From Sphingomonadales bacterium (lineage in GTDB: Bacteria; Bacteroidota; Bacteroidia; Chitinophagales; Chitinophagaceae), in the NCBI GenBank assembly GCA_016872155.1, contig VHBB01000001.1, forward strand, positions 1-64,000: 64,000 nt of DNA. Direction: 5' to 3'. Both the position numbers and the translations under genes were made by a program. Every line of letters starts with the position of its first letter. The stretch's first letter is position 1. The notes beneath the pieces were generated by a model. It worked only from the letters and a program-made list of their open reading frames with translations. It was not told where the DNA came from and made no database searches. Shown here one piece after another: positions 1-64,000 of this stretch.

Positions 1-139
1 AAGCATCTTCGCGACCCGTGGCGTTGCGACCGGTTTGAAAGCGGTTTCTTTCTACAACCAAAAAGATCACCAACCCCGAATTGATGAGCAGCAATACAAT
101 TACCGCAACCGAGAGCAGACGAGGAGAAAGTTTTTGCAT
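1..139 (-). CDS. Membrane-anchored protein, N-terminal fragment, third gene of ECF sigma operon
   Basis: The gene runs off the left edge of the window; only the first 46 codons are present. The start ATG is read on the minus strand at 137-139. The visible protein begins MQKLSPRLLSVAVIVLLLIN and continues as one hydrophobic segment (about residues 8-28) followed by a polar, basic stretch, so it is an N-terminal membrane anchor or signal anchor with the rest outside the membrane. It starts 11 bases after the stop of the putative anti-sigma gene and is probably co-transcribed with it. In Bacteroidota the third gene of such operons is often a Spy/CpxP-like periplasmic metal or envelope-stress protein, but that part of the protein is outside the window, so the function is open. 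Confidence 0.6.
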   Translation of the reverse strand, partial: MQKLSPRLLSVAVIVLLLINSGLVIFLVVERNRFQTGRNATGREDA

Positions 140-150
140 AACGATGGGGT

Positions 151-507
151 TTATTTTTGAAAGGGGTCGTTTGCCATTTCGTATTCGGTAACCGAATGTT
201 CGGCCGAACGCTCTTCGAAGGCAAGAATGTGCAATTCGTCTTCCGATTCGGATTTGACGGTAGTACCCGCAGCAGAAGATGTTGCCATCGGTGTATTGAT
301 CAACCAAAAATTAAGCAGCAGCAATACGATCAATAGACTCACCACCGGAATCGGGCGCAGCCACAGCATCAGCCCTTGCTCCGAGGCCTTTGAAGAGTCT
401 AAACGAGCAAGAAGCCTCGTATAAAAATAAGGAGGCGCAGGTACGCGTTGTACCTTGTCGAGGCTGGTTAAGATCCGTTCAATACGGTCTGACGGTGGGG
501 TTTGCAT
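151..507 (-). CDS. Small single-pass membrane protein, putative anti-sigma factor
   Basis: This 118-residue protein has a soluble N-terminal part (about 1-50), one transmembrane segment (about 51-70, PIPVVSLLIVLLLLNFWLI) and a short acidic C-terminal tail of about 45 residues. It lies 44 bases downstream of the ECF sigma factor on the same strand. Position, size and topology fit a minimal anti-sigma factor: a cytoplasmic sigma-binding segment tied to the membrane. No zinc-binding HxxxCxxC motif of the ZAS class is visible, so it is not a classical zinc anti-sigma factor. The assignment rests on context and topology rather than on a recognised domain. Confidence 0.6.
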   Translation of the reverse strand: MQTPPSDRIERILTSLDKVQRVPAPPYFYTRLLARLDSSKASEQGLMLWLRPIPVVSLLIVLLLLNFWLINTPMATSSAAGTTVKSESEDELHILAFEERSAEHSVTEYEMANDPFQK

Positions 508-551
508 GCGAGATTGTTTTGACGAATTAAGGGGGTAAAACTTTCGGATTT

Positions 552-1118
552 TTAAGGTGAAATCTCTTTTTCCAATATCTTTTTTAAATTAAGCCGGGCC
601 CGGTGCATCAGGGACTCCACGGCCGGTAAACTATTGCCCATGATCTCACTGATCGCTTGGTAAGAAAGACCCTCCAGCTTATGTAACGAAAAAGCAACAC
701 GCTGGTTTTCAGGAAGCTTTGCAATTGCACGCCAGAGTTTTCCTGCATCCTCCTTTTGTTCGAGGGCAACCCCGGGGTGATGGGTATCGGGAATGTCGAG
801 TGCCACCTCTTCGTCGCTAGCCCACAAGCGCTGGATAATGCCAAAGCGCTTCTTGCTCTTTTTGGATCGGATCAGGTCGAGTGCCCGGCTGGTCGTAATA
901 CGGTATAGCCAGGTAGAGAGCTTGGCCTCTGATTTAAAGCTATGGATGGAACGGAATACTTGTAAAAAAACTTCTTGGGCCACATCTTCTGCATCCTGCG
1001 CTTGCTGCAACAATCCATAGGCCGTGTTATAGACAAGGTCTTGGTAGGTGCTCACGAGGTACTTAAAACTAGACTCATCCCCTCTCTTTAAACCGGCTAT
1101 GAGTTCTTGTTCTGTCAA
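552..1118 (-). CDS. ECF-family RNA polymerase sigma factor (sigma-70 regions 2 and 4)
   Basis: The protein has 188 residues. Region 2 (about residues 20-90) shows DAEDVAQEVFLQVFRSI and the promoter-melting stretch ending LSTWLYRITTSRALDLIRSK. Region 4 (about 125-180) shows LPENQRVAFSLHKLEGLSYQ followed by an HTH helix ending ALMHRARLNLKK-like. It would direct polymerase to a small regulon, normally held inactive by a membrane anti-sigma factor; the next gene is a candidate. The start must be TTG at 1116-1118, because no in-frame ATG or GTG lies nearby and the family N-terminus fits there. The ATG seen at 1124-1126 is out of frame and stops after three codons. Confidence 0.93.
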   Translation of the reverse strand: MTEQELIAGLKRGDESSFKYLVSTYQDLVYNTAYGLLQQAQDAEDVAQEVFLQVFRSIHSFKSEAKLSTWLYRITTSRALDLIRSKKSKKRFGIIQRLWASDEEVALDIPDTHHPGVALEQKEDAGKLWRAIAKLPENQRVAFSLHKLEGLSYQAISEIMGNSLPAVESLMHRARLNLKKILEKEISP

Positions 1119-1254
1119 GTGAGCATTTGTTTGAACGCCTAATTTACGAAAACAGGGGCTTTTGATGTTGTATATTTGCCTCCTTCAAGGGCAGTTCTTT
1201 TGCCTACGATGCTCTTTTTTCTTCTTGCGCGAAACAGTGTAACTGGGTTCGCCC

Positions 1255-1326
1255 GGTCCCGTAGTTCAATGGATAGAATAGAAGTTTCCTAAACTTTTGA
1301 TCCCAGTTCGATTCTGGGCGGGACTA
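1255..1326 (+). tRNA. tRNA-Arg (anticodon CCT)
   Basis: A complete cloverleaf can be folded by hand. Acceptor stem GGTCCCG (1255-1261) pairs with CGGGACT (1319-1325) with one G-U end pair; D stem GTTC/GAAT; anticodon stem GAAGT/ACTTT with loop TTCCTAA, giving anticodon CCT at 1288-1290; T stem CCCAG/CTGGG around loop TTCGATT. Discriminator base is A1326 and the CCA end is not encoded. The anticodon reads AGG (Arg). A TATATTTG box at 1171-1178 resembles the Bacteroidota -7 element and may drive it, but no -33 partner is clear. Confidence 0.93.
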
Positions 1327-1346
1327 CATTACATTTGTAGCCCAGC

Positions 1347-3566
1347 ATGAACAGACTTATTTTGCTTTTCTTCTTTTGGCTGGCTACAGCCGTTGCTGCC
1401 ATTGCACAACAAACATCTTTCAACGAGATAAAGGATAGATTGGATACCGGCTATCGTGCCAAAAAAACGATCGATCCTATAAAGATCGATGGCCTTATTA
1501 TTGAACAAACCTGGAAAGAGGCCCAGAAGACCATCTACTTTGTCCAGAACTTTCCGACCGATACCCTTCTTAGTAAGGCGATGCAAGAAATTAGGGTGGC
1601 CTACGATGAAAGATTTTTATATGTCGCTGCAAAGATCTACAAGAGCATAAAAGACCAACCATTTACCACGCCCTCGTTGAAAAGGGATTTTCGAGGCGAA
1701 GCTTTTGATGCCTTTGTTGTCAGCATTGACCCGTTTATGGATCGGATGAATGCCTTTTCGTTCGGCATCAACCCCTATGGCGTACAACGAGAGGGGCTAG
1801 TTGTAAACGGCGGACTCGTAGGTGAAGACCTTAGTTTATCGTGGGATAATAAATGGTATAGTGAGGCCAAGATCGAAGAAGATTATTGGGCTACCGAAAT
1901 GGCCATTCCATTAAATACGATCCGCTATAGAAAGGGTACCAACAAATGGCTGATCAATTTTTATAAGTTAGACAGCTACAACGCAGAACGTTCTAGCTGG
2001 TCTAGAATACCCAACCAGTTCTCTCCCATCTCACTCGCCTACTCAAAACCCATTGTTTTTGAAACCCCGATAGAAAAAAAGGGATTAAACATGTCGCTTA
2101 TTCCTTACGTCTCTCCCGGCAGTTTCATAAAACCAAAGCCAGGAGGAACGAACGGCTTTACGGCATCTTCTACGATTATGTTTGGAGGGGATGCCAAAAT
2201 CGGGATCGGCTCCTCACTAAATCTTGACCTTACCGTTAACCCCGACTTTTCGCAAGTGGAGGTAGACAACCAGGTGACCAACCTGGACAGATTTGAGATC
2301 TTATTTCCGGAGAAAAGGCAATTCTATTTAGAAAATGCAGACCTCTTTGCCAATTTTGGTATGGACGGTCTGCGTCCTTTCTTTTCGAGGAGAATTGGCG
2401 TAACAAGAGACGCAAGTACCGGACAAAACATTCAAAATAAGATTGACGCCGGTTTCAGGCTCAGCGGAAAGATAAATGACAACCTAAGAATTGGTTTGCT
2501 CGAGATGAAGTCTGCGGCCATCCCGGAAATAAATGAACCGGCCTACAATTATTCTGTTCTGAGTCTGCAACAACGGGTATTCGGCCGGTCGAACCTAAGT
2601 TTTATTTTTACCAATAAGGACGGGATCGGAATAAAGGACTTTAACAGAGTAGCGGGGTTAGACTATAATCTTGCCTCGAGGAGCAACGTTTGGAATGGCA
2701 AGTTCTTTTTTATGAAATCGTTCGATCCTGTCAAAACCAGCGATAATGCCGTTTTGGGAACCACCCTATTTTTTAATAAGCGTTTTTTTGATGCCAGGCA
2801 GACCGCTTATTATATAGGAGAGAATTTCAACCCCGAAGTAGGCTTTCTACGAAGAGCGGGTCTTTACAGATTGGCGGGTCAGGTACAGCCGAAATTCTAT
2901 CCAAAAAAAGGGCGCATCAATAGATGGGGCCCCATGTTCGACTATGATCTGACCGTGTTTCCGGCCAGGGGGGTTACAGACTATGATGTGAATATTATCT
3001 TTAACCTTCAGTATAAAAATTATGCTACGCTTTTACTGCGCATTAGAAATGATTACACTAAACTTACCAGTGACTTTGACCCGACCAACTCGGGAGGAGA
3101 AAAGTTAAAAGAAAACAGCTCGTATAATTATACATCCTTTATCTGCAACTTTATTACCGATCAACGGAAAAAGCTCTCGGCCAGACTCAATTCCAGAGTA
3201 GGCCAGTACTTTAATGGAACAAGAGTGAATCTGGACGCAGAGATAAATTATCGGGTTCAACCCTATGGCAGCCTATCCTCTGTATTTTCGTATAACCGAT
3301 TGCGATTTCCACAACCCTATGCAAGCCGGGATTTGATCTTGTTTGGGCCAAAGGTCGATCTCACTTTTACCCGGTCGTTATTTTTTTCTGCGCTTCTTCA
3401 ATACAATAACCAGATCAACAACATCAATATGAACGTTCGCTTTCAATGGCGATTCGCTCCGGCTTCTGATCTTTTTATTGTATACACCGACAATTATTTT
3501 GCTGATCTACTTAGATCTAAAGGGAGTGCTGTCGTTTTAAAAGCGACGTATTGGTTTAACTTATGA
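1347..3566 (+). CDS. DUF5916 family outer-membrane protein with CBM9-like N-terminal domain
   Basis: The 739-residue protein starts with a Sec signal peptide (cleavage near residue 20, AIAQ). Residues about 40-230 look like the CBM9-type beta-sandwich that opens DUF5916 proteins (DPIKIDGLIIEQTWKEA and RVAYDERFLYVAAKIYKS are typical). The remaining 500 residues are rich in alternating aromatic and polar beta-strand patterns and end in the aromatic residue pattern KATYWFNL, as expected of an outer-membrane barrel; SQVEVDNQVTNLDRFE and FPEKRQFYLENADLF are conserved family signatures. The function of DUF5916 is not established; a role in carbohydrate or surface transport is only inferred from the CBM9 fold. 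It lies alone, directly after the tRNA. Confidence 0.85.
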   Translation: MNRLILLFFFWLATAVAAIAQQTSFNEIKDRLDTGYRAKKTIDPIKIDGLIIEQTWKEAQKTIYFVQNFPTDTLLSKAMQEIRVAYDERFLYVAAKIYKSIKDQPFTTPSLKRDFRGEAFDAFVVSIDPFMDRMNAFSFGINPYGVQREGLVVNGGLVGEDLSLSWDNKWYSEAKIEEDYWATEMAIPLNTIRYRKGTNKWLINFYKLDSYNAERSSWSRIPNQFSPISLAYSKPIVFETPIEKKGLNMSLIPYVSPGSFIKPKPGGTNGFTASSTIMFGGDAKIGIGSSLNLDLTVNPDFSQVEVDNQVTNLDRFEILFPEKRQFYLENADLFANFGMDGLRPFFSRRIGVTRDASTGQNIQNKIDAGFRLSGKINDNLRIGLLEMKSAAIPEINEPAYNYSVLSLQQRVFGRSNLSFIFTNKDGIGIKDFNRVAGLDYNLASRSNVWNGKFFFMKSFDPVKTSDNAVLGTTLFFNKRFFDARQTAYYIGENFNPEVGFLRRAGLYRLAGQVQPKFYPKKGRINRWGPMFDYDLTVFPARGVTDYDVNIIFNLQYKNYATLLLRIRNDYTKLTSDFDPTNSGGEKLKENSSYNYTSFICNFITDQRKKLSARLNSRVGQYFNGTRVNLDAEINYRVQPYGSLSSVFSYNRLRFPQPYASRDLILFGPKVDLTFTRSLFFSALLQYNNQINNINMNVRFQWRFAPASDLFIVYTDNYFADLLRSKGSAVVLKATYWFNL

Positions 3567-3631
3567 TCGATTTTTGCCCCCGCGCGAAGAAAAATTTCTC
3601 CTGGTTTCGTCAGCGCCAACCCCAATAAGCT

Positions 3632-5899
3632 CTATTTCTTCGAATAAAGAAAACTGGTCGATAACGTAGCAGCAGAACTGCCCCCAACGTAAAAATCGAA
3701 CCAGCCGGGTTCGAGCAGTAGCGTACCCGTTTCGTTGTAATAGCCCAATAAGGAAACGGGGAGCTCAAAGGTAATAGTGGTGCTTACACCTGGCGCTAGT
3801 TGTACTTTTTTAAACCCTTTTAACTCCCGAATGGGGCGGACGATAGAAGAAAAACGGTCATGGATGTAGAGCTGTGCGACCTCCTCGCCAACAACCGACC
3901 CGGTGTTGGTGAGATTAACTTGTACGACAACTGTATCGCCACGAGAAGCAAGTTGAAGATCGGAATAACTAAAGTGGGTATAGCTTTTTCCGAAGCCGAA
4001 CTCATATAGAGGTGCATGCGATTCGTCTATATAATGAGACCAAAAAACTTCTTTTTTAGGCCCGGGCCGCCCCGTAGAGAAATGATTATAATAAATAGGC
4101 AATTGGCTGTCACTACGAGGAAAGGTCATGGGAAGCTTGCCAGATGGATTATACTTGCCAAGTAGTACATCTGTAATGGCGTGTCCGCTTTGCGAACCAG
4201 GTTGCCAGGCCAATAATATGGCAGGAATATGTTCGGCAGCCCAGGTAATGGCGAGTGGGCGCCCAGTCGTAAGGACTAAGACAACATTGGGATTAACCGC
4301 ATATACGGCCTCGAGCACTTGCTGCTGGAGTCCGGGCAGGTTGAGTTGCGCGCGGCTTCTGCCTTCTCCAGATTGTAGCCCGTGTTCGCCCAACATCATG
4401 ACCACAATATCGGCGGTCCTTGCAATAGAAATAGCATACGCCATTCCGCTGGTATCAGTAGTATTAATTGCCAATTCTTGTACAAAATGAACGGGATCGC
4501 CCGCTACCAGTTTTACACCGGGAGCATATTGATACGAAATACTCGCTGCATCGAATCCTTCGAGAAGCGAAACGGCGCTGCTGTCTTTCGCGGCCAAGCG
4601 CCAATTGCCGAGCGGACTATTCTTATCGGCCGCCAGGGCTCCTATCACGGCTATCTTTTTCCCTTTTTCAACAAGTGGTAATAATTGCTTTTCATTTTTT
4701 AATAAGACCATGGAGCGTTTAGCCATATCTCTGGCTACTTGGGAGTGCTCAGGATGCATGGAATACACGCGCTCGCGAGTGCTATCGCAATATTTATAGG
4801 GATCCTTAAAAAGTCCAAGCATAAACTTTAACCGTAACACCCGACGCACAGATTGATCGATCGTTGCAATAGATACATTTCCTTTACGCACCTCTTCGCT
4901 TAAATGATTTACATAGGCATAGCTTTCCATGTCTACGTCCGAACCGGCATTGGCCGCTAACGATGCGACCTGGCTAAGATTCTCAGCAAATCCATGATCG
5001 ATCATCTCTATGCCCGATCCCCAATCGGACACCACAACGCCCTTAAACTTCCAGTTTCTCTTAAGAATATCTTGCACCAAGAAATGACTAGCCGTGGCGG
5101 GAACACCATTAAATATATTGAACGAGTTCATGACCGAAGCCACTCCCCCATTAACAGCAGCATAAAAGGGCGGCAAAATGGTATTGTGTAGTGTAAGGGC
5201 GTTTACATCGACCGTATTGTAATCGCGGCCGCCCTCTGCAAAACCATACCCGGCAAAATGCTTGGCCGTAGCCAAGATGTTGAAAGGAGACGAAAAGTCG
5301 TTTCCCTGAAACCCCTTTACTCGTGCCACTGCGATCTTAGCGCCTAAAAAAGGATCCTCTCCGGCTCCCTCCATAACCCGGCCCCAGCGGGCATCGCGAG
5401 AAATATCGACCATGGGAGCAAACGTCCAGTTGATTCCAGAGGCAGCGGCTTCTGTTGCGCTAACACGTGCAGAGCGTTCTATTGCTGGCAAATCCCAACT
5501 GGCAGCCTCGGCAAGTGGAATAGGAAGAACAGTATTGTAACCATGAACGGCATCGAATCCGAACAAGAGTGGAATACCCAATCTGGATTGCTTCACGACA
5601 AGTTCTTGCAAGGCGCGAACCTGTGTTACACCCCGCACATTGAGCACCGACCCCACCAACCCTTGCTTAAAATGATCGTACTTGAATTTATCAGCACCCG
5701 CCTTGGGGGCAGGACCGGTAACATCCCAGAAACCATTGTATTGATTCATTTGTCCAATCTTCTCTTCGAGCGTCATGGCAGCCAAGAGACGATCGATGGC
5801 TCGTTCGGTAGAATCCGATAAAGGCCACTGTGCAAATAGGTACTGAGCACCCGACAAGTACAAAAAGAGAAACAATACGATGCGCTGAAAAAGAAACAT
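3632..5899 (-). CDS. bglX: GH3 beta-glucosidase (BglX-like), last gene of beta-glucan locus
   Basis: This 755-residue enzyme has a signal peptide (about 1-23, ending LFAQ), a GH3 TIM-barrel domain (about 35-370), a GH3 C-terminal sandwich domain (about 400-620) and a fibronectin-III-like domain (about 655-745). The nucleophile is Asp292 in GVVVSDWGSG; Lys213-His214 (ATAKHFAGYG) are the usual substrate-binding pair; SGEGRSR in the second domain holds the likely acid/base Glu. It removes glucose from the non-reducing end of beta-glucosides. It sits 21 bases after a GH16 gene and ends the SusC-led operon, where it would hydrolyse oligosaccharides released by the GH16 enzymes in the periplasm. 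Length and domain order match the BglX group. Confidence 0.94.
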   Translation of the reverse strand: MFLFQRIVLFLFLYLSGAQYLFAQWPLSDSTERAIDRLLAAMTLEEKIGQMNQYNGFWDVTGPAPKAGADKFKYDHFKQGLVGSVLNVRGVTQVRALQELVVKQSRLGIPLLFGFDAVHGYNTVLPIPLAEAASWDLPAIERSARVSATEAAASGINWTFAPMVDISRDARWGRVMEGAGEDPFLGAKIAVARVKGFQGNDFSSPFNILATAKHFAGYGFAEGGRDYNTVDVNALTLHNTILPPFYAAVNGGVASVMNSFNIFNGVPATASHFLVQDILKRNWKFKGVVVSDWGSGIEMIDHGFAENLSQVASLAANAGSDVDMESYAYVNHLSEEVRKGNVSIATIDQSVRRVLRLKFMLGLFKDPYKYCDSTRERVYSMHPEHSQVARDMAKRSMVLLKNEKQLLPLVEKGKKIAVIGALAADKNSPLGNWRLAAKDSSAVSLLEGFDAASISYQYAPGVKLVAGDPVHFVQELAINTTDTSGMAYAISIARTADIVVMMLGEHGLQSGEGRSRAQLNLPGLQQQVLEAVYAVNPNVVLVLTTGRPLAITWAAEHIPAILLAWQPGSQSGHAITDVLLGKYNPSGKLPMTFPRSDSQLPIYYNHFSTGRPGPKKEVFWSHYIDESHAPLYEFGFGKSYTHFSYSDLQLASRGDTVVVQVNLTNTGSVVGEEVAQLYIHDRFSSIVRPIRELKGFKKVQLAPGVSTTITFELPVSLLGYYNETGTLLLEPGWFDFYVGGSSAATLSTSFLYSKK

Positions 5900-5920
5900 G
5901 AAAAATAAATTATTGAGTAT

Positions 5921-6739
5921 TTATTGATAGACTCTTACATAGTCAACTTTTAGCTGGCGCGGAAAAACCTTTTCATCAACCCCCTTTTTTCCTCCAAAAT
6001 CGCCACCAACGGCAACATTGAGTACTAAATGAAAGAGTTGATCGAAGGGCCACTTATCGCTGTCTTGTGGGGTGCGCTTGAATAACTGATGACCGACCCC
6101 GTCTATCATAAAGAGAATATAATCCGCTGTCCACTCAATGGAGTAGGTATGAAACGAGCTATACAATTTGGGGACGGGAATTAAGGAAGCTTTCTGTGTT
6201 CCCAGCATGCCGTTGTAAGAGCCGGTATGAATGGTCTGGTACACCGAATCGGGCGTGTAGCCAACGGTCTCGGCAATATCGATCTCGCCGCTCTTTGGCC
6301 ATATACCATACTTCTTTTCGGTTGGTAACATCCAGATGGCCGGCCAGAGCCCCATTCCATCCGGAAGTTGTGCCCTGACCTCGATACGACCATACTTCCA
6401 GTCACCCTTATTACGTGACACTAATCTGGCTGATGTAAAATTTGCATCCCCAAAAGACTCCTTTCTTGCTTCGATAATCAGTTGCCCTCCCTCTACCCGG
6501 GCGTTTTCTTTACGATGCCAGGTATAGTACTGCCATTCATTATTTCCCCAGCCACAGAGTTCCGGGCAACCTCGGGCTTTATCGTAGTCCCATTTAGCAG
6601 AATCAGGAAGACCCGTATAATTGAATTCATCGAACCAAACCAGCTTATTATAGCTAGAGGTCTGTGCAATAAGCCGCGTGTCGCTGCCCAGCAGCAAAAA
6701 AAAGATCGTATATAGAAAATAAAGGCCGCTTACTCGCAT
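5921..6739 (-). CDS. GH16 endo-beta-1,3-glucanase (laminarinase-like), exported
   Basis: The protein has 272 residues: a signal peptide (1-25) and a single GH16 jelly-roll domain. The catalytic motif GEIDIAE is at 151-157, with Glu152 as nucleophile, Asp154 as helper and Glu157 as acid/base; the extra residue in the EIDIAE spacing is the beta-bulge form found in laminarinases. KLVWFDEFN at the start and VDYVRVYQ at the end are GH16 hallmarks. No lipobox cysteine is present, unlike its neighbour, so it is probably periplasmic or secreted. It lies nine bases after the second GH16 gene, in the beta-glucan operon. Exact linkage preference (1,3 or 1,3-1,4) cannot be read from the sequence. Confidence 0.93.
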   Translation of the reverse strand: MRVSGLYFLYTIFFLLLGSDTRLIAQTSSYNKLVWFDEFNYTGLPDSAKWDYDKARGCPELCGWGNNEWQYYTWHRKENARVEGGQLIIEARKESFGDANFTSARLVSRNKGDWKYGRIEVRAQLPDGMGLWPAIWMLPTEKKYGIWPKSGEIDIAETVGYTPDSVYQTIHTGSYNGMLGTQKASLIPVPKLYSSFHTYSIEWTADYILFMIDGVGHQLFKRTPQDSDKWPFDQLFHLVLNVAVGGDFGGKKGVDEKVFPRQLKVDYVRVYQ

Positions 6740-6748
6740 AACATTGGT

Positions 6749-7765
6749 TTACTGGTAAACACGCACATAATCGATTTCCATAACTCCCGACGAAAAGGCC
6801 GGATCTACCGATCCCCCAAAGTTTCCTCCCATGGCTACGTTTAGTAACAGAAAAAAAGATTGGTTAAATGGAAGATTGGCGCTGTTCGTAGTAGTAAAAT
6901 AGATACGATCATCCACTAAAAAACGAATGTATTGAGCCGTCCACTCACAAGCGTATTTATGAAATTCGGTAGTCGCATTTTGAATCAAGGTGGTACCCCC
7001 AATACCATTACCGCCGGAATTACCCGTATAGTGAATGGTGCCGTGAATACGGTTGAGATCATTGCCGCGGTGCTCCATAATATCGATCTCACCGCAAGCG
7101 GGCCACCCGGCGGTCAAAAAATTATCGCCCAGCATCCAGGTAGCAGGCCAGGTACCCACTCCTGTAGGCAACTTGGCTAGTATCTCGATCTTGCCATATT
7201 TAAAAGAAAATTTTGTGCGAGATAATAAACGGGCAGACGTAAAGGTGCTGCCACTAAAGTTTTCACGCTTGGCAATAATCTTAAGCGTACCACCCGATAC
7301 TACCGCATTATCCAGCCGATTGGTGTAATACTGCAATTCATTGTTTCCCCAACCTCCTGCACCAAGGTCGTATCCCCATTTGGCAGGATCGGGTGCACCA
7401 GGCGTAGTAAACTCATCGGACCAAATAAGAGACTGGGCTACCGTTACGGTAATGGTCGTAGATGCAGAAGCGGTGAGCCCTGCTGCGCTTTTGGCAATTA
7501 CATTCACTACATAGGTGCCGGAGGCAGGATATCGATAGGTAACAGAGCCGGACACCGAGCTCGAAAAAATACCATTGCCAAAATCAAAATCGTAGCTGAC
7601 CGCATTGGTCGCTGTAGCCGTAAAGCTAACAGTACCGCTATTATCGCTGCTTACCTGCGCGGTAAGTGCAAGATTGGTTGGAGCGGTATTATTGGGAGGC
7701 GGCTTTTTGTCGCTACATGCCAACAGCAAGAGACTTCCCCACAATACCCAGGGCACAAAACGCAT
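6749..7765 (-). CDS. Lipoprotein with PKD domain and GH16 endo-beta-glucanase domain
   Basis: This 338-residue protein begins with a lipoprotein signal (LLLLACSDK, Cys17 predicted as lipid-anchored). A PKD-like domain follows (about 28-108; VSYDFDFGNG is the typical core), then a GH16 domain (about 113-338) with catalytic GEIDIME at 225-231: Glu226, Asp228 and Glu231. It is probably an outer-membrane, possibly surface-exposed, endoglucanase that makes the first cuts in the polymer before SusC/SusD import. The PKD domain may act as spacer or glycan-binding module. It starts six bases after the PKD lipoprotein gene and shares the domain type with it, consistent with one functional unit. Confidence 0.93.
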   Translation of the reverse strand: MRFVPWVLWGSLLLLACSDKKPPPNNTAPTNLALTAQVSSDNSGTVSFTATATNAVSYDFDFGNGIFSSSVSGSVTYRYPASGTYVVNVIAKSAAGLTASASTTITVTVAQSLIWSDEFTTPGAPDPAKWGYDLGAGGWGNNELQYYTNRLDNAVVSGGTLKIIAKRENFSGSTFTSARLLSRTKFSFKYGKIEILAKLPTGVGTWPATWMLGDNFLTAGWPACGEIDIMEHRGNDLNRIHGTIHYTGNSGGNGIGGTTLIQNATTEFHKYACEWTAQYIRFLVDDRIYFTTTNSANLPFNQSFFLLLNVAMGGNFGGSVDPAFSSGVMEIDYVRVYQ

Positions 7766-7771
7766 ACTGTG

Positions 7772-8665
7772 TTATGGCTTCACTTTTAGCTTTTGATACC
7801 AAGAGTTTCCATCTGATCCAATATTGCGGATATGCATAGTGGTAGCGGTCATCTCCAAGATCTCATAAACGGTTCCACCGGTTCCAAAATTAATGATCCC
7901 GTTGCCCGGTACGGTAAATTGAATACGGGTCGATTGGGCCGGAGTGGAGGTAGAGGTGGCATCCTGAAAAATGAGTGACTTAAGTCCGCCAGCATTTATA
8001 GAAAAACAGTTGTCCGCTCCGCTAAATCCATAGAATGCACTAGAAGCACCAATAGAGAAGGAGGCTCCTTTATTGTCTACACGCATCGATACCCTGTTGG
8101 CGGCGTCTCTGCTAAAGGTGATCTCATCGTCATAAGCGCAGGCCTCACGGGTATTGGGACCGGCAGAATACCAGATGGGCGAAAACGCGTCATTAGGGCC
8201 GACTCCAAAATGACCAGGGGCATCCTTGTCGGTCACCCAAATACGAGAAGAGGTTCCGGTCAATGCATCCAATATAGTGGCCGGGATCTGAAAAGCTACA
8301 AAAACTCTAATACGCTTGCTGATCGTCGATATGCTGCCTCCGGTACCAATGGCATTGATGGTAATGGTATAATCGGCAGTTCCAGGATTACCATATTTAT
8401 AAGTAAGTGACCCTGTAGGAACCACCCGCTGCTGACCGTCTCCAAAATCTATTACATAGGTAAGGGCCCCTGTGGCACTGGCCGTGATCAGCACATTACC
8501 GGTTCCATTTCCGTTGGGATTGGACGCATCCACACCCGCTACCGCAGTAGTGAGTGTAAGCGCTGTCGGAGCCTTAAGTTCTCCGAAAGAATAGGACTGC
8601 TTTTCGCAAGCCGACAACGCAAATAAGAGTGTGGCGGAAGTGATTATTTTATTGATGGTAAGCAT
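7772..8665 (-). CDS. PKD-domain lipoprotein of beta-glucan locus, candidate surface glycan-binding protein
   Basis: The 297-residue protein has a lipoprotein signal (FALSACEKQ, Cys20), a PKD-like domain (about 35-125; LTYVIDFGDGQ), and a C-terminal beta-rich domain (about 130-297) that I do not recognise as a named family. The C-terminal region holds RIWVTDKDAPGHFGVGP and ends WYQKLKVKP, a pattern often seen in Bacteroidota PUL lipoproteins following a PKD domain. It lies between the repeat lipoprotein and the GH16 genes in the same operon with gaps of 19 and 6 bases. Its position corresponds to that of SusE/SusF-type accessory binding proteins, so a glycan-binding role at the cell surface is inferred. 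No catalytic motif is visible. Confidence 0.75.
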   Translation of the reverse strand: MLTINKIITSATLLFALSACEKQSYSFGELKAPTALTLTTAVAGVDASNPNGNGTGNVLITASATGALTYVIDFGDGQQRVVPTGSLTYKYGNPGTADYTITINAIGTGGSISTISKRIRVFVAFQIPATILDALTGTSSRIWVTDKDAPGHFGVGPNDAFSPIWYSAGPNTREACAYDDEITFSRDAANRVSMRVDNKGASFSIGASSAFYGFSGADNCFSINAGGLKSLIFQDATSTSTPAQSTRIQFTVPGNGIINFGTGGTVYEILEMTATTMHIRNIGSDGNSWYQKLKVKP

Positions 8666-8684
8666 AGCTCATTTATTTAGTAGA

Positions 8685-10715
8685 TTAATGAAGTCTGAGG
8701 TCATCGAAAAGGAAAGTAAAATTAGCCGAACCGTCACCGGGGGTACCCAACTCAAAAATGACCACCACCCGATCATAGACATTAGCGGTATTGATAGCTC
8801 CATAGTCGAAGGTGAGCTCTTCCCAGCCACCCGCAACGGTAGTAGTTGCCCCGTACTCGAAATTTTGCGCGGAGTTTGCCGAATTTTCTACTTTAAGCAA
8901 TACCCGAGCGCCTACGCGGGGAGAAAATACTTTCATTTTAAACGTACGAGAGATGGCAAAATTGATGGGTTGAGAAAGCGTTAGGAAGCTTCCTCCCCAG
9001 GGTTGTCCTGGATTCTTGATCATCCTGGCCACTTTGGCACTAGTATTAATGCCTCCTGACTGTGGATTATTGATAACAGTTACGTTACCGCCATCAAAGT
9101 CAAACCATCCATAGGTAACAGGATACTCGAAATTAAGAGGAATAGCAATCGGAAACGTATTGGTCAAACGAATATCATCAAACAGGAATGTAAAGTTGGC
9201 AGAGCCATCCCCCGGTGTACCTAACTCAAAGATCAGCACTACACGGTCATAGACATTGGCAGCATTGATGCCACTATAATCAAAAACCAGATCTTCCCAG
9301 GCATTAGCAATAGTGGTAGAAACTTCTTTTTCAAAATTAATACCGCCATTGCCCGAGTTTTCGACCTTTAACAACACCTTGGCACCTACGCGAGGCGAGA
9401 ACACCTTCATCCGAAATACTTTATTGACACTAAAATCCATTGGCTGATTAAGGGTCAGAAAACTTCCACCCCAAGGCTGGCCCGCATTCTTGATCATGCG
9501 TCCAACTCGACCACTGGTGTTAATGCCATTGCTTTGAGGATTAGTAACGACAGTGGCATTGCCTCCGTCAAAATCGAACCAGTTATAATTGGTAGAGGTA
9601 GATTCAAAATCAAGAGGAAGACTAAGAGGAAGACTGTTGACCAACCGAATATCATCCATTAAGAATGTAAAGTTGGCAGAGCCATCCCCCATTGTGCCAT
9701 TGTCGAAAATAACAACGATGCGGTTATAGTTCTGTGAAGCATTGATGGTGCGATAATCGAAGACCATATCTTCCCAAGCGTTGGCCACCGTAGTAAGAAC
9801 CTCTTTTTCGAAGTTGATGGCCCCGTTACCGCTATTCTCTACTTTCAACAAAACTTTGGCACCAACGCGAGGAGAGTAGACCTTCATTCTAAAGATCTTG
9901 TTGGTACTAAAATCGATATTTGAACTAAGGGTCAGAAAACTACCACCCCAAGGCTGGCCCGCATTTTTGACCATGCGAGCCACCTTACCGCTGGTATTGA
10001 TACCGTTAGCTTGAGGGTTATTGATAACGGTTACATTACCACCGTCAAAATTGAACCAGTTATAATTGATAGTGGGAGATTCGAACGTAAGTGGCAACAA
10101 GATAGGATCCACGATGGTGATAGGCACGATCTGCTGCGTGGTAGCAGCTCCACCACTCAGTGCAACTACACGAATATTATACGTGCCAGTAGCGGGATAG
10201 ATATAACTGACCGTTTGCCCCTCTAAAAAAGAGACCGGTGTTTCATTGGGGTTGGCACCGAAGAATACCCGAAAATTCGTCTCGTATAGCGCCGTAGCCG
10301 ATACATTGACCTTATAGTTATTAGCCGGATCGATAGTGGCCGTTACCTGCAGATTCTCCGGCGCTCTGAATGCGACCGTTAGCTGCTTAGTCATCTCCGT
10401 CATCTTACCATTTACGGAATACCCCACTAACTTAACATTATACACTCCCTCGGGATAAACATGGGTTGTATTCTTACCTGCTGCAACTTTTACGGGTGTT
10501 GCAGGTCCATGGCCATAAAAAACATCGTAGCTGATGGCTCCTGTACCATTGGGGGTAATAGTAACCAATCCTGTATTGTCTTGTGTAATCTCAAATAGCA
10601 CCGACAACAAATCGGGCGCCTTGCCATTGGCGGCAAAAGAGACGTCCTCGAATTTTTCTTTTTGACATCCTGCGAGTGTAGCTAACAGAATGCTGAGGGT
10701 GAGGATATATTTCAT
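8685..10715 (-). CDS. Lipoprotein with two PKD-like domains and three tandem CBM-like repeats
   Basis: The 676-residue protein has a lipoprotein signal (LATLAGCQKE, Cys17), two PKD/Ig-like domains (about 35-115 and 116-203), and then three tandem repeats of about 155 residues (about 208-360, 364-519, 522-676). Each repeat contains, in order, YNWFNFDGG or a variant, NGINTSGKVARM, QPWGGSFLTL, FSPRVGAKVLLKVENS, and DGSANFTFLFDDIRL. This is the look of a jelly-roll carbohydrate-binding module (the FTFLFDDIRL ending is typical of CBM4/CBM11-like folds), but no precise family can be named from sight. It follows the SusD gene by 25 bases and would be the main surface glycan-binding protein of the operon. 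Confidence 0.82.
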   Translation of the reverse strand: MKYILTLSILLATLAGCQKEKFEDVSFAANGKAPDLLSVLFEITQDNTGLVTITPNGTGAISYDVFYGHGPATPVKVAAGKNTTHVYPEGVYNVKLVGYSVNGKMTEMTKQLTVAFRAPENLQVTATIDPANNYKVNVSATALYETNFRVFFGANPNETPVSFLEGQTVSYIYPATGTYNIRVVALSGGAATTQQIVPITIVDPILLPLTFESPTINYNWFNFDGGNVTVINNPQANGINTSGKVARMVKNAGQPWGGSFLTLSSNIDFSTNKIFRMKVYSPRVGAKVLLKVENSGNGAINFEKEVLTTVANAWEDMVFDYRTINASQNYNRIVVIFDNGTMGDGSANFTFLMDDIRLVNSLPLSLPLDFESTSTNYNWFDFDGGNATVVTNPQSNGINTSGRVGRMIKNAGQPWGGSFLTLNQPMDFSVNKVFRMKVFSPRVGAKVLLKVENSGNGGINFEKEVSTTIANAWEDLVFDYSGINAANVYDRVVLIFELGTPGDGSANFTFLFDDIRLTNTFPIAIPLNFEYPVTYGWFDFDGGNVTVINNPQSGGINTSAKVARMIKNPGQPWGGSFLTLSQPINFAISRTFKMKVFSPRVGARVLLKVENSANSAQNFEYGATTTVAGGWEELTFDYGAINTANVYDRVVVIFELGTPGDGSANFTFLFDDLRLH
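8688..10094 (-). repeat. Three tandem in-frame repeats coding CBM-like modules
   Basis: Three units lie at about 10094-9636, 9626-9159 and 9152-8688. They are recent enough to keep DNA identity: a 27-base string is shared exactly between 9187-9213 and 9664-9690, and the stretches around 9470-9500 and 9945-9980 are also nearly identical. The last unit has diverged more, with a shorter first loop (YPVTYGW in place of STSTNYNW). Confidence 0.88.
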
Positions 10716-10740
10716 ACGTTTCGATTTATTGAATGGGTAA

Positions 10741-12252
10741 TTAATAACCTGAATTTTGAGACAAAACAGAGATGTCTATCTCGGCCTGGGGCACAGGAAA
10801 CACTTCGTGCTTGCCAGCAACAAAGCCAGTGATCTTAGAGGCAGCTTGCCCTGTGCGAACCAAGTCGAAAAAGCGATCGCCCTCCATGGCCAACTCTACC
10901 CGTCTTTCGTCCCAGATAGCCTGACGAAGCGTAGCACCCGTAGCCGTACTGTTGTTTTGCGTGTTACCAAAGGCTCTTGCCCGAACCTGATTAAGGTACT
11001 GCTGGGCTTTTGCGTCGTTGGCCGTGGTGGAGCGGTTGAACGCCTCAGCAGCCATTAACAATACATCGGCATAGCGTATTGCACGATAATTAGTAAGGTA
11101 GTTCAGCTCGACCTGTCCAGAGGTTTCGCCCTTACGAGGATGATACTTTTGGCTGTACATTCCGGTGTTCTTATAAGGGGCTACCTGGTAGGTGATTCCC
11201 ATACCGGGATTAGCCTGCTTGTACGCCTCGATCTCTAAAATGGTAACCGCTTTTCTTCTATCGCCAGCCGCAAATGCATTGGCCAAAGAGGTAGTGGGCA
11301 AGTTAAAGCTCCATCCACTGGCATAGGGCATAGAAGCATTGCCATTTAAACCGCGTACGCCACACATCTGTACCGCCAGATTACCCTGGCCACGATTGCT
11401 GCCGCCCCAATTGTAATAGGGCGAGTTATTAGAATATTGTATCTCAAAAATTGATTCAGAGCCATTTTCGCCACTCTCTAAAAATTGAGCACCAAAATCG
11501 CTGACCAGCGAGAAGGCATTCGAGTTAATGACAGCATCAAGTGTAGTGGCAGCTTCGCCAAACTTATTTTGATAAAGCAACACTTTTCCAAGTAACGCTT
11601 GCGCGGCGTACTTGGTAATACGGCCCTTCATGACCTGCGTGGCCGGAAGAACCCCAATGGCTGCATTGAGATCACGCTCGATCTGCGCATATACGTCTGC
11701 CTTGGGAGCACGTTGTAGTTTTCTGGAATCGCTCAACGAGAGCCGACGGTCGACAAATAAAGGCACATCTCCAAAAAAGCGTACCAAATGAAAATAATAA
11801 TAGGCTCTTAAAAAATAAATCTCGCCATACAATGCATCCTTACCCGCGAAATTTACAGCCTTTCCAGCCGGGTTGAGCGACTTGTACTGGTGCATGTAGT
11901 TAGCACGATTGATGCCTTCGTAGGCAGCCTGCCATAGTTCTGTGAGGATACTATTGACCGGTGTATGTGTAAAATCATCGATCTGCTGAAACGATAGTAC
12001 ATCAGAAGCATTCTCACCACCACTGTTGGCATCGTTGGTAGCAATGTCTCCGATCATAGGGGCATGGGTAAGCCACTGAAGAGGCGTATACACGCTCACG
12101 GCCATGGTACGGTAGTCCGATTCGGACTGCAAGTAATCCATCTCCGTAATACGAAAATCTTCGCGAGGATCATAGTCGATCCACTTAGTACAACCGGCAA
12201 GCCCGGTAAGCGCTAACGTTAGGCTTAGAAAATAAATGAATTGCTTTTTCAT
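10741..12252 (-). CDS. SusD/RagB family nutrient-binding outer-membrane lipoprotein
   Basis: The protein has 503 residues from the ATG at 12250-12252 (a TTG two codons upstream is possible). A lipoprotein signal ends at LTGLAGCTK. The helical TPR-like core of SusD proteins is recognisable: YGEIYFLRAYYYFHLVRFFG, LSLSDSRKLQRAPKADVYAQ, KITKYAAQALLGKVLLYQ-type helices, and the conserved C-terminal run AIRYADVLLMAAEAFNR, YLNQVRARAF, AIWDERRVELAMEGDRFFDL and VFPVPQAEID. SusD proteins cap the SusC barrel and capture glycans. The gene follows susC by 15 bases, as expected for the pair. Confidence 0.96.
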   Translation of the reverse strand: MKKQFIYFLSLTLALTGLAGCTKWIDYDPREDFRITEMDYLQSESDYRTMAVSVYTPLQWLTHAPMIGDIATNDANSGGENASDVLSFQQIDDFTHTPVNSILTELWQAAYEGINRANYMHQYKSLNPAGKAVNFAGKDALYGEIYFLRAYYYFHLVRFFGDVPLFVDRRLSLSDSRKLQRAPKADVYAQIERDLNAAIGVLPATQVMKGRITKYAAQALLGKVLLYQNKFGEAATTLDAVINSNAFSLVSDFGAQFLESGENGSESIFEIQYSNNSPYYNWGGSNRGQGNLAVQMCGVRGLNGNASMPYASGWSFNLPTTSLANAFAAGDRRKAVTILEIEAYKQANPGMGITYQVAPYKNTGMYSQKYHPRKGETSGQVELNYLTNYRAIRYADVLLMAAEAFNRSTTANDAKAQQYLNQVRARAFGNTQNNSTATGATLRQAIWDERRVELAMEGDRFFDLVRTGQAASKITGFVAGKHEVFPVPQAEIDISVLSQNSGY

Positions 12253-12273
12253 ATACAAGTTCGTTTTTCGAGT

Positions 12274-15200
12274 TTATAGTTTGATGTCGAGTCCAAACGA
12301 GAAGGTTCGCGCCTGGGGATAAGCCCCGCGGTCGATTCCCGTATCCATAATACCTCCGGCAATCTCAGGATCGAGTCCGGTAAATTTGGTCAGGGTAATG
12401 GCATTTCTTACTTGTAAATACACCCTAAGGCTCTTACATACATTTTTGAGAGCGGTCGCAGGCACCGTATATCCTAGTTGAATATTCTTAAGCTTTATGA
12501 ACGAACCATCCTGTACGTAGCGATCAGAAACGCGAATGTTACTGTTGGCATCGGTAAAGCTATAACGGGGATAACGAGGATCGTTAGTGGTACCCTCACC
12601 GGTCCAGCGAGCCAGTGTCATGCGACTACGGTTGGTATAGTTACCATTTCTTTCCCATGCACTATACACATCATTTCCGACCGAAGCATAGGTAAAGGCT
12701 GTAAAATCAATATTCTTATACTCGAGGTTCAAGTTCCAACCAATGGTAAAATCAGGGAATGGATCACCGATATTTGTTTTATCGTTGGCATTGATAATTC
12801 CATTGCCGTCGATGTCGGCGTATCGAATATCGCCAGGAACGGCACCCGCTTGTGTGGGGGCTCCAGCGATCTCAGCAGCATTTTGAAAGATACCAATAGC
12901 TCTGTGACCATAGAAGTAACCAGGGGTTTGTCCTCTTTCAAAAACCGTTACGCTCTGGTTTTGTCCGTTAAAGTAGTAGCCTCCAAAGATCTTGGCCGTA
13001 CCGTCTGAATTAGTGGCGGTCACTTCGTTCTTGGCCGCGGTAAAATTAGCGGTCGTGTTTAGTCTGAATTTTTTTCCGGGCAGTGTAGAATAGCCCAATG
13101 TAATCTCGTAGCCCGTACTGCGGGTTGCTCCAATATTGGCAGTAGGAATTGGCACTGTACCCAAGTATAAAGAGGCCGAGGGAGTAAACAACAAACCATC
13201 CACCTCTTTCTGGAACAGGTCGGCGGTTAGGCTTAGTCGATTATTAAACACGCTCATTTCAAAACCGACGTTGGCCTGCGTTTGTTTTTCCCAGCGAAGT
13301 GCGTCATTGGCGGCAGACCCTACGGTTGAACCAGGATAAAACACATTCGAGAAGTTGTACCCATTACTATTGGCGGTAGGCCCGTAGCTGGGTCCACCGG
13401 TTATAATACCCACATACTGTGGATCGACATTCTCGTTTCCAATAGTACCATAGCTACCACGAAGCTTCAGGTAATTGATAAAATCGACGGTAAAGAACTT
13501 TTCGCGGCTCACGACCCAGCCGGCAGATCCGGAAAGGAAGTTGGCGTTTTTGTTCTCTTTACCGAACGCATACGAACCATCGCGGCGGGCAGTCAAAGAG
13601 GCCAGATATTTTTCTTGATAATCGTAGTTAAAGCGAAGGAACGAAGAAAGGTTGCGGCGAAAATACTGGTAGTAATATCCACTGAGTGCATTCGAATTAG
13701 TGGCATTATTATTACCTACTGCAGCGGTAAAGTCGGCAAACTCCCAAGAGTTAAAGGGAACATCCTGACGAAAAGCACCGGCGGTATTGCCCGATACTTT
13801 GGCAACTGATAATCCACCGACCGTTTCAAAATGATGATCATCACCGATGTTAAAATCATAATTGGCGAAAGACTCCCACGTATAATTAAAGTTGCTCATC
13901 TTCTCGTGCGACACACTGTTGTTTCTGCCCAGCACGGCCGAGCCATCGGCATTCATAGAATTGTCTACGTTGTTAGGACCATAGAATACGAGTGGTGTAA
14001 AGCTTTTGGCATTGCCATCGTATTTTGTATATCCAAAGCGGCTGGTAAAACGAAGCTGCTTAATAGGGCTATACTGCATTTCGAACTTGCCGTAGAGCTT
14101 AGAACCGGTATTCTTATTATACGTGTTCTCTAATTTGGTTACGGGGTTGAATATCTCGGAGAGAATAAGATTACTAAATCCGAATTGGCCAACGGTATTA
14201 GGAACAGTATTGAGAACAGAAACGGTAGGATCAAAATTGAGCGCGCTACCAATAACAGAGTTGAATGAATTCTCTTGAATTCCCTTGCCGTCTAGTACAA
14301 CAGCAGTGGTATTGAGCAATAATTTTACTTTGCGGCTAAGGTCAATATCCAAGTTGGCGGTCAGGTTGCCTCGACGGAACAGCGATTTGTCATCACCCCC
14401 AACTATGCCACCCTGGCTCAAAAAACCACCCGACATAAAATAGGTGATGTTCTCACTACCGCCCCGGGCAGAAATACTATGCGTTTGTAAAGTAGCTTGC
14501 TTAAAGATCTGATCTTGCCAGTTGGTACCTACACCGACAGTGGACAGGTTCGGAAAAATAACGGGACCACCCGCTACGGTGCTGCCTTCGTTGACCATGG
14601 CGGCATACTCAGTGGCGTTGAGAACTCCTACGGTGTTGGCGACCTCTTGCATACCGTAGTTGGTATTGACAGCGATCTCCGTCTTCTGGTTCTTGCGTCC
14701 AGAACGAGTTGTTACCACAATTACACCATTACCACCTTTTACTCCATATATAGCAGTGGTTGCAGCATCTTTTAATACGTTGATCGACTCGATCTCTGAA
14801 GCATTGATCGCGTTAAGATCGGTCAGGGTTTGAGGCACCCCATCAATGATCACAATGGGATCGGTACCCGAGTAAGAAGGAATACCACGAATCAAAACGG
14901 TAGGCTTGGACCCGGGAGAACCTCCTTGTATAACGTTAACACCCGAAGCTCTACCTTGTAAAGCCTCTTCGGTGCGGACTGGTCTGAGTTTATCGATATC
15001 AGCCCCTTTTACGGTAGAAATAGCACCCGATACTTTAGTCACCTTTTGGGTTCCATATCCGAGCACAACCACATCTGAAAGTGTAGCGGTGGCCAGCTCC
15101 TCTAACTGTATGGTGAGCACGGTAGCTGAACCTACGGTAATTTCTACGGGCTTGGTTCCGGTATAACTGAATACCAGAAGGTCTCCTTTAGAAACACCGG

Positions 15201-15396
15201 ACACCTTGAACATACCCAACGCATCCGTTTGGGTAGAGACAGATTTGCCTTTTACACTAATACTTACACCGGCCAGGGATTCACCCGAGGCCTGCCGACT
15301 AACTTTACCAGAAACGGTGATACCTTGTGCAGAGACCTCAGAAAATAATCCGAGGAGCATAACAAGCAGGCACAAGAAAACTTGCTTTTTTTTCAT
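12274..15396 (-). CDS. SusC/RagA family TonB-dependent outer-membrane receptor, beta-glucan locus
   Basis: The protein has 1040 residues, the usual SusC length. A signal peptide (1-23, ending VSAQ) is followed by a CarboxypepD_reg-like beta-sandwich (about 26-105; VSGKVSRQASGESLAGVSIS), the TonB-box/plug region (about 110-225; SDVVVLGYGTQK, SIN VLKD AATT AIYG-type motif and GVIVVTTRSG), and a 22-strand barrel ending FSFGLDIKL. It imports glucan oligosaccharides using TonB energy, with SusD as lid. It is the first gene of the seven-gene minus-strand operon, and its start faces the divergent regulator gene across a 205-base AT-rich gap. Confidence 0.97.
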   Translation of the reverse strand: MKKKQVFLCLLVMLLGLFSEVSAQGITVSGKVSRQASGESLAGVSISVKGKSVSTQTDALGMFKVSGVSKGDLLVFSYTGTKPVEITVGSATVLTIQLEELATATLSDVVVLGYGTQKVTKVSGAISTVKGADIDKLRPVRTEEALQGRASGVNVIQGGSPGSKPTVLIRGIPSYSGTDPIVIIDGVPQTLTDLNAINASEIESINVLKDAATTAIYGVKGGNGVIVVTTRSGRKNQKTEIAVNTNYGMQEVANTVGVLNATEYAAMVNEGSTVAGGPVIFPNLSTVGVGTNWQDQIFKQATLQTHSISARGGSENITYFMSGGFLSQGGIVGGDDKSLFRRGNLTANLDIDLSRKVKLLLNTTAVVLDGKGIQENSFNSVIGSALNFDPTVSVLNTVPNTVGQFGFSNLILSEIFNPVTKLENTYNKNTGSKLYGKFEMQYSPIKQLRFTSRFGYTKYDGNAKSFTPLVFYGPNNVDNSMNADGSAVLGRNNSVSHEKMSNFNYTWESFANYDFNIGDDHHFETVGGLSVAKVSGNTAGAFRQDVPFNSWEFADFTAAVGNNNATNSNALSGYYYQYFRRNLSSFLRFNYDYQEKYLASLTARRDGSYAFGKENKNANFLSGSAGWVVSREKFFTVDFINYLKLRGSYGTIGNENVDPQYVGIITGGPSYGPTANSNGYNFSNVFYPGSTVGSAANDALRWEKQTQANVGFEMSVFNNRLSLTADLFQKEVDGLLFTPSASLYLGTVPIPTANIGATRSTGYEITLGYSTLPGKKFRLNTTANFTAAKNEVTATNSDGTAKIFGGYYFNGQNQSVTVFERGQTPGYFYGHRAIGIFQNAAEIAGAPTQAGAVPGDIRYADIDGNGIINANDKTNIGDPFPDFTIGWNLNLEYKNIDFTAFTYASVGNDVYSAWERNGNYTNRSRMTLARWTGEGTTNDPRYPRYSFTDANSNIRVSDRYVQDGSFIKLKNIQLGYTVPATALKNVCKSLRVYLQVRNAITLTKFTGLDPEIAGGIMDTGIDRGAYPQARTFSFGLDIKL

Positions 15397-15514
15397 ACAG
15401 CAGGGTTTAGCAACTCATTTAAAAAAGAGAGAAAATAACAAAACAATGATAGACAGAAGATGGACCCCATTCAAGGATTTTGCCCCTTCAATACTACATC
15501 TAATTATTTAATTT

Positions 15515-15537
15515 ATTGATTATCAATTATATAATTG
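15515..15537. promoter_or_regulatory. Two overlapping palindromes in divergent susC/regulator promoter gap
   Basis: The gap 15397-15601 has no gene. It holds a 6-1-6 palindrome, ATTGAT T ATCAAT (15515-15527), overlapping a perfect 14-base palindrome CAATTATATAATTG (15524-15537). On the minus strand the second contains TATAATTG, one mismatch from the Bacteroidota -7 element TAnnTTTG, so binding here would affect susC transcription directly. The palindromes are candidate operators for the adjacent LuxR-type regulator. AT-rich sequence produces palindromes by chance more often, so this is suggestive only. Confidence 0.45.
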
Positions 15538-15601
15538 TACATCATCACTACATCAAACGAAAAAAACAACACATCAAAAAAAAATTTACATTACACCCAG
15601 A

Positions 15602-18490
15602 ATGAAACAATGGCTTCCCCTCTTTCTACTATTTTTATACGCTAGCGGATTACTGGCTCAAAACACCATTGGGCTACCTGATATTGTTAATTACCCCAAA
15701 AAAACATATGCCGCCGGGCTTCAAAACTGGGATATTCAACAAGACGAGCATGGTATTATATATATAGCCAATAACGAGGGACTGCTTTGCTACGATGGAC
15801 AATTTTGGGGTCTACACCCTCTTCCGAACCGTACCATTGCACGCTCACTGGCCATAGCCGCAGATCAACGAATATATGTGGGCGGTCAAGACGAGTTGGG
15901 CTTTTTTTCGGCCGGAGCATCGGGGCGTCTACAGTACCAGTCGCTCACTCATCTGATACCTGCAACCTACCGCTCTTTTGGGGATGTATGGGATATTGTA
16001 AGTCTTCAAAATGAAATCTGGTTTAGGACCTCGCAGGTAATTCTCAGGTATACAGGAAAGGCCTTTGCGGTCTATAAGGCCCCCAGAGAATGGGGCTATA
16101 TGGGCGTGTGCAACAATCGGTTGTTTGCTCAAGACCTTGAGAGGGGCTTGATGAAATTCGAGAATAACGCCTGGCGACCCTTGCAAAACTTTAATCCCCT
16201 TTCAGCAAATGACGTGGTTACCGGGCTGCTTTCGGTTCGAGAGGGACGTTTGCTCGTAGCCACCCAAAAAAATGGCTTATTCTGGCAAGACAAAGAAACA
16301 CTAGTGCCTGTAACGACCCCGCTGGCCCTTCAACTTAAAATGGCCCGCGTATACTCGGCAACTAAGATTGACGAGAACAGAATGGCACTGGGAACTAGCA
16401 ATGCAGGTGTCTATATAATAGACAATCAGGCAAATCTGATACAACAATTTTCGTCGAAAGAAGGGCTGCAGAATAATAATGTGCTTAGTGTTTTTTCTGA
16501 TCGCGACGAAAATATCTGGCTAGGCCTAGATAACGGCATCGACTTTATAGCTTTTAACAGCGCCATTAAACAGATCTTACCCGCAGGACAAAAAGGTGCC
16601 GGCTATACGATGCTCATTAGAGCTGGCCAACTCTATATTGGCACATCGAACGGAGCCTATGTAACGCCTCTGCAAAACAAAGAGGACCTTAGCTTTAGTC
16701 AAGGCACTTTTATCCCCATTGCTAATACCACCGGACAAGTTTGGTCATTGCAAGAGGTAAACGACCAGATCTTGTTGGGTCATCACGAAGGAGCCTTTCG
16801 CATAGAGGGTACAAAAGCAAGACTGCTCAGCAATCAAACGGGCTTCTGGAATTTTATACCGACCAGTAGCACCTACCCAAGCGAAAAACTACTGGCAGGA
16901 AACTACAAGGGAATTCAGTTCTTTACATTCAGCAACAATAGTTTTACGCCGGCCACCCTTGTACCATCGTTCGAAGAATCATCTCGGTACATGGCCATTG
17001 ATGCGCAGCAGAATATTTGGATCTCGCATCCTTATCATGGTGTCTTTCGGATTGAAAAAAGAAATGACAAGGCTGACTTGATCGTTAAGTACGATACAAA
17101 AAAAGGACTACCCTCACTACTGAACAACCATGTTTTTAAGGTCAAAGAGAAGATACTGGCTGCAACGGAGCAAGGTATTTTTCAATACGAACCCGCCACG
17201 GATCGATTTATGATAGCTACGGAATTTAGAACGCTTCTTGGCAATCAAAGTATTCGATATTTAAAAGAGGACGCGCAAGGAAACATCTGGTTCTTTCATG
17301 AAAAGAATCTGGGCGTAATTGAATTTTCTAACGGCAAGATGCCGACAATCATTTATCTCTCTGAATTCAACAACCGACTTCTAAGTGGTTTCGAATTCGT
17401 TTATCCCTTCGATAAGAATAATGTTTTCTTAGCGGGCGAAACAGGTATCTATCACTTGAATTTTGAAAAATACAAGAATCAAAAACCGCTGCTGGGGGTA
17501 AGCATAAGAAGTGTTAGAATTCGACAACAATTCGACAGCTTACTCTTTGGAGGATATGGCGACCCCACTTTACAAGAAGCAAAGAGGCCTGAGATTCACC
17601 ATGCTTGGAAAAATATTCGCTTTGAGTTTGCGGCACCCCCCAATCCCTACTACGGGTCACTGGAGTACAGCTACCGGTTAAGCGGCTATAATTCTAAATG
17701 GTCGGAATGGACAAAACGTACCGATAAAGAGTTTACGAACTTACCCCAAGGCGACTACGTATTTGAAGTAAAAGTTCGCAATAACCTGGGGGCCGAATCG
17801 GCTAGCAGCCAATTTGCCTTTACCATTTTACCCCCATGGTATACAAGTAAGCTTGCGCTGCTCGCTTATTTACTTTTACTTTCTGCGCTAATACTATGGG
17901 GGTACAAACGGCAGCAAGAAAAATTTAAAAAACAACAAGAGACCTTCGAGGCTGAACAAAAAAGACTGCTCTACATACACGAATTGGAGCGCACAAAGTC
18001 GGAGACCGAACTGATGACCCTTCGAAACGAAAATTTAGAATCGGAGATACAGTTCAAAAATTCAGAGCTTGCGTCTTCGGCCATGCACCTGGTTAAAAAA
18101 GGAGAGTTGATCTCGAAGATAAAAACCGAGCTGAATCAAATTGCAAAAAGAGTAGATGACACCCAAGCGCAGACGGAGCTAAAAAAAATGATCAAGGCGC
18201 TAAGCGAAGATGAACAGATAGACCAAGAGTGGGATCATTTTGCCAAGCACTTCGATAAAGTACATAGCGACTTTGTGGTGGTCCTAAAAAATAAACACCC
18301 CGAGATCAGTCCAGGCGAGCTTAAGCTATGTGCTTACTTACGAATGAATTTATCGTCGAAAGAGATCGCACAGTTACTCAATATATCGGTGCGAGGTGTC
18401 GAGATTAGCCGCTACCGTCTTCGAAAAAAATTAAACTTGGCCAGTGGCAATAACCTCTTTGATTATCTGATACAACTGCAAAAAAACTAA
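15602..18490 (+). CDS. Membrane-spanning regulator: beta-propeller sensor, Y_Y_Y domain, TM, LuxR-type HTH
   Basis: The 962-residue protein has a signal peptide (1-19, GLLAQ), a periplasmic two-component-propeller region (about 25-660; repeats such as DRDENIWLGLDNGIDFI and DAQQNIWISHPYHGVF), a Y_Y_Y domain (about 676-745; YSYRLSGYNSKWSEW), one transmembrane helix (about 749-771), a long coiled coil (about 772-880), and a C-terminal HTH (about 898-960; LNISVRGVEISRYRLRKKL). There is no histidine kinase or receiver domain, so sensing and DNA binding lie in one chain. It is divergent from the beta-glucan susC and is the obvious candidate to sense glucan oligosaccharides in the periplasm and control the operon. 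Confidence 0.9.
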   Translation: MKQWLPLFLLFLYASGLLAQNTIGLPDIVNYPKKTYAAGLQNWDIQQDEHGIIYIANNEGLLCYDGQFWGLHPLPNRTIARSLAIAADQRIYVGGQDELGFFSAGASGRLQYQSLTHLIPATYRSFGDVWDIVSLQNEIWFRTSQVILRYTGKAFAVYKAPREWGYMGVCNNRLFAQDLERGLMKFENNAWRPLQNFNPLSANDVVTGLLSVREGRLLVATQKNGLFWQDKETLVPVTTPLALQLKMARVYSATKIDENRMALGTSNAGVYIIDNQANLIQQFSSKEGLQNNNVLSVFSDRDENIWLGLDNGIDFIAFNSAIKQILPAGQKGAGYTMLIRAGQLYIGTSNGAYVTPLQNKEDLSFSQGTFIPIANTTGQVWSLQEVNDQILLGHHEGAFRIEGTKARLLSNQTGFWNFIPTSSTYPSEKLLAGNYKGIQFFTFSNNSFTPATLVPSFEESSRYMAIDAQQNIWISHPYHGVFRIEKRNDKADLIVKYDTKKGLPSLLNNHVFKVKEKILAATEQGIFQYEPATDRFMIATEFRTLLGNQSIRYLKEDAQGNIWFFHEKNLGVIEFSNGKMPTIIYLSEFNNRLLSGFEFVYPFDKNNVFLAGETGIYHLNFEKYKNQKPLLGVSIRSVRIRQQFDSLLFGGYGDPTLQEAKRPEIHHAWKNIRFEFAAPPNPYYGSLEYSYRLSGYNSKWSEWTKRTDKEFTNLPQGDYVFEVKVRNNLGAESASSQFAFTILPPWYTSKLALLAYLLLLSALILWGYKRQQEKFKKQQETFEAEQKRLLYIHELERTKSETELMTLRNENLESEIQFKNSELASSAMHLVKKGELISKIKTELNQIAKRVDDTQAQTELKKMIKALSEDEQIDQEWDHFAKHFDKVHSDFVVVLKNKHPEISPGELKLCAYLRMNLSSKEIAQLLNISVRGVEISRYRLRKKLNLASGNNLFDYLIQLQKN

Positions 18491-18531
18491 GAGGATATGA
18501 AAGGGGCCTAACAACAAACAACTTAATTCGA

Positions 18532-19803
18532 ATGAAAACTATTTTTCTTACCCTTCTTCTACTACCTACGCTTTGCTCGAATGCCCAATGTGATCCTGCT
18601 TTACGACCGGTGATCTTCGTGCACGGCTTTCTGGCTTCGGGAGATACCTGGTCGAATGCCACTCACTATTTTAGAGACAACGGCTATTGCAGCGATCAGT
18701 TACAGGCCTTTGACTGGAACAGTGTAAGCGGTAATGGAAGATCAAATGAGCAAGCCTTGGCCCAGCTAATCGATCGCGTACTGGCCTCTACCGGTGCTCA
18801 ACAGGTCGATCTGGTAGGGCACTCCGCAGGCGGCGGCCTGGTACGGGGCCTTTTAAAGGATAGCGCACAGGCGCAAAAAGTAGGACGTTACATTCATATT
18901 GGAAGTCGAAAATGGACAACGGCCTATGCTTGGTTTCCGAATGAAAAGTGTATGAATATTTTTTCGACAGGCGATCGAGTGGCCGGTAATGGAGCCGGCC
19001 CGGTAGACGGTGCGGTTAATCTAGCGCTAACAGAAGAAGATCACTATCAGGTTGCCACCAGTAGCAAGGCCCTTTCGGCCATGTATACTTTTTTAAGCCG
19101 AGGGCATCAATTACAAGGATCAAAAAAAACAGCAACGACTTCGGTTAGTATTGCGGGTAAAGCCGTCCTATTGGGCGACAATGCTCCCATTAAAGAAGCG
19201 ACGATCACGCTGTATGCGATCGATAAAAAAACCGGGCTTCGTAAAAAAAATAAAACAGGTGTACAGCTTGCAACAACGGCGAACGGACAATGGGGCCCCG
19301 TTACGTTAAGCAGTGGAATACCCTACGAGATCGAACTAGCGCCGGCCGATACCTCAAAAAAGAAGATCTCTTATTTCTTTCATTCGTTTACCTACGACGA
19401 TCCGCTGGTGTACTTGAGAGGCATACCAGAAGGAAGTCGTATGAGTGCCCTACTGGGTAAGATACCCGAAGAAAAAGACCAATCGGTACTCGTTATTTAT
19501 TCGGCTGCGGGCGCCATGATCGGCGGTCGCGATTCGGTAACGGTCAATGGTTTTGCTGTCTGCTCCCCTACATTAACACCCGCCTCAAGAACGGTCATTA
19601 CCAGCTTTGTATTTGATGACGGGGATGGTATCGGCTCAGGTAACGTACTTAAACAATACGCATCGGCCCCCTTTATAGGAGGAGCCGATCTATTGCTGCC
19701 GGCCACAGCGAAAAAAGCGATCTCGATCTACTTTAATGGAAAGACACTGCATTTGCCGGCCCTGTCTTCTTCGGACAGAATATTGCTGGCCGTAATTAAA
19801 TAG
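18532..19803 (+). CDS. Secreted alpha/beta-hydrolase, lipase/esterase-like
   Basis: The 423-residue protein has a signal peptide (1-19, CSNAQ) and an alpha/beta-hydrolase domain (about 20-195). VIFVHGFLASGDTW forms the oxyanion region; VDLVGHSAGGGLVRG is the nucleophile elbow with the GHSAG serine; STGDRVAG and EEDHYQ are plausible Asp and His of the triad. The remaining 220 residues look like beta-sandwich: an Ig/CnaB-like part (about 200-290; ITLYAIDKKTG) and an unrecognised C-terminal domain. It resembles class 2 lipases and PHA-depolymerase-like enzymes with accessory C-terminal domain. It starts 41 bases after the regulator; a functional link to the glucan locus is not evident. Confidence 0.75.
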   Translation: MKTIFLTLLLLPTLCSNAQCDPALRPVIFVHGFLASGDTWSNATHYFRDNGYCSDQLQAFDWNSVSGNGRSNEQALAQLIDRVLASTGAQQVDLVGHSAGGGLVRGLLKDSAQAQKVGRYIHIGSRKWTTAYAWFPNEKCMNIFSTGDRVAGNGAGPVDGAVNLALTEEDHYQVATSSKALSAMYTFLSRGHQLQGSKKTATTSVSIAGKAVLLGDNAPIKEATITLYAIDKKTGLRKKNKTGVQLATTANGQWGPVTLSSGIPYEIELAPADTSKKKISYFFHSFTYDDPLVYLRGIPEGSRMSALLGKIPEEKDQSVLVIYSAAGAMIGGRDSVTVNGFAVCSPTLTPASRTVITSFVFDDGDGIGSGNVLKQYASAPFIGGADLLLPATAKKAISIYFNGKTLHLPALSSSDRILLAVIK

Positions 19804-19851
19804 AGAAGCGCGAGTAAGAAGCCTGCTACGGGTAAATGCAGTAGCGCGCTG

Positions 19852-21492
19852 TTATTCCCAAATAACATCATCGACACTACGCAGCCAATTTGCATAATAG
19901 CTTCCATACTGCGTGTCCATTACCGAACGACGAATTTTTAAGGTCGGGGTAAAGAATCCATTGGCGATGGTCCACTCGTCGCGTACAATAACCAGCTTGG
20001 CGAGCTGTTCATGTGTCTCGAGTTGTTGATTTACTTGGCGACGAATCGCGGAGAGTTTTTCGTATAGCTCCTTAACAGATTGCGACGATGCATGGAGCAT
20101 ACAAAGCGCCAGTGCATTCGATTCGCCTGAACCCACTACACATACTTGTTCAAAGACGCTATGTTCCAGCAATAACTTCTCGATCGGGGCAGGGGCCACA
20201 TACTTTCCCTTACTGGTCTTGAATAGATCTTTGATGCGACCGGTAATGGTCAGGTATCCCTCTTCGTCGAGACGACCCTCGTCGCCTGTTTTCAAAAATC
20301 CATTTTCAAAACTGGCAGCTGTCAATGCAGGCTCCTTATAATACCCGATCATATTGGCGGGACTCTTGGTGAGCACTTCATTATCGGCGCCGATCACCAG
20401 CTCTACACCCGGATAAGAAGGACCGACCGTTCCGATCTTGACCGCCTTTTTTCGATTGATCGTAGCCAATGCCATATTCTCTGTCATGCCATAGGCCTCT
20501 TGAATAATAATGCCCAGTTGATTAAAGAAAACAGGCAACGATGGATGCAAGGGCGAAGCACCGGACAAGGCAAAGCGAACGCGAGAAAGTCCCAGCTTCT
20601 TTTGAAGCAACTTGCGCAGCGCTGTGCCCAACACGGGCAAACGCAGCAAGAACGAAAGACGCGTCGAAGGAATTTTTTTTGAGATCTCTTCTCTAAATTT
20701 TTCCCAAATACGAGGCACCGCCAAAAAAATGGTAGGCTGCGCGGCTTGCAGGTCTTTCGAAAAGGTTTGTAAGGACTCCGGAAAATAAATGGTGCCCCCG
20801 GTAAAGATGCCACAATACTCTACGACCATGCGCTCCGCGATATGACTGAGGGGCAGATACGAAAAGAATACCTCATCTTTTAATTCTTCGCCAAGCGCTT
20901 CCATAACGGTCAACAAACTATAGGCATGCGCATAATGCGTATGCATGACCCCTTTGGGATTGCCGGTCGTGCCAGAGGTATATAAGATACAGTTGATGGA
21001 TTGTGGGTCGGGTATAGGACTTTGTGCCAGCGGGGGTTGAACCGCTACGAACTCATTCCAGGTACGACAACCGGGCCAGGGCCAATTAGGAAAACTCACT
21101 TGCAGTACAGAAGAAGGAATACCGGAGCGAAGAGGCTCATAGGCATCGAGTTTTCCGACAAATAAAAGTTGGCTTTCGCTATGGGTTAAGATCTGCTCTA
21201 GGGTCGAAGCCGTAACCGTGGGGTAGATCGGAACAGCAATATGACCAGCCATCATAATGGCCATATCGGCCATGATCCAATGCGGAGAGTTCTTTCCAAT
21301 AATGGCAATGCGAGAGCCGGCAGGCAATTGCAAGTTTTGTAAGGCCGCAGCCAGCCGACGAATCGTTTGTCCGGCTTGGTACCACGTATGTTGCTGGGAT
21401 TGGCCGGCGAAGGGCTCGGACAGAAAAAGTTTATCGGGCTGTGTCTGTTCGAACCCATAAAACTTTTCTAGAATACTGGGGTATTGTCGCAT
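19852..21492 (-). CDS. Long-chain fatty acid-CoA ligase (AMP-binding enzyme)
   Basis: This 546-residue cytoplasmic enzyme activates fatty acids to acyl-CoA through an acyl-adenylate. The AMP-binding P-loop is ILYTSGTTGNPKGVMHTH; other family motifs are SYLPLSHIAERMV, the EAYGMTEN substrate/AMP motif, and KTGDEGRLDEEGYLTITGRI with the hinge KDLFKTSKGKYVAP and its conserved C-terminal lysine. It is on the shorter side of the bacterial AMP-forming long-chain synthetases. It lies 12 bases downstream of a PlsC-like acyltransferase, so the pair may act together in phospholipid or fatty acid recycling. Confidence 0.9.
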   Translation of the reverse strand: MRQYPSILEKFYGFEQTQPDKLFLSEPFAGQSQQHTWYQAGQTIRRLAAALQNLQLPAGSRIAIIGKNSPHWIMADMAIMMAGHIAVPIYPTVTASTLEQILTHSESQLLFVGKLDAYEPLRSGIPSSVLQVSFPNWPWPGCRTWNEFVAVQPPLAQSPIPDPQSINCILYTSGTTGNPKGVMHTHYAHAYSLLTVMEALGEELKDEVFFSYLPLSHIAERMVVEYCGIFTGGTIYFPESLQTFSKDLQAAQPTIFLAVPRIWEKFREEISKKIPSTRLSFLLRLPVLGTALRKLLQKKLGLSRVRFALSGASPLHPSLPVFFNQLGIIIQEAYGMTENMALATINRKKAVKIGTVGPSYPGVELVIGADNEVLTKSPANMIGYYKEPALTAASFENGFLKTGDEGRLDEEGYLTITGRIKDLFKTSKGKYVAPAPIEKLLLEHSVFEQVCVVGSGESNALALCMLHASSQSVKELYEKLSAIRRQVNQQLETHEQLAKLVIVRDEWTIANGFFTPTLKIRRSVMDTQYGSYYANWLRSVDDVIWE

Positions 21493-21504
21493 ACGATCGA
21501 AATG

Positions 21505-22074
21505 TTATTCGAATTGGTTGCTGATACCGGCAAACCCTTGCGAAGGGATCTTTCCTTGAATGGGTGCAAAAAAATTCAAGATCCGATCAAAATCAGCCTT
21601 TGGACTATCGCTGGTATAAAAGGGAGCTGAGACCAGCACGCGACGATTCAAAAAGTCGAACCCTACCATTACAATCGGGATACCGGCCTTCTTTGCAATG
21701 TAATAGAACCCGGTACGCAGGCGATCTACTTTTTTGCGGGTACCCTCTGGAGATAAAGCGATCATCATATCGGTATGCGCAGATAAGATGTCTACGACCT
21801 GGTCCACTACATTATGTTTACTGAACCTATCTACGGGAATGCCGCCAGCCCAGCGAAAGAAAAATCCGAAAGGTCCGTCAAAAAGTTCTTTTTTAGCCAG
21901 GTAATGTGCGGCGTTCAGACGCATGATACTTCGGTAGGCAAGCCCCACCGGAAAATCCATCCAATGCGTATGTGGCCCGGCAATGATGACACATTTTTTT
22001 ATACCGCTCGGAAAATGAGCACGGGTATCCCATCCCAGCAGTCTGAACAAAATGATCCAAAATAATCGTTGCAC
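21505..22074 (-). CDS. PlsC-like 1-acyl-glycerol-3-phosphate acyltransferase family protein
   Basis: The 189-residue protein has the catalytic HX4D motif HTHWMD (about 35-40) in AGPHTHWMDFPVG, the glycerol-phosphate-binding motif SPEGTRKK (about 108-115), and a hydrophobic N-terminus (FWIILFRLLGW) that would sit in the membrane. The family transfers acyl chains to lysophosphatidate or related lipids. The start is GTG at 22072-22074; no in-frame ATG lies before the catalytic motif except internal ones, so GTG is preferred. It is shorter than the standard PlsC (about 240) and is closest in look to the small acyltransferases common in Bacteroidota. It precedes the acyl-CoA ligase by 12 bases. 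Confidence 0.85.
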   Translation of the reverse strand: MQRLFWIILFRLLGWDTRAHFPSGIKKCVIIAGPHTHWMDFPVGLAYRSIMRLNAAHYLAKKELFDGPFGFFFRWAGGIPVDRFSKHNVVDQVVDILSAHTDMMIALSPEGTRKKVDRLRTGFYYIAKKAGIPIVMVGFDFLNRRVLVSAPFYTSDSPKADFDRILNFFAPIQGKIPSQGFAGISNQFE

Positions 22075-22160
22075 TTATTGGGGTTTTTGACAAGATAGAA
22101 AAAAACCTAGAAAACGAGCTAAATTGCCATAAAACTGTTCTTTATTTTCTACATCTTTAT

Positions 22161-22799
22161 TTACTTCTCCAAAACTAAAAAATAATGGTCGTACCAATAT
22201 TGTCTTTTCTTGAATGAATTCTTAACATGGAATCCAATATTTTCAGAAATTTTTATCATTTCATTCAGAGAAAGTTCTTGACCACCACCTTCTCCAAGCA
22301 AAAGATCATGAAACCTGTTAAAATGGACCCAAAATGAGGAAGCGTCAATATCCTTAAAAACTAAAATTGCGCCTTTCTTCATTTTTGAATATACTTCCCT
22401 TAGAAATAAATCTTGTTGAGCTTTTGGAATATGATGCCAAACGTCATTAAGCATTATTGCATCGAAAATATCCATTTCATTGGGTAAATCTTTTCCGTTA
22501 TAAACGGATAAAAAATCTGTGTTTCTTTCACCAAGTAATGATTTCGCATTATCTATTAATCTTTGTTTGATTTCAACTCCCCCAATTTTTTTTACTTCAG
22601 TAAATTCTGAAATTAAAAATAACAATTGGCCTGAACCACAGCCAATATCAAAAACTGAATCTACATTCTTCACCTCTGTGAGTAGTACTGAAAATGGACA
22701 AATGTATGGCCTGTAGACTACCTTCAACTTGTCTAGCAAACCCATTTTTGGATTTTTTCTTTTTAAGAAACTAGATAACTCCTTATTTGATGGGATCAT
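22161..22799 (-). CDS. Class I SAM-dependent methyltransferase in AT-rich islet
   Basis: The 212-residue protein shows SAM-binding motif I VFDIGCGSGQLLF (about 67-79), acidic loop motif GGVEIKQRLIDN, and post-motif DAIMLNDVWHHIPK, typical of Methyltransf_11/23-type small-molecule or lipid methyltransferases. Substrate is unknown. Base composition is visibly more AT-rich than both flanks, with many AAA, AAT and TTT codons, which points to horizontal acquisition. Its start overlaps by 17 bases the end of a broken HAD phosphatase gene on the same strand, so the two once formed an operon. The gene itself looks intact. Confidence 0.85.
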   Translation of the reverse strand: MIPSNKELSSFLKRKNPKMGLLDKLKVVYRPYICPFSVLLTEVKNVDSVFDIGCGSGQLLFLISEFTEVKKIGGVEIKQRLIDNAKSLLGERNTDFLSVYNGKDLPNEMDIFDAIMLNDVWHHIPKAQQDLFLREVYSKMKKGAILVFKDIDASSFWVHFNRFHDLLLGEGGGQELSLNEMIKISENIGFHVKNSFKKRQYWYDHYFLVLEK

Positions 22800-23120
22800 A
22801 TTTTACTAATTTACCATTTTTAACCCAAAAAGAATTTTTTGACATATTAAGTAAGCCTTGCTCGTCTTTATTATCCGAAAACGCGCAAATTATCTCGATA
22901 TCATCTTCAAAAAAAGAGAATAATCTACTACTTTTTTCTTTTGCTTTACAATTTTCCCCATTATCAAATATTTGCCATTCTGATAACTCAGCTCAGTTCC
23001 CAAAACATGCTTAATTCCGATCTCTTTGCATACGCTCTCTATAAAAAGTGTCGGTGATGCACTAACTACAACGGTTGCGATTCCTGAATAATTTAAAGTC
23101 TGAAGGCGCAGTAATAAGTC
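22783..23120 (-). pseudogene. HAD-IB (SerB-like) phosphatase remnant, truncated and frameshifted
   Basis: Read on the minus strand from 23120, the frame gives SGIATVVVSASPTLFIESVC then KEIGIKHVLGTELSYQNGKY, the second half of an HAD-IB phosphatase. At about 22966-22972 the frame is lost by one base; the next frame continues with DNGENCKAKEKSSRLFSFFE, then CAFSDNKDEQGLLNMSKNSF and WVKNGKLVKYDPIK, ending in TAA at 22783-22785. The two pieces fit the family order (motif II serine, Lys motif, SDxxxD-like motif III). The N-terminal half with the DxD nucleophile is missing and a TAA stop (23121-23123) sits directly upstream. AT-rich like the methyltransferase it overlaps. This accounts for the stretch 22800-23120 with no intact gene. 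Confidence 0.8.
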
Positions 23121-23167
23121 TTAATTAAATTGTTTATTTTAGTCCTAAAATTTCTCTCGAATAGACC

Positions 23168-24112
23168 ATGCGGATCTCGTTACTACCTACTTTACTGATC
23201 GCAATAGTTATGTACCTGCTGCCAATGCGCGGTTATGCGCAGTTGCCTGCGGCCAGCACCGGAAAAATAGTTCGCCATACCGCATTTGCCTCGCAATGGG
23301 TGCCGGAGCGAACCGTTGATGTATGGTTGCCAAAAGGATATAGTACGGAAAAGAAATACGCGGTGCTGTATATGCACGACGGACAAATGCTCTACGACAG
23401 CAGCCTTACCTGGAATCGACAGGAATGGGGCATCGATGAGACCCTACAGCGACTGATGGATGATAAAAAAATTCAAGATTGCATTGTGGTGGGCATCTGG
23501 AATACCGGCCGTAGGCGTCATGCGGAATATTTTCCGCAAGCACCCTTTGCTTCGCTGACCAAGCAACAACAAGAAATGATCTACAACTCGTACCGCAGCA
23601 ATGGGCAATCGATCTTTTCAGGTATTCCCATAGCCTCTGATCTATACTTAAAATTTCTGACCCTAGAATTAAAGCCTTTTGTCGACAAGAACTACTCGAC
23701 CCTTTCCCAACGGGAGTACACCTTTATTGCCGGCAGTAGCATGGGGGGACTCATTTCGCTGTATGCCATCTGCGAATACCCGAACGTTTTCGGAGGGGCC
23801 GCTTGTCTTTCTACGCATTGGCCCGGGCTCATGCAAATGGAGAATAACCCTGTTCCGGCTGCCTTCTTTTCTTACATGCAAAAAAAATTACCCGACCCAT
23901 CCACGCATCGACTCTATTTTGACCATGGCACCGAGACCTTAGACAGTATGTATGCACAATTACAAAAGCAAGCCGATATCGTATTAAAAGCAAAAGGCTT
24001 TACGAATAAAAACTGGATCTCGCTCAACTGGCCCGGGCAAGATCACTCCGAAAGATCGTGGAGAAGCCGGCTGGCGGTACCGATGGAGTTCTTGCTACGC
24101 CCCAACCAGTAA
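23168..24112 (+). CDS. Exported esterase, Esterase-D / ferulic acid esterase-like fold
   Basis: The 314-residue protein has a signal peptide (1-24, RGYAQ) and an alpha/beta-hydrolase domain of the PF00756 (esterase D / antigen 85) kind. KKYAVLYMHDGQMLYD and the nucleophile elbow FIAGSSMGGLISLYAICEYP (serine in GSSMG) are characteristic; FDHGTETLD and GQDHSERSW supply likely acidic and His residues of the triad. Such proteins cleave acyl or siderophore esters or act on polysaccharide decorations. It stands alone between the AT-rich remnant and a TPR gene; the substrate cannot be told from the sequence. Confidence 0.85.
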   Translation: MRISLLPTLLIAIVMYLLPMRGYAQLPAASTGKIVRHTAFASQWVPERTVDVWLPKGYSTEKKYAVLYMHDGQMLYDSSLTWNRQEWGIDETLQRLMDDKKIQDCIVVGIWNTGRRRHAEYFPQAPFASLTKQQQEMIYNSYRSNGQSIFSGIPIASDLYLKFLTLELKPFVDKNYSTLSQREYTFIAGSSMGGLISLYAICEYPNVFGGAACLSTHWPGLMQMENNPVPAAFFSYMQKKLPDPSTHRLYFDHGTETLDSMYAQLQKQADIVLKAKGFTNKNWISLNWPGQDHSERSWRSRLAVPMEFLLRPNQ

Positions 24113-24154
24113 GTGGGCAATAAAGAGTATCTTGCGCTCCGAAAATATTGACTG

Positions 24155-24805
24155 ATGAAGTTCTATAATTTGCTCATTAAATACCGCTTGTGGATCGGTG
24201 TGGTGCTATTGGCAATGGCGGTGGTAGCCAACATTGTTTTTTCTTTTTGGCCCTCGCTACCTCTTTACATTATTGCGGTTATTTTGATCGGAGGCCATTT
24301 TTTCTTTGGCCCGTTGCGGCTGATACAAGAATACATGGAAAGCGGAGATATGGAAGGCGCCGAAAAGATCGTCAACTCCATTAAATATCCCCAGCTACTC
24401 TACAAGCCCATTCGCTCGGTATACTTTACACTCAAGGGCAATCTGGCCATGATGAAACAAGACTTTGACGGAGCAGAAAAGATGATGAAAAAAGGACTCG
24501 ATCTGGGCATGCCTATGAAAGAGGCCGAAGGGGCCAGCCTGTTACAAATGGGAATGCTGGCCATGCAAAAAAATGATCTCAAACAAGCTGAAGGATATAT
24601 TCGCCAGGCGCTTCGCAAAGGACTTCCCGATAAAGAGAACCAGGCTGCTGCCTACTTACAGATGTGTAGTCTGATGATGAACAAAAGAGAGTTTAGGGCG
24701 GCCAAGGATTTTTTTAGAAAGACAAAGGCGCTTAAGCCAACTACGCCGCAGATCGTCGATCAGATCAAGCAGATCGAAAAATACATCTCACGTATTCCCG
24801 GTTGA
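24155..24805 (+). CDS. Membrane-anchored TPR protein
   Basis: The 216-residue protein has two N-terminal transmembrane helices (about 10-30 and 33-50; IGVVLLAMAVVANIVFSFW and LPLYIIAVILIGG) followed by about four TPR-like helical pairs (about 60-210; FDGAEKMMKKGLDLGMPMKE, LKQAEGYIRQALRKG, AAAYLQMCSLMMNKREFRAA). It is probably a scaffold or assembly protein facing the cytoplasm. The last 18 bases overlap tail-to-tail with the REC-HPt gene on the other strand. Similar small two-TM TPR proteins are common in Bacteroidota and lack assigned function. Confidence 0.8.
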   Translation: MKFYNLLIKYRLWIGVVLLAMAVVANIVFSFWPSLPLYIIAVILIGGHFFFGPLRLIQEYMESGDMEGAEKIVNSIKYPQLLYKPIRSVYFTLKGNLAMMKQDFDGAEKMMKKGLDLGMPMKEAEGASLLQMGMLAMQKNDLKQAEGYIRQALRKGLPDKENQAAAYLQMCSLMMNKREFRAAKDFFRKTKALKPTTPQIVDQIKQIEKYISRIPG

Positions 24806-25591
24806 GTATTGGGCATACTGCTCTTGCAAAAACAGGGCCTGCTCAATAATAGCATTCAGCTTTAGTTGCAATCTTCTGCTGCGCACCATATATGATTCTT
24901 TGTCTTGCAAGCCGGTAACCAAGGCCTGTTGCTGCAACCAACCGAGTTTTTCATCGAGTGCCTTAACGCCCAGCACCCCCAGCGAAAACTTTAATTGATG
25001 GGCGATCTCTCCGATCATCTTGAGATCGGCCGTATCGACAGCCACCACCAGGCGTTGCTGAAGCTGATCGGAGTTACGCAAAAAAGAAGCCAGCATCATC
25101 GCAATAAAAGAGGGGTTATTATTGCTCACCTTTTTCAGATAGGTCAGGTCTATGCGCAATTCGCTATCGGTAGTTGCCGCAATGAGTGTTGAATCTAGTA
25201 CGCTATCGTTTGTCAATAATCGTTGTAACAACGGAAAAAAACTGTCAGGCTCAACAGGCTTTGTAACGGCTGCATTCATCCCGAGCGAAAAATAGTTGAC
25301 CTGCTCATCTTCGAACATGTGTGCCGTAAGCCCTACGATGGGCACGAGTGCGTTGGGCGAATTAAGCTTTCGGATGGCACGGCAAGTCTCAACACCATCC
25401 AAGTTGGGCATTCGGATATCGAGGATAATGAGATCGAATCGCTGCTCTTGACAGCGACTTACGGCCTCTTGCCCATCCGACACAGTTACTACCACCGCCC
25501 CCTTTTCGCCCAACAACTGAGCGATCAGATATTGGTTCAGTTGCATATCATCCGCTACCAGTATCCTCTTACCGGTAAAATCAATGGGCAT
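24788..25591 (-). CDS. Orphan phosphorelay protein: receiver domain fused to HPt domain
   Basis: With the ATG at 25589-25591 the protein has 267 residues; a GTG eight codons upstream (25615) is an alternative start. The receiver domain (about 8-128) has acidic residues Asp14-Asp15, phosphoacceptor Asp58 (IILDIRMPNLDG), Thr89 and Lys111 (TKP). The C-terminal HPt domain (about 160-260) has phosphoacceptor His198 in IAHQLKFSLG. There is no kinase or output domain, so it would shuttle phosphate between a hybrid kinase encoded elsewhere and a response regulator. The neighbouring divergent NarL-type regulator is the natural partner candidate. Its 3' end overlaps the TPR gene by 18 bases. Confidence 0.88.
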   Translation of the reverse strand: MPIDFTGKRILVADDMQLNQYLIAQLLGEKGAVVVTVSDGQEAVSRCQEQRFDLIILDIRMPNLDGVETCRAIRKLNSPNALVPIVGLTAHMFEDEQVNYFSLGMNAAVTKPVEPDSFFPLLQRLLTNDSVLDSTLIAATTDSELRIDLTYLKKVSNNNPSFIAMMLASFLRNSDQLQQRLVVAVDTADLKMIGEIAHQLKFSLGVLGVKALDEKLGWLQQQALVTGLQDKESYMVRSRRLQLKLNAIIEQALFLQEQYAQYSTGNT

Positions 25592-25698
25592 ATGGTCGGG
25601 CGAAGCGGACTTCACTAGTTCAAATATAGTTGACTATCAGCACTTTAAATAATATTTTTTAATCCAATTCAAATGCAGGCCCAAATTCATTAAATTGT

Positions 25699-25731
25699 GT
25701 AAATATAGCTACTATGGATAGTAGTATTTAC
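25699..25731. promoter_or_regulatory. Interrupted dyad upstream of NarL-type regulator
   Basis: GTAAATA (25699-25705) pairs with TATTTAC (25725-25731), and CTACTA (25709-25714) with TAGTAG (25719-25724), around loop TGGA; a TAG bulge interrupts the left arm. This gives 13 paired positions within 33 bases, ending 25 bases before the regulator start at 25757 and within the gap shared with the REC-HPt gene. It could be a DNA operator for autoregulation or a hairpin in the 5' leader. No run of T follows, so it is not an obvious terminator. Confidence 0.5.
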
Positions 25732-25756
25732 CTAACTGTCTTGCTTATTGAACTTT

Positions 25757-26401
25757 ATGAAAAAAATTAGACTTTTTTTAGTGGATGACCATAGAATGAT
25801 GATCGACATGTGGGCTGCGCTACTGAATGCAGACCCCAACTTCGAGGTGGTCGGATCGGGACTGGATGGCGAGTCAGCCTTTGAATCGATCAAAGAGACG
25901 TTGCCTCAAGTAGTGCTGATGGACATTACGCTGCCAGGTATGTCCGGAATTGAACTTACCAAACTGATCAAAGAAAAGAATCCGAGCATAAAAATTCTCG
26001 GCGTATCGATGCACACCAATATTTTGCTCATCAAGCAAATGCTGATCAATGGCGCCAGCGGTTATGTGTCGAAGACCTCTTCGTTCGAAGAAATGAGCAT
26101 GGCTATTTTGGCCATCCAAAACGGACAGCGTTTTATCTGCAAAGATGTAAAGGACTATATTACCAATCAGGTGATCAGCGAAGAGGATGGAGACCCGGCC
26201 TTTAAGATCAATCAATTGACCAAGCGCGAACTCGAGATCGTCAACATGATCAAAGATGGCTATTCGTCGAAAGAGATCGCCGAAAAATTATTTATATCGA
26301 AGCGAACGGTAGAAGTGCACCGCTATAATATCTTTCGTAAATTGGATGTGAACAACATTACCTCGCTGATCAAGATTACCAATAAGAATATTTATTCGTA
26401 A
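25757..26401 (+). CDS. NarL/LuxR-family response regulator
   Basis: The ATG at 25757 gives 214 residues starting MKKIRLFLVDDHRM; a TTG three codons upstream is possible but less likely. The receiver domain (about 1-120) has Asp10-Asp11, phosphoacceptor Asp56 (VVLMDITLPGMSG) and a Lys in YVSKTSS. A LuxR-type HTH fills the C-terminus (about 148-210; LTKRELEIVNMIKDGYSSKE and KRTVEVHRYNIFRKL). It is a phosphorylation-dependent transcription factor. No sensor kinase is adjacent; the divergent REC-HPt gene suggests a multi-step phosphorelay. An interrupted dyad lies just upstream. Confidence 0.93.
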   Translation: MKKIRLFLVDDHRMMIDMWAALLNADPNFEVVGSGLDGESAFESIKETLPQVVLMDITLPGMSGIELTKLIKEKNPSIKILGVSMHTNILLIKQMLINGASGYVSKTSSFEEMSMAILAIQNGQRFICKDVKDYITNQVISEEDGDPAFKINQLTKRELEIVNMIKDGYSSKEIAEKLFISKRTVEVHRYNIFRKLDVNNITSLIKITNKNIYS

Positions 26402-26407
26402 CCACGA

Positions 26408-26878
26408 TCAGGGCTTCCAGCTGCCAAATAATTCCTCGACCTTTTTATACCTATAATCGAAGATCTGCTGCAGTTGTGCCGCTACAAAAAGGGCATTGGC
26501 CAGTTGACCCAAGGGGCCCAGTGGAATTTTATAATGAACAATATCGGTCATTTCTACCCCGCCCTCTATGGCCGTAAAATGATGCTGGTGATGCCAAAGT
26601 GAATAAGGCCCAAACCGCTGCTCATCTACAAAATAACTTCCTTCTTTTACATGCGTGATCTCTGTCATCCAATACAGGGGTATGCCCAGTAGCGGCTTGA
26701 CCTTGTATTCGATGATCTGACCCGGATACATTCGCTGGCCATGGTGGCGGGAGATGATCTTGAATTGCATGTGCGCAGGCGTAATGCGTTCTAAATTGGC
26801 CGGATCGGAAAAAAAATCCCAGGCCTGCGCAAGTGAAACCGGAATTCGTTGCGTAGTCTGCAGTGAATAAGCGCCCAT
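26408..26878 (-). CDS. SRPBCC (START-like) family protein
   Basis: This 156-residue cytoplasmic protein has the SRPBCC/polyketide-cyclase-like fold signature: LAQAWDFFSDPANLERITP near the N-terminus, a central EYKVKPLLGIPLYWMTEITH, FVDEQRFGPYSLWHHQHHF, and a C-terminal helix QQIFDYRYKKVEELF. It matches the group often annotated as cell division inhibitor-like or coenzyme Q-binding SRPBCC proteins in Bacteroidota; the fold binds hydrophobic ligands, and no specific ligand is known. It is divergent from the helicase gene with a 57-base gap, and lies six bases from the end of the response regulator on the other strand. Confidence 0.85.
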   Translation of the reverse strand: MGAYSLQTTQRIPVSLAQAWDFFSDPANLERITPAHMQFKIISRHHGQRMYPGQIIEYKVKPLLGIPLYWMTEITHVKEGSYFVDEQRFGPYSLWHHQHHFTAIEGGVEMTDIVHYKIPLGPLGQLANALFVAAQLQQIFDYRYKKVEELFGSWKP

Positions 26879-26935
26879 ACGATTGAATAGATTAATTTCG
26901 TTTATAACCTGTCAAAACCAGAAAAGTTCACCGGC

Positions 26936-29900
26936 ATGTCGCTGTCAAGAGAAAATCAAGAAAAAAAATTCGGGGCGGAGTACGCGCGTCTTAACCCAGC
27001 GCAACAACAGGCGGTGGATGCCCTCGAAGGGCCGGTTATGGTTATTGCCGGACCCGGTACGGGTAAGACCCAGATCTTGGCCAGCCGCATCGGCAAAATT
27101 TTACTCGATACCGATACCCAACCCGAGCATATACTTTGTCTGACCTATACCGATGCGGGCGTGGTGGCCATGCGCAAGCGGTTGCAACAATTGATCGGAG
27201 CGGCGGCCTATCGGGTTTCTATCGGCACCTTTCATTCGTTTTGTAATGATGTAATACAAGACAATCTGGTTTACTTCGAAAAGAGCAGCCTGGATCCTAT
27301 CTCCGATCTGGAGCGCATTCAATTGCTTAAAGAGTTGGTCGACGGCTTTCCAAAACAACATCCGCTAAAACGTTATCGCGGAGATGTCTACTTCGAGATC
27401 AAGGGGCTGCAAGAGCTCTTTAGTCTAATGAAACGAGAGAACTGGACAGTACCCTATTTATTTGAAAAGATCGATACCTATGTAGCCTCGTTGCCACAGC
27501 GCGACGAGTATATTGCCAAGCGCAGTGGCAAATACCACAAGAAGGGAGAGTTATTGACCGAAAAACTCGAATTAGAAAAAGAAAAAATGACCCGCCTGCG
27601 GGCCGCGGTCGGAGAATTCGAGCCCTTTCAGGCGTTGATGCAAAAGAAGAATCGCTATGATTTCGACGATATGATCAATTGGGTACTCGCGGCCTTTGCG
27701 GCACACCCGACCTTGCTTTCTGCCTACCAAGAGCGCTACACGTATGTACTGGTCGATGAGTATCAAGATAGCAGCGGCTCACAAAACAAGCTGGTAGAAA
27801 TGTTGGTCGATTACTGGGAAGAGCCCAATTTATTCGTGGTGGGCGATGATGACCAGAGTATTTACCGTTTTCAGGGAGCCAATATCGATAATATGACGGG
27901 GCTGGCCGATCGCTACCGCCAATCGCTCAAAACGGTTTTGCTTACCCAGAACTACCGATCGAATCAACCTATTTTAGAAACCGCCGGTGCTCTTATTGAC
28001 CTTAATAGTGAGCGACTGGTCAATCATTTGCCCGGGCTAAGCAAAACCCTCAAGGCCGCACTTCCGGAGCGGATCTCACAAACACATCTTGTGGTTTGTC
28101 GCGAGTACGAAAACCCACGCGAAGAGATGATCGGGATCGTTCAAGAGATCGAGCGCTGCATGGCCGCAGGAACCCCTGCCTCTTCGATCGCCGTGTTATA
28201 CAAAGAACACAAGTACGGAGAAGAACTTACCCGCTATTTACAACTCCGCAACATACCGGTCTATAGTAAAAAGAGTCTGGACCTGTTGCAACTGCCCCTG
28301 GTCAAAAAAATTGTCTTACTACTCGATTACCTGGCCAGCGAGCATGATGTTGCTGCCAGTGGCGATGAGATGCTCTTTGAGCTTTTACATTATGATTGGT
28401 TCGGAATTCCCCCTATCGAGATCACAAAGCTATCGTTGACGGTGGCCTCCAAACGCAGCAACGACCTGCAAGCCTCGCTGCGCGTAGCCTTACAAGAAAA
28501 GATAAAGGCCTCCCCGGTCCATCTTTTCTCGACCACCGAACAGACCCCACTCGAAAAAACAGGTCAACTGCTCGAGCGACTCATCGGTGCTGTACCCAAC
28601 CTGACCCTTCAGCAACTATTACAAACACTACTACAAGAAACCGGGCTATTATCGTTTTGTATGCAGGGGCCTCACAAACACGAAGACCTAAAAGTGCTAA
28701 CCGCCTTTTTCGATTTTGTAAAAGAAGAAACGCACCGTAAACCCGATCTGGACCTCGAAGGGCTGGTCACACTAATCGCTCTGATGAAAAAGGAGAACAT
28801 CACGCTACCCTTTGTACAAGTTAGCGGAGGAGAGAAAGGAGTCAATCTTTTAACGGCGCATGGATCGAAGGGCTTGGAGTTTAGCTATGTTTTTGTGGCC
28901 GGTTGTCAGGCCAGTACTTGGGAGAAAAAAAGAAAACCCTCGAGCGGCTATAGCTTTCCAGACAACTTAGTCGGGCAGAGCACCGGATCTTCTTCGATCG
29001 AAGAATTGCGGCGTCTTTTTTATGTGGCGCTTACGCGTGCAGCCGAATATCTTTTTATTAGTTACAGCCGAACCACCATGGCCGGAAAACCGCTAGAGCC
29101 CTCTCAATTCGTAGTAGAGCTTTGCGAGCAGCAACCACTGGTCGTAGAAAAAATTGTAACGGAGCAAGACACACTCGAGACGTTCGAGACGCTGGGACTA
29201 TCGCCGGCTACGGTTCCGGTAATTGCCTCGCTCGAAGAAGATATTACAGGGCCGTTGATCGAAAAGTTTGTAATGAACGTTACGGCGCTCAACAACTACT
29301 TAAAATGCCCCCTTGAGTTTTACTATCGCACGCTAATCAAGATCCCCTCGCCCAAGAACGAAGCCACCGAATTTGGTTCGGCGGTGCATCATGCCCTCGA
29401 AAAATTATTTCGTAAGATGCAAGACAGCGGAGAAGATCGGTTTCCGGATAAAGCTTTTTTTCTACACGAGTTCGAACTGTATATGCGTCGCCACCGCGAG
29501 AGTTTTACCCGCGAGCAGTTTGCCCGTCGTATGGAGTACGGACAGCAAGTGCTAGAGGCCTACTACGACAGACGCATTCAATCGTTTACTACCATCGTAG
29601 CCGTAGAGCGTAACATTCGCAACATTGTCTACCAAGGCGTTCCGCTAAAAGGGAAACTCGATAAGCTGGAATTCGATGGCAAATCGGTGAATGTGGTCGA
29701 CTACAAAACAGGTGACCCCGACAAGGCACTAGCCAAGTTAAAAGGCCCCGATACCAAGGAGCCCCTGGGAGGCGATTACTGGCGACAGGCCGTATTCTAT
29801 AAGATATTGGTCGATCAGTTTGAAGGAAGGGGCTGGACCGCGGTAAGTACAGAGTTTGATTTTGTGGAGCCCGATAAAAAGAAACAGTATCGGCAAGAAA

Positions 29901-30094
29901 AGATCGTTATTAGCCCCGAAGATCTGCAGCAAGTAGGCGACCAGATTAAGATGGTGTGGCAAAAGATACAGGCTCGCAATTTTTATACCGGCTGTGGCAA
30001 ACCCGATTGCCACTGGTGCAATTTTGTTAAAACGAACCAACTGGCCGTTTCGTTGCTCAATCCCGAAGAAGAAGAGGACATTACTGAATTGTGA
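26936..30094 (+). CDS. UvrD/Rep-type helicase fused to Fe-S PD-(D/E)XK nuclease
   Basis: The 1052-residue protein carries a UvrD superfamily 1 helicase: Walker A GPGTGKTQ (about 38-46), motif II VDEYQDSS (about 272-279), motif III VVGDDDQSIYRFQGA, motif IV QNYRSNQPI, motif V LLTAHGSKGLEF and motif VI FYVALTRAAEYLF. The C-terminal third (about 780-1045) is an AddB/RecB-like nuclease with GSAVHHALEKLF, VVDYKTGDPDK (Asp and Lys of the active site) and four cysteines fitting a 4Fe-4S cluster: LKCPLEFYY plus CGKPDCHWC near the end. This is the motor-plus-nuclease layout of recombinational repair enzymes such as AdnA/AddB. It probably resects double-strand breaks; recR lies two genes downstream. 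Confidence 0.92.
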   Translation: MSLSRENQEKKFGAEYARLNPAQQQAVDALEGPVMVIAGPGTGKTQILASRIGKILLDTDTQPEHILCLTYTDAGVVAMRKRLQQLIGAAAYRVSIGTFHSFCNDVIQDNLVYFEKSSLDPISDLERIQLLKELVDGFPKQHPLKRYRGDVYFEIKGLQELFSLMKRENWTVPYLFEKIDTYVASLPQRDEYIAKRSGKYHKKGELLTEKLELEKEKMTRLRAAVGEFEPFQALMQKKNRYDFDDMINWVLAAFAAHPTLLSAYQERYTYVLVDEYQDSSGSQNKLVEMLVDYWEEPNLFVVGDDDQSIYRFQGANIDNMTGLADRYRQSLKTVLLTQNYRSNQPILETAGALIDLNSERLVNHLPGLSKTLKAALPERISQTHLVVCREYENPREEMIGIVQEIERCMAAGTPASSIAVLYKEHKYGEELTRYLQLRNIPVYSKKSLDLLQLPLVKKIVLLLDYLASEHDVAASGDEMLFELLHYDWFGIPPIEITKLSLTVASKRSNDLQASLRVALQEKIKASPVHLFSTTEQTPLEKTGQLLERLIGAVPNLTLQQLLQTLLQETGLLSFCMQGPHKHEDLKVLTAFFDFVKEETHRKPDLDLEGLVTLIALMKKENITLPFVQVSGGEKGVNLLTAHGSKGLEFSYVFVAGCQASTWEKKRKPSSGYSFPDNLVGQSTGSSSIEELRRLFYVALTRAAEYLFISYSRTTMAGKPLEPSQFVVELCEQQPLVVEKIVTEQDTLETFETLGLSPATVPVIASLEEDITGPLIEKFVMNVTALNNYLKCPLEFYYRTLIKIPSPKNEATEFGSAVHHALEKLFRKMQDSGEDRFPDKAFFLHEFELYMRRHRESFTREQFARRMEYGQQVLEAYYDRRIQSFTTIVAVERNIRNIVYQGVPLKGKLDKLEFDGKSVNVVDYKTGDPDKALAKLKGPDTKEPLGGDYWRQAVFYKILVDQFEGRGWTAVSTEFDFVEPDKKKQYRQEKIVISPEDLQQVGDQIKMVWQKIQARNFYTGCGKPDCHWCNFVKTNQLAVSLLNPEEEEDITEL

Positions 30095-30140
30095 GGCGCT
30101 TAACGCCGGTTTACTGGCAAACCCTGTAAGTTTGCAGCAG

Positions 30141-31568
30141 ATGCAAAAAGCCTCCCCCTTTTTTTGGATACTCCTGTTATTTGGCTGCTTTTGGATTAGC
30201 CAGCTTGGAAGCGGCTGTGCCAATATTATTCCGCCGCAAGGAGGCCCCCGCGATACCATTCCTCCGCAACTGGTCAATGTGGTGCCCGCAAACGGCGCCA
30301 CCCTTGTAACGAGTCGTACGATACAATTATACTTCGACGAGTACATCGAGGTACAACAGGGACAAGACAACCTGCTGCTCTCTCCGCTGCCCACTACGGC
30401 TCCTGTTATTGAATCGAAGTTGCGTGATCTGACCATAAAACTCAAGGACTCTTTGCTGCCAAATACAACGTACAGCATAGACTTTGGAACTACCGTCAAA
30501 GATTTTACCGAAGGCAATATTGCCAAAGGGCTGCGCTATGTATTTTCTACCGGTAGCTATCTGGATTCGCTGGAACTCTATGGTACGGTGCAACTGGCCG
30601 AAACAGGACTCGTTGACAGTACACTGATCGTGATCTTGCACAAGGATGCTACCGACTCGGCACTTATTAAATCGAAACCTTATTACCTGAGCAAACTCGA
30701 CAAAAGCGGTCGATTTCGTTTTCGCAATTTGCCACCCGAACGATTTTTTATTTATGCCCTAAAGGACGAAGCCGGATCGCGCCGCTTGGTAAAGAACAGT
30801 CAATTGATGGCCTTTGCCGATCAGCCTGTCTATGCCAATCAACAAACCGATAGCCTGGTGCTGTTGGCCTTTGCGGCCGAAAAAGAACCAGCCCCTGTAT
30901 TGGAACCTTCTTCTACCGATAAACCGAAGGGAAAAACAGAGGCGGACAAACGCATTCGTTTTCAAACCACCCTTAGCAATAACCAACAAGATATCTTACA
31001 ACCGCTGCAACTGACCTTCGAAACATCGCTGCTTGCCTGGAGTGATAGCTCGGTAGGGCTCTACAAAGACTCTGTCTACGCAAAGGTCGATAGCGTCTCG
31101 ATTACAATAGACAGTACTAAAAAGGTTATACGGATACAACCCAACTGGCTCGAGGGTGCCTCGTATCATCTACTCTTGACCAAAGGGGGCTTTACTGACT
31201 CTAGCGGAAGAACACTGCTCAAAACCGATACCCTAAATTTTACCACCAAACGCAAGACCGATTATGGTAAGATCAAGCTCAGACTGCGCGGGCTAAACCT
31301 AGAGGCAAAACCGGTATTGCTCTGGATACAAAACGAAAAACTAATCAGCACTGCCGTACTTGACAAACCCGAATTTACCAATGACCTTTTTGTACCCGGA
31401 GACTACCAGCTTCGGATCTTGTATGATGCCAACGGTAATGGTCGCTGGGATACCGGACAATTCTTTGGAAACCGTCGCCAGCCCGAACGGGTGGTGGCCC
31501 TCGATAAAAAGATCAGTATAAAACCGGGTTGGATTAACGAATACGAGATAGAGGTGAACAACCGTTAA
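30141..31568 (+). CDS. Lipoprotein with Ig-like (Big_5) domain
   Basis: I place the start at ATG 30141, which gives 475 residues beginning MQKASPFFWILLLFGCFW; the longer frame from 29994 would overlap the helicase gene and displace the signal sequence. A lipoprotein signal ends at LGSGCAN. The first domain (about 35-135; PPQGGPRDTIPPQLVNVVPA, IQLYFDEYIE, PNTTYSIDFGTTVKDF) is a Big_5-type Ig-like domain, and a second such region lies around 290-390. This family is widespread and conserved in Bacteroidota, usually as an uncharacterised outer-membrane lipoprotein. It ends 21 bases before recR. Confidence 0.88.
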   Translation: MQKASPFFWILLLFGCFWISQLGSGCANIIPPQGGPRDTIPPQLVNVVPANGATLVTSRTIQLYFDEYIEVQQGQDNLLLSPLPTTAPVIESKLRDLTIKLKDSLLPNTTYSIDFGTTVKDFTEGNIAKGLRYVFSTGSYLDSLELYGTVQLAETGLVDSTLIVILHKDATDSALIKSKPYYLSKLDKSGRFRFRNLPPERFFIYALKDEAGSRRLVKNSQLMAFADQPVYANQQTDSLVLLAFAAEKEPAPVLEPSSTDKPKGKTEADKRIRFQTTLSNNQQDILQPLQLTFETSLLAWSDSSVGLYKDSVYAKVDSVSITIDSTKKVIRIQPNWLEGASYHLLLTKGGFTDSSGRTLLKTDTLNFTTKRKTDYGKIKLRLRGLNLEAKPVLLWIQNEKLISTAVLDKPEFTNDLFVPGDYQLRILYDANGNGRWDTGQFFGNRRQPERVVALDKKISIKPGWINEYEIEVNNR

Positions 31569-31589
31569 GCCAAGCCCTATCTTTGTTTT

Positions 31590-32210
31590 ATGCAGCTGCC
31601 TTCTGTACTATTGGAAAACGCCGTTAATGCTTTTGCTGCCCTACCGGGGATCGGCAAAAAAACCGCCCTTCGGTTAGTGCTGCACCTGCTTAAGCAAGAT
31701 ACCGAAGAGGTCTTGCAATTCAGTGAAGTGATCGCCACATTGCGTCGAGAGATCAAGACTTGTAAACGATGTGGCAATATTGCCGATAGCGACACTTGCA
31801 CTATTTGTTCGAATGCGTTACGTAAACAGGGGATGTTATGCGTTGTAGAGAGCATCCGCGAATTGATCGCCTTCGAGAATACCCAACAATACAACGGACT
31901 CTACCATGTTTTGGGTGGAATTATATCTCCGCTCGACGGCGTGGGTCCCGATCAACTCAATATTCATACCCTTATTGAAAGGGTCAAAAAAGAAGGAATA
32001 GAAGAGCTGATCTTTGCCCTTAACCCTACCATACAAGGCGATACCACCGTTTATTATATTCAGAAAAAACTCAAGGATGTGCCCGTAAAGATCAGCACCA
32101 TTGCCAGAGGGGTGGCCTTTGGAGGCGAACTGGAGTATACAGACGAGATGACCCTGGCTCGCAGCCTTCAAAACCGACTGCCTCTCGATCGATATATCAG
32201 TGGTTTATAA
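31590..32210 (+). CDS. recR: Recombination mediator protein RecR
   Basis: The 206-residue protein matches RecR in length and layout: N-terminal HhH (LPGIGKKTALRLVLHLL), a C4 zinc finger with Cys58, Cys61, Cys70 and Cys73 (CKRCGNIADSDTCTIC), a Toprim domain (CVVESIRELIAFENTQQYNG through GDTTVYYIQKKL) and the C-terminal Walker B-like LPLDRYISGL. With RecO it loads RecA on SSB-coated single-stranded DNA during gap repair. It follows the Big_5 lipoprotein by 21 bases. Confidence 0.97.
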   Translation: MQLPSVLLENAVNAFAALPGIGKKTALRLVLHLLKQDTEEVLQFSEVIATLRREIKTCKRCGNIADSDTCTICSNALRKQGMLCVVESIRELIAFENTQQYNGLYHVLGGIISPLDGVGPDQLNIHTLIERVKKEGIEELIFALNPTIQGDTTVYYIQKKLKDVPVKISTIARGVAFGGELEYTDEMTLARSLQNRLPLDRYISGL

Positions 32211-32226
32211 GCTAATACCCCTATAC

Positions 32227-32257
32227 TTGGTGATATAAGGTATCTATTGTAAATTTG
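32227..32257 (+). promoter_or_regulatory. Bacteroidota-type promoter of metH genes
   Basis: A TTG (32227-32229) and a TAAATTTG (32250-32257) separated by 20 bases match the Bacteroidota consensus TTG / TAnnTTTG. Transcription would begin near 32262, giving a leader of about 145 bases that contains the nested hairpin structure described separately. Confidence 0.65.
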
Positions 32258-32283
32258 CAATTCTTACGGGCGGATTTGTTTAT

Positions 32284-32366
32284 TGTTCGGCCTCTTCTAA
32301 CAGAACTAATAAACGGCAAGGAACTCTGGCAGTTTCCTCTCGTTTATCAGACCCCATTCCCGAACA
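32284..32366 (+). promoter_or_regulatory. Structured leader RNA upstream of metH, possible riboswitch
   Basis: Three nested stems are perfect or nearly so: P1 TGTTCGG (32284-32290) with CCGAACA (32360-32366), P2 ATAAACG (32309-32315) with CGTTTAT (32341-32347), and P3 AGGAACT (32319-32325) with AGTTTCCT (32331-32338, one bulge). A small hairpin TTCT/AGAA (32295-32305) lies in the junction between P1 and P2. The element lies between the promoter and metH. I could not match it to SAM-I, SAM-II, SAH or cobalamin riboswitch consensus, all of which would make sense for methionine synthase. It may be an unlisted class or a diverged member. Confidence 0.5.
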
Positions 32367-32406
32367 GCTACAGACCGGTCGTAACAGGAATAAAAACCTA
32401 TTCGAC

Positions 32407-33417
32407 ATGAAGCGTATTGAAGAAAGTCTGCAGCAACGCATCTTAGTGATCGATGGTGCCATGGGTACCATGATCCAGCGCCACAAACTGAGCGAAGCCG
32501 ATTACCGTGGAGAGCGCTTTAAGGATTGGCATTGCGATGTAAAGGGAAATAACGATCTCCTCAACATTACGCAACCCGAGATCATTATCGGTATTCACCA
32601 ACAGTACCTGGATGCCGGTGCCGACATTATCGAGACCAACACCTTTAGCAGCACTACGATTGCCATGGCCGATTACGAGATGCAATCGCTAGCCAAAGAA
32701 CTCAATGTAGCCGCGGCCCGTTGCGCCCGCGAAGCAATTGCTCGCTCGGGTAAGACCGCTTGGGTAGCCGGTGCCTTTGGTCCACTCAACAAAACCCTTT
32801 CTCTTTCGCCCGATGTCAACAACCCGGGCTTTAGAGCGGTGACCTTCGATGAGGTCGTAGCCGCCTATTACGAACAAGTGGTCGGGCTGGTAGAAGGAGG
32901 CGTGGATATTTTACTAATTGAGACCATCTTTGATACGCTCAATGCCAAAGCTGCCATTTATGCCATTAAAAAATATTTTCACGAGCAACAGCGCGAGCCA
33001 CTACCCATCATGATCAGTGGAACCATAACCGATGCCTCGGGACGTACCCTGAGTGGGCAAACCCTGGAGGCCTTTTACACATCGGTAATGCATGCAAGAC
33101 CCTTGTGTATTGGTCTTAACTGTGCGCTGGGTGCAAAAGAGATGCGTCCTTACATCGAAGAGCTCTCTCAACTGGCCAGCTGCTACGTATCGGCCTACCC
33201 CAATGCAGGGCTGCCCAATGCCATGGGAGAATATGATGAACGCCCCGAAGACACCGGACATTATTTAGAGGAGTGGGCGCGCGAAAAGTTCGTGAATATT
33301 GTCGGAGGCTGCTGCGGTACTACCCCCGATCATATTCGCCACATTGCCGAGCACGTCAAGGGCTTGACCCCACGCCCCCTGCCCCATGTTGAAAAGACCA
33401 TTCCTGTCACTGCATAA
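32407..33417 (+). CDS. metH: Methionine synthase, homocysteine-binding half
   Basis: The 336-residue protein is the N-terminal module of B12-dependent methionine synthase as a free-standing subunit: a homocysteine S-methyltransferase barrel beginning [15 protein letters not shown]. Zinc ligands are Cys239 (IGLNCALGA), Cys302 and Cys303 ([11 protein letters not shown]). It binds and activates homocysteine for methyl transfer from methylcobalamin on the second subunit, encoded immediately downstream. Splitting of MetH in this way is common in Bacteroidota. It follows a promoter and structured leader. Confidence 0.95.
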
Positions 33418-33445
33418 ATCAACCCTGTACATTCAACGCTGTAGT

Positions 33446-36133
33446 ATGCAAGAATCCGTAACCATTTTTCCCTTTCTGCGCTTGTCGGGCCTAGAGCCGC
33501 TGGTCATTCGGCCCGAGACCAATTTTGTGAACGTGGGGGAACGTACCAATGTAACCGGCTCTAAAAAATTTGCCCGGCTTATTAGAGAGAACAAGTACGA
33601 AGAGGCCTTGAGCGTAGCTCGCCAGCAAGTAGAGAGCGGAGCACAGGTGCTCGATGTCAATATGGATGATGCGCTTCTGGACGGTATGGCGGCCATGACC
33701 ACTTTTTTAAATTTACTACAAAGCGAACCCGATATTGCGCGTATTCCGTTAATGATCGACAGTTCTAAATTCGAGATCATTGAAGCCGGACTAAAATGCG
33801 TGCAAGGAAAATGCATTGTCAATTCGATCTCACTGAAAGAAGGAGAAGAAAAATTTTTACAGCAAGCCGAGATCTGCCAGCGCTTTGGAGCGGCCGTAAT
33901 TGTAATGGCCTTTGACGAGAAGGGGCAGGCCGATACCATGCAGCGAAAAGTAGAAATTTCGGAGCGGGCCTATACGCTGCTGACCACGCGCCTAGGCTAC
34001 GATCCGCAAGACATTATTTTTGATCCGAACGTTTTTGCCGTTGCCACCGGTCTTGAGGAGCACAACAACTACGGAGTAGATTTTATAGAGGCGACCCGTC
34101 TAATAAAACAGAAAATGCCACTGACCAAAGTAAGTGGCGGGGTCAGCAATCTTTCTTTTTCGTTTCGCGGCAACGAACCGGTACGAGAGGCCATGCATGC
34201 CGTATTTCTTTTCCATGCCATTAAAGCGGGGATGGATATGGGGATCGTCAATGCAGGACAGTTGGCTGTTTATGACGAAATCGAACCCGAGCTACGACAG
34301 CTATGCGAGGACGTAATTCTAAATCGCAACAACGACAATAACGAAGCCACCGAAAAACTGATCCGTTTTGCCGAAACCGTAAAAGCCAAGGATAAGACCG
34401 AAGAAAAAAATGAAGCCTGGCGATCGACTTCGGTAGAAGAACGACTTAAGCATGCGTTGATCAATGGTATTACCGAGTATATAGACACCGATACCGAAGA
34501 AGCGAGAAATAAATATCCTCGTCCGCTCGATGTGATCGAAGGCCCACTGATGGCCGGGATGAATGTGGTGGGCGACTTGTTCGGAGCCGGTAAGATGTTC
34601 TTGCCCCAAGTGGTCAAGAGCGCCCGTGTGATGAAAAAAAGCGTAGCCTGGCTTACCCCCTTTATCGAAGAAGAAAAAAAGAACAACCCATTAGCCAGTC
34701 AGGGCAGTGCCCCCAAAGTACTGTTGGCCACCGTTAAGGGTGATGTGCATGACATTGGAAAAAATATTGTGGGGGTCGTATTGGGCTGTAATGGGTACGA
34801 GATTATAGATATGGGCGTAATGGTACCCACCGATAAGATCTTGGACAAGGCCGAACAAGAAAAAGCCGATATTATTGGACTAAGCGGATTGATTACCCCT
34901 TCGCTCGACGAGATGGTGCATGTGGCCCACGAAATGAAAAGAAGAGGAATGAAACAACCGCTACTCATTGGCGGGGCTACCACCTCTAGAATGCATACGG
35001 CCGTAAAGATCGCTCCCCAATACGAACATGGCGTATTGCATGTGCTCGATGCATCGCGCAGCGTTACCGTGGTTAGCTCACTGCTTAATAAAGAGCAGCG
35101 AAAAGAGCTCTTGCAGCAGACCCAAACCGAATACGAAGGGCTGCAACAGCAATTTTTGAATAAAGGAAAAAAGAATCTGATCCCTTATGCAGAGGCCGTA
35201 GTGACCAAAGAATATTTTGACTGGAAAAACTACAGACCCGTAACCCCTTCGTTTACCGGTACCCGGGTGCTGAAAAATATTGATCTGGCCACCTTGGCCC
35301 GCTATATTGACTGGGGACCTTTCTTTATTGCGTGGGAAATGCCCGGACGTTATCCGGCCGTGCTTTCCGATCCGATCTTTGGTCAAGAGGCCACTCGTCT
35401 CTTTAACGATGCCAACACGCTGATCAAAAAAATCATAGCGGAACATTGGTTCCAGGCCGATGGTGTGATCGGGTTTTGGCCGGCCACCAGTAACAATGCC
35501 GATACCATTACGTTGCAAACCGAACAAGGCGAGGTCAAGATCGAGTCGCTTCGTCAGCAACTGAAAAAAGCCATTGGGCAGCCTAACTTTTCGTTAGCCG
35601 ATTTTATTTGTCCGGCCGAGCTGGGCACGGATTATATGGGATCGTTCGCCGTTACCATTCACGGGGCCAAAAAATATATTGATCGTTTTGCTGCCGAGCA
35701 AGATGAGTACAATAAGATCTTGGTGCAACTATTGGCCGACCGCTTCGTAGAGGCCTTTGCCGAATACCTGCACGAGCAAGTCCGAAAAGAGTATTGGGGC
35801 TATGCTCAACAAGAATCCTTAAGCAACGAAGAGCTGATCACCGAAAAATACCAGGGTATTCGTCCGGCTCCGGGTTATCCGGCCTGCCCTGATCATACCG
35901 AAAAACTCAAACTCTTTTCGCTGCTACAAGCCACCGAAACGATCGGGATTACCCTTACAGAAAGTTTGGCCATGAATCCGCCGGCTTCGGTTTGTGGTTG
36001 GTATTTTTCGCACCCAGACAGCCATTACTTTGGACTGGGCAAGATTGATCGCGATCAGTTAAAGGATTATGCTAAGCGAAAAGGAATGAGCCTGGAAGAA
36101 GCAGATAAATGGTTGCGCCCCGTATTAGAATAA
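33446..36133 (+). CDS. metH: Methionine synthase, folate-, B12- and activation-domain half
   Basis: I favour the ATG at 33446 ([20 protein letters not shown]), giving 895 residues; an earlier ATG at 33386 overlaps the first metH gene by 32 bases and is possible. Domains in order are pterin-binding (about 10-270; [16 protein letters not shown]), cobalamin cap (about 310-410), B12-binding (about 415-560; DVHDIGKN with the cobalt-ligating His435) and the SAM-dependent activation domain (about 585-890; [15 protein letters not shown]). It methylates homocysteine held by the partner subunit, using methyl-tetrahydrofolate, and can be reactivated by SAM. All catalytic domains are present. Confidence 0.95.
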
Positions 36134-36139
36134 AGCTAA

Positions 36140-36167
36140 AATTAAAGTAAGCCTCTTTTCTTTAATT
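36140..36167. terminator. Possible bidirectional terminator at convergent metH / HAD junction
   Basis: AATTAAAG (36140-36147) and CTTTAATT (36160-36167) form an 8-bp perfect inverted repeat with a 12-base loop at the point where metH (plus) and the HAD gene (minus) converge. The stem is mostly A-T and overlaps the last codons of the HAD gene, so its strength is uncertain. Confidence 0.35.
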
Positions 36168-36759
36168 CTATTTGCAGATCGGTGGCCGAGGTAAAGTGAA
36201 TGCCCGCTAATCCCAACGACTCGCCCGCTTTGACGTTACGCAGATTATCATCAATAAAAAGGGCATGGGCGGGATCAATTTGATAGCGATCGAATAATAA
36301 TTGATAAAAGTCGGCAAACGGTTTTCGGGTACCTTCCTGACCGCTCACCAGTCTGCCATCGAACCAATGCAAAAAATCAAAACGCTGTAGCGCAATCGGA
36401 AAATTTTCGGCACTCCAATTGGTAAGCGCATAAAAGCGATATTGTTTTCGCACCCGAAGCTGCTCGAACAAGGTTACGGTGTCAGAAAGTGGCCCTCGCA
36501 GCATCTCTGTCCAGCGGCCGTAAAAATCGAGGATGGGTTGTCGCCAGCGTGGGTCGGGAAATTCATTTAATTTTTCTTCGGTAGCCTGCTGCAACGAGTA
36601 CCCCGCATCTTGCCGTTCGCTCCAATCACTGGTACAGATATGACTAAAAAAATAATCGCGATCGGCCGGGTCCGAAAAGTAGTGATCGTCATAAACGTAC
36701 AGTGGACTCCAGTCGACCAATACGCCACCGAGATCCCAGATAATGGTATGGATGGCCAT
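36142..36759 (-). CDS. HAD-superfamily phosphatase (HAD-IA, YihX-like)
   Basis: The 205-residue protein has HAD motif I IIWDLGGVLVDW (nucleophile Asp9; a Gly replaces the usual +2 Asp/Thr position in DLG, as in the YihX group, with a further Asp at the end), motif II YALTNWSAE, motif III Lys in GTRKPFADFYQ and motif IV FIDDNLRNV. YihX-like enzymes hydrolyse sugar phosphates such as glucose-1-phosphate; the substrate here is not known. Its ATG overlaps by one base the stop of the SemiSWEET gene (TAATG), suggesting translational coupling. Confidence 0.9.
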   Translation of the reverse strand: MAIHTIIWDLGGVLVDWSPLYVYDDHYFSDPADRDYFFSHICTSDWSERQDAGYSLQQATEEKLNEFPDPRWRQPILDFYGRWTEMLRGPLSDTVTLFEQLRVRKQYRFYALTNWSAENFPIALQRFDFLHWFDGRLVSGQEGTRKPFADFYQLLFDRYQIDPAHALFIDDNLRNVKAGESLGLAGIHFTSATDLQIELKKRGLL

Positions 36760-37025
36760 TAGCTGTGGTTGTACTTAAGCTTTAACGCGATCATTAGGCT
36801 GGTCATGATCAGCATTACCGCATTGGTGATGATGATGACCGGATCGGCGCGCAAAACACCAAAGGCCAGCCACAGAATTTGGTTAGAAAACGCGATCAGG
36901 AACATGGCCAACGAGACATCCTTGGCCGATTGGGTCTTCCAAGTTTTGATTACCTGGGGCAAGAACGTAAAGGCCGTAATAAGACCCGCCACATAACCAA
37001 GTACATCGACACCGGATAGTTGCAT
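36759..37025 (-). CDS. SemiSWEET-type sugar transporter
   Basis: From the ATG at 37023-37025 the protein has 88 residues (MQLSGVDVLGYVAGLITAFT), the standard SemiSWEET size with one three-helix bundle that dimerises. The PQ-loop motif FLPQVIKTWKTQSAKDVS is clear, followed by a second helix with FLIAFSNQILWLAFG and a third with IIITNAVMLIMTSLMIALKL. SemiSWEETs carry small sugars across the inner membrane. The gene is coupled by TAATG to an HAD sugar-phosphatase-like gene, which is consistent with sugar handling. The longer frame from 37088 overlaps the LOG gene and is less likely. Confidence 0.9.
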   Translation of the reverse strand: MQLSGVDVLGYVAGLITAFTFLPQVIKTWKTQSAKDVSLAMFLIAFSNQILWLAFGVLRADPVIIITNAVMLIMTSLMIALKLKYNHS

Positions 37026-37063
37026 ACAAAAGGTTTGAAGTACAAACTTAGTTGAAATAAAAT

Positions 37064-37813
37064 TTATCGCTTCTCTAGTAACCACCACCTTCTCTTTCGC
37101 GGCTTTATCTTATAGTTACTTCGAATATACTTTTGAATATGGGCCATGGCCTCGTCGACACTATCCGTAAACAAAAGCAGCTCGAGATCCGAAGCAGAGA
37201 TGGTTTTCTCTTCGAGCATTTTATCGATCGTCTCCATTAGGGGTTGGTAGAACGACTTTCCGAATAAGATGATCGGAAATTGAGAGATGGTATTGGTCTG
37301 TACCAACGTAAGTGTCTCGAAAAGTTCGTCCATGGTGCCGAATCCACCGGGCATGATGATAAAGGCATAAGAATATTTTACCAGCAATACTTTGCGAACG
37401 AAAAAATGTTCGAACGTGACCGAATAATGCAAATAAGGATTCTCTTTTTGCTCGAACGGTAAGACAATATTGCAGCCTACGGACTGGCCCCTGTTTTCAA
37501 AGGCCCCTCGATTGGCGGCTTCCATTATGCCGGGGCCTCCACCGGTCAGCGTGGTCATTCCCAACGCGGCAATTCGTTTACCGAACGCACGGGCTTGCTG
37601 GTAATAAGGATGTTCCTCGGTAAAGCGGGCCGACCCAAAGACCGTAATGCAAGGTCCCGCAAAGTGAAGGGTCCTGAACCCTTTGATGAATTGTTTGAAT
37701 ACACGCCAGGCAAAAAGCAGTTCGTACCCCCTGCTCTTGGGCCCCTCGAGATAGACGGGATGCGCCGAAGGAATTAACCGGCCTGTTGACTGTGCTACAG
37801 AAGGAATAGCCAT
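37064..37813 (-). CDS. LOG family protein (TIGR00730 Rossmann-fold nucleotide hydrolase)
   Basis: The 249-residue protein has the lysine decarboxylase-like Rossmann fold of LOG proteins: TLTGGGPGIMEAANRGAFE and MPGGFGTMDELFETLTLVQT (PGGxGTxxE) are the signature motifs. Members cleave nucleoside 5'-monophosphates to base and ribose-5-phosphate (cytokinin activation in plants). It is longer than the 190-residue core by an N-terminal 55 residues. A TACTTTTG -7-like box lies at 37857-37864 on the minus strand. Physiological role in Bacteroidota is unknown. Confidence 0.92.
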   Translation of the reverse strand: MAIPSVAQSTGRLIPSAHPVYLEGPKSRGYELLFAWRVFKQFIKGFRTLHFAGPCITVFGSARFTEEHPYYQQARAFGKRIAALGMTTLTGGGPGIMEAANRGAFENRGQSVGCNIVLPFEQKENPYLHYSVTFEHFFVRKVLLVKYSYAFIIMPGGFGTMDELFETLTLVQTNTISQFPIILFGKSFYQPLMETIDKMLEEKTISASDLELLLFTDSVDEAMAHIQKYIRSNYKIKPRKRRWWLLEKR

Positions 37814-37901
37814 GGAAATACGATTTAAGATGTTTATACAGTAAATTGCCTCTTTGCAAAAGTAGTACTCGTCTGCGTTCCGAATTTTATTTCAAGCCCC
37901 T

Positions 37902-38669
37902 ATGCGAATTATCTCTTACAATGTAAATGGTCTGCGAGCCGCTATTAAAAAAGGATTTTGGGAGTGGCTGGCAACCGATCCGGCCGATATTATTTGTCTG
38001 CAAGAAACCAAGGCCAGGGCCGAAGATGTGGACCTTGCGCCACTGCATCAACTGGGTTTTAGCGATTACTGGTTTAGTGCCGAGAAAAAAGGATACAGTG
38101 GCGTAGCGGTATTTACCAAGATCAAACCCGATCGGGTAGAATATGGTAATGGACACGGACCCAGTGATCAAGAGGGAAGGGTCATACAGCTTACCCTGGG
38201 CAATATTCGTCTTATTAATGCCTATTTTCCCAGTGGCACCTCCGGAGACGAACGACAGGCCTTTAAGTACGAATGGCTCGACGAATGTTTTCGCTGGTTA
38301 AAGAAAGTAGAGAAAAAGAATCCGCACCTGATCCTATGTGGCGATTACAACATTGCACACACCGAAATGGATATTCACGATCCAAAAGGGAATAAGAACG
38401 CTTCGGGATTTCAACCGGCAGAACGAGAATGGATGACGCAATTCTTTGCAAGCGGGTGGATCGACACCTTTCGGGTGTTTCATCCGGAGCCTCATCGTTA
38501 CAGTTGGTGGAGTCAGCGTTTTCCGACGGTCCGGTTACAAAACAAAGGGTGGCGAATCGATTATATCAATGTTACCGCATCGCTGGCCTCTAAGTTGGCA
38601 GATGCCGATATTTTAGACCAGGTAAAACATTCAGACCACTGCCCTGTTTATCTGCGATTAAAAAAATAG
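37902..38669 (+). CDS. xth: Exodeoxyribonuclease III / AP endonuclease
   Basis: The 255-residue protein is a full-length exonuclease III: MRIISYNVNGLRAAIKKGF, CLQETKA with the metal-binding Glu, GYSGVAVFTK, LCGDYNIAHTEMDIHDPK with catalytic Asp and Asn, WRIDYI and the C-terminal SDHCPVYLRL with the catalytic His. It cuts at abasic sites in base excision repair and degrades 3' ends. The DUF4286 gene starts four bases after its stop, indicating co-transcription. Confidence 0.96.
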   Translation: MRIISYNVNGLRAAIKKGFWEWLATDPADIICLQETKARAEDVDLAPLHQLGFSDYWFSAEKKGYSGVAVFTKIKPDRVEYGNGHGPSDQEGRVIQLTLGNIRLINAYFPSGTSGDERQAFKYEWLDECFRWLKKVEKKNPHLILCGDYNIAHTEMDIHDPKGNKNASGFQPAEREWMTQFFASGWIDTFRVFHPEPHRYSWWSQRFPTVRLQNKGWRIDYINVTASLASKLADADILDQVKHSDHCPVYLRLKK

Positions 38670-38673
38670 CCTG

Positions 38674-38979
38674 ATGTATATCTACAACGTTACCATAAAA
38701 GTTGCACACACGATTGCGGCCGACTGGCTAAACTGGCTTCGACAAGAACATATTCCGGAAATGATCGCGACCGGGTGCTTCGAGAGCGCGACCATCTTAC
38801 AATTACTCGAGAACACCGACGAAGAAGGCCCCACCTATGCCGTGCAATACAGGGCTCCCGCTCGAGCGGACTACGAGCGCTATTTGACTGAATTTGCAGC
38901 GGGTATGCGTCAAAAAGGCCTGGAAAAATGGGGCGAAAACTTTATTGCTTTTCGCACCCTGATGCAAATTGTGGATTAG
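38674..38979 (+). CDS. DUF4286 family protein
   Basis: The 101-residue cytoplasmic protein matches DUF4286: MYIYNVTIKVAHTIAADWLN, WLRQEHIPEMIATGCFES, YAVQYRAPARADYERYL and GENFIAFRTLMQ. Its ferredoxin-like small fold suggests a dimeric alpha+beta barrel, but no function is known. It starts four bases after exonuclease III, an arrangement that hints at co-expression. No catalytic residues can be identified. Confidence 0.9.
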   Translation: MYIYNVTIKVAHTIAADWLNWLRQEHIPEMIATGCFESATILQLLENTDEEGPTYAVQYRAPARADYERYLTEFAAGMRQKGLEKWGENFIAFRTLMQIVD

Positions 38980-39000
38980 TCGTGCAAAAGCAAGTTTTTA

Positions 39001-39031
39001 TTGTTCTGCTCTGAAAAAGCGGCTAAATTTG
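39001..39031 (+). promoter_or_regulatory. Bacteroidota-type promoter of HU gene
   Basis: TTG (39001-39003) and TAAATTTG (39024-39031) are separated by exactly 20 bases and lie 30 bases before the HU start at 39062. Both elements match the Bacteroidota consensus exactly. Confidence 0.75.
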
Positions 39032-39061
39032 TCGCTCTTTACTCATCACCAAACCAGCTTC

Positions 39062-39331
39062 ATGAACAAAGCCGATCTAATTACCAAAGTAGCCGACGAA
39101 ACCGGTATTACCAAAACGCAGGCGAACGCTGCCATTGATGTGCTGACCGAAGCCATCACCAAAACACTCAAAGGCGGTGGCAAGGTAACCCTGGTCGGAT
39201 TTGGTACTTTTTCGGTTTCGAAACGATCGGCTCGCAATGGTCGCAATCCTAAGACCGGAGAGACCATCAAGATCAAGGCCAAGAAAGTAGCCCGCTTTAA
39301 GGCTGGCAAAGAACTCGCAGAACGAATCTAA
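39062..39331 (+). CDS. HU-family DNA-binding protein
   Basis: From ATG 39062 the protein has 89 residues: MNKADLITKVADETGITKTQ, then the central VTLVGFGTFSVSKRSARNGR and NPKTGETIKIKAKKVARFKA, the standard HU/IHF beta-arm with the Arg-Asn-Pro turn that inserts in the minor groove. It compacts the nucleoid and is usually very highly expressed, in line with its strong promoter. The longer frame from 38969 is a read-through of the promoter region. The bTHX gene follows 23 bases later. Confidence 0.96.
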   Translation: MNKADLITKVADETGITKTQANAAIDVLTEAITKTLKGGGKVTLVGFGTFSVSKRSARNGRNPKTGETIKIKAKKVARFKAGKELAERI

Positions 39332-39354
39332 TTCTACATACAAAAACAACTACC

Positions 39355-39471
39355 ATGGGAAGAGGAGATAAAAAAACCGCCAAAGGAAAACGCTTCAAGG
39401 GATCGTTCGGAAAAAGCCGCCCCGCTAAAAAAACGACTACCAAAAAAGCTACCGCTAAAAAATCTAGCTAA
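39355..39471 (+). CDS. thx: 30S ribosomal protein bTHX (small, below usual ORF cutoff)
   Basis: An ATG at 39355 opens a 38-residue, strongly basic protein that begins [20 protein letters not shown] and continues [16 protein letters not shown]. The pattern MGKGDKKTxxGKxxxGxxGKxRP is that of bTHX, a small 30S protein in Bacteroidota and Thermus that sits in the head of the subunit. It lies 23 bases after the HU stop and is probably co-transcribed. Its stop (39469-39471) overlaps the pyrH stop on the opposite strand by three bases. Confidence 0.92.
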
Positions 39472-40178
39472 GCGACCAGCGTACCCACCTTTTCTCCGGT
39501 AACCACGCGACGCAGGTTATCGGGCTCATTCATGTTAAAGACGATGATGGGCAATTTATTTTCCATACAAAGGGTAAAGGCGGTCATGTCCATCACTTTT
39601 AAATTCTGCGACAGGCATTCCTGAAAGCCGATCGTATTGTACTTGGTGGCCTTGGGGTCTTTCTCGGGATCAGCAGTATAAATGCCATCTACCCGGGTTC
39701 CTTTTAAGATAACATCGGCTCCGATCTCGATAGCCCGTAGAGAGCCCGCGGTGTCGGTGGTAAAATAAGGATTGCCGGTGCCGGCCCCAAAGATCACGAC
39801 ACGTCCTTTTTGTAAGTGCCGGATGGCTCTTCGGCGAATGTAGGGCTCAGCGATCTGCTCCATTTTAATGGCACTCTGTAAACGGGTATACACGCCGATC
39901 TTCTCGAGTCCGGCTTGCAACGCCATTCCATTGATGACCGTGGCCAGCATGCCCATATAATCACCATGGGCTCGCTCAATACCGGTCTCTTGTTCGTTCA
40001 TGCCCCGATAAATATTGCCGCCTCCGATCACAATGGCTACCTGCACACCCATATCGGTGATCAGTTTAATATCGCGAGCATATTGGGCAATGACGTCGTT
40101 ATCGAATCCGAAACTTTTATCGCCCATCAGGGCCTCGCCCGAGAGCTTTAATAAGATGCGTTTGTACTTAGGTAACAT
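39468..40178 (-). CDS. pyrH: UMP kinase
   Basis: From ATG 40176-40178 the protein has 236 residues, the usual PyrH length, and begins [20 protein letters not shown]; the longer frame adds 16 residues not typical of the family and enters the terminator region. Family motifs are [47 protein letters not shown] and [13 protein letters not shown]. It phosphorylates UMP to UDP in pyrimidine synthesis. It lies after the terminator of the rpsB-tsf operon, so it probably has its own promoter or depends on read-through. Confidence 0.97.
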
Positions 40179-40228
40179 GAGCAGCAGGTTGTAAAAAACG
40201 AAGATACATATTTTGAGAAGCCACAAAA

Positions 40229-40255
40229 AAAGCGTCAGAGAAGTTCTGACGCTTT
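40229..40255 (-). terminator. Rho-independent terminator of rplM-rpsI-rpsB-tsf operon
   Basis: A perfect 11-bp stem AAAGCGTCAGA / TCTGACGCTTT with a five-base loop lies 22 bases beyond the tsf stop. On the minus strand it is followed by a run of seven T, the classical form. It separates tsf from pyrH. Confidence 0.9.
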
Positions 40256-40277
40256 ACTATGTTTGATGGGCAGGGTA

Positions 40278-41114
40278 TTACCCTAATGCCACCCGCTTAA
40301 AGGAGCTGACCGTAACGTTACCAGACTCACGCAGGTAATCGCCAACCGACTTGCTGCTATCCTTTACGAAGGCCTGGGCGGTAAGGGTCTGCTCTTTAAA
40401 GAAGGCTCCCATTTTACCATCCACGATCTTATTGAGCATCTCTTCGGGCTTACCGGCCATTTTAGGGTCTTGCTTCATCAACTCGAGGATAATATCCTTT
40501 TCACGAGCGATTACATCGGCAGGCACTGCAGCGGCGTCTACGGCCACGGGATTAAGGGCGGCAATTTGCATGGCCACATCCTTTCCGGCTTCGGCTGCCA
40601 CTTTATCGAGTCCGACCAGCACTCCAATTCGATTGGCGCCGTGAATATAAGAAGCCACATAAGGGGCATCGATGCGCTCGAACTTGGTAACGCCGATCTT
40701 TTCGCCAATGGTGGCCAACTTCTCGTCTACCAGGGCCGCTACGGTGAGGTTTCCGATAGAAACACCCATTAATTGGTCGAGTGAGCTTACATTATTGGCA
40801 ATGGCTGCATCGGCAATGCTTTTAGCAAAGGCGATAAAGTCTGCATTCTTCGATACGAAATCGGTCTCGCAGCTTACACAAACTACGATACCTGTTTTGT
40901 TATCGGCTGTAGTCAAAGCCAATACGACGCCTTCTTTGGCCTCGCGGTCACTGCGCTTGGCCGCTACTTTTTGGCCTTGCTTGCGAAGCCAGTCAATGGC
41001 GGCCTCGAAATCTCCATTTGTTTCGGTCAGGGCCTTGCGGCAATCCATCATGCCTGCACCGGTGGCCTGACGAAGTTTATTGATGTCTTGTGCACTGATC
41101 ATTACGGTACTCAT
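40278..41114 (-). CDS. tsf: Translation elongation factor Ts
   Basis: The 278-residue protein has the UBA-like N-terminal domain INKLRQATGAGMMDCRKALT, KEGVVLALTTADNKTGIVVCVSCETDFV and the dimerisation core. It exchanges GDP for GTP on EF-Tu. It is the last gene of the rplM-rpsI-rpsB-tsf operon, 24 bases after rpsB, with a perfect terminator after it. The start could also be the Met at residue 5. Confidence 0.97.
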   Translation of the reverse strand: MSTVMISAQDINKLRQATGAGMMDCRKALTETNGDFEAAIDWLRKQGQKVAAKRSDREAKEGVVLALTTADNKTGIVVCVSCETDFVSKNADFIAFAKSIADAAIANNVSSLDQLMGVSIGNLTVAALVDEKLATIGEKIGVTKFERIDAPYVASYIHGANRIGVLVGLDKVAAEAGKDVAMQIAALNPVAVDAAAVPADVIAREKDIILELMKQDPKMAGKPEEMLNKIVDGKMGAFFKEQTLTAQAFVKDSSKSVGDYLRESGNVTVSSFKRVALG

Positions 41115-41138
41115 AACTAGATTTAAAACATTAAAAAA

Positions 41139-42017
41139 TTAACGACGGGCACCACCGGGTCCACGACTAGAGCTACCGGCGCTGGTACGACGGCGGGTTC
41201 CGCCTCCTGCTCCTCTGCGACCGGCTCCGCGGCCTCCCTCTGCTTCGGCTTCGGCCAACAGCTTGGCGGCTCTTCTTTCTTTTTCGTCGTCGGTCATTTC
41301 TTCTACCTCATCTTCTTTGGCGGCTTGTCTTTCGGCCAATCCTTCGGCAATGGCAGCAGTAATATAATTGACCAATACGGTAATAGATTTGGTCGCATCG
41401 TCGTTGGCAGGAATGGCAAAGTCGACTTTGTTGGGGTCGCAATTGGTATCGACCATCCCGAACGTGGCAATACCCAGACGCTTAGCCTCGGCCAATGCAA
41501 TATGCTCGTGTCCGATATCGACAATGAACAAAGCAGCGGGCACACGACCCAGCTGAGAGATACCTCCCAACACTTTTTCCATTTTGTCTTTATCGCGACT
41601 TAAGGTCAGACGCTCTTTTTTAGTGATGCTGTCGAACGAACCATCACCCAGCATTTTTTCGATGCTCTGCATTTTCTTAACGCTCTTGCGAACGGTATTG
41701 AAATTGGTCAGCATTCCTCCCAACCAACGCTCGGTCACAAAAGGCATGTTGACGCGCTTGGCACATTCGGTAACGATATCCTTAGCCTGCTTTTTAGTGC
41801 CGACAAAGAGGATCTTTTTACCACTGCGGGCGATCTGCTTAAGAGCAGCGGCCGATTCTTGCATGCACTCTACCGTCTTGTTCAGATCGATGATGTGAAT
41901 GCCTTTTTTCTCGGCAAAGATGTAAGGCAACATCTTGGGGTTCCACTTCTTTTTCAGGTGACCAAAATGTACGCCGGCCTCAAGAAGTTGCTGTTGTAAG
42001 GATGTATTGTTTTCCAT
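41139..42017 (-). CDS. rpsB: 30S ribosomal protein S2 with G/R-rich C-terminal tail
   Basis: The 292-residue S2 protein begins MENNTSLQQQLLEAGVHFGH and shows KKWNPKMLPYIFAEKKGIHI, VTERWLGGMLTNFNTVRKS, and AEAKRLGIATFGMVDTNCDP, all conserved S2 motifs. The core ends near residue 225; the last 60 residues are an acidic patch (EDEVEEMTDDEKERR) followed by an arginine/glycine/serine-rich tail (GGRGAGRRGAGGGTRRR) not found in E. coli S2. Lies 36 bases after rpsI and 24 before tsf. Confidence 0.97.
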   Translation of the reverse strand: MENNTSLQQQLLEAGVHFGHLKKKWNPKMLPYIFAEKKGIHIIDLNKTVECMQESAAALKQIARSGKKILFVGTKKQAKDIVTECAKRVNMPFVTERWLGGMLTNFNTVRKSVKKMQSIEKMLGDGSFDSITKKERLTLSRDKDKMEKVLGGISQLGRVPAALFIVDIGHEHIALAEAKRLGIATFGMVDTNCDPNKVDFAIPANDDATKSITVLVNYITAAIAEGLAERQAAKEDEVEEMTDDEKERRAAKLLAEAEAEGGRGAGRRGAGGGTRRRTSAGSSSRGPGGARR

Positions 42018-42053
42018 GGTAGGTATAAATACTTTAAAAATGATGAGGGTCGA

Positions 42054-42446
42054 TTAACGTTTAGAGAACTGATAGCTACGACGAGCTTTCTTGTGACCGA
42101 ATTTCTTACGCTCCACCGAACGGGGATCGCGCTTGAGCAGACCGGCCGCCTTAAGGGCTGGACGAAACTCAGGATTCAGCTCGACCAATACACGGGCAAT
42201 ACCCAGCATGGCAGCCTCGGCCTGTCCTTTTACGCCTCCGCCTTCGGCATTGATCTTAATATCGTACTTGCCGGATACTTCTACGGTCTTGAGCGGACGC
42301 TCGACCTGATTTTGCAAATAGACCAGCGAGAAATAATTTTTATAATCCTTGTCGTTGACAGTGATCTTTCCATCTCCTTTAGAAATGAAAACACGGGTTA
42401 CGGCTTCTTTACGACGACCGACTCCGTTGGTTTGGTTTGTTGCCAT
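42054..42446 (-). CDS. rpsI: 30S ribosomal protein S9
   Basis: The 130-residue protein has NGVGRRKEAVTRVFISKGDG near the start and the C-terminal KAGLLKRDPRSVERKKFGHK with the terminal basic YQFSKR tail that reaches the P-site tRNA. It is 25 bases after rplM in the same transcript. Confidence 0.97.
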   Translation of the reverse strand: MATNQTNGVGRRKEAVTRVFISKGDGKITVNDKDYKNYFSLVYLQNQVERPLKTVEVSGKYDIKINAEGGGVKGQAEAAMLGIARVLVELNPEFRPALKAAGLLKRDPRSVERKKFGHKKARRSYQFSKR

Positions 42447-42471
42447 TTATAGATTATTTGAAAGTTTTAAA

Positions 42472-42915
42472 TTAGAATTTCAATGACTGGGGTTGCTGAG
42501 CACCGTGTGGATGCGCATCGCCCACGTACACGAATAATTTCTTGTACATTTTGCGACCCAAACGATTCTTGGGGAGCATTCCTTTTACAGCGCGCTCAAT
42601 GACCACTTCGGGACGACGCTTCTGCAAATTGGCTGCCGTCTCTTCTTTACGACCGCCGGGGTAACCGGTAAAGTGATCGTAGATTTTTTGTTCGAGTTTG
42701 TTGCCGGTAAAAACAACTTTCTCGCAATTGACGACGATCACATAATCGCCGGTGTCAACGTGTGGGGTATAGCATGCTTTGTTCTTACCACGGAGCACCG
42801 CAGCGATCTTGGCACACATACGACCAACGGTTTGATTAGTACCGTCCACAACATACCAGTTGCGTTTTACGGTAGCCTCGTTCGCATGTTTGGTAGTGAA
42901 ATGTAATTTGCTCAT
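42472..42915 (-). CDS. rplM: 50S ribosomal protein L13
   Basis: The 147-residue protein matches L13: [60 protein letters not shown] and [20 protein letters not shown]. It opens the rplM-rpsI-rpsB-tsf transcript. A promoter (42972-43001) and a leader hairpin (42930-42953) lie upstream; the hairpin may be an L13 autoregulatory leader. Confidence 0.97.
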
Positions 42916-42929
42916 GACTTGATTTTTTA

Positions 42930-42953
42930 GGGAGTGTCGCTATCCCGACACCC
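42930..42953 (-). promoter_or_regulatory. Leader hairpin of rplM, candidate L13 autoregulatory element
   Basis: GTGTCG (42934-42939) and CGACAC (42946-42951) form a perfect 6-bp stem with a six-base loop, extended by GGG / CCC flanks with one mismatch. It lies in the 5' leader predicted from the promoter, about 15 bases before the rplM start. Structured L13 leaders are reported for Bacteroidia; I cannot check this one against that model. Confidence 0.5.
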
Positions 42954-42971
42954 GATTTAAAATTTGGAGGG

Positions 42972-43001
42972 CGAAGGTAGGCGGGGATCGTCAAAAAGCA
43001 A
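42972..43001 (-). promoter_or_regulatory. Promoter of ribosomal protein operon
   Basis: On the minus strand TTG (43001-42999) is followed after 19 bases by TACCTTCG (42979-42972), one mismatch from TAnnTTTG. The predicted start of transcription near 42965 gives a leader of about 50 bases before rplM. Confidence 0.6.
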
Positions 43002-43070
43002 CGGAAATAAGGATCAATTTTTTGACGTAGCCTTGCAAAGCATTGATTTTCAATAAAATTTTTGACATAA

Positions 43071-43103
43071 AAAAAGAGTAGCCCGGGTAGGACTACTCTT
43101 TTT
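43071..43103 (-). terminator. Terminator of alpha-glucan Sus operon
   Basis: AAAAAGAGTAG (43071-43081) pairs with CTACTCTTTTT (43093-43103) in an 11-bp stem around a GC-rich loop that can extend the stem. It lies 20 bases beyond the last gene of the operon, and on the minus strand the stem ends in a T run. Confidence 0.85.
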
Positions 43104-43122
43104 TAGAGAAGATCGAATACGA

Positions 43123-44889
43123 TTAGTTGATCGTAACGGTCTGGAGATTTTCGTTAAGTGTGATGGTGTAGGTACCAGCCGTAGCAGGCGTTTTGAAATT
43201 ATCCCCCCCTTCCCATCTAATGCGACGAGGCGTTCCTACGGACTGGCTGCCGCCACTGGCATCTTCGTAGTCGAAGGCACCCCAGTCGTTTCCTGCCAAG
43301 AACTTGATATCCTTATTGGCCTCGAGGGCGACCGTAAGGGTCCATATTCCTGCTCCTGCATAGGTCATGGCAGGACTGGCACCAGGACTCCAGGCTGGAA
43401 CACCAGTAAGCCCATTACCAACCACACGCATTTCGGTAGCGGGAGATACATGGTATTTGATATTGTTTACATCTCTACCATCCCAAAAAACTCTATAACG
43501 GCCTGCAGCGGGTATAGCTGCCATGTTATTAAAATCGTTAATGGTCATTGAAGAACCGCTTCCACCAGTTGAACCATACGCGCGGTTATTGAAAGCACTG
43601 ATATCTACATTTGGCCAATCATTATTATCGATCATCTTCCAGATATCAGCTGTAAAATTGGTAATTCCAACAAAGAAATTTCTCTCCGAAAGACTCATCG
43701 CAAAATTCGGGAACACATTTGCAGGTGTCCATCCGGCACCAGACGCGCCACCCACAAAGCCCATGCGGCCTTCGCGGATATCATACTTCATATTAGCGCG
43801 ATCGATAGAGATACGATAAACACCCGCAGTAGCGACGGTGAAATTAGCGCCGCCAGGGGCCAAGTTGCCACCGGTTCCACCATAGTTGATATCCCAAGAG
43901 CGACCTTGCGTAACCTTAAACTCGGCACCGGCAGGCAAGAAAATGTATATGTAATACAACTTATTCATAGCCTCGGTGCGGATATCACGGATCAACTCTG
44001 GAGCATCGCCAGGCGTCCAGTTAGTTCCGTTACCGGTAGCAGACTGGTAGCCACCAGGCATGTAAAAACGGAGGATAGGCACATAGGTATTGATAGTTAC
44101 ACTAACTGAATTGGAAAACGATACTGCGCCTTGTGCAGTTACGGCACGAACACGATATTCGATACGCCCGGGGGTTCCGCCTACGACCCCATCATTGAGC
44201 GCCGTTTCGTTCATCTCAAAATTGGTAAGAGTTACAGTGAGCAGGTTAGTCCCTACGGGAAAATCGCGAGGCGTGGCAAAGTTCTTGCCGGCAGAGTCAT
44301 ACTGTAGCGTGTAGGTAATGTTGCCCGTGTAGCCGGGAAAAGAACGACTCCAGGTAAAGGTATTGCCAGGGTTGTTCGACACAGCGAGCGTAGGGCTGAT
44401 CGTTACGTTTTGTGTGGTCAATACTGCAGGATCGTCGAAAGGTGATACAGTAACACGAACTACATTGGACTCGAGTCTCTCGTTGTTGTTACCATAAGAA
44501 GAGGTGACCTTAACATCGAGACTATGAGGTCTGCCCACGGCAAATCCATAGTTCAATAAGATGTTGTTGAGCTCGCGTCCGGTAAGCGCCGTGCTTCTGG
44601 CTCCCATTACGGTCTTGGTAACCTCGCGAGAGAAATTGCGTCCGGCGCTATCAATAGAGAGTACAAACTTGTAGTTGGCAGAATCGGTTCCGTGCTTGGG
44701 GTTGGTCCATGAGAAACTGACCACATTACGGTTCGAGTCAGCCTGCGTGGAAACTACGGTTGCAACCGACGCACTCAACGTTACCGCACTCCCTCTTTGG
44801 TAGAATGGAAGATCGGCTACTTTGGTACAGGCCAGTACGGTCAACACCAGTACCCAACCCAGCGAAAGCAGTTTAAGACTATTTTTCAT
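43123..44889 (-). CDS. SusE/SusF-like starch-binding outer-membrane lipoprotein
   Basis: The 588-residue protein has a lipoprotein signal (VLVLTVLACTK, Cys21), two SusE-type Ig-like domains (about 35-150 and 155-270; SFSWTNPKHGTDSANYKFVL, FTWSRSFPGYTG), and about three SusF/SusE CBM-like domains in the remainder (about 275-380, 385-490, 495-588; YIYIFLPAGAEFKVTQGRSW, IKFLAGNDWGAFDYED). The tryptophans and glycine-rich strands of those domains hold starch helices in SusE/SusF. It is the last gene of the alpha-glucan operon and would bind starch on the cell surface. The multi-module layout resembles SusF more than SusE. Confidence 0.92.
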   Translation of the reverse strand: MKNSLKLLSLGWVLVLTVLACTKVADLPFYQRGSAVTLSASVATVVSTQADSNRNVVSFSWTNPKHGTDSANYKFVLSIDSAGRNFSREVTKTVMGARSTALTGRELNNILLNYGFAVGRPHSLDVKVTSSYGNNNERLESNVVRVTVSPFDDPAVLTTQNVTISPTLAVSNNPGNTFTWSRSFPGYTGNITYTLQYDSAGKNFATPRDFPVGTNLLTVTLTNFEMNETALNDGVVGGTPGRIEYRVRAVTAQGAVSFSNSVSVTINTYVPILRFYMPGGYQSATGNGTNWTPGDAPELIRDIRTEAMNKLYYIYIFLPAGAEFKVTQGRSWDINYGGTGGNLAPGGANFTVATAGVYRISIDRANMKYDIREGRMGFVGGASGAGWTPANVFPNFAMSLSERNFFVGITNFTADIWKMIDNNDWPNVDISAFNNRAYGSTGGSGSSMTINDFNNMAAIPAAGRYRVFWDGRDVNNIKYHVSPATEMRVVGNGLTGVPAWSPGASPAMTYAGAGIWTLTVALEANKDIKFLAGNDWGAFDYEDASGGSQSVGTPRRIRWEGGDNFKTPATAGTYTITLNENLQTVTIN

Positions 44890-44908
44890 GATGTAATGAT
44901 TTAAGGGT

Positions 44909-45769
44909 TTAGAGTCGAGTTAATTTGTACTTACCGGTTTGAAAATTCATTTCTATGCGGTAGCGACCGGCACCAGGCGATTTAAACCCAGGATTATCAT
45001 CCCGCTTTTCGAATTCACCTGCCATAGCATCAATATCTGCTAGGTTTGTAGGAAGGGGACGATATTGCGTTCCCCAAACCCCTTGTGTTTGGATTAGTTT
45101 GTACTCCCCGGTAGCATTAAAGGTTACCTCATCCAATACATACAACAATACATCGGCTCTTCTGAAACGCTGCGAAGTATTGAAAGGGACCAGCATAGGG
45201 TTGTTCCAGCCTGATGCAAAAGCGCTCCCCAATGCCCAAAGACCGGCATCGTTATACCCGCCGGCCTCTGTTCCTGGAGGCTCAACCGCAAAATCGAGGT
45301 AGGGAGTAATGCGAACGGTAATCGTATTGGAGGTCAACGGAACAGTTGCATTGATCAAACGAGAGATAACACGCATCTGCATGTTGTAGGCTACACCCGC
45401 ACGCAATTCCATCTTACCAAGAATAGTATTGACTTCCTTAACAGTCATGCGAGCACCCAAGTCTTTAGAAATGGCGATCTCTTGCTTGTTAGGGCTGGCA
45501 AAATTGCCACCCACGGTGTCGACTTGCAACAGGTAGGTCACATCCTGAGAGCTGACGCCGGTGGTAAACTGGTAATTGGGGTTGGTCCATCGCAGCACTA
45601 GTCCAATGTTATCGCGATCTTCTTTACGAAGTACGATCGGGGCGGTAGCTGTTGTAGACAGTACCGGAGCAGTACCACCTAAGTAGGTGATCCTGTTTTC
45701 TTCCTTTTCGCAAGACCAAAGTCCTGTCAGTAAAAAGGATCCCAGTATGAGTTTGAATATATTTTTCAT
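44909..45769 (-). CDS. SusE-like lipoprotein
   Basis: From ATG 45767-45769 the protein has 286 residues; the frame also contains an upstream start three codons earlier. A lipoprotein signal ends LTGLWSCEKE (Cys20). A SusE-type Ig domain (about 30-155; LVLRWTNPNYQFTTGVSSQD, ITVRITPYLDFAV) is followed by a single CBM-like domain (about 180-286; YKLIQTQGVWGTQYRPLPTN, AGRYRIEMNFQTGKYKLTRL). It is shorter than the classical SusE. It follows susD by 20 bases and precedes the longer SusF-like protein, the normal Sus gene order. Confidence 0.9.
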   Translation of the reverse strand: MKNIFKLILGSFLLTGLWSCEKEENRITYLGGTAPVLSTTATAPIVLRKEDRDNIGLVLRWTNPNYQFTTGVSSQDVTYLLQVDTVGGNFASPNKQEIAISKDLGARMTVKEVNTILGKMELRAGVAYNMQMRVISRLINATVPLTSNTITVRITPYLDFAVEPPGTEAGGYNDAGLWALGSAFASGWNNPMLVPFNTSQRFRRADVLLYVLDEVTFNATGEYKLIQTQGVWGTQYRPLPTNLADIDAMAGEFEKRDDNPGFKSPGAGRYRIEMNFQTGKYKLTRL

Positions 45770-45789
45770 AGCAGGCAATTTTACGATGA

Positions 45790-47400
45790 TTAAAAACCGG
45801 GGTTTTGAGACAAATTAGGATTAGCTGTACGATTAGAGGCAGGTACCGGGAATAAATTGTACTTACTATCCACCGCTGTTCCTGAAGCAACGCCGCCTTT
45901 CCAAGGCCACAGATAGGTTCCGGTCGTAAGCAAGCCATAGCGCACCAGGTCGGTGCGGCGATGACCTTCCCAATACAACTCACGCGCTCTTTCGTCGAGA
46001 ACAAAGGCAAGATTCAGTTGACTAGAAGTAATATCGGCAGATGTGCTTCCGTTATGCGCTCTGCGACGAAGCAGGTTGATGTAATTAAGCGCTGTGGCCG
46101 CATCGCCCCCTGTACCACCACGAAGGGTGGCTTCGGCATAGATCAAGTACATCTCTGCCAAACGGAAAACAGGAAAATCAATATCGGACCAGTAGGTGGT
46201 AGGATCGGTAACGGCCTGTCCATCGGAACGGACGTTGCGATATTTACATACGTGAAGCCCGTTGCTGAAATCAGAAACATCGTTAATTACGATAGAGGAA
46301 GCGCTGGTACCATATAAAGAGGTTGTGAACATAGCTCTTCTGTCGGTAGCACCGGTTAGATCGAGAAACTTGTCGGCAAGACCTTTGGTGGCGCGGTACC
46401 CGAACCATCCCTGGTTAGTACCAAAGTCAGCAAAGTCTCCACCGGCAGCGGCATGAATAAAGAAGGTCGTGTTACCGTAAGAACGGGCACGCAGACCATC
46501 GCATGCAATGGCATAGATGATCTCGTTGGTGCGCTTGTCATTATCGGCCATAAACAACTCGCGGTAGTTGCCATGCAAGCTATAGCCACCAGTGATTACT
46601 TTTTGTGCATAGGTAATAGCATCGGTCCAGCGAGCGGTACCGGTATAAACTTGTGCATTCAGGTACAAACGAGCCAGTAAGGCCCAGGCGGCACCCTGGT
46701 CTACACGACCGTATTCGATCGTGCGAACGGTTTTTAATTCGGTCTCGATAGCCTTGAGTTCGGTTTCGATATACGTGAACAACTCGGCGCGAGTACGCTC
46801 TTTGGGAAGGGTGGTACCTACTTCGTTCGCCTCTGTAATAAAGGTTGAGCGACCAAAGAGGTCCATCATGACCCAATAGTTGAAAGCACGCAAGAAGCGA
46901 ACCTCGGCACGGGTGGCCTTGATGTTGGTAGCATCGGTACCGGCGATCTTACGAGCAGCCAGCTTAGCATCGCTCGACTCACGCAGGTATTCGTTCGCCA
47001 CCATAATATTATAGATAGGACGAGCGTACATTCCTTTTAAGAAAGGATCGGCACTGGAATAACTCAGGTTGTGAAAATCCTTAATGGTCTGGTCGTTCCA
47101 AGAAACCACGGCCTCGTCGGTGGGTAATTCCTGGCAGTTAAAGAATCCACGTAAGAACGGAGATTGAGATCCCTCGTCCAGCCCTTGAATATCGGAAGCA
47201 CCCGCAGGGCCGATATTTCCGGTAGTCGCTAAACCGCCATAGATCTTGGCTAGCACCTGGCGATAGCCGCCGGCGGTGGCGTACACATCTTCGGAGGTCA
47301 GGTCATTCTGCGGAAACAGATTCAGCTGCTTAGAGCAAGAGCTGATCATTACCATCGCCAGTAAGGCGAGCAGCATGTTTTTGATTGATGTATTTTTCAT
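45790..47400 (-). CDS. susD: SusD/RagB family lipoprotein, alpha-glucan locus
   Basis: The 536-residue protein has a lipoprotein signal (MVMISSCSKQ, Cys22). SusD features are TRAEVRFLRAFNYWVMMDLF, GRVDQGAAWALLARLYLNAQ, FPVFRLAEMYLIYAEATLRG, NYINLLRRRA, DERARELYWEGHRRTDLVRY and the ending NLFPVPASN. It is closer to the starch-binding SusD group than the first SusD of the window by context (SusE/SusF neighbours and amylase). It caps the SusC barrel. It follows susC by 19 bases. Confidence 0.96.
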   Translation of the reverse strand: MKNTSIKNMLLALLAMVMISSCSKQLNLFPQNDLTSEDVYATAGGYRQVLAKIYGGLATTGNIGPAGASDIQGLDEGSQSPFLRGFFNCQELPTDEAVVSWNDQTIKDFHNLSYSSADPFLKGMYARPIYNIMVANEYLRESSDAKLAARKIAGTDATNIKATRAEVRFLRAFNYWVMMDLFGRSTFITEANEVGTTLPKERTRAELFTYIETELKAIETELKTVRTIEYGRVDQGAAWALLARLYLNAQVYTGTARWTDAITYAQKVITGGYSLHGNYRELFMADNDKRTNEIIYAIACDGLRARSYGNTTFFIHAAAGGDFADFGTNQGWFGYRATKGLADKFLDLTGATDRRAMFTTSLYGTSASSIVINDVSDFSNGLHVCKYRNVRSDGQAVTDPTTYWSDIDFPVFRLAEMYLIYAEATLRGGTGGDAATALNYINLLRRRAHNGSTSADITSSQLNLAFVLDERARELYWEGHRRTDLVRYGLLTTGTYLWPWKGGVASGTAVDSKYNLFPVPASNRTANPNLSQNPGF

Positions 47401-47419
47401 AACGCAAATCTTTTTTTAA

Positions 47420-50416
47420 TTAAAAATCAAGATTGAACCCTACAGAGAACACGCGAGGTCTGGGATAGATATTATTATCTACGCCACCATCACCAGCATT
47501 CTCCGGATCGAGTCCGCTGTATTTGGTAAGGATCAGCACATTCTGCACACTGGCGCTGATACGCAGCGAAGCTTTGTCGTTCAACACCCGACCGGCATTG
47601 TAGCCCAAGTTGATGTTATCTAAACGGAAGAAAGAGGCATTCTCCAGATAGTAATCGGAGAGGTACCAGTTATTTACAAAATTCGTAGTCAGGAAATTAC
47701 GGGTAGCATTGCCAATGAAATTCACAGGATTCTTAACGGCGCGCATGACCGCATTGTTAGAGTTGACGTTATTATAAAGATAGTTACCTACCATTCCGTG
47801 TCCGGTAAATCCAATGCTGAATTTCTTAATGCTCAGGTTGGTGCTGAAGCCCAGCAGCACATCGGCGGCCGGCTTCTGGTTAATCTGGCGATCATCGTTG
47901 TTGATGATACCATCGCGGTTAGTATCCTCGAACAATCCTTCGATCGGATTACCATTACCGTCGTAGATCTGCTTGAGCATATAGAAACTGTTGGGGAAGG
48001 CACCGACAGAATGAATACCGATCGTATTACCGGTACCACCGCCAATACCGGTTACCTCTTGTCCTTTAAACTTAGGATCGGGATTGCGAAGCAGGTTGGT
48101 AATGGTAGCCTTGTTGTAAGCATAGTTCAACGAGAGATCCCAGGTTACATTCTTGTTGCGAATAGGAACCAAATTTAAAACAACCTCTACCCCTTCGCTA
48201 TTGATATTACCTACGTTGGTCACGATCTCGTTTACAAAGTTGGCTCCCGAGGCAACGGCTACGTTGGCCAAGAGGTCTTTGGTCTCACGAGAGTAATAAT
48301 CGACAGTACCGGAGATGCGGTTATTAAAGAAGCCATAATCCAATCCGAAGTTGGTGGTAGTGGTCGTCTCCCAACGAATAGAAGGATCATATCCCTCCGG
48401 ACGCAGGTAGCTGACGAACGCATTTCCGAACTGTTGCATGGCCGTATTGTTGCTAAGTGAATAACGGGGCAGGTAAGAATAGTATCCGATACCATCTTGC
48501 TGACCGGTTACTCCCCAGCTGGCGCGAACCTTCAGTTCATTGACGGTCTTTGAATTCTTGAAGAAATCTTCGTTCGCCTTCCAGGCTACGGCCACAGAGG
48601 GGAAGTAGCCGATGCGGTCATTGGGATTCAGCTTAGAGCTGGCATCACTTCTGAACGTAGCAGTAATAAGGTATTTATCCATCAACGTATAGTTGAGGCG
48701 TCCGATGTATGATTCTAAACGATACTCAGGACGATCGGTCTTGAATACGGGCTCGGTACCGATGATCGTATCTTTTTTGGCAGGATTAGAAGGATCGTAA
48801 ACGCGGCGATAGCTGAGCGCAGGGAAATTAGACACTTTGGTCAGAAAACTCTGATAGCTGTGTGCGAGCAAAACGTCTACTTTAGATTTGATCTTCTTGA
48901 TATCCTTTGCATAGAATAAGCCCACATCGGCAAGCTGGTTTACTTTTTGCTGCTCGTAATATCTTTTGCGGCCACCATCTCTAAACGCCGTGGCAGAAAC
49001 CGAATCGGTGTTATCGTTACCGCTTCCGGATGCAAAATCCATACCCAGATTGGCCTGGAGTTTGAGATCGCGCAAGAAAGGCAGTGTGTATTCGAACTGT
49101 GCATTACCGATCATACGATTTACGGTAGAGCGGTTATCGCGCAGCATCAGCAATCCTACGGGGTTACGGTTAGAGAGGTCGTTAGGAAGACCGCCCGCGA
49201 TCCACTCGTAATATCCACCCCAGTTTCTGTTACCCGATAGAACCGGTTGTGTGGGATCGAAGGTGACTGCATTGCCAATGGCGCCTTCGTTAGCAAAACG
49301 ATTTTGAGTCTGTGAGGCTTTAACAGAGATGTTCACCGACAGATTATCGTTAAGTAATTTAGGAGAAAGGTTGATGGCCGTAGAGATACGGCTGAAATTA
49401 TTGGTCTTGAGAATACCATTTTGATTGAGGTATCCTACTGAAGCACGAAAAGGAATATTACCAAGTGAACCGCTGGCGCTGATGGTATTGTCTACGCCAA
49501 TGGCAGCCTGGTAAATTTCTTTTTGCCAATCGGTGTTGGCCGTACCCAGCATGGCTTTGTAGGTATTGTTACCCGTAGCAGTGGCATCGCGATTGATGAT
49601 ACCGCGAATCTCGTCGGCAGAAAGCACATCAACATAATCAGCGATCATACCTACAGAAGTAACATTATTGAAGTTGAAGCGAAGAGCACCCTTACCCCCC
49701 TTCTTGGTGGTAACGATGATGACCCCGTTAGAGGCACGAGAACCATACAATGCGGTAGCAGAGGCATCCTTTAATATGGTCATGGACTCGATATCGTTGG
49801 GGTTGATGGTATTGAGCAAATTGGCAGAGCCAGAGATGCCGTTACCATCTACAGGCACTCCATCGATTACCAATAACGGATCGTTACTGGCATTGAGTGA
49901 AGCACCGCCGCGAATACGAAGACGGCTTCCACCTCCTGCAGAACCACCACCGGTGGTTACAGAAAGACCGGCCACCTTACCAACGAGCAATTGCTCGGCA
50001 GAGTTGATGTTACCTTTTTGAAAATCTTTAGCACCCACTGCCACTACCGATCCGGTCAGATCGGTCTTGCGACGTGTACCATAGGCAACGACCACTACAT
50101 CTTCCATAGAGGCGGCGGCGGCAGCTAAGGTTACATTGAGCGTTGTACCCTGGATGGCAACTTCGCGGGTCTCGAAACCAACCGAAGAAAGCACCAAGGC
50201 ATTCACAGAGGCAGAAACAGAGAGACGGAATTGTCCTGCAGCATCAGTTTGCGTACCCTGTGTGCTGCCTTTGGCAACGACACTAACTCCGCTAAGCGGG
50301 GCACCACTGGCATCAGAAACCTTTCCGGTAATCACTCTGTCTTGTGCAAAAGAAACTTGCACTGCAAGGGCTAGCACGATAAGGCTGAAGGCCCTCGAGA
50401 GTTTAGATAATGACAT
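47420..50416 (-). CDS. susC: SusC/RagA family TonB-dependent receptor, alpha-glucan locus
   Basis: From ATG 50414-50416 the protein has 998 residues (a TTG two codons upstream is possible). A signal peptide ends VSFAQ, then come a CarboxypepD_reg-like domain (ITGKVSDASGAPLSGVSVVA), TonB box/plug (EDVVVVAYGTRRKTDLTGSV, DASATALYGSRASNGVIIVT) and the barrel ending FSVGFNLDF. It imports malto-oligosaccharides with its SusD lid. The operon susC-susD-susE-susF matches the B. thetaiotaomicron starch system in order, without susA and susB here; the amylase gene lies upstream instead. Confidence 0.96.
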   Translation of the reverse strand: MSLSKLSRAFSLIVLALAVQVSFAQDRVITGKVSDASGAPLSGVSVVAKGSTQGTQTDAAGQFRLSVSASVNALVLSSVGFETREVAIQGTTLNVTLAAAAASMEDVVVVAYGTRRKTDLTGSVVAVGAKDFQKGNINSAEQLLVGKVAGLSVTTGGGSAGGGSRLRIRGGASLNASNDPLLVIDGVPVDGNGISGSANLLNTINPNDIESMTILKDASATALYGSRASNGVIIVTTKKGGKGALRFNFNNVTSVGMIADYVDVLSADEIRGIINRDATATGNNTYKAMLGTANTDWQKEIYQAAIGVDNTISASGSLGNIPFRASVGYLNQNGILKTNNFSRISTAINLSPKLLNDNLSVNISVKASQTQNRFANEGAIGNAVTFDPTQPVLSGNRNWGGYYEWIAGGLPNDLSNRNPVGLLMLRDNRSTVNRMIGNAQFEYTLPFLRDLKLQANLGMDFASGSGNDNTDSVSATAFRDGGRKRYYEQQKVNQLADVGLFYAKDIKKIKSKVDVLLAHSYQSFLTKVSNFPALSYRRVYDPSNPAKKDTIIGTEPVFKTDRPEYRLESYIGRLNYTLMDKYLITATFRSDASSKLNPNDRIGYFPSVAVAWKANEDFFKNSKTVNELKVRASWGVTGQQDGIGYYSYLPRYSLSNNTAMQQFGNAFVSYLRPEGYDPSIRWETTTTTNFGLDYGFFNNRISGTVDYYSRETKDLLANVAVASGANFVNEIVTNVGNINSEGVEVVLNLVPIRNKNVTWDLSLNYAYNKATITNLLRNPDPKFKGQEVTGIGGGTGNTIGIHSVGAFPNSFYMLKQIYDGNGNPIEGLFEDTNRDGIINNDDRQINQKPAADVLLGFSTNLSIKKFSIGFTGHGMVGNYLYNNVNSNNAVMRAVKNPVNFIGNATRNFLTTNFVNNWYLSDYYLENASFFRLDNINLGYNAGRVLNDKASLRISASVQNVLILTKYSGLDPENAGDGGVDNNIYPRPRVFSVGFNLDF

Positions 50417-50505
50417 AAGCAATCATTAATGGTTAAGCAATTCGGGTTGTCTACACAGGCAATAAAATGTTTTCAACAAACACAACTGAATGTGTAGCAA
50501 ACACA

Positions 50506-50534
50506 CAATATTACCGATAATTTATATTTCACAA
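50506..50534 (-). promoter_or_regulatory. Candidate promoter of alpha-glucan susC operon
   Basis: On the minus strand TTG (50534-50532) is followed after 18 bases by TAATATTG (50513-50506), one mismatch from TAnnTTTG, with about 90 bases of leader to the susC start. The -33 TTG lies inside an imperfect palindrome ACAAAATTTTTGT (50531-50543), a possible regulator site. Confidence 0.35.
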
Positions 50535-50586
50535 AATTTTTGTTAAAGCAATGACAAGTATTTTCTGGTTTGGGCTGCACAAAGAA

Positions 50587-50610
50587 AAATAAATAATAAT
50601 TCATTTATTT
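50587..50610. repeat. AT-only inverted repeat between Nudix regulator and susC
   Basis: AAATAAAT (50587-50594) and ATTTATTT (50603-50610) form an 8-bp perfect inverted repeat with an 8-base spacer, 16 bases beyond the regulator stop. It may be a regulatory site for susC or a weak terminator; AT content makes chance likely. Confidence 0.3.
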
Positions 50611-50625
50611 AAATCACTTTACATA

Positions 50626-51348
50626 TTATGAAACACGTAATCTGGCCCGCAGACGCTTTTTTAGGGCCGGGTTTAATTTGTAAAGTTTTCCGGGCCGGTG
50701 AGGTACATCGGTCTCCATCTCGCCCAGATCGACCAACCAATCTTTGAGGCTGACCTTCTTGCGAAAGTTCCTTCTATCGAGCTCGGTGCCTAAGATCGCC
50801 TCGTACACTTCTTGCAATTGGCGCAACGAAAATTTCTCGGGCAGCAAACTAAAAATGAGGGGCCGCTCCAATACCTGTTGACGCAACCGGTGCAGACAAC
50901 TATCCAAAATATCTTTGTGATCGAATGCCAGTTTGCCCACTTTACTGATGGGATGCCAATGAAGATCGTTGTGGCTGAGACGCAATTGATGATGATGCAG
51001 GTCGAGCAACGAAAAATAGGCGGTGGTCACGACCCGTCCTGATGGATGTCGGCCAATACGGCCGAATGTTTGCACCTGCTCTAGGTATACATCGTTAAGC
51101 CCGGTACGCTCGCGCAATATGCGATAAGAGGCTTCGTCGAGGTCCTCGTCGGGACGAACCAGATCGCCCAGCAATGAGTTGAGTCCACTGAATTCCTCGA
51201 GGTCCGACTTAATGAGTAAAACTTTTAATTGCTTATTCTCGTAACCCAGAATAACACAATCGACCGATACGGCAATATTAAAATAATCGAGGTGACTGAT
51301 CTTCTCGGTCTCTGCGGTCTTAAATGCTTTTATGATTCTCTCTGACAT
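50626..51348 (-). CDS. NrtR/AraR-type regulator: Nudix-fold effector domain plus winged helix
   Basis: The 240-residue protein has a Nudix-fold domain (about 25-150; VDCVILGYENKQLKVLLIKS) whose catalytic Nudix box is degenerate: GDLVRPDEDLDEASYRILRE lacks the REUXEE glutamates, so it should bind rather than hydrolyse a ligand. The C-terminal winged helix (about 165-235; FSLRQLQEVYEAILGTELDR, RNFRKKVSLKDWLVD) is the NrtR DNA-binding type. In Bacteroidota such proteins respond to sugars, as AraR does for arabinose. It lies 15 bases after the amylase gene and upstream of susC, so it is the likely alpha-glucan locus regulator. Confidence 0.9.
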   Translation of the reverse strand: MSERIIKAFKTAETEKISHLDYFNIAVSVDCVILGYENKQLKVLLIKSDLEEFSGLNSLLGDLVRPDEDLDEASYRILRERTGLNDVYLEQVQTFGRIGRHPSGRVVTTAYFSLLDLHHHQLRLSHNDLHWHPISKVGKLAFDHKDILDSCLHRLRQQVLERPLIFSLLPEKFSLRQLQEVYEAILGTELDRRNFRKKVSLKDWLVDLGEMETDVPHRPGKLYKLNPALKKRLRARLRVS

Positions 51349-51363
51349 GAGCTATTGATTAGT

Positions 51364-54282
51364 TTACTGAATGACCAATTTGATCGTTTGGGTGCCGCTG
51401 GGAGTTACGATATGCGCAGCATAAAGACCGGCAGCGAGCGGGGCCAGCTTGGCGGTGATGTCCAATCGGTGTATCCCCTCGGCCAGTTGACCATTGTGCA
51501 GTTGAGCGACACGCTGCCCGGCCAGGTTGTATAACTGGGCTTGCACATCGCCTGCCAATGGAAGTTGTAATTCTAGTTGCACGGTTGACCCCCCTGCACG
51601 AGCCACCAGGTTGGGCAGCAATTTTACAGACAACTCCGTAACGGGCGTAGATCCGCCACCACCGCCCCCGGTACCACCGCCCCCGCCGGTACCACCCGAG
51701 CCGACAATATTGCGATTTACATATACTTTATACTCGCCGGGTTGAAGCAAGATCGACTGACCCGCCGCATTGGGATTATAGGTGGTGCCGGCAAAATAAT
51801 CATACCAGGTTCCACCTCCTGGAAAACTGACGGTGGCTTGCGAGGCCGTTACATCAAAATTTCCAATAACCACAATGTTCGACGTGTCGGTGGTTAGTTG
51901 CATCCATTTAAAAGGACCCGCCAGTGAATGCACTACGCGGTTAGAGGTAAAATTATTTTTATAGAGCGGATGAAGACGCAGCTGGTTGAGCTTGCTATAG
52001 ACCGTAAACAGATTTTTTCGCTCGGTAACGTTATTGTAATCCCAACGAATGGGTTTATTGGAAGTGCGGCAATTATTGTTGACCGTACCATCGGGACAAT
52101 GATTGATAGAAAAATCATACCCCAACTCTCCAAATTGCCAGATCATTTTAGGACCGGGAATCAACTGGCCGAACGCAGCGGTTAGCTCCATACGCTTGAG
52201 GGCCGTGTTGAGGTTTCGAATGTTGTACCCCCCAAAAGAACTTCCGAATTGCAGCGCTTTGTACATAAGCCGCTCCTCGTCGTGGCTCTCCATATAAGAG
52301 ATCAAATGCGGCTGGCTCCAGCCACGAGTCGTAAAGAGGCTACGACTAAAGTTGGAGTTGTTGACAAATCCCATGGCGGCCTCTTGGTAATTGTAGGTAT
52401 CGTTGCCCCAAAGCATCATGCCGTAATTAGAAAGATCGATCTCTTCTGTATTATCTGCAAAATGCTCCAGAATCACATAGCTGCCCGGCGACTTGAGTTG
52501 CAGGGTATCGTAATACCGCTTCCAGATCGCAACGCGCGTAGGATCGTAACGACCCCAAGCCGCCACATCGGCACCTGTATTGTTTTGTGTAAATCCCTTC
52601 GATAGATCGAAACGATATCCATCTACCTTATATTCTTTGAGCCAATGCTCCATGACCCGGCTGCTAAAATAGCGAGTCACCATACTCTCGTGGTTAAAAT
52701 CATTGAATACATTAAAGGGATGACGTGCCGTTTCGTTTAGCCAGGGATTGTCGGCGGCAGGGCGATTAGCCGTACTGTTCCAATACAACGCTGCCAATGG
52801 ATTACTTCCGGTAGTATGATTGAGCACCATATCGAGAATAACGGCAATGCCGCGGCGATGACAGGTGTCAATGAATTCTTTGAGTGAATTTTTAGGGCCG
52901 TAATATTTATCGGGCGCAAAATAATAAGAAGGGTTATAGCCCCAACTTTCATTGCCATCGAACTCGCCCACGGGCATTAGCTTGATGGCATTGATGCCCA
53001 GGCGTTGTAAATACCCCAAGGTATCGCGCAGTGTCTTCCAATCGTGTGCGGCAATAAAATCACGCAACAGTAATTCATAAATAATGAGCCCTCGTTTATC
53101 GGGGCGGGTAAAGTTGGGAACGGTCCAGTTATAGCCGGGCGAATTGGTCTGAAGTATACTAACGATGCCACTGGTTTGCCCGGTAGGATAGGGTTTAAGA
53201 TTCGGAAAAGTAGCAGGAGTAATGTAGGGATCGTTCCAGGGATCGAGTACTTTTTCTGCATACGGATCGCCCACGCGCAGCGTTCCATCCACCAAATACT
53301 GAAAAGCATATTCGGTACCGGGGGTAAGGCCGGTAATGCGCAACCACCAAAAATTACCATCGGGGGTGCGACTCATGGCATAATTGGTCTGTTCTTGCCA
53401 GTTGCTGCCGGGCAGATCGCCAATAACAGAGATACGTTGCTTTCCCGGTGCGTACAACACCAGCACGACCGAAGTATTACCGCTCTCGTAGTTGATCCCA
53501 TCTCTTACACCCGCAGGAAGCGGAGCCACATTAACGGAACCCCCTACAAAAAATCGTAAGGTATCTCGCTTGGTAAGCGTACCACTAATGGCTTCTGCAA
53601 CGATCTCTTGAGCACCGGCCACATTAATAACGGGGCTGGCGGTAATGGTACTTGCATTGGTCACGGTCTGTGCCACCGCACCATTGTAGTAAATGCGCAT
53701 GGTAGCAGCCGTGCCGCTCGATTGGGCCGTAACCGGCATCGTTTGTCCTACTTGCTTAGAGATGGGTTCGGGAACGGGAATAGCCGTTGGCTGAAAAGGA
53801 GGATCGGTAAAGCGAATAGAAAGTTCATTGGGAAAAACAGGCACATACATATCCGTTCCGTCAGTATTGGTCTGCTTGATACTGCCATTGCCGCTTCTAA
53901 ACAAAATGGCGATCTGGCGAATCGTTTCGCCATCGGGTACCCCGTAAAAAGCTCGAATATTGGTAATGTCGTAACGCCATTTATTATTGCCCAGCGAAGT
54001 GGCTTGTAAGGCTGGCACTTGCTGCCCCCATGGGCTCTGCGAACCAAACTTTACATAGCGCCAATTGGTAGCACTAGTGCTCAAATTAGTAATGACGCCG
54101 GTGTGGACATATACATCGGAGGGATTGGAATAGTTATTGAGACCGCCATTCCCCTTAGTAGCATCGACGATGATCGAAACATTATCGTTATCTCGAGGAA
54201 AAAGGGGGTTGGATGTGAGCAACTGGGCATGGGCCGGTAGTAGTGTGCTAGCGAACACGCCGAGCAGCAGGGTCTTTTTCAT
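51364..54282 (-). CDS. GH13 alpha-amylase, secreted by T9SS
   Basis: From ATG 54280-54282 the protein has 972 residues with signal peptide MKKTLLLGVFASTLLPAHAQ; the longer frame to 54453 overlaps ligA and hides it. An N-terminal beta-sandwich (about 25-165) of starch-binding look is followed by a CBM48-like domain (about 260-365; RISVIGDLPGSNWQ, YLVDGTLRVGDPYA) and a GH13 barrel (about 390-800). The triad is Asp559 (GYRFDLSKGF), Glu606 (VILEHFAD) and Asp668 (MESHDEERL). A poly-glycine linker (about 860-885) leads to a C-terminal T9SS type A sorting domain with LYNLAGQRVAQL and GTQTIKLVIQ. It cuts alpha-1,4 glucan outside the cell and feeds the Sus system. Confidence 0.93.
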   Translation of the reverse strand: MKKTLLLGVFASTLLPAHAQLLTSNPLFPRDNDNVSIIVDATKGNGGLNNYSNPSDVYVHTGVITNLSTSATNWRYVKFGSQSPWGQQVPALQATSLGNNKWRYDITNIRAFYGVPDGETIRQIAILFRSGNGSIKQTNTDGTDMYVPVFPNELSIRFTDPPFQPTAIPVPEPISKQVGQTMPVTAQSSGTAATMRIYYNGAVAQTVTNASTITASPVINVAGAQEIVAEAISGTLTKRDTLRFFVGGSVNVAPLPAGVRDGINYESGNTSVVLVLYAPGKQRISVIGDLPGSNWQEQTNYAMSRTPDGNFWWLRITGLTPGTEYAFQYLVDGTLRVGDPYAEKVLDPWNDPYITPATFPNLKPYPTGQTSGIVSILQTNSPGYNWTVPNFTRPDKRGLIIYELLLRDFIAAHDWKTLRDTLGYLQRLGINAIKLMPVGEFDGNESWGYNPSYYFAPDKYYGPKNSLKEFIDTCHRRGIAVILDMVLNHTTGSNPLAALYWNSTANRPAADNPWLNETARHPFNVFNDFNHESMVTRYFSSRVMEHWLKEYKVDGYRFDLSKGFTQNNTGADVAAWGRYDPTRVAIWKRYYDTLQLKSPGSYVILEHFADNTEEIDLSNYGMMLWGNDTYNYQEAAMGFVNNSNFSRSLFTTRGWSQPHLISYMESHDEERLMYKALQFGSSFGGYNIRNLNTALKRMELTAAFGQLIPGPKMIWQFGELGYDFSINHCPDGTVNNNCRTSNKPIRWDYNNVTERKNLFTVYSKLNQLRLHPLYKNNFTSNRVVHSLAGPFKWMQLTTDTSNIVVIGNFDVTASQATVSFPGGGTWYDYFAGTTYNPNAAGQSILLQPGEYKVYVNRNIVGSGGTGGGGGTGGGGGGSTPVTELSVKLLPNLVARAGGSTVQLELQLPLAGDVQAQLYNLAGQRVAQLHNGQLAEGIHRLDITAKLAPLAAGLYAAHIVTPSGTQTIKLVIQ

Positions 54283-54420
54283 ATGACAGCTTTGTAGGTC
54301 GATATTAAAAATACAAATATGTACTAGAAACACATTAACCTGGCTTGGATTTTTTTTGTACCCTTTCTTGGAGCACGCTAACCGAAGGGTCCGGCTTACC
54401 TTTACAGCCCAAGCAAACGC

Positions 54421-56520
54421 ATGTATCAGAAAAAAGATACCCTTTATTGGCAAAACCTGACCCGTCAGTTCTTAAAAGAGCTACAGGGGGGCGCGATCGG
54501 TGTTAATGAGATCGATGAGCTTCGGGGGGTGTTGCGCTTTCATGAGTATCGCTATTATGTGCTAAACGACCCACTGCTTTCGGACTATGAATATGACCTG
54601 CTGTATAAGTCGCTCGAAAAGATAGAGCAACAGCACCCGTCGCTGGTAACCCCCGACTCTCCAACCCAACGAGTGGCTAAAGATCTGACCCGTGATTTTC
54701 CGACCGTACAACATCTGGTGCCTATGTTGTCGCTGGATAATTCGTACAATGCAGAAGACCTGTTCGATTTTGATCGCCGCGTTAAAGAGTTGACCGGACT
54801 CGCTTCGGTAGAATATTGTGTAGAACCCAAATTCGATGGTAGCAGTATTTCGCTGATCTATAAGAACGATTTGCTGGTACGAGCCGCCACGCGTGGCGAT
54901 GGACTTCAAGGAGATGAGGTAACTCCTAACGTAAAACAGATTCGCACCGTTCCCCTGTCGGCCCCATTTACGGCCCAAGGCATCGAAGAGATCGAGATTC
55001 GGGGAGAGGTGCTAATCAATAAAGAGAATTTTAATCGGTTCAATGATCAATTGCTGCAGCAAGGCCTGGCGCCGCTGGCCAATCCTCGAAATGCAGCGGC
55101 CGGTACGTTGCGCTTGAAAGATCCGGGCGAAGCGGCCAAGCGAAAATTAGAAGTATTCGTGTACCACATCAGCTACACCGGTCTCGCGCCGCGGGCCACG
55201 CTACCTGCGGCCTTAGCAACACATGCCCATTCGCTGGAATTACTTTGGGAACTCGGTTTTAGAAGTCCGCACCTCGAAAAGAAAGTTTGCAAAAACATAG
55301 ACGAAGTAATCGGATATTGCGGGCAATACGAAACAATGCGAGATGACCTGCCCTATGAGATCGATGGCATGGTCATTAAGGTCAATGATACCCGGCTTCA
55401 AGAAAAAATGGGAATGACCTCGCATCATCCGCGTTGGGCCGTTGCCTTTAAATTCAAGGCAAGACAAGCTACCACGCAACTGACCGGTGTAGAATTTCAG
55501 GTAGGTCGCACAGGTGCCGTTACCCCGGTAGCCAAATTAACGCCCGTAGCCGTGGGCGGAGTGATGGTATCGAGCATCTCCCTACATAATCAGGAATACA
55601 TTGCAGAGAAAGATCTTCGTATCGGCGATCAGGTGCTGATCGAAAGAGCCGGCGATGTAATTCCACAGATCGTCAAATCGCTCGGCGATCTTCGAAAAGG
55701 AAAAGAAAAGAAGATCGTTTTTCCTACTCACTGCCCGATTTGCGAAAGTCGTTTGTTTAAAGAAGAAGAAGAGGCCGTATGGCGATGCATCAATATAGAA
55801 TGCCCGGCCCAGGTCGTAGAACGCATTATCCATTTTGTAAGTAAGGATGCGATGGACATACGCGGACTGGGTGAGGCCAACATTAGAAAATTCTACGATG
55901 AACAACTCTTACGCGATATTCCCGGCATTTACACATTTGATTTTGCAGCGCTCGAAAACAAGGAGGGATTTGGAAAAAAATCGATCGAGAATCTGCAAAC
56001 CGCTATTGCCGGATCTAAGACGCAACCCTTGCACCGATTGATCTATGCCTTGGGAATTCGTTTTGTGGGAGAGACCACCGCGCGCACACTGGCAGCAGCT
56101 GTAACGCACTTGCTCGATTTCGAAAAATTATCTTTAGAGCAGCTAGTGGAGTTAGAAGATGTAGGCCCCAAAGTGGCCGGGAGTATCCATGACTTTTTTA
56201 GCAATAAGGAAAATATCGAAATGATTCGGACGCTGGAAAAACTCGGCCTTTCACTTCGCAACCAAAAGAAAGACACTACGACCAGTGGTAATCTACATGG
56301 AAAAACATTTTTATTTACCGGAACGCTACCTACGCTAAAACGATCGGCGGCCGAAGAAATGGTCAGAAACGAAGGAGGGATTGTGCTGGGAGGCGTGAGC
56401 GCCAAACTCGATTACCTGGTGGCCGGCGAAGACGCGGGCTCTAAACTCGAAAAGGCCAAGAAGATCAACACCATTCGCATTATCACCGAGCCAGAATTTT
56501 TGAAACTTATACAGCCTTGA
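54421..56520 (+). CDS. ligA: NAD-dependent DNA ligase
   Basis: The 699-residue protein is a full LigA: Ia domain (FHEYRYYVLNDPLLSDYEYD), adenylation domain with the AMP-accepting Lys137 in EPKFDGSS and EIRGEVLI, OB fold (EFQVGRTGAVTPVAKL), Cys4 zinc finger (CPICESRLFKEEEEAVWRC), HhH tandem (VGPKVAGSIHDFF) and C-terminal BRCT (KTFLFTGTLPTLKRSAAEEM). It seals nicks using NAD. Its start is 138 bases from the divergent amylase start. Confidence 0.97.
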   Translation: MYQKKDTLYWQNLTRQFLKELQGGAIGVNEIDELRGVLRFHEYRYYVLNDPLLSDYEYDLLYKSLEKIEQQHPSLVTPDSPTQRVAKDLTRDFPTVQHLVPMLSLDNSYNAEDLFDFDRRVKELTGLASVEYCVEPKFDGSSISLIYKNDLLVRAATRGDGLQGDEVTPNVKQIRTVPLSAPFTAQGIEEIEIRGEVLINKENFNRFNDQLLQQGLAPLANPRNAAAGTLRLKDPGEAAKRKLEVFVYHISYTGLAPRATLPAALATHAHSLELLWELGFRSPHLEKKVCKNIDEVIGYCGQYETMRDDLPYEIDGMVIKVNDTRLQEKMGMTSHHPRWAVAFKFKARQATTQLTGVEFQVGRTGAVTPVAKLTPVAVGGVMVSSISLHNQEYIAEKDLRIGDQVLIERAGDVIPQIVKSLGDLRKGKEKKIVFPTHCPICESRLFKEEEEAVWRCINIECPAQVVERIIHFVSKDAMDIRGLGEANIRKFYDEQLLRDIPGIYTFDFAALENKEGFGKKSIENLQTAIAGSKTQPLHRLIYALGIRFVGETTARTLAAAVTHLLDFEKLSLEQLVELEDVGPKVAGSIHDFFSNKENIEMIRTLEKLGLSLRNQKKDTTTSGNLHGKTFLFTGTLPTLKRSAAEEMVRNEGGIVLGGVSAKLDYLVAGEDAGSKLEKAKKINTIRIITEPEFLKLIQP

Positions 56521-56589
56521 CCTTTTTATCATTTCACTTACCGTAAAACAACCTTGCTTTTTCTATGGCGGGCTGGTTAAGTTGCTAGC

Positions 56590-58287
56590 ATGCGTTTGTA
56601 TGTTACAGCGGTAACCCTACTAATGACCATGATTGTCGATGCGCAAAATCATCATGGCGTATATATTTCAGAATTTATGGCAGATCCTACGCCACGTATA
56701 GGATTACCTGCCTACGAGTGGATAGAGATCCGCAACGGATCGGAACAGTTCGTTCAATTGCAAAACTGGAGAGTGGGTACCTCCACCGCTTTATCGGGCC
56801 CCCTTCCTTTTTACTGGCTCGCCCCCGATAGTTTACTTATTCTTTGTTCGAGCACAGCGTTTCCTTTTTTGACTTCGCTTGGAAAAACGCTTGCCCTAAC
56901 CGGTTTTCCATCACTCGATAATGACAGTGCCACTATTTGGCTTCGTCATCCATCGGGGAGTATCATGCATGCTGTTTCTTACGACAAGAGTTGGTATGGT
57001 AATTCCCTGAAAGCAGAGGGAGGCTGGTCATTCGAGATGGTCAATCCAAGATGGCCCTGTGCCGATAAACGCAATTGGAAGAACAGTGCGCATCCAAAAG
57101 GGGGCACTCCCGGATTGAGCAATTCCATTCAAGATCTGCAAACCGAATTACAATTACCCACCGCCATGCATGCGTATGCGCCGGCGCCGGATAGTTTACA
57201 GATTCAATTCTCGGCGCCGGTAGACAGTCTATGGTCTGCACGCCCCGCCTTGTATAAATTGAACAACAATATTGAGGTGACCGCAGCAAGAACGATCGAT
57301 CCGTTACATACGATGATAGCGTGCAAATTGAATCGTTCTTTATTGGTCGATAGCATCTACTCACTTACTATAACCGGAATCAAAAGTTGTCATGCTCCCG
57401 ATATTGGCAGGTCCGCAACGCTACGTACCGGTCTGGCCGCTGCTTGTACGCCACAAGATGTCGTCATCAACGAAATTCTTTTTAACCCGCGTAGCGGAGG
57501 CAGTGATTTTGTAGAACTCTTAAATACCAGTAAAAAGATCATCGATCTCTCCACGCTATATATATCCCATCGACAAACAAATGGTGCGCTGGGCAGTTTT
57601 GTTCGACTACAAGCAACCCCTCGATTACTTTTTCCGAACGAATATGCAGCGTTTAGTAGCGAAACATCGCTGGTTATGCAGCAATACCTGGTTAACGCTC
57701 CATCGCAATTTTTTGAAACAATCGGCTTCCCCTCTTTACCCGACGAAGAGGGACGATTGGTGCTACTCCACCAACAAGGAAATATAATCGATGAGCTGGC
57801 GTATTACGACAATTGGCACTTTCCGTTATTGCAAGACAAAGAAGGCGTTTCGCTTGAACGGATCGATCCAAAAGGAAAAACCCAGTGGGCCGCCAACTGG
57901 CATAGTGCCGCCCGCACCGAAGGATTTGCAACGCCGGCCAGAAAAAATTCACAGCAGCTAACCCTAGAACAATCCAACAATGATTTTTCGGTACAGCCGC
58001 GTTTATTTTCGCCTAATCTCGATGGTCAGGATGACGTTTGCATCATTAGTTATAAAACAGAACAGCCGGGCACGTTGGTGTCGATACAAATTTTAGATGC
58101 AGCCGGGCGACTGGTTCGGGTAGTAGCCACCCGAACCTTACTCGGCAGAAGCGGACAATGGCACTGGGACGGAAGAGACCAGCAAGGTCAGTTGCTCGCA
58201 TCGGCGAACTATCTGATCGTAGTTACGCACTATTCTTTACAAGGCAAGAGAGATCTCTATCGATTTGGCGTATCACTGTGGCGATAG
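56590..58287 (+). CDS. Exported protein with two lamin-tail domains and FlgD-like C-terminus
   Basis: The 565-residue protein has a short signal peptide (1-18, VDAQ), lamin tail domain 1 (about 20-175; YISEFMADPTPRIGLPAYEW, DSATIWLRHPSG), an Ig-like linker (about 185-275), lamin tail domain 2 (about 280-460; VVINEILFNPRSGGSDFVEL) and a FlgD-Ig-like C-terminal domain (about 470-565; FSPNLDGQDDVCIISYKTEQ, WHWDGRDQQGQLLASANYLI). Such architecture is common in secreted Bacteroidota proteins; the FlgD-like end resembles T9SS sorting regions. Specific function is unknown. It starts 69 bases after ligA. Confidence 0.85.
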   Translation: MRLYVTAVTLLMTMIVDAQNHHGVYISEFMADPTPRIGLPAYEWIEIRNGSEQFVQLQNWRVGTSTALSGPLPFYWLAPDSLLILCSSTAFPFLTSLGKTLALTGFPSLDNDSATIWLRHPSGSIMHAVSYDKSWYGNSLKAEGGWSFEMVNPRWPCADKRNWKNSAHPKGGTPGLSNSIQDLQTELQLPTAMHAYAPAPDSLQIQFSAPVDSLWSARPALYKLNNNIEVTAARTIDPLHTMIACKLNRSLLVDSIYSLTITGIKSCHAPDIGRSATLRTGLAAACTPQDVVINEILFNPRSGGSDFVELLNTSKKIIDLSTLYISHRQTNGALGSFVRLQATPRLLFPNEYAAFSSETSLVMQQYLVNAPSQFFETIGFPSLPDEEGRLVLLHQQGNIIDELAYYDNWHFPLLQDKEGVSLERIDPKGKTQWAANWHSAARTEGFATPARKNSQQLTLEQSNNDFSVQPRLFSPNLDGQDDVCIISYKTEQPGTLVSIQILDAAGRLVRVVATRTLLGRSGQWHWDGRDQQGQLLASANYLIVVTHYSLQGKRDLYRFGVSLWR

Positions 58288-58389
58288 ATTTCTAAAAGTT
58301 TTAACAAGTTGATAAGCGAAATCATGCATAAACATTTATCTTGCGCTTGTCTTATCGTATACGCTAACTACCAAACTGTAAAAAACCGT

Positions 58390-58962
58390 ATGAAATACCT
58401 ACCCATAACGTTGCTAGTCCTCACGCTACCATTGCTCTTTGTTACACACTCGAATGCGCAAGAATCAGAAAGTAAGTTTACAGAGCGAGGGCCCCGGCAG
58501 AATGTCTATGTAGAACTAGGAGGTAACGGCATTGCCTTTAATGTAATGTATGAGACTCGGCTCCACAAACGATCGGATGGTATTGGAATTAAAGCCGGCT
58601 TGGGTGGATTTAGCGGCAGCTACGAGAAAATGTTTACCCTTCCCGTTGGGGTCAATTGGCTACTCACCAAAGACAATAAACATTTTTTTGAAGCCGGTGC
58701 GGGATTGACCTTTTTATACTATAACGACACATACGATCCTTGGTGGCCCGGCTTCACCTACGAAGTCTTTCCGGTAGACCTGGCCGGACTAAGCGTCGAT
58801 AAAAAGAATTCCGTCTATGGCCATATGACACTGGGGTATAGAAGACAACCCAAGAATGGAGGCATTACCTGGGGGGCGGCCCTTACTCCTCACTTTAACC
58901 AAAATGGATTTTGGCCCGTATGGGTCGGCTTTAAATTCGGGTATTCGTTTGCGAGAAAGTAG
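58390..58962 (+). CDS. Exported small beta-barrel protein of unknown function
   Basis: From ATG 58390 the protein has 190 residues with a signal peptide (1-23, THSNAQ). The rest shows alternating glycine/aromatic strands typical of small outer-membrane barrels (VYVELGGNGIAFNVMYETRL, FFEAGAGLTFLYYNDTYDPW, YGHMTLGYRRQ) and ends in the aromatic-containing VGFKFGYSFARK. An earlier in-frame ATG at 58309 would move the signal inward. I do not recognise a named family. It lies convergent with the PfkB kinase gene, six bases apart. Confidence 0.7.
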   Translation: MKYLPITLLVLTLPLLFVTHSNAQESESKFTERGPRQNVYVELGGNGIAFNVMYETRLHKRSDGIGIKAGLGGFSGSYEKMFTLPVGVNWLLTKDNKHFFEAGAGLTFLYYNDTYDPWWPGFTYEVFPVDLAGLSVDKKNSVYGHMTLGYRRQPKNGGITWGAALTPHFNQNGFWPVWVGFKFGYSFARK

Positions 58963-58967
58963 ACGAT

Positions 58968-59891
58968 CTACGAAAGCTCAATATCAAAACTCACCAACTC
59001 CTTGAACTGACGGATGCGGTCGTGAATTTCTTTTTTGCCCACTTCTTTAAGACGGGTGGGTCCGAATTTTTCTACACAGAAGCTGGCCATGGCAGAGCCT
59101 ACGATGATCCCTCTTTTCATATTCTCGAAAGAAACATCGCCGGTCTTGGCAATATGCCCGATAAAACCACCGGCAAACGTATCGCCCGCACCAGTGGGAT
59201 CAAATACATCTTCTAAGGGAAGGGCCGGCGCATAGAATACTTCGTCTTGCTGAAAGAGCAAGGCCCCATGCTCTCCTTTTTTAATGATCAAATAGCGAGG
59301 ACCCATGGCCATGATAGCACGAGCGGCCTTGACCAGCGAAAATTCGCCCGATAGCTGACGCGCCTCGGCATCGTTGACCATCAACATATCTACATAACGC
59401 AGTACGATCTTGAGTTCGTTCATGGCGGTCTCCATCCAAAAGTTCATGGTATCCATAACGATCAGACGGGGGCGTTGCGTTAACTCTTGAATCACGTTGA
59501 GCTGCATGCGGGGTTGCAGGTTACCCAGCATCAAGAACTCAGCGCCCTGGTAACCGGCCGGCACCTTGGGATCGAAATCGGCCAACACATTCAAGTCGGT
59601 AACTAACGTGTCGCGGCTGTTCATGTCGGCATGATAGCGCCCGCTCCAGAAAAAGGATTTCTTATCGGCGACCACCTCTACACCGTCGGTTTGCACGCCA
59701 CGTCGACGAAGCTCTTCCATTTCTTCTTGCGGAAAATCGTATCCCACAATCGAGATCTGCTGAACGGGGGTAACAAAATTGCTGGCGGCATAGGCCACAT
59801 AGGTAGCGGAGCCTCCCACAATACGGTCTGTTTTTCCAAACGGGGTTTCAATGGCATCAAAGGCCATGGTTCCAACGGTAATTAGTGACAT
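58968..59891 (-). CDS. PfkB-family carbohydrate kinase
   Basis: From ATG 59889-59891 the protein has 307 residues. PfkB family signatures are the N-terminal GG motif (IVGGSATYVAYAASNF) and the C-terminal DPTGAGDTFAGGFIGHIA with the catalytic Asp. IIKKGEHGALLF is the conserved ATP-side strand. It phosphorylates a sugar or nucleoside; this group in Bacteroidota is often annotated as ribokinase- or adenosine-kinase-like. The substrate cannot be told. Confidence 0.92.
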   Translation of the reverse strand: MSLITVGTMAFDAIETPFGKTDRIVGGSATYVAYAASNFVTPVQQISIVGYDFPQEEMEELRRRGVQTDGVEVVADKKSFFWSGRYHADMNSRDTLVTDLNVLADFDPKVPAGYQGAEFLMLGNLQPRMQLNVIQELTQRPRLIVMDTMNFWMETAMNELKIVLRYVDMLMVNDAEARQLSGEFSLVKAARAIMAMGPRYLIIKKGEHGALLFQQDEVFYAPALPLEDVFDPTGAGDTFAGGFIGHIAKTGDVSFENMKRGIIVGSAMASFCVEKFGPTRLKEVGKKEIHDRIRQFKELVSFDIELS

Positions 59892-59967
59892 AGGATGCAA
59901 ACCTATACTAAATCTGTAATCTAAAAAAGGCATTATTTATGTACCTTTCCAACCCTATTTACAGACT

Positions 59968-60561
59968 ATGGCAAAGGCTATTCGAAAAAAGGCTTCCAAG
60001 AAAGGACTGATCTTGCAAAAGGCGGCGGCCATGTTTCGCCAACGTGGATTTGCGGCCACTTCTATGCGTGACCTCGCCGAAGTAGTGGGAATCGAAGCGG
60101 CCAGCCTTTATAATCATATCAGTTCTAAGAACGAGATACTCGAGGCTATTTGTTTCGATATGGCCAATCACTTTAATACCCATATGGACCAGATCGAGGC
60201 CACCCGTCAGTCGGCGTTGGCGGCTCTCGAAGCCGTGCTTCGGTTCCATATTCGGCAGATGATCGATAATTACGAACAGGTCTACGTGAGTGACCGCGAG
60301 TGGAAACATTTACAAGAGCCCTATCTCTCTAACTTTCAGACCCAGCGCCGCACCTACCGTAAACGCATCGCCCACCTGATCGATACGGGCATTCAGAAAA
60401 AAGAGATTCTTCCTATTGATAGTGCCACGGCCGTGCTTATTATGTTGCACGCCATTAGCGGTATCGAAAGTTGGCACCGCAGCAAAAAAAGGATCAGTGC
60501 CCGCGAGCTCGAAGACAATATGCTAACGATATTGGTAGGCGGGCTTCGAAAAAATCACTAG
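59968..60561 (+). CDS. TetR-family transcriptional regulator of phenylacetate genes
   Basis: The 197-residue protein has an N-terminal TetR HTH (about 10-60; AAMFRQRGFAATSMRDLAEV, EAASLYNHISSKNEILEAI) and a helical ligand-binding domain. It lies three bases before paaE, and the paaABC genes follow, so it is probably the PaaR-type repressor that responds to phenylacetyl-CoA. A perfect palindrome upstream of paaA (61675-61688) is a candidate operator. No copy of the palindrome is seen upstream of this gene. Confidence 0.9.
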   Translation: MAKAIRKKASKKGLILQKAAAMFRQRGFAATSMRDLAEVVGIEAASLYNHISSKNEILEAICFDMANHFNTHMDQIEATRQSALAALEAVLRFHIRQMIDNYEQVYVSDREWKHLQEPYLSNFQTQRRTYRKRIAHLIDTGIQKKEILPIDSATAVLIMLHAISGIESWHRSKKRISARELEDNMLTILVGGLRKNH

Positions 60562-60564
60562 AAA

Positions 60565-61644
60565 ATGTCGCTACATTTTCATCCTCTTACCATTAAAAAG
60601 GTTCGCCAAGAAACGACCGACTGTGTGTCGTTGCTATTCGAGGTACCCCAGCCTCTGCAAGCGACCTATCAATTTTTACCCGGACAAAACCTGACGCTAA
60701 AGACTACAATAAATGGCAAAGAGGTCAGACGCAGCTACTCGATCTGCAGCGCTCCCCAAGAAAATGAGCTTCGCGTTGCGATTAAGAAAGTAGAGGGAGG
60801 CGTTTTCTCAAACTACGCCAACGATCAACTTAAGGCCGGCGATACACTCGAGGTAATGCCCCCTGCCGGTAAGTTCAATACGCCACTGAGCGCTTTACAA
60901 ACCAAGCGATACCTAATGATCGCGGCCGGCAGTGGTATTACCCCCATTCTCTCGTTGATCAAATCGATCTTATATACCGAACCTACCAGCACGATTACGC
61001 TGGTCTATGGTAATCGCAGTCGTTCCAGCATTATTTTTTTTGAAGAACTGGAGCAGCTCAAGAACAAGTACATGCAACGACTCAACATCCTGCATATACT
61101 CAGCCGCGAAAAAACGGATAGCCCTTTACAGTTGGGGCGAATCGATACCGAGAAGTTGACAGTACTAGATCGATTGCTTGGTTGTAAGCTTATGGATGAA
61201 TGTTTTATTTGCGGGCCCGAAGAAATGACCTTGAATAGCAAGTCGTTTTTAGAAAAATGCGGCATGCCTGCTAAAAAGATCCATCTCGAACTCTTTACCA
61301 GTTCTAAAATAGCGGCAAGCGCTAAAAAGAGTCCTTCTGACAGTACCCAGAAAAAGAGAAGCAGTCAGGTTACGATCAAACTCGATGGCAGAGAGGTGAA
61401 TATCGAAATTCCTCTGCAAGAAGAACTGACGATCTTAGATGCGGCCCTTGCCCAAGGCGCCGATCTTCCCTTTGCCTGCAAAGGGGGCATGTGCTGCACC
61501 TGCAAGGCCAAACTGGTGAGTGGCGAAGTACTGATGGACGTTCACTGGGGGCTTGAAGAAGAGGAAGTTGAGCAGGGTTATATCCTGACTTGCCAGAGCT
61601 ACCCCAAGACCGAAAAACTGATCGTGGACTTCGACCATAAATAA
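60565..61644 (+). CDS. paaE: Phenylacetyl-CoA epoxidase reductase subunit PaaE
   Basis: The 359-residue protein has an FAD domain (about 5-105; RRSYSICSAP), an NAD-binding domain (about 110-230; IAAGSGITPILSLIKSILY) and a C-terminal plant-type 2Fe-2S ferredoxin (about 270-359; FACKGGMCCTCKAKLVSGEV and LTCQSYP with the four cysteines). A 30-residue basic, serine-rich linker joins the two. It transfers electrons from NAD(P)H to the PaaABC diiron oxygenase. It starts three bases after the TetR gene. Confidence 0.95.
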   Translation: MSLHFHPLTIKKVRQETTDCVSLLFEVPQPLQATYQFLPGQNLTLKTTINGKEVRRSYSICSAPQENELRVAIKKVEGGVFSNYANDQLKAGDTLEVMPPAGKFNTPLSALQTKRYLMIAAGSGITPILSLIKSILYTEPTSTITLVYGNRSRSSIIFFEELEQLKNKYMQRLNILHILSREKTDSPLQLGRIDTEKLTVLDRLLGCKLMDECFICGPEEMTLNSKSFLEKCGMPAKKIHLELFTSSKIAASAKKSPSDSTQKKRSSQVTIKLDGREVNIEIPLQEELTILDAALAQGADLPFACKGGMCCTCKAKLVSGEVLMDVHWGLEEEEVEQGYILTCQSYPKTEKLIVDFDHK

Positions 61645-61668
61645 AGAGCTATCGTAATAGGTAAACCT

Positions 61669-61703
61669 TTGCCCCTAACAGTTGTTAGTTTTTAATAAAT
61701 TTG
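61669..61703 (+). promoter_or_regulatory. paaA promoter region with 6-2-6 palindromic operator
   Basis: CTAACA GT TGTTAG (61675-61688) is a perfect inverted repeat. Eight bases downstream lies TAAATTTG (61696-61703), an exact -7 element, 18 bases before the paaA start. A TTG at 61669-61671 is 24 bases from the -7 box, slightly long for a -33 element. The palindrome would sit in the promoter spacer, an ideal place for TetR repression. Confidence 0.6.
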
Positions 61704-61720
61704 CATTTTAGCCACCCACT

Positions 61721-62662
61721 ATGAAACCACATAACCTGGAACATATTTTTCAAGACAAGATCGATCAAGAGATCAAGATCGAACCCCGTGATTGGATGCC
61801 GGACGCCTATCGCAAAACAAATTTGCGACAGATCAGTCAACATGCGCACAGCGAAATCGTAGGCATGCTCCCCGAAGGAAACTGGATCTCAAGAGCTCCT
61901 TCGCTTAAGCGAAAAGCTATTTTGCTGGCCAAGGTGCAAGATGAGGCCGGGCACGGACTCTACTTATACGCCGCAGCCGAGACCCTGGGCCAATCGCGTG
62001 AGCAAATGATCGAAGACCTGCATAGCGGAAGGGCCAAGTACTCCTCTATTTTTAATTACCCCACACTCACCTGGGCCGATATGGGCGCTATAGGTTGGCT
62101 GGTAGACGGAGCGGCCATTATGAACCAAGTGATGCTGACCCGTACTTCATACGGACCTTATGCAAGAGCAATGGTGCGAATCTGCAAAGAAGAGAGCTTT
62201 CATCAGCGACAAGGCTTTGAAGTTTTACTGGTACTCTCGAAAGGAAGCGATGCACAAAAAGCCATGTGCCAAGATGCGATCAATCGCTGGTGGTGGCCGG
62301 CCCTGATGATGTTCGGCCCCCGTGACGGAGAGAGCACCAACAGCGACATGAGCATGAAGTGGAAGATCAAGCGCAAGAGTAATGATGAACTTCGCCAGCA
62401 ATTCGTAGATATGATCGCCGAGCAGGTCAAGCTGCTCAATATGACCCTTCCCGACGAGAAACTTCGCTGGAACGAAAGCAAAAAGCACTACGACTTTGGC
62501 GAGATTGACTGGAATGAGTTCTGGCAAGTGGTCAAAGGAAACGGCCCCTGCAACAAAGAAAGATTGGCGGCCCGAAAGAAAGCCTGGGAAGATGGACGCT
62601 GGGTGCGCGAAGCGGCCTCGGCCTACGCAGCGAAGCAAAAACAAAAACAACAAGCAGCCTGA
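61721..62662 (+). CDS. paaA: Phenylacetyl-CoA epoxidase catalytic subunit PaaA
   Basis: The 313-residue protein has diiron ligand motifs [13 protein letters not shown] (ExxH) and [14 protein letters not shown] (ExxH), and the conserved [20 protein letters not shown] and [19 protein letters not shown]. It epoxidises the aromatic ring of phenylacetyl-CoA, the first ring-attacking step. Followed 12 bases later by paaB. Confidence 0.96.
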
Positions 62663-62674
62663 TAATTATTCATC

Positions 62675-63037
62675 ATGCAATTGATCAGAAAATTCTATTA
62701 CGGCGATATTCCCGATGATGCCAGTGGTGCGGCCAAAGCGGGCCCGACACAACCGGCCTCTGATTGGCCCCTGTGGGAAGTATTTATTAGAAGCAAACAG
62801 GGATTGGAGCATAAACACGTGGGTAGTCTGCATGCCGCCGATGCCAACATGGCCATCGAAAATGCAAGAGATGTCTACACTCGACGCAGCGAAGGCATTA
62901 GCATTTGGGTCGTAGAGAGCAAACACATAAAAACAGCAGACCCCGAGGCCGCTGCCGAATTATACGAACCTGCGCAAGATAAGATCTATCGTCATCCTAC
63001 CTTTTATGATCTGCCCGACGAGATCAAACACATGTAA
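62675..63037 (+). CDS. paaB: Phenylacetyl-CoA epoxidase subunit PaaB
   Basis: The 120-residue protein contains DWPLWEVFIRSKQGLEHKHV, GSLHAADANMAIENARDVYT and SIWVVESKHIKT, which define PaaB, the small bridging subunit of the multicomponent epoxidase. It lies between paaA and paaC, 9 bases before the latter. Confidence 0.95.
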   Translation: MQLIRKFYYGDIPDDASGAAKAGPTQPASDWPLWEVFIRSKQGLEHKHVGSLHAADANMAIENARDVYTRRSEGISIWVVESKHIKTADPEAAAELYEPAQDKIYRHPTFYDLPDEIKHM

Positions 63038-63046
63038 GTAACCGAC

Positions 63047-63793
63047 ATGACGAACGCTTCGCTTATTGATTTTACCCTTTATGTGGCCGACAGTACCCTT
63101 GTCTTAGCGCAACGTAATGGTGACTGGTGTGGTCACGGGCCTGTGCTGGAGCAAGACATTGCTATAACGAATGTTACACTCGATCTGATCGGACAGTCCC
63201 GCAGTTTTTATCAATATGCGGCACAATTGATCGGCAACGACTGCACCGAAGATCAACTGGCCTACTGGAGAAACGAAAGAGAATTCAAGAATGCATTGCT
63301 GTGTGAAAGACCCAATGGCGATTGGGCACAAACGATCTTACGACAAACCTTTTTTAGTTTCTACCAACGCGAGCTCTTTATGCAATTACTACAAGCAGCG
63401 GATACTACACTGTCGGCCATTGCCGAAAAATCGCTCAAAGAAGTGCGCTATCATTGCCGCTGGAGCAGCGAATGGGTCTGCCGATTAGGGGACGGCACCG
63501 AAGAGAGTCACCGTCGCTTACAAGTTGCAGTAGAGAATCTATGGCCGTATACAGGAGAACTTTTTATCGCCGCCCCCTACGAAACGGCGCTACAGATCGA
63601 TACAGATACGATTAAACGCAATTGGCTTGAGGCCCTCAGTACTCTTTTTGCAGCGGCCACCTTGCCCGCCCCTTCACTGACCGATACGTTTATGCAGACG
63701 GGTGGCAAGACCGGTCAACATACCGAAGCACTCGGTTATCTGCTGGCCGAATTGCAATACGTGCAACGCTCTTTTCCGGGGTGCGAGTGGTAA
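63047..63793 (+). CDS. paaC: Phenylacetyl-CoA epoxidase structural subunit PaaC
   Basis: The 248-residue protein is a ferritin-like helical subunit paired with PaaA. Motifs are LVLAQRNGDWCGHGPVLEQD, NVTLDLIGQSRSFYQYAAQL, RETFFSFYQRELF-like and KEVRYHCRWSSEWVCRLGDG. It stabilises the catalytic subunit. Starts 9 bases after paaB. Confidence 0.95.
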   Translation: MTNASLIDFTLYVADSTLVLAQRNGDWCGHGPVLEQDIAITNVTLDLIGQSRSFYQYAAQLIGNDCTEDQLAYWRNEREFKNALLCERPNGDWAQTILRQTFFSFYQRELFMQLLQAADTTLSAIAEKSLKEVRYHCRWSSEWVCRLGDGTEESHRRLQVAVENLWPYTGELFIAAPYETALQIDTDTIKRNWLEALSTLFAAATLPAPSLTDTFMQTGGKTGQHTEALGYLLAELQYVQRSFPGCEW

Positions 63794-63833
63794 CTATTTC
63801 GGCAGCGAATAATAGCTAATTAGAAAAAATTTT

Positions 63834-64000
63834 ATGAAAGCAGTAGCAGCAGACAATACCGAGTTACAGGACTGTTACGACTTGCTGGCCACGATCCATG
63901 ACCCCGAGATACCGGTACTTTCTATCTTGGACCTGGGTATCGTACGAGATGTTGAATTGCTACGCCCCCTGCAAGACGAAGGTCATATTCGCGTAACGAT
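63834..64000 (+). CDS. paaD: PaaD (MIP18/DUF59-family) protein, N-terminal part
   Basis: The gene starts at ATG 63834 and runs off the right edge; 55 codons are present. TIHDPEIPVLSILDLGIVRD is the conserved MIP18/DUF59 opening with the DPE and DLG motifs of PaaD, which helps assemble the Fe-S cluster or the epoxidase. It follows paaC by 40 bases, in the expected order paaA-B-C-D. Confidence 0.92.
   Translation, partial: MKAVAADNTELQDCYDLLATIHDPEIPVLSILDLGIVRDVELLRPLQDEGHIRVT

Follow-up and report, generated by a model that had tools for sequence, protein, structure and literature searches.

The window, by which we mean the whole 64,000-nucleotide stretch of DNA analysed here, carries a methionine synthase gene (metH) that is split into two overlapping open reading frames. 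NCBIfam models confirmed the identity that an earlier sequence-only reading had given to the gene 3′ of the leader; the first frame (metH-N) scores below the whole-protein cut-offs because it represents the N-terminal part alone. What had been called a consensus promoter proved to be a promoter-like TAnnTTTG element at 32250-32257, a sequence that we take to be the Bacteroidetes promoter consensus; it is not of the sigma-70 type, a sigma-70 promoter scan of the leader stretch giving no site. Directly 5′ of the leader and on the same strand lies recR (31590-32210), and a RecR-like coding end was noticed by eye in the same place at four other loci (L021, L038, L040 and L269).

Table 1. Features of the metH leader and gene, in window coordinates.
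Feature	Position	Strand	Basis or remark
Promoter-like element, Bacteroidetes-type	32227..32257	+	TTG 32227-32229, 20-nt spacer, TAAATTTG 32250-32257
P1 5′ arm, GGGC	32268..32271	+	pairs with 32290-32293
Linker joining P1 and P2, GGAUUU	32272..32277	+	putative counterpart of SAM-II/SAM-V third strand
P2 5′ strand, GUUUAUUGUUC	32278..32288	+	pairs with 32303-32314
P1 3′ arm, GCCU	32290..32293	+	pairs with 32268-32271
L3, variable loop	32294..32302	+	alignments
P2 3′ strand, GAAC-U-AAUAAAC, with bulged U 32307 and U 32310	32303..32314	+	alignments and SAM-V comparison (PMC6061858)
Hairpin AGGAACU...AGUUUCCU, between pseudoknot and alternative partner (putative expression platform)	32319..32338	+	predicted fold
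CGUUUAU, alternative partner of P2 3′ strand	32341..32347	+	pairs with 32309-32315; excludes P2
CCGAACA, 3′ arm of the outer stem in the sequence-only reading	32360..32366	+	can pair with 32284-32290; lineage-specific
metH N-terminal half, regulated gene	32407..33417	+	NCBIfam TIGR02082 positions 1-326, NF007024 positions 10-344
metH C-terminal part, overlapping ORF	33386..36133	+	NCBIfam TIGR02082, 1202.9 bits, above cut-off

A DNA search with window positions 32240-32430 as query (E up to 0.1) against 294 genomes of the same family returned matches in 232 genomes and in 89 of 101 genera, centred on 32266-32315. The conserved element within this region, 32268-32315 in the window, is an H-type pseudoknot made of two helices, P1 and P2. 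The P1 helix, GGGC:GCCU in the window, is often longer in relatives. The segment between TTGTT and NNACTAAT, which holds the P1 3′ arm and L3, ranges from 9 to 71 nt, and its lengths modulo 3 (65, 62 and 49 cases) show no clear frame bias; a leader peptide was therefore judged unlikely. Lineage-specific insertions were noted in the variable loop of L014, L016, L022 and L136, some of them self-complementary by eye.

Covariation was assessed in an alignment (A3) of 60 sequences, a hand-picked subset of the 169 unique core segments that excludes f12 loci with shifted junctions and cores with very long loops. A check of the metH leaders of relatives for covariation had been proposed with the sequence-only reading, and covariation is indeed present, in the pairs of the pseudoknot. 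All seven modelled P1 pairs change on both sides, with a covariation score of 0.176 against 0.072 for shuffled alignments (0/500 shuffles reached it) and 0.016-0.058 for slid versions of the pairing. P2 is paired in 99.2% of cells; two of its 11 pairs show changes in both partners (C-G to U-A at the bottom and U-A to C-G near the top), and seven are invariant, which is no evidence of covariation either way. A stem-length test that used all 154 unique arm sets found a best P1 stem of at least three pairs in 149, reaching the scored maximum of 10 in seven, with a mean of 5.4 pairs against 4.0 after shuffling; 21 of the sets have a short P1 of three or fewer pairs, and in none of 200 shuffles does any of the seven P1 positions pair as often as it does in the real sets. 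The first core alignment (A2, 47 sequences) had displayed little covariation because BLAST had picked near-identical cores, and divergent loci were required; likewise, the 34 invariant columns in those first 47 aligned cores arise in part because the cores were BLAST-found.

The covariation also bears on whether the element acts as DNA. An inverted repeat, GTTTATTGTTC...GAACTAATAAAC, lies just 3′ of the promoter-like element and adjoins it, as might be expected of an operator that binds a repressor. However, the distance between the half-sites follows the 9-71 nt segment and varies widely, unlike that of a dimer site, P1 pairs across the repeat with covariation at 7/7 pairs, and the second half-site abuts the start codon in sister families, so that an operator is scarcely credible.

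The pseudoknot replaces an earlier proposal for this leader, a nested RNA of three stems at 32284-32366. The complementarities on which that proposal was built do exist, UGUUCGG (32284-32290) with CCGAACA (32360-32366), AAUAAACG with CGUUUAU, and an inner hairpin, and the stems together constitute the minimum-energy fold, which speaks for them, although the folding program used cannot display pseudoknots. The fold at 32284-32366 is weakly distinct from chance (z -1.56; its stability was equalled or exceeded in 14 of 200 shuffles), and that of the whole leader, 32265-32406, stands out better (z -2.65; 2 of 200). The conserved pseudoknot starts 16 nt further 5′, and the nested RNA omits the conserved positions 32268-32283. 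Moreover, the 3′ arm of its outer stem is rare, CCGAAC occurring within 100 nt 3′ of the pseudoknot P2 in 5/192 leaders (the window and four others), and its second stem, common in relatives, is an alternative pairing of a pseudoknot strand. The rarity of the arm largely refutes the nested architecture, and we regard it as very improbable that this is the functional structure.

The distribution of the motif was followed with two covariance models and an exact pattern. With the first model (R1), used to find divergent copies, all 13 hits with E <1e-9 among 395 genomes of the phylum fell in the same family as the window, the other 18 matches having E values of at least 0.002; among 248 genomes of the order, R1 also matched the sister families f12 and f16. 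The second model (R2), in which divergent copies were included, gave hits at E up to 0.01 in 101 of 328 order genomes, 89 of them in f1 (by inference Chitinophagaceae), 11 in f12/f16 and a single one in f17 that was judged to be chance. Among 237 genomes of the class, R2 matched four f1 genomes and gave one further weak hit, also judged chance. An exact pattern search of named genomes yielded at least 119 stretches; among the pattern matches listed are Chitinophaga, Ferruginibacter, Niabella, Terrimonas, Segetibacter, Sediminibacterium, Puia and other genera, many matches being labelled only Bacteroidetes or similar and a few apparently mislabelled. One locus recorded as Beijerinckiaceae (L238) has the motif with metH downstream and is probably a mislabelled metagenome-assembled genome. 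Several weak R1/R2 hits were set aside as chance: L113, which has no metH and stress-protein-like ORFs by eye, L315 and L316, and L120-L129 and L132-L135, which have no metH by tblastn.

The motif is closely tied to metH. Of 98 sampled Chitinophagaceae genomes, 97 have metH-N, and 73 of these carry the motif just 5′ of it; the distance from the motif end to the start of the metH match is -1 to 320 nt in these 73. These 73 account for most of the 80 R1 hits in the sample; six of the seven remaining hits are weak (E 0.015-0.042), and the seventh (G086:C62) is strong (E 1.8e-11) and lies 18 nt from a contig end. Among the pattern matches listed, metH-N is found downstream in 113/119, and the other six end within 118 nt. 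About a quarter of the sampled metH genes (24 genomes) are without the motif. One of these genomes, G068, has a SAM-I riboswitch before metH; among the other 23 leaders, three (L281, L282 and L285) are truncated at contig ends, L282 beginning within a motif-like tail. Of the 20 readable leaders without motif and SAM-I (L270-L280, L283, L284 and L286-L292), 13 have TAnnTTTG 4-10 nt before the start codon and are thus nearly leaderless; the other seven are not of this kind.

In f12, copies also precede metH-C (L112, L114 and L314). A draft assembly, G743, carries two copies on different contigs, L110 ahead of metH-N and L314 ahead of metH-C, an apparent co-regulation of the split enzyme. The frame of the gene that follows L111 stops after 17 codons.

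Of 176 unique upstream sequences, 155 have TAnnTTTG within the 54 nt that precede the motif, against 5/176 when shuffled, and in 142 of the 155 it sits 6-13 nt 5′ of P1. The motif is therefore probably the 5′ end of the metH mRNA. A conserved cis-acting pseudoknot RNA for metH is well supported.

Searches with all 4227 Rfam families (Rfam 15) over the window and a 301-nt leader gave no match at gathering score within the leader. When E values up to 10 were allowed, the leader had a single match, nos_TCE (E 9.8), which was taken as chance, as was a mir-59 match (E 2.9) met in the relaxed Rfam comparisons. The Rfam comparison suggested alongside the nested-stem proposal (SAM, SAM-II, SAH and cobalamin) gave no match: the SAM-I, SAH, cobalamin and THF riboswitch models did not match the window or the 301-nt leader, and SAM-II (RF01726) and SAM-V (RF01826) matched neither the window nor, at E up to 10, any of 40 short loci, at which none of the Rfam SAM models matched. 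The statement that no known SAM, SAH or B12 signature is apparent thus stands as far as Rfam is concerned, but a SAM-II/SAM-V core, AUUUG...AUUG...CUAA, is visible in the right order, and for this reason we regard the RNA as a variant of the SAM-II/SAM-V fold rather than an unrelated class. The suggestion of a new methionine-related riboswitch class can be kept in part: this is an unregistered conserved metH leader RNA and probably a methionine-pathway riboswitch, on a variant of a known fold. With filters off, R1 gave 23 matches over 20 SAM-II loci, all of them away from the SAM-II sites; covariance models thus do not establish formal homology to SAM-II. Since the Rfam SAM models and this reciprocal search both fail, the motif is not filed as a SAM-II or SAM-V member. 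No description of it was found in the open-licence literature searched.

In SAM-II, the contact to the amino-acid end of SAM is presumably A47, which we treat as equivalent to A50 of SAM-V. The crystal-structure study of SAM-V describes a 4-bp P1, a third strand G5-G11 that includes U8, U9 and U10, and a descending strand A18 U19 U20 G21 to C24, followed by G43 and by U47 A48 A49 A50 (PMC6061858). U47 pairs with the SAM adenine, the U20:A48.U9 triple lies opposite the sulfonium, and the amino-acid end is held by A50, whose replacement by inosine caused a severe loss of binding (PMC6061858). By hand alignment, 14 of the 16 SAM-V core letters compared match the window (G32272, U32275-77, G32278, A32282, U32283, U32284, G32285, C32288, G32303, U32307, A32308 and A32309), the mismatches being C6, which is G in the window, and A50, which is U32310. 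The likeness extends to the 4-bp P1, a mostly matching third strand, 4 bp of P2 below the bulge and the U47-A48-A49 order; as letters in the hand alignment, U47 and the U20:A48.U9 triple are present as U32307, U32284, A32308 and U32276. The GGAUUU linker agrees with SAM-V at G5, U8, U9 and U10, not at C6, and agrees likewise with the Bacteroidia SAM-II loci, an analogy by which it may take part in a triplex. Several features differ from SAM-V. The turn A12 A13 C14 has no counterpart in the window, and the turn before A18 is shorter; where SAM-V has conserved A41 A42 before G43, the window reads ACA, with C at the A41 position; and one extra nucleotide (32289) separates P2 from the P1 3′ arm.

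With SAM-II the motif shares the H-type pseudoknot, P1, the AUUUG third strand, a short P2a, AUUG paired to C-U-AA with a bulged U, the P1 3′ arm and a variable L3. The core letters AUUUG / AUUG / CUAA stand in pseudoknot order, and both helices covary, P2 weakly; the 119 pattern-found loci listed contain these letters by construction, which does not apply to the window or to BLAST- and R1-found loci. The motif differs in P1 sequence and in spacing, in having GUUC:GAAC instead of GC:GC below the bulge, and in the U that stands in place of A47. SAM-II itself occurs in the same bacterial class (Bacteroidia examples L082-L101): RF01726 matched 32 of 148 genomes of the phylum, 19 over the cut-off, and most Bacteroidia loci read GATTTG or AATTTG, then P2a, ATTGC and GCTAAA. 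A metK-like gene, not metH, follows all 20 fetched RF01726 loci (19 over cut-off), and a family model confirmed metK for L095 and L098. These two loci, from one genus of f18 and both over the cut-off, were also the only 2/20 SAM-II loci fetched with U at the A47 position, carrying UAAU as the motif does.

A descriptor of the SAM-II/SAM-V type hit 19/20 SAM-II loci, the window leader and 105 of the 119 motif loci among the pattern matches listed, whose letters were partly selected for, against a background of 35 places in 1.79 Mb of strand (0.02 per kb); the window has one further match. As it was written after the motif had been seen, the descriptor offers support rather than proof. The motif appears to work like a member of the SAM-II/SAM-V group.

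The genomic surroundings of SAM-I riboswitches (RF00162) bear on the ligand. The SAM-I fold differs from the SAM-II/SAM-V-type pseudoknot, and its model does not match the window leader; it nevertheless holds the same place, before metH, in G068 and in five of the nine loci fetched from the order's other families (L024-L027 and L030; L025 scores 44.6 bits against a cut-off of 44.4). SAM feedback at metH therefore seems common in the order, and the motif would thus take at metH the place that SAM-I holds in other families. Within f1, SAM-I was found in 78/98 genomes (89 hits), only once before metH (G068), and 59 of the 73 motif genomes have it elsewhere. Eight of these f1 loci were fetched and five scanned; of the five, three lie ahead of a gene of the O-acetylhomoserine sulfhydrylase type, one ahead of a cystathionine gamma-synthase/lyase-like gene (below cut-offs) and one ahead of a homoserine dehydrogenase gene. 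The window genome (G000) gave no SAM-I and no RF01726 hit genome-wide, so that, with respect to these two families, the motif may be its only SAM-type sensor.

We favour, with moderate confidence, a candidate SAM-II/SAM-V-like riboswitch variant that would shut off metH, most likely at high SAM; a SAM sensor acting as an off switch is likely. The core likeness and the position of SAM-I in other families also weigh against a leader bound by a protein, for example one autoregulated by MetH or recognized by a regulator, rather than by a metabolite. Service to one gene function, as in autoregulatory leaders, and strong sequence conservation would both suit such a protein site, which nevertheless seems improbable beside a known ligand-binding core.

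The main doubt on SAM as the ligand is the A50-to-U change. The A47/A50 position is U in every metH-linked copy read (in pattern-found loci by construction), and an A-to-U change here makes altered specificity possible. A non-SAM ligand on the same pseudoknot, with specificity shifted to a different adenosyl or sulfonium compound or another metH-related metabolite, would also agree with the confinement of the motif to metH while 59 motif genomes have SAM-I elsewhere, and SAM aptamers can change ligand, as SAM-I variants that bind spermidine illustrate, with a different fold and different genes (PMC10853860). The same UAAU before metK at L095 and L098, the retention of the SAM-V letters that recognise adenine and sulfonium, and the SAM-I riboswitches in the same place in other families make such a shift rather unlikely. 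More specifically, and tentatively, one can picture a retooled SAM-II/SAM-V pseudoknot at metH in Chitinophagales in which A47/A50 is replaced by a Watson-Crick A-U pair and one or more different ligands are bound, for example through the adenosyl-sulfonium part only, a possible but doubtful account.

The motif is a common (73/97 sampled Chitinophagaceae metH genomes) and unregistered regulatory RNA at a central methionine and one-carbon gene. If the SAM-II/SAM-V assignment is true, that fold would have yielded one more solution here, and the residue gripping the amino-acid end of SAM would have been the subject of a natural experiment. At metH, related families rely on SAM-I, on the motif or on almost no leader, so that the replacement of one riboswitch by another and the re-specification of a ligand can be tested directly.

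Two leader arrangements were seen. In the short type, the first ATG lies 0 nt after P2 in 5/5 f16 loci, 0-8 nt after it in seven of eight f12 loci (35 nt in L105), and 11-15 nt after it in 12/113 pattern matches listed, all of them Chitinophaga; four further Chitinophaga pinensis loci have long leaders. In the long type, which makes up 101/113 of the pattern matches listed, the start codon is at least 53 nt from P2. A home-made scan, run without shuffle control, found an intrinsic terminator in 0/101 long leaders among the pattern matches listed, and none was found in the window stretch.

On the SAM-II/SAM-V-like reading, 32268-32315 would be the aptamer of a metH riboswitch, in which the adenine of SAM, the putative ligand, stacks across from bulged U 32307 and a U.A-U triple involving the AUUU third strand holds the sulfonium, so that the bound ligand stabilises P2. 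SAM-V typically lies within ten nt of a start codon, with metagenomic examples before metH (PMC2704228). In nearly all the short leaders of f12, f16 and Chitinophaga, 0-15 nt separate the P2 3′ strand from the start codon, so that the RNA, once bound, can mask the start site; as has been proposed for SAM-V, initiation would then be blocked directly by ligand-stabilised P2, and methionine synthase would be switched off.

In the lineage of the window, the P2 3′ strand could pair instead with CGUUUAU (32341-32347), and two exclusive folds would compete, with translation, Rho or RNA stability as candidate readouts of the long leaders. The potential for this alternative pairing recurs: a helix of at least 7 between the P2 3′ strand and an alternative partner is available in 108/167 leaders, against 28/167 mononucleotide shuffles. 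When the same 67 nt were scanned in short and long leaders, with shuffles, CGTTTA was found within 75 nt after P2 exactly in 47 of the 101 long leaders listed (2.65 shuffled) and within one mismatch in 83 (39.7 shuffled); the 12 short leaders listed gave 0 exact copies and 0 within one mismatch. A hairpin similar to that at 32319-32338 is visible in many relatives, and one of them, L007, is predicted to fold stably into the alternative hairpin (z -2.60). Separately, 12/113 pattern matches listed have an element TTGCGTCGCA, with no more than one mismatch, between motif and start codon, and it was also seen in L052 and L055; 894 kb of pattern-matched loci listed contain 16 exact copies.
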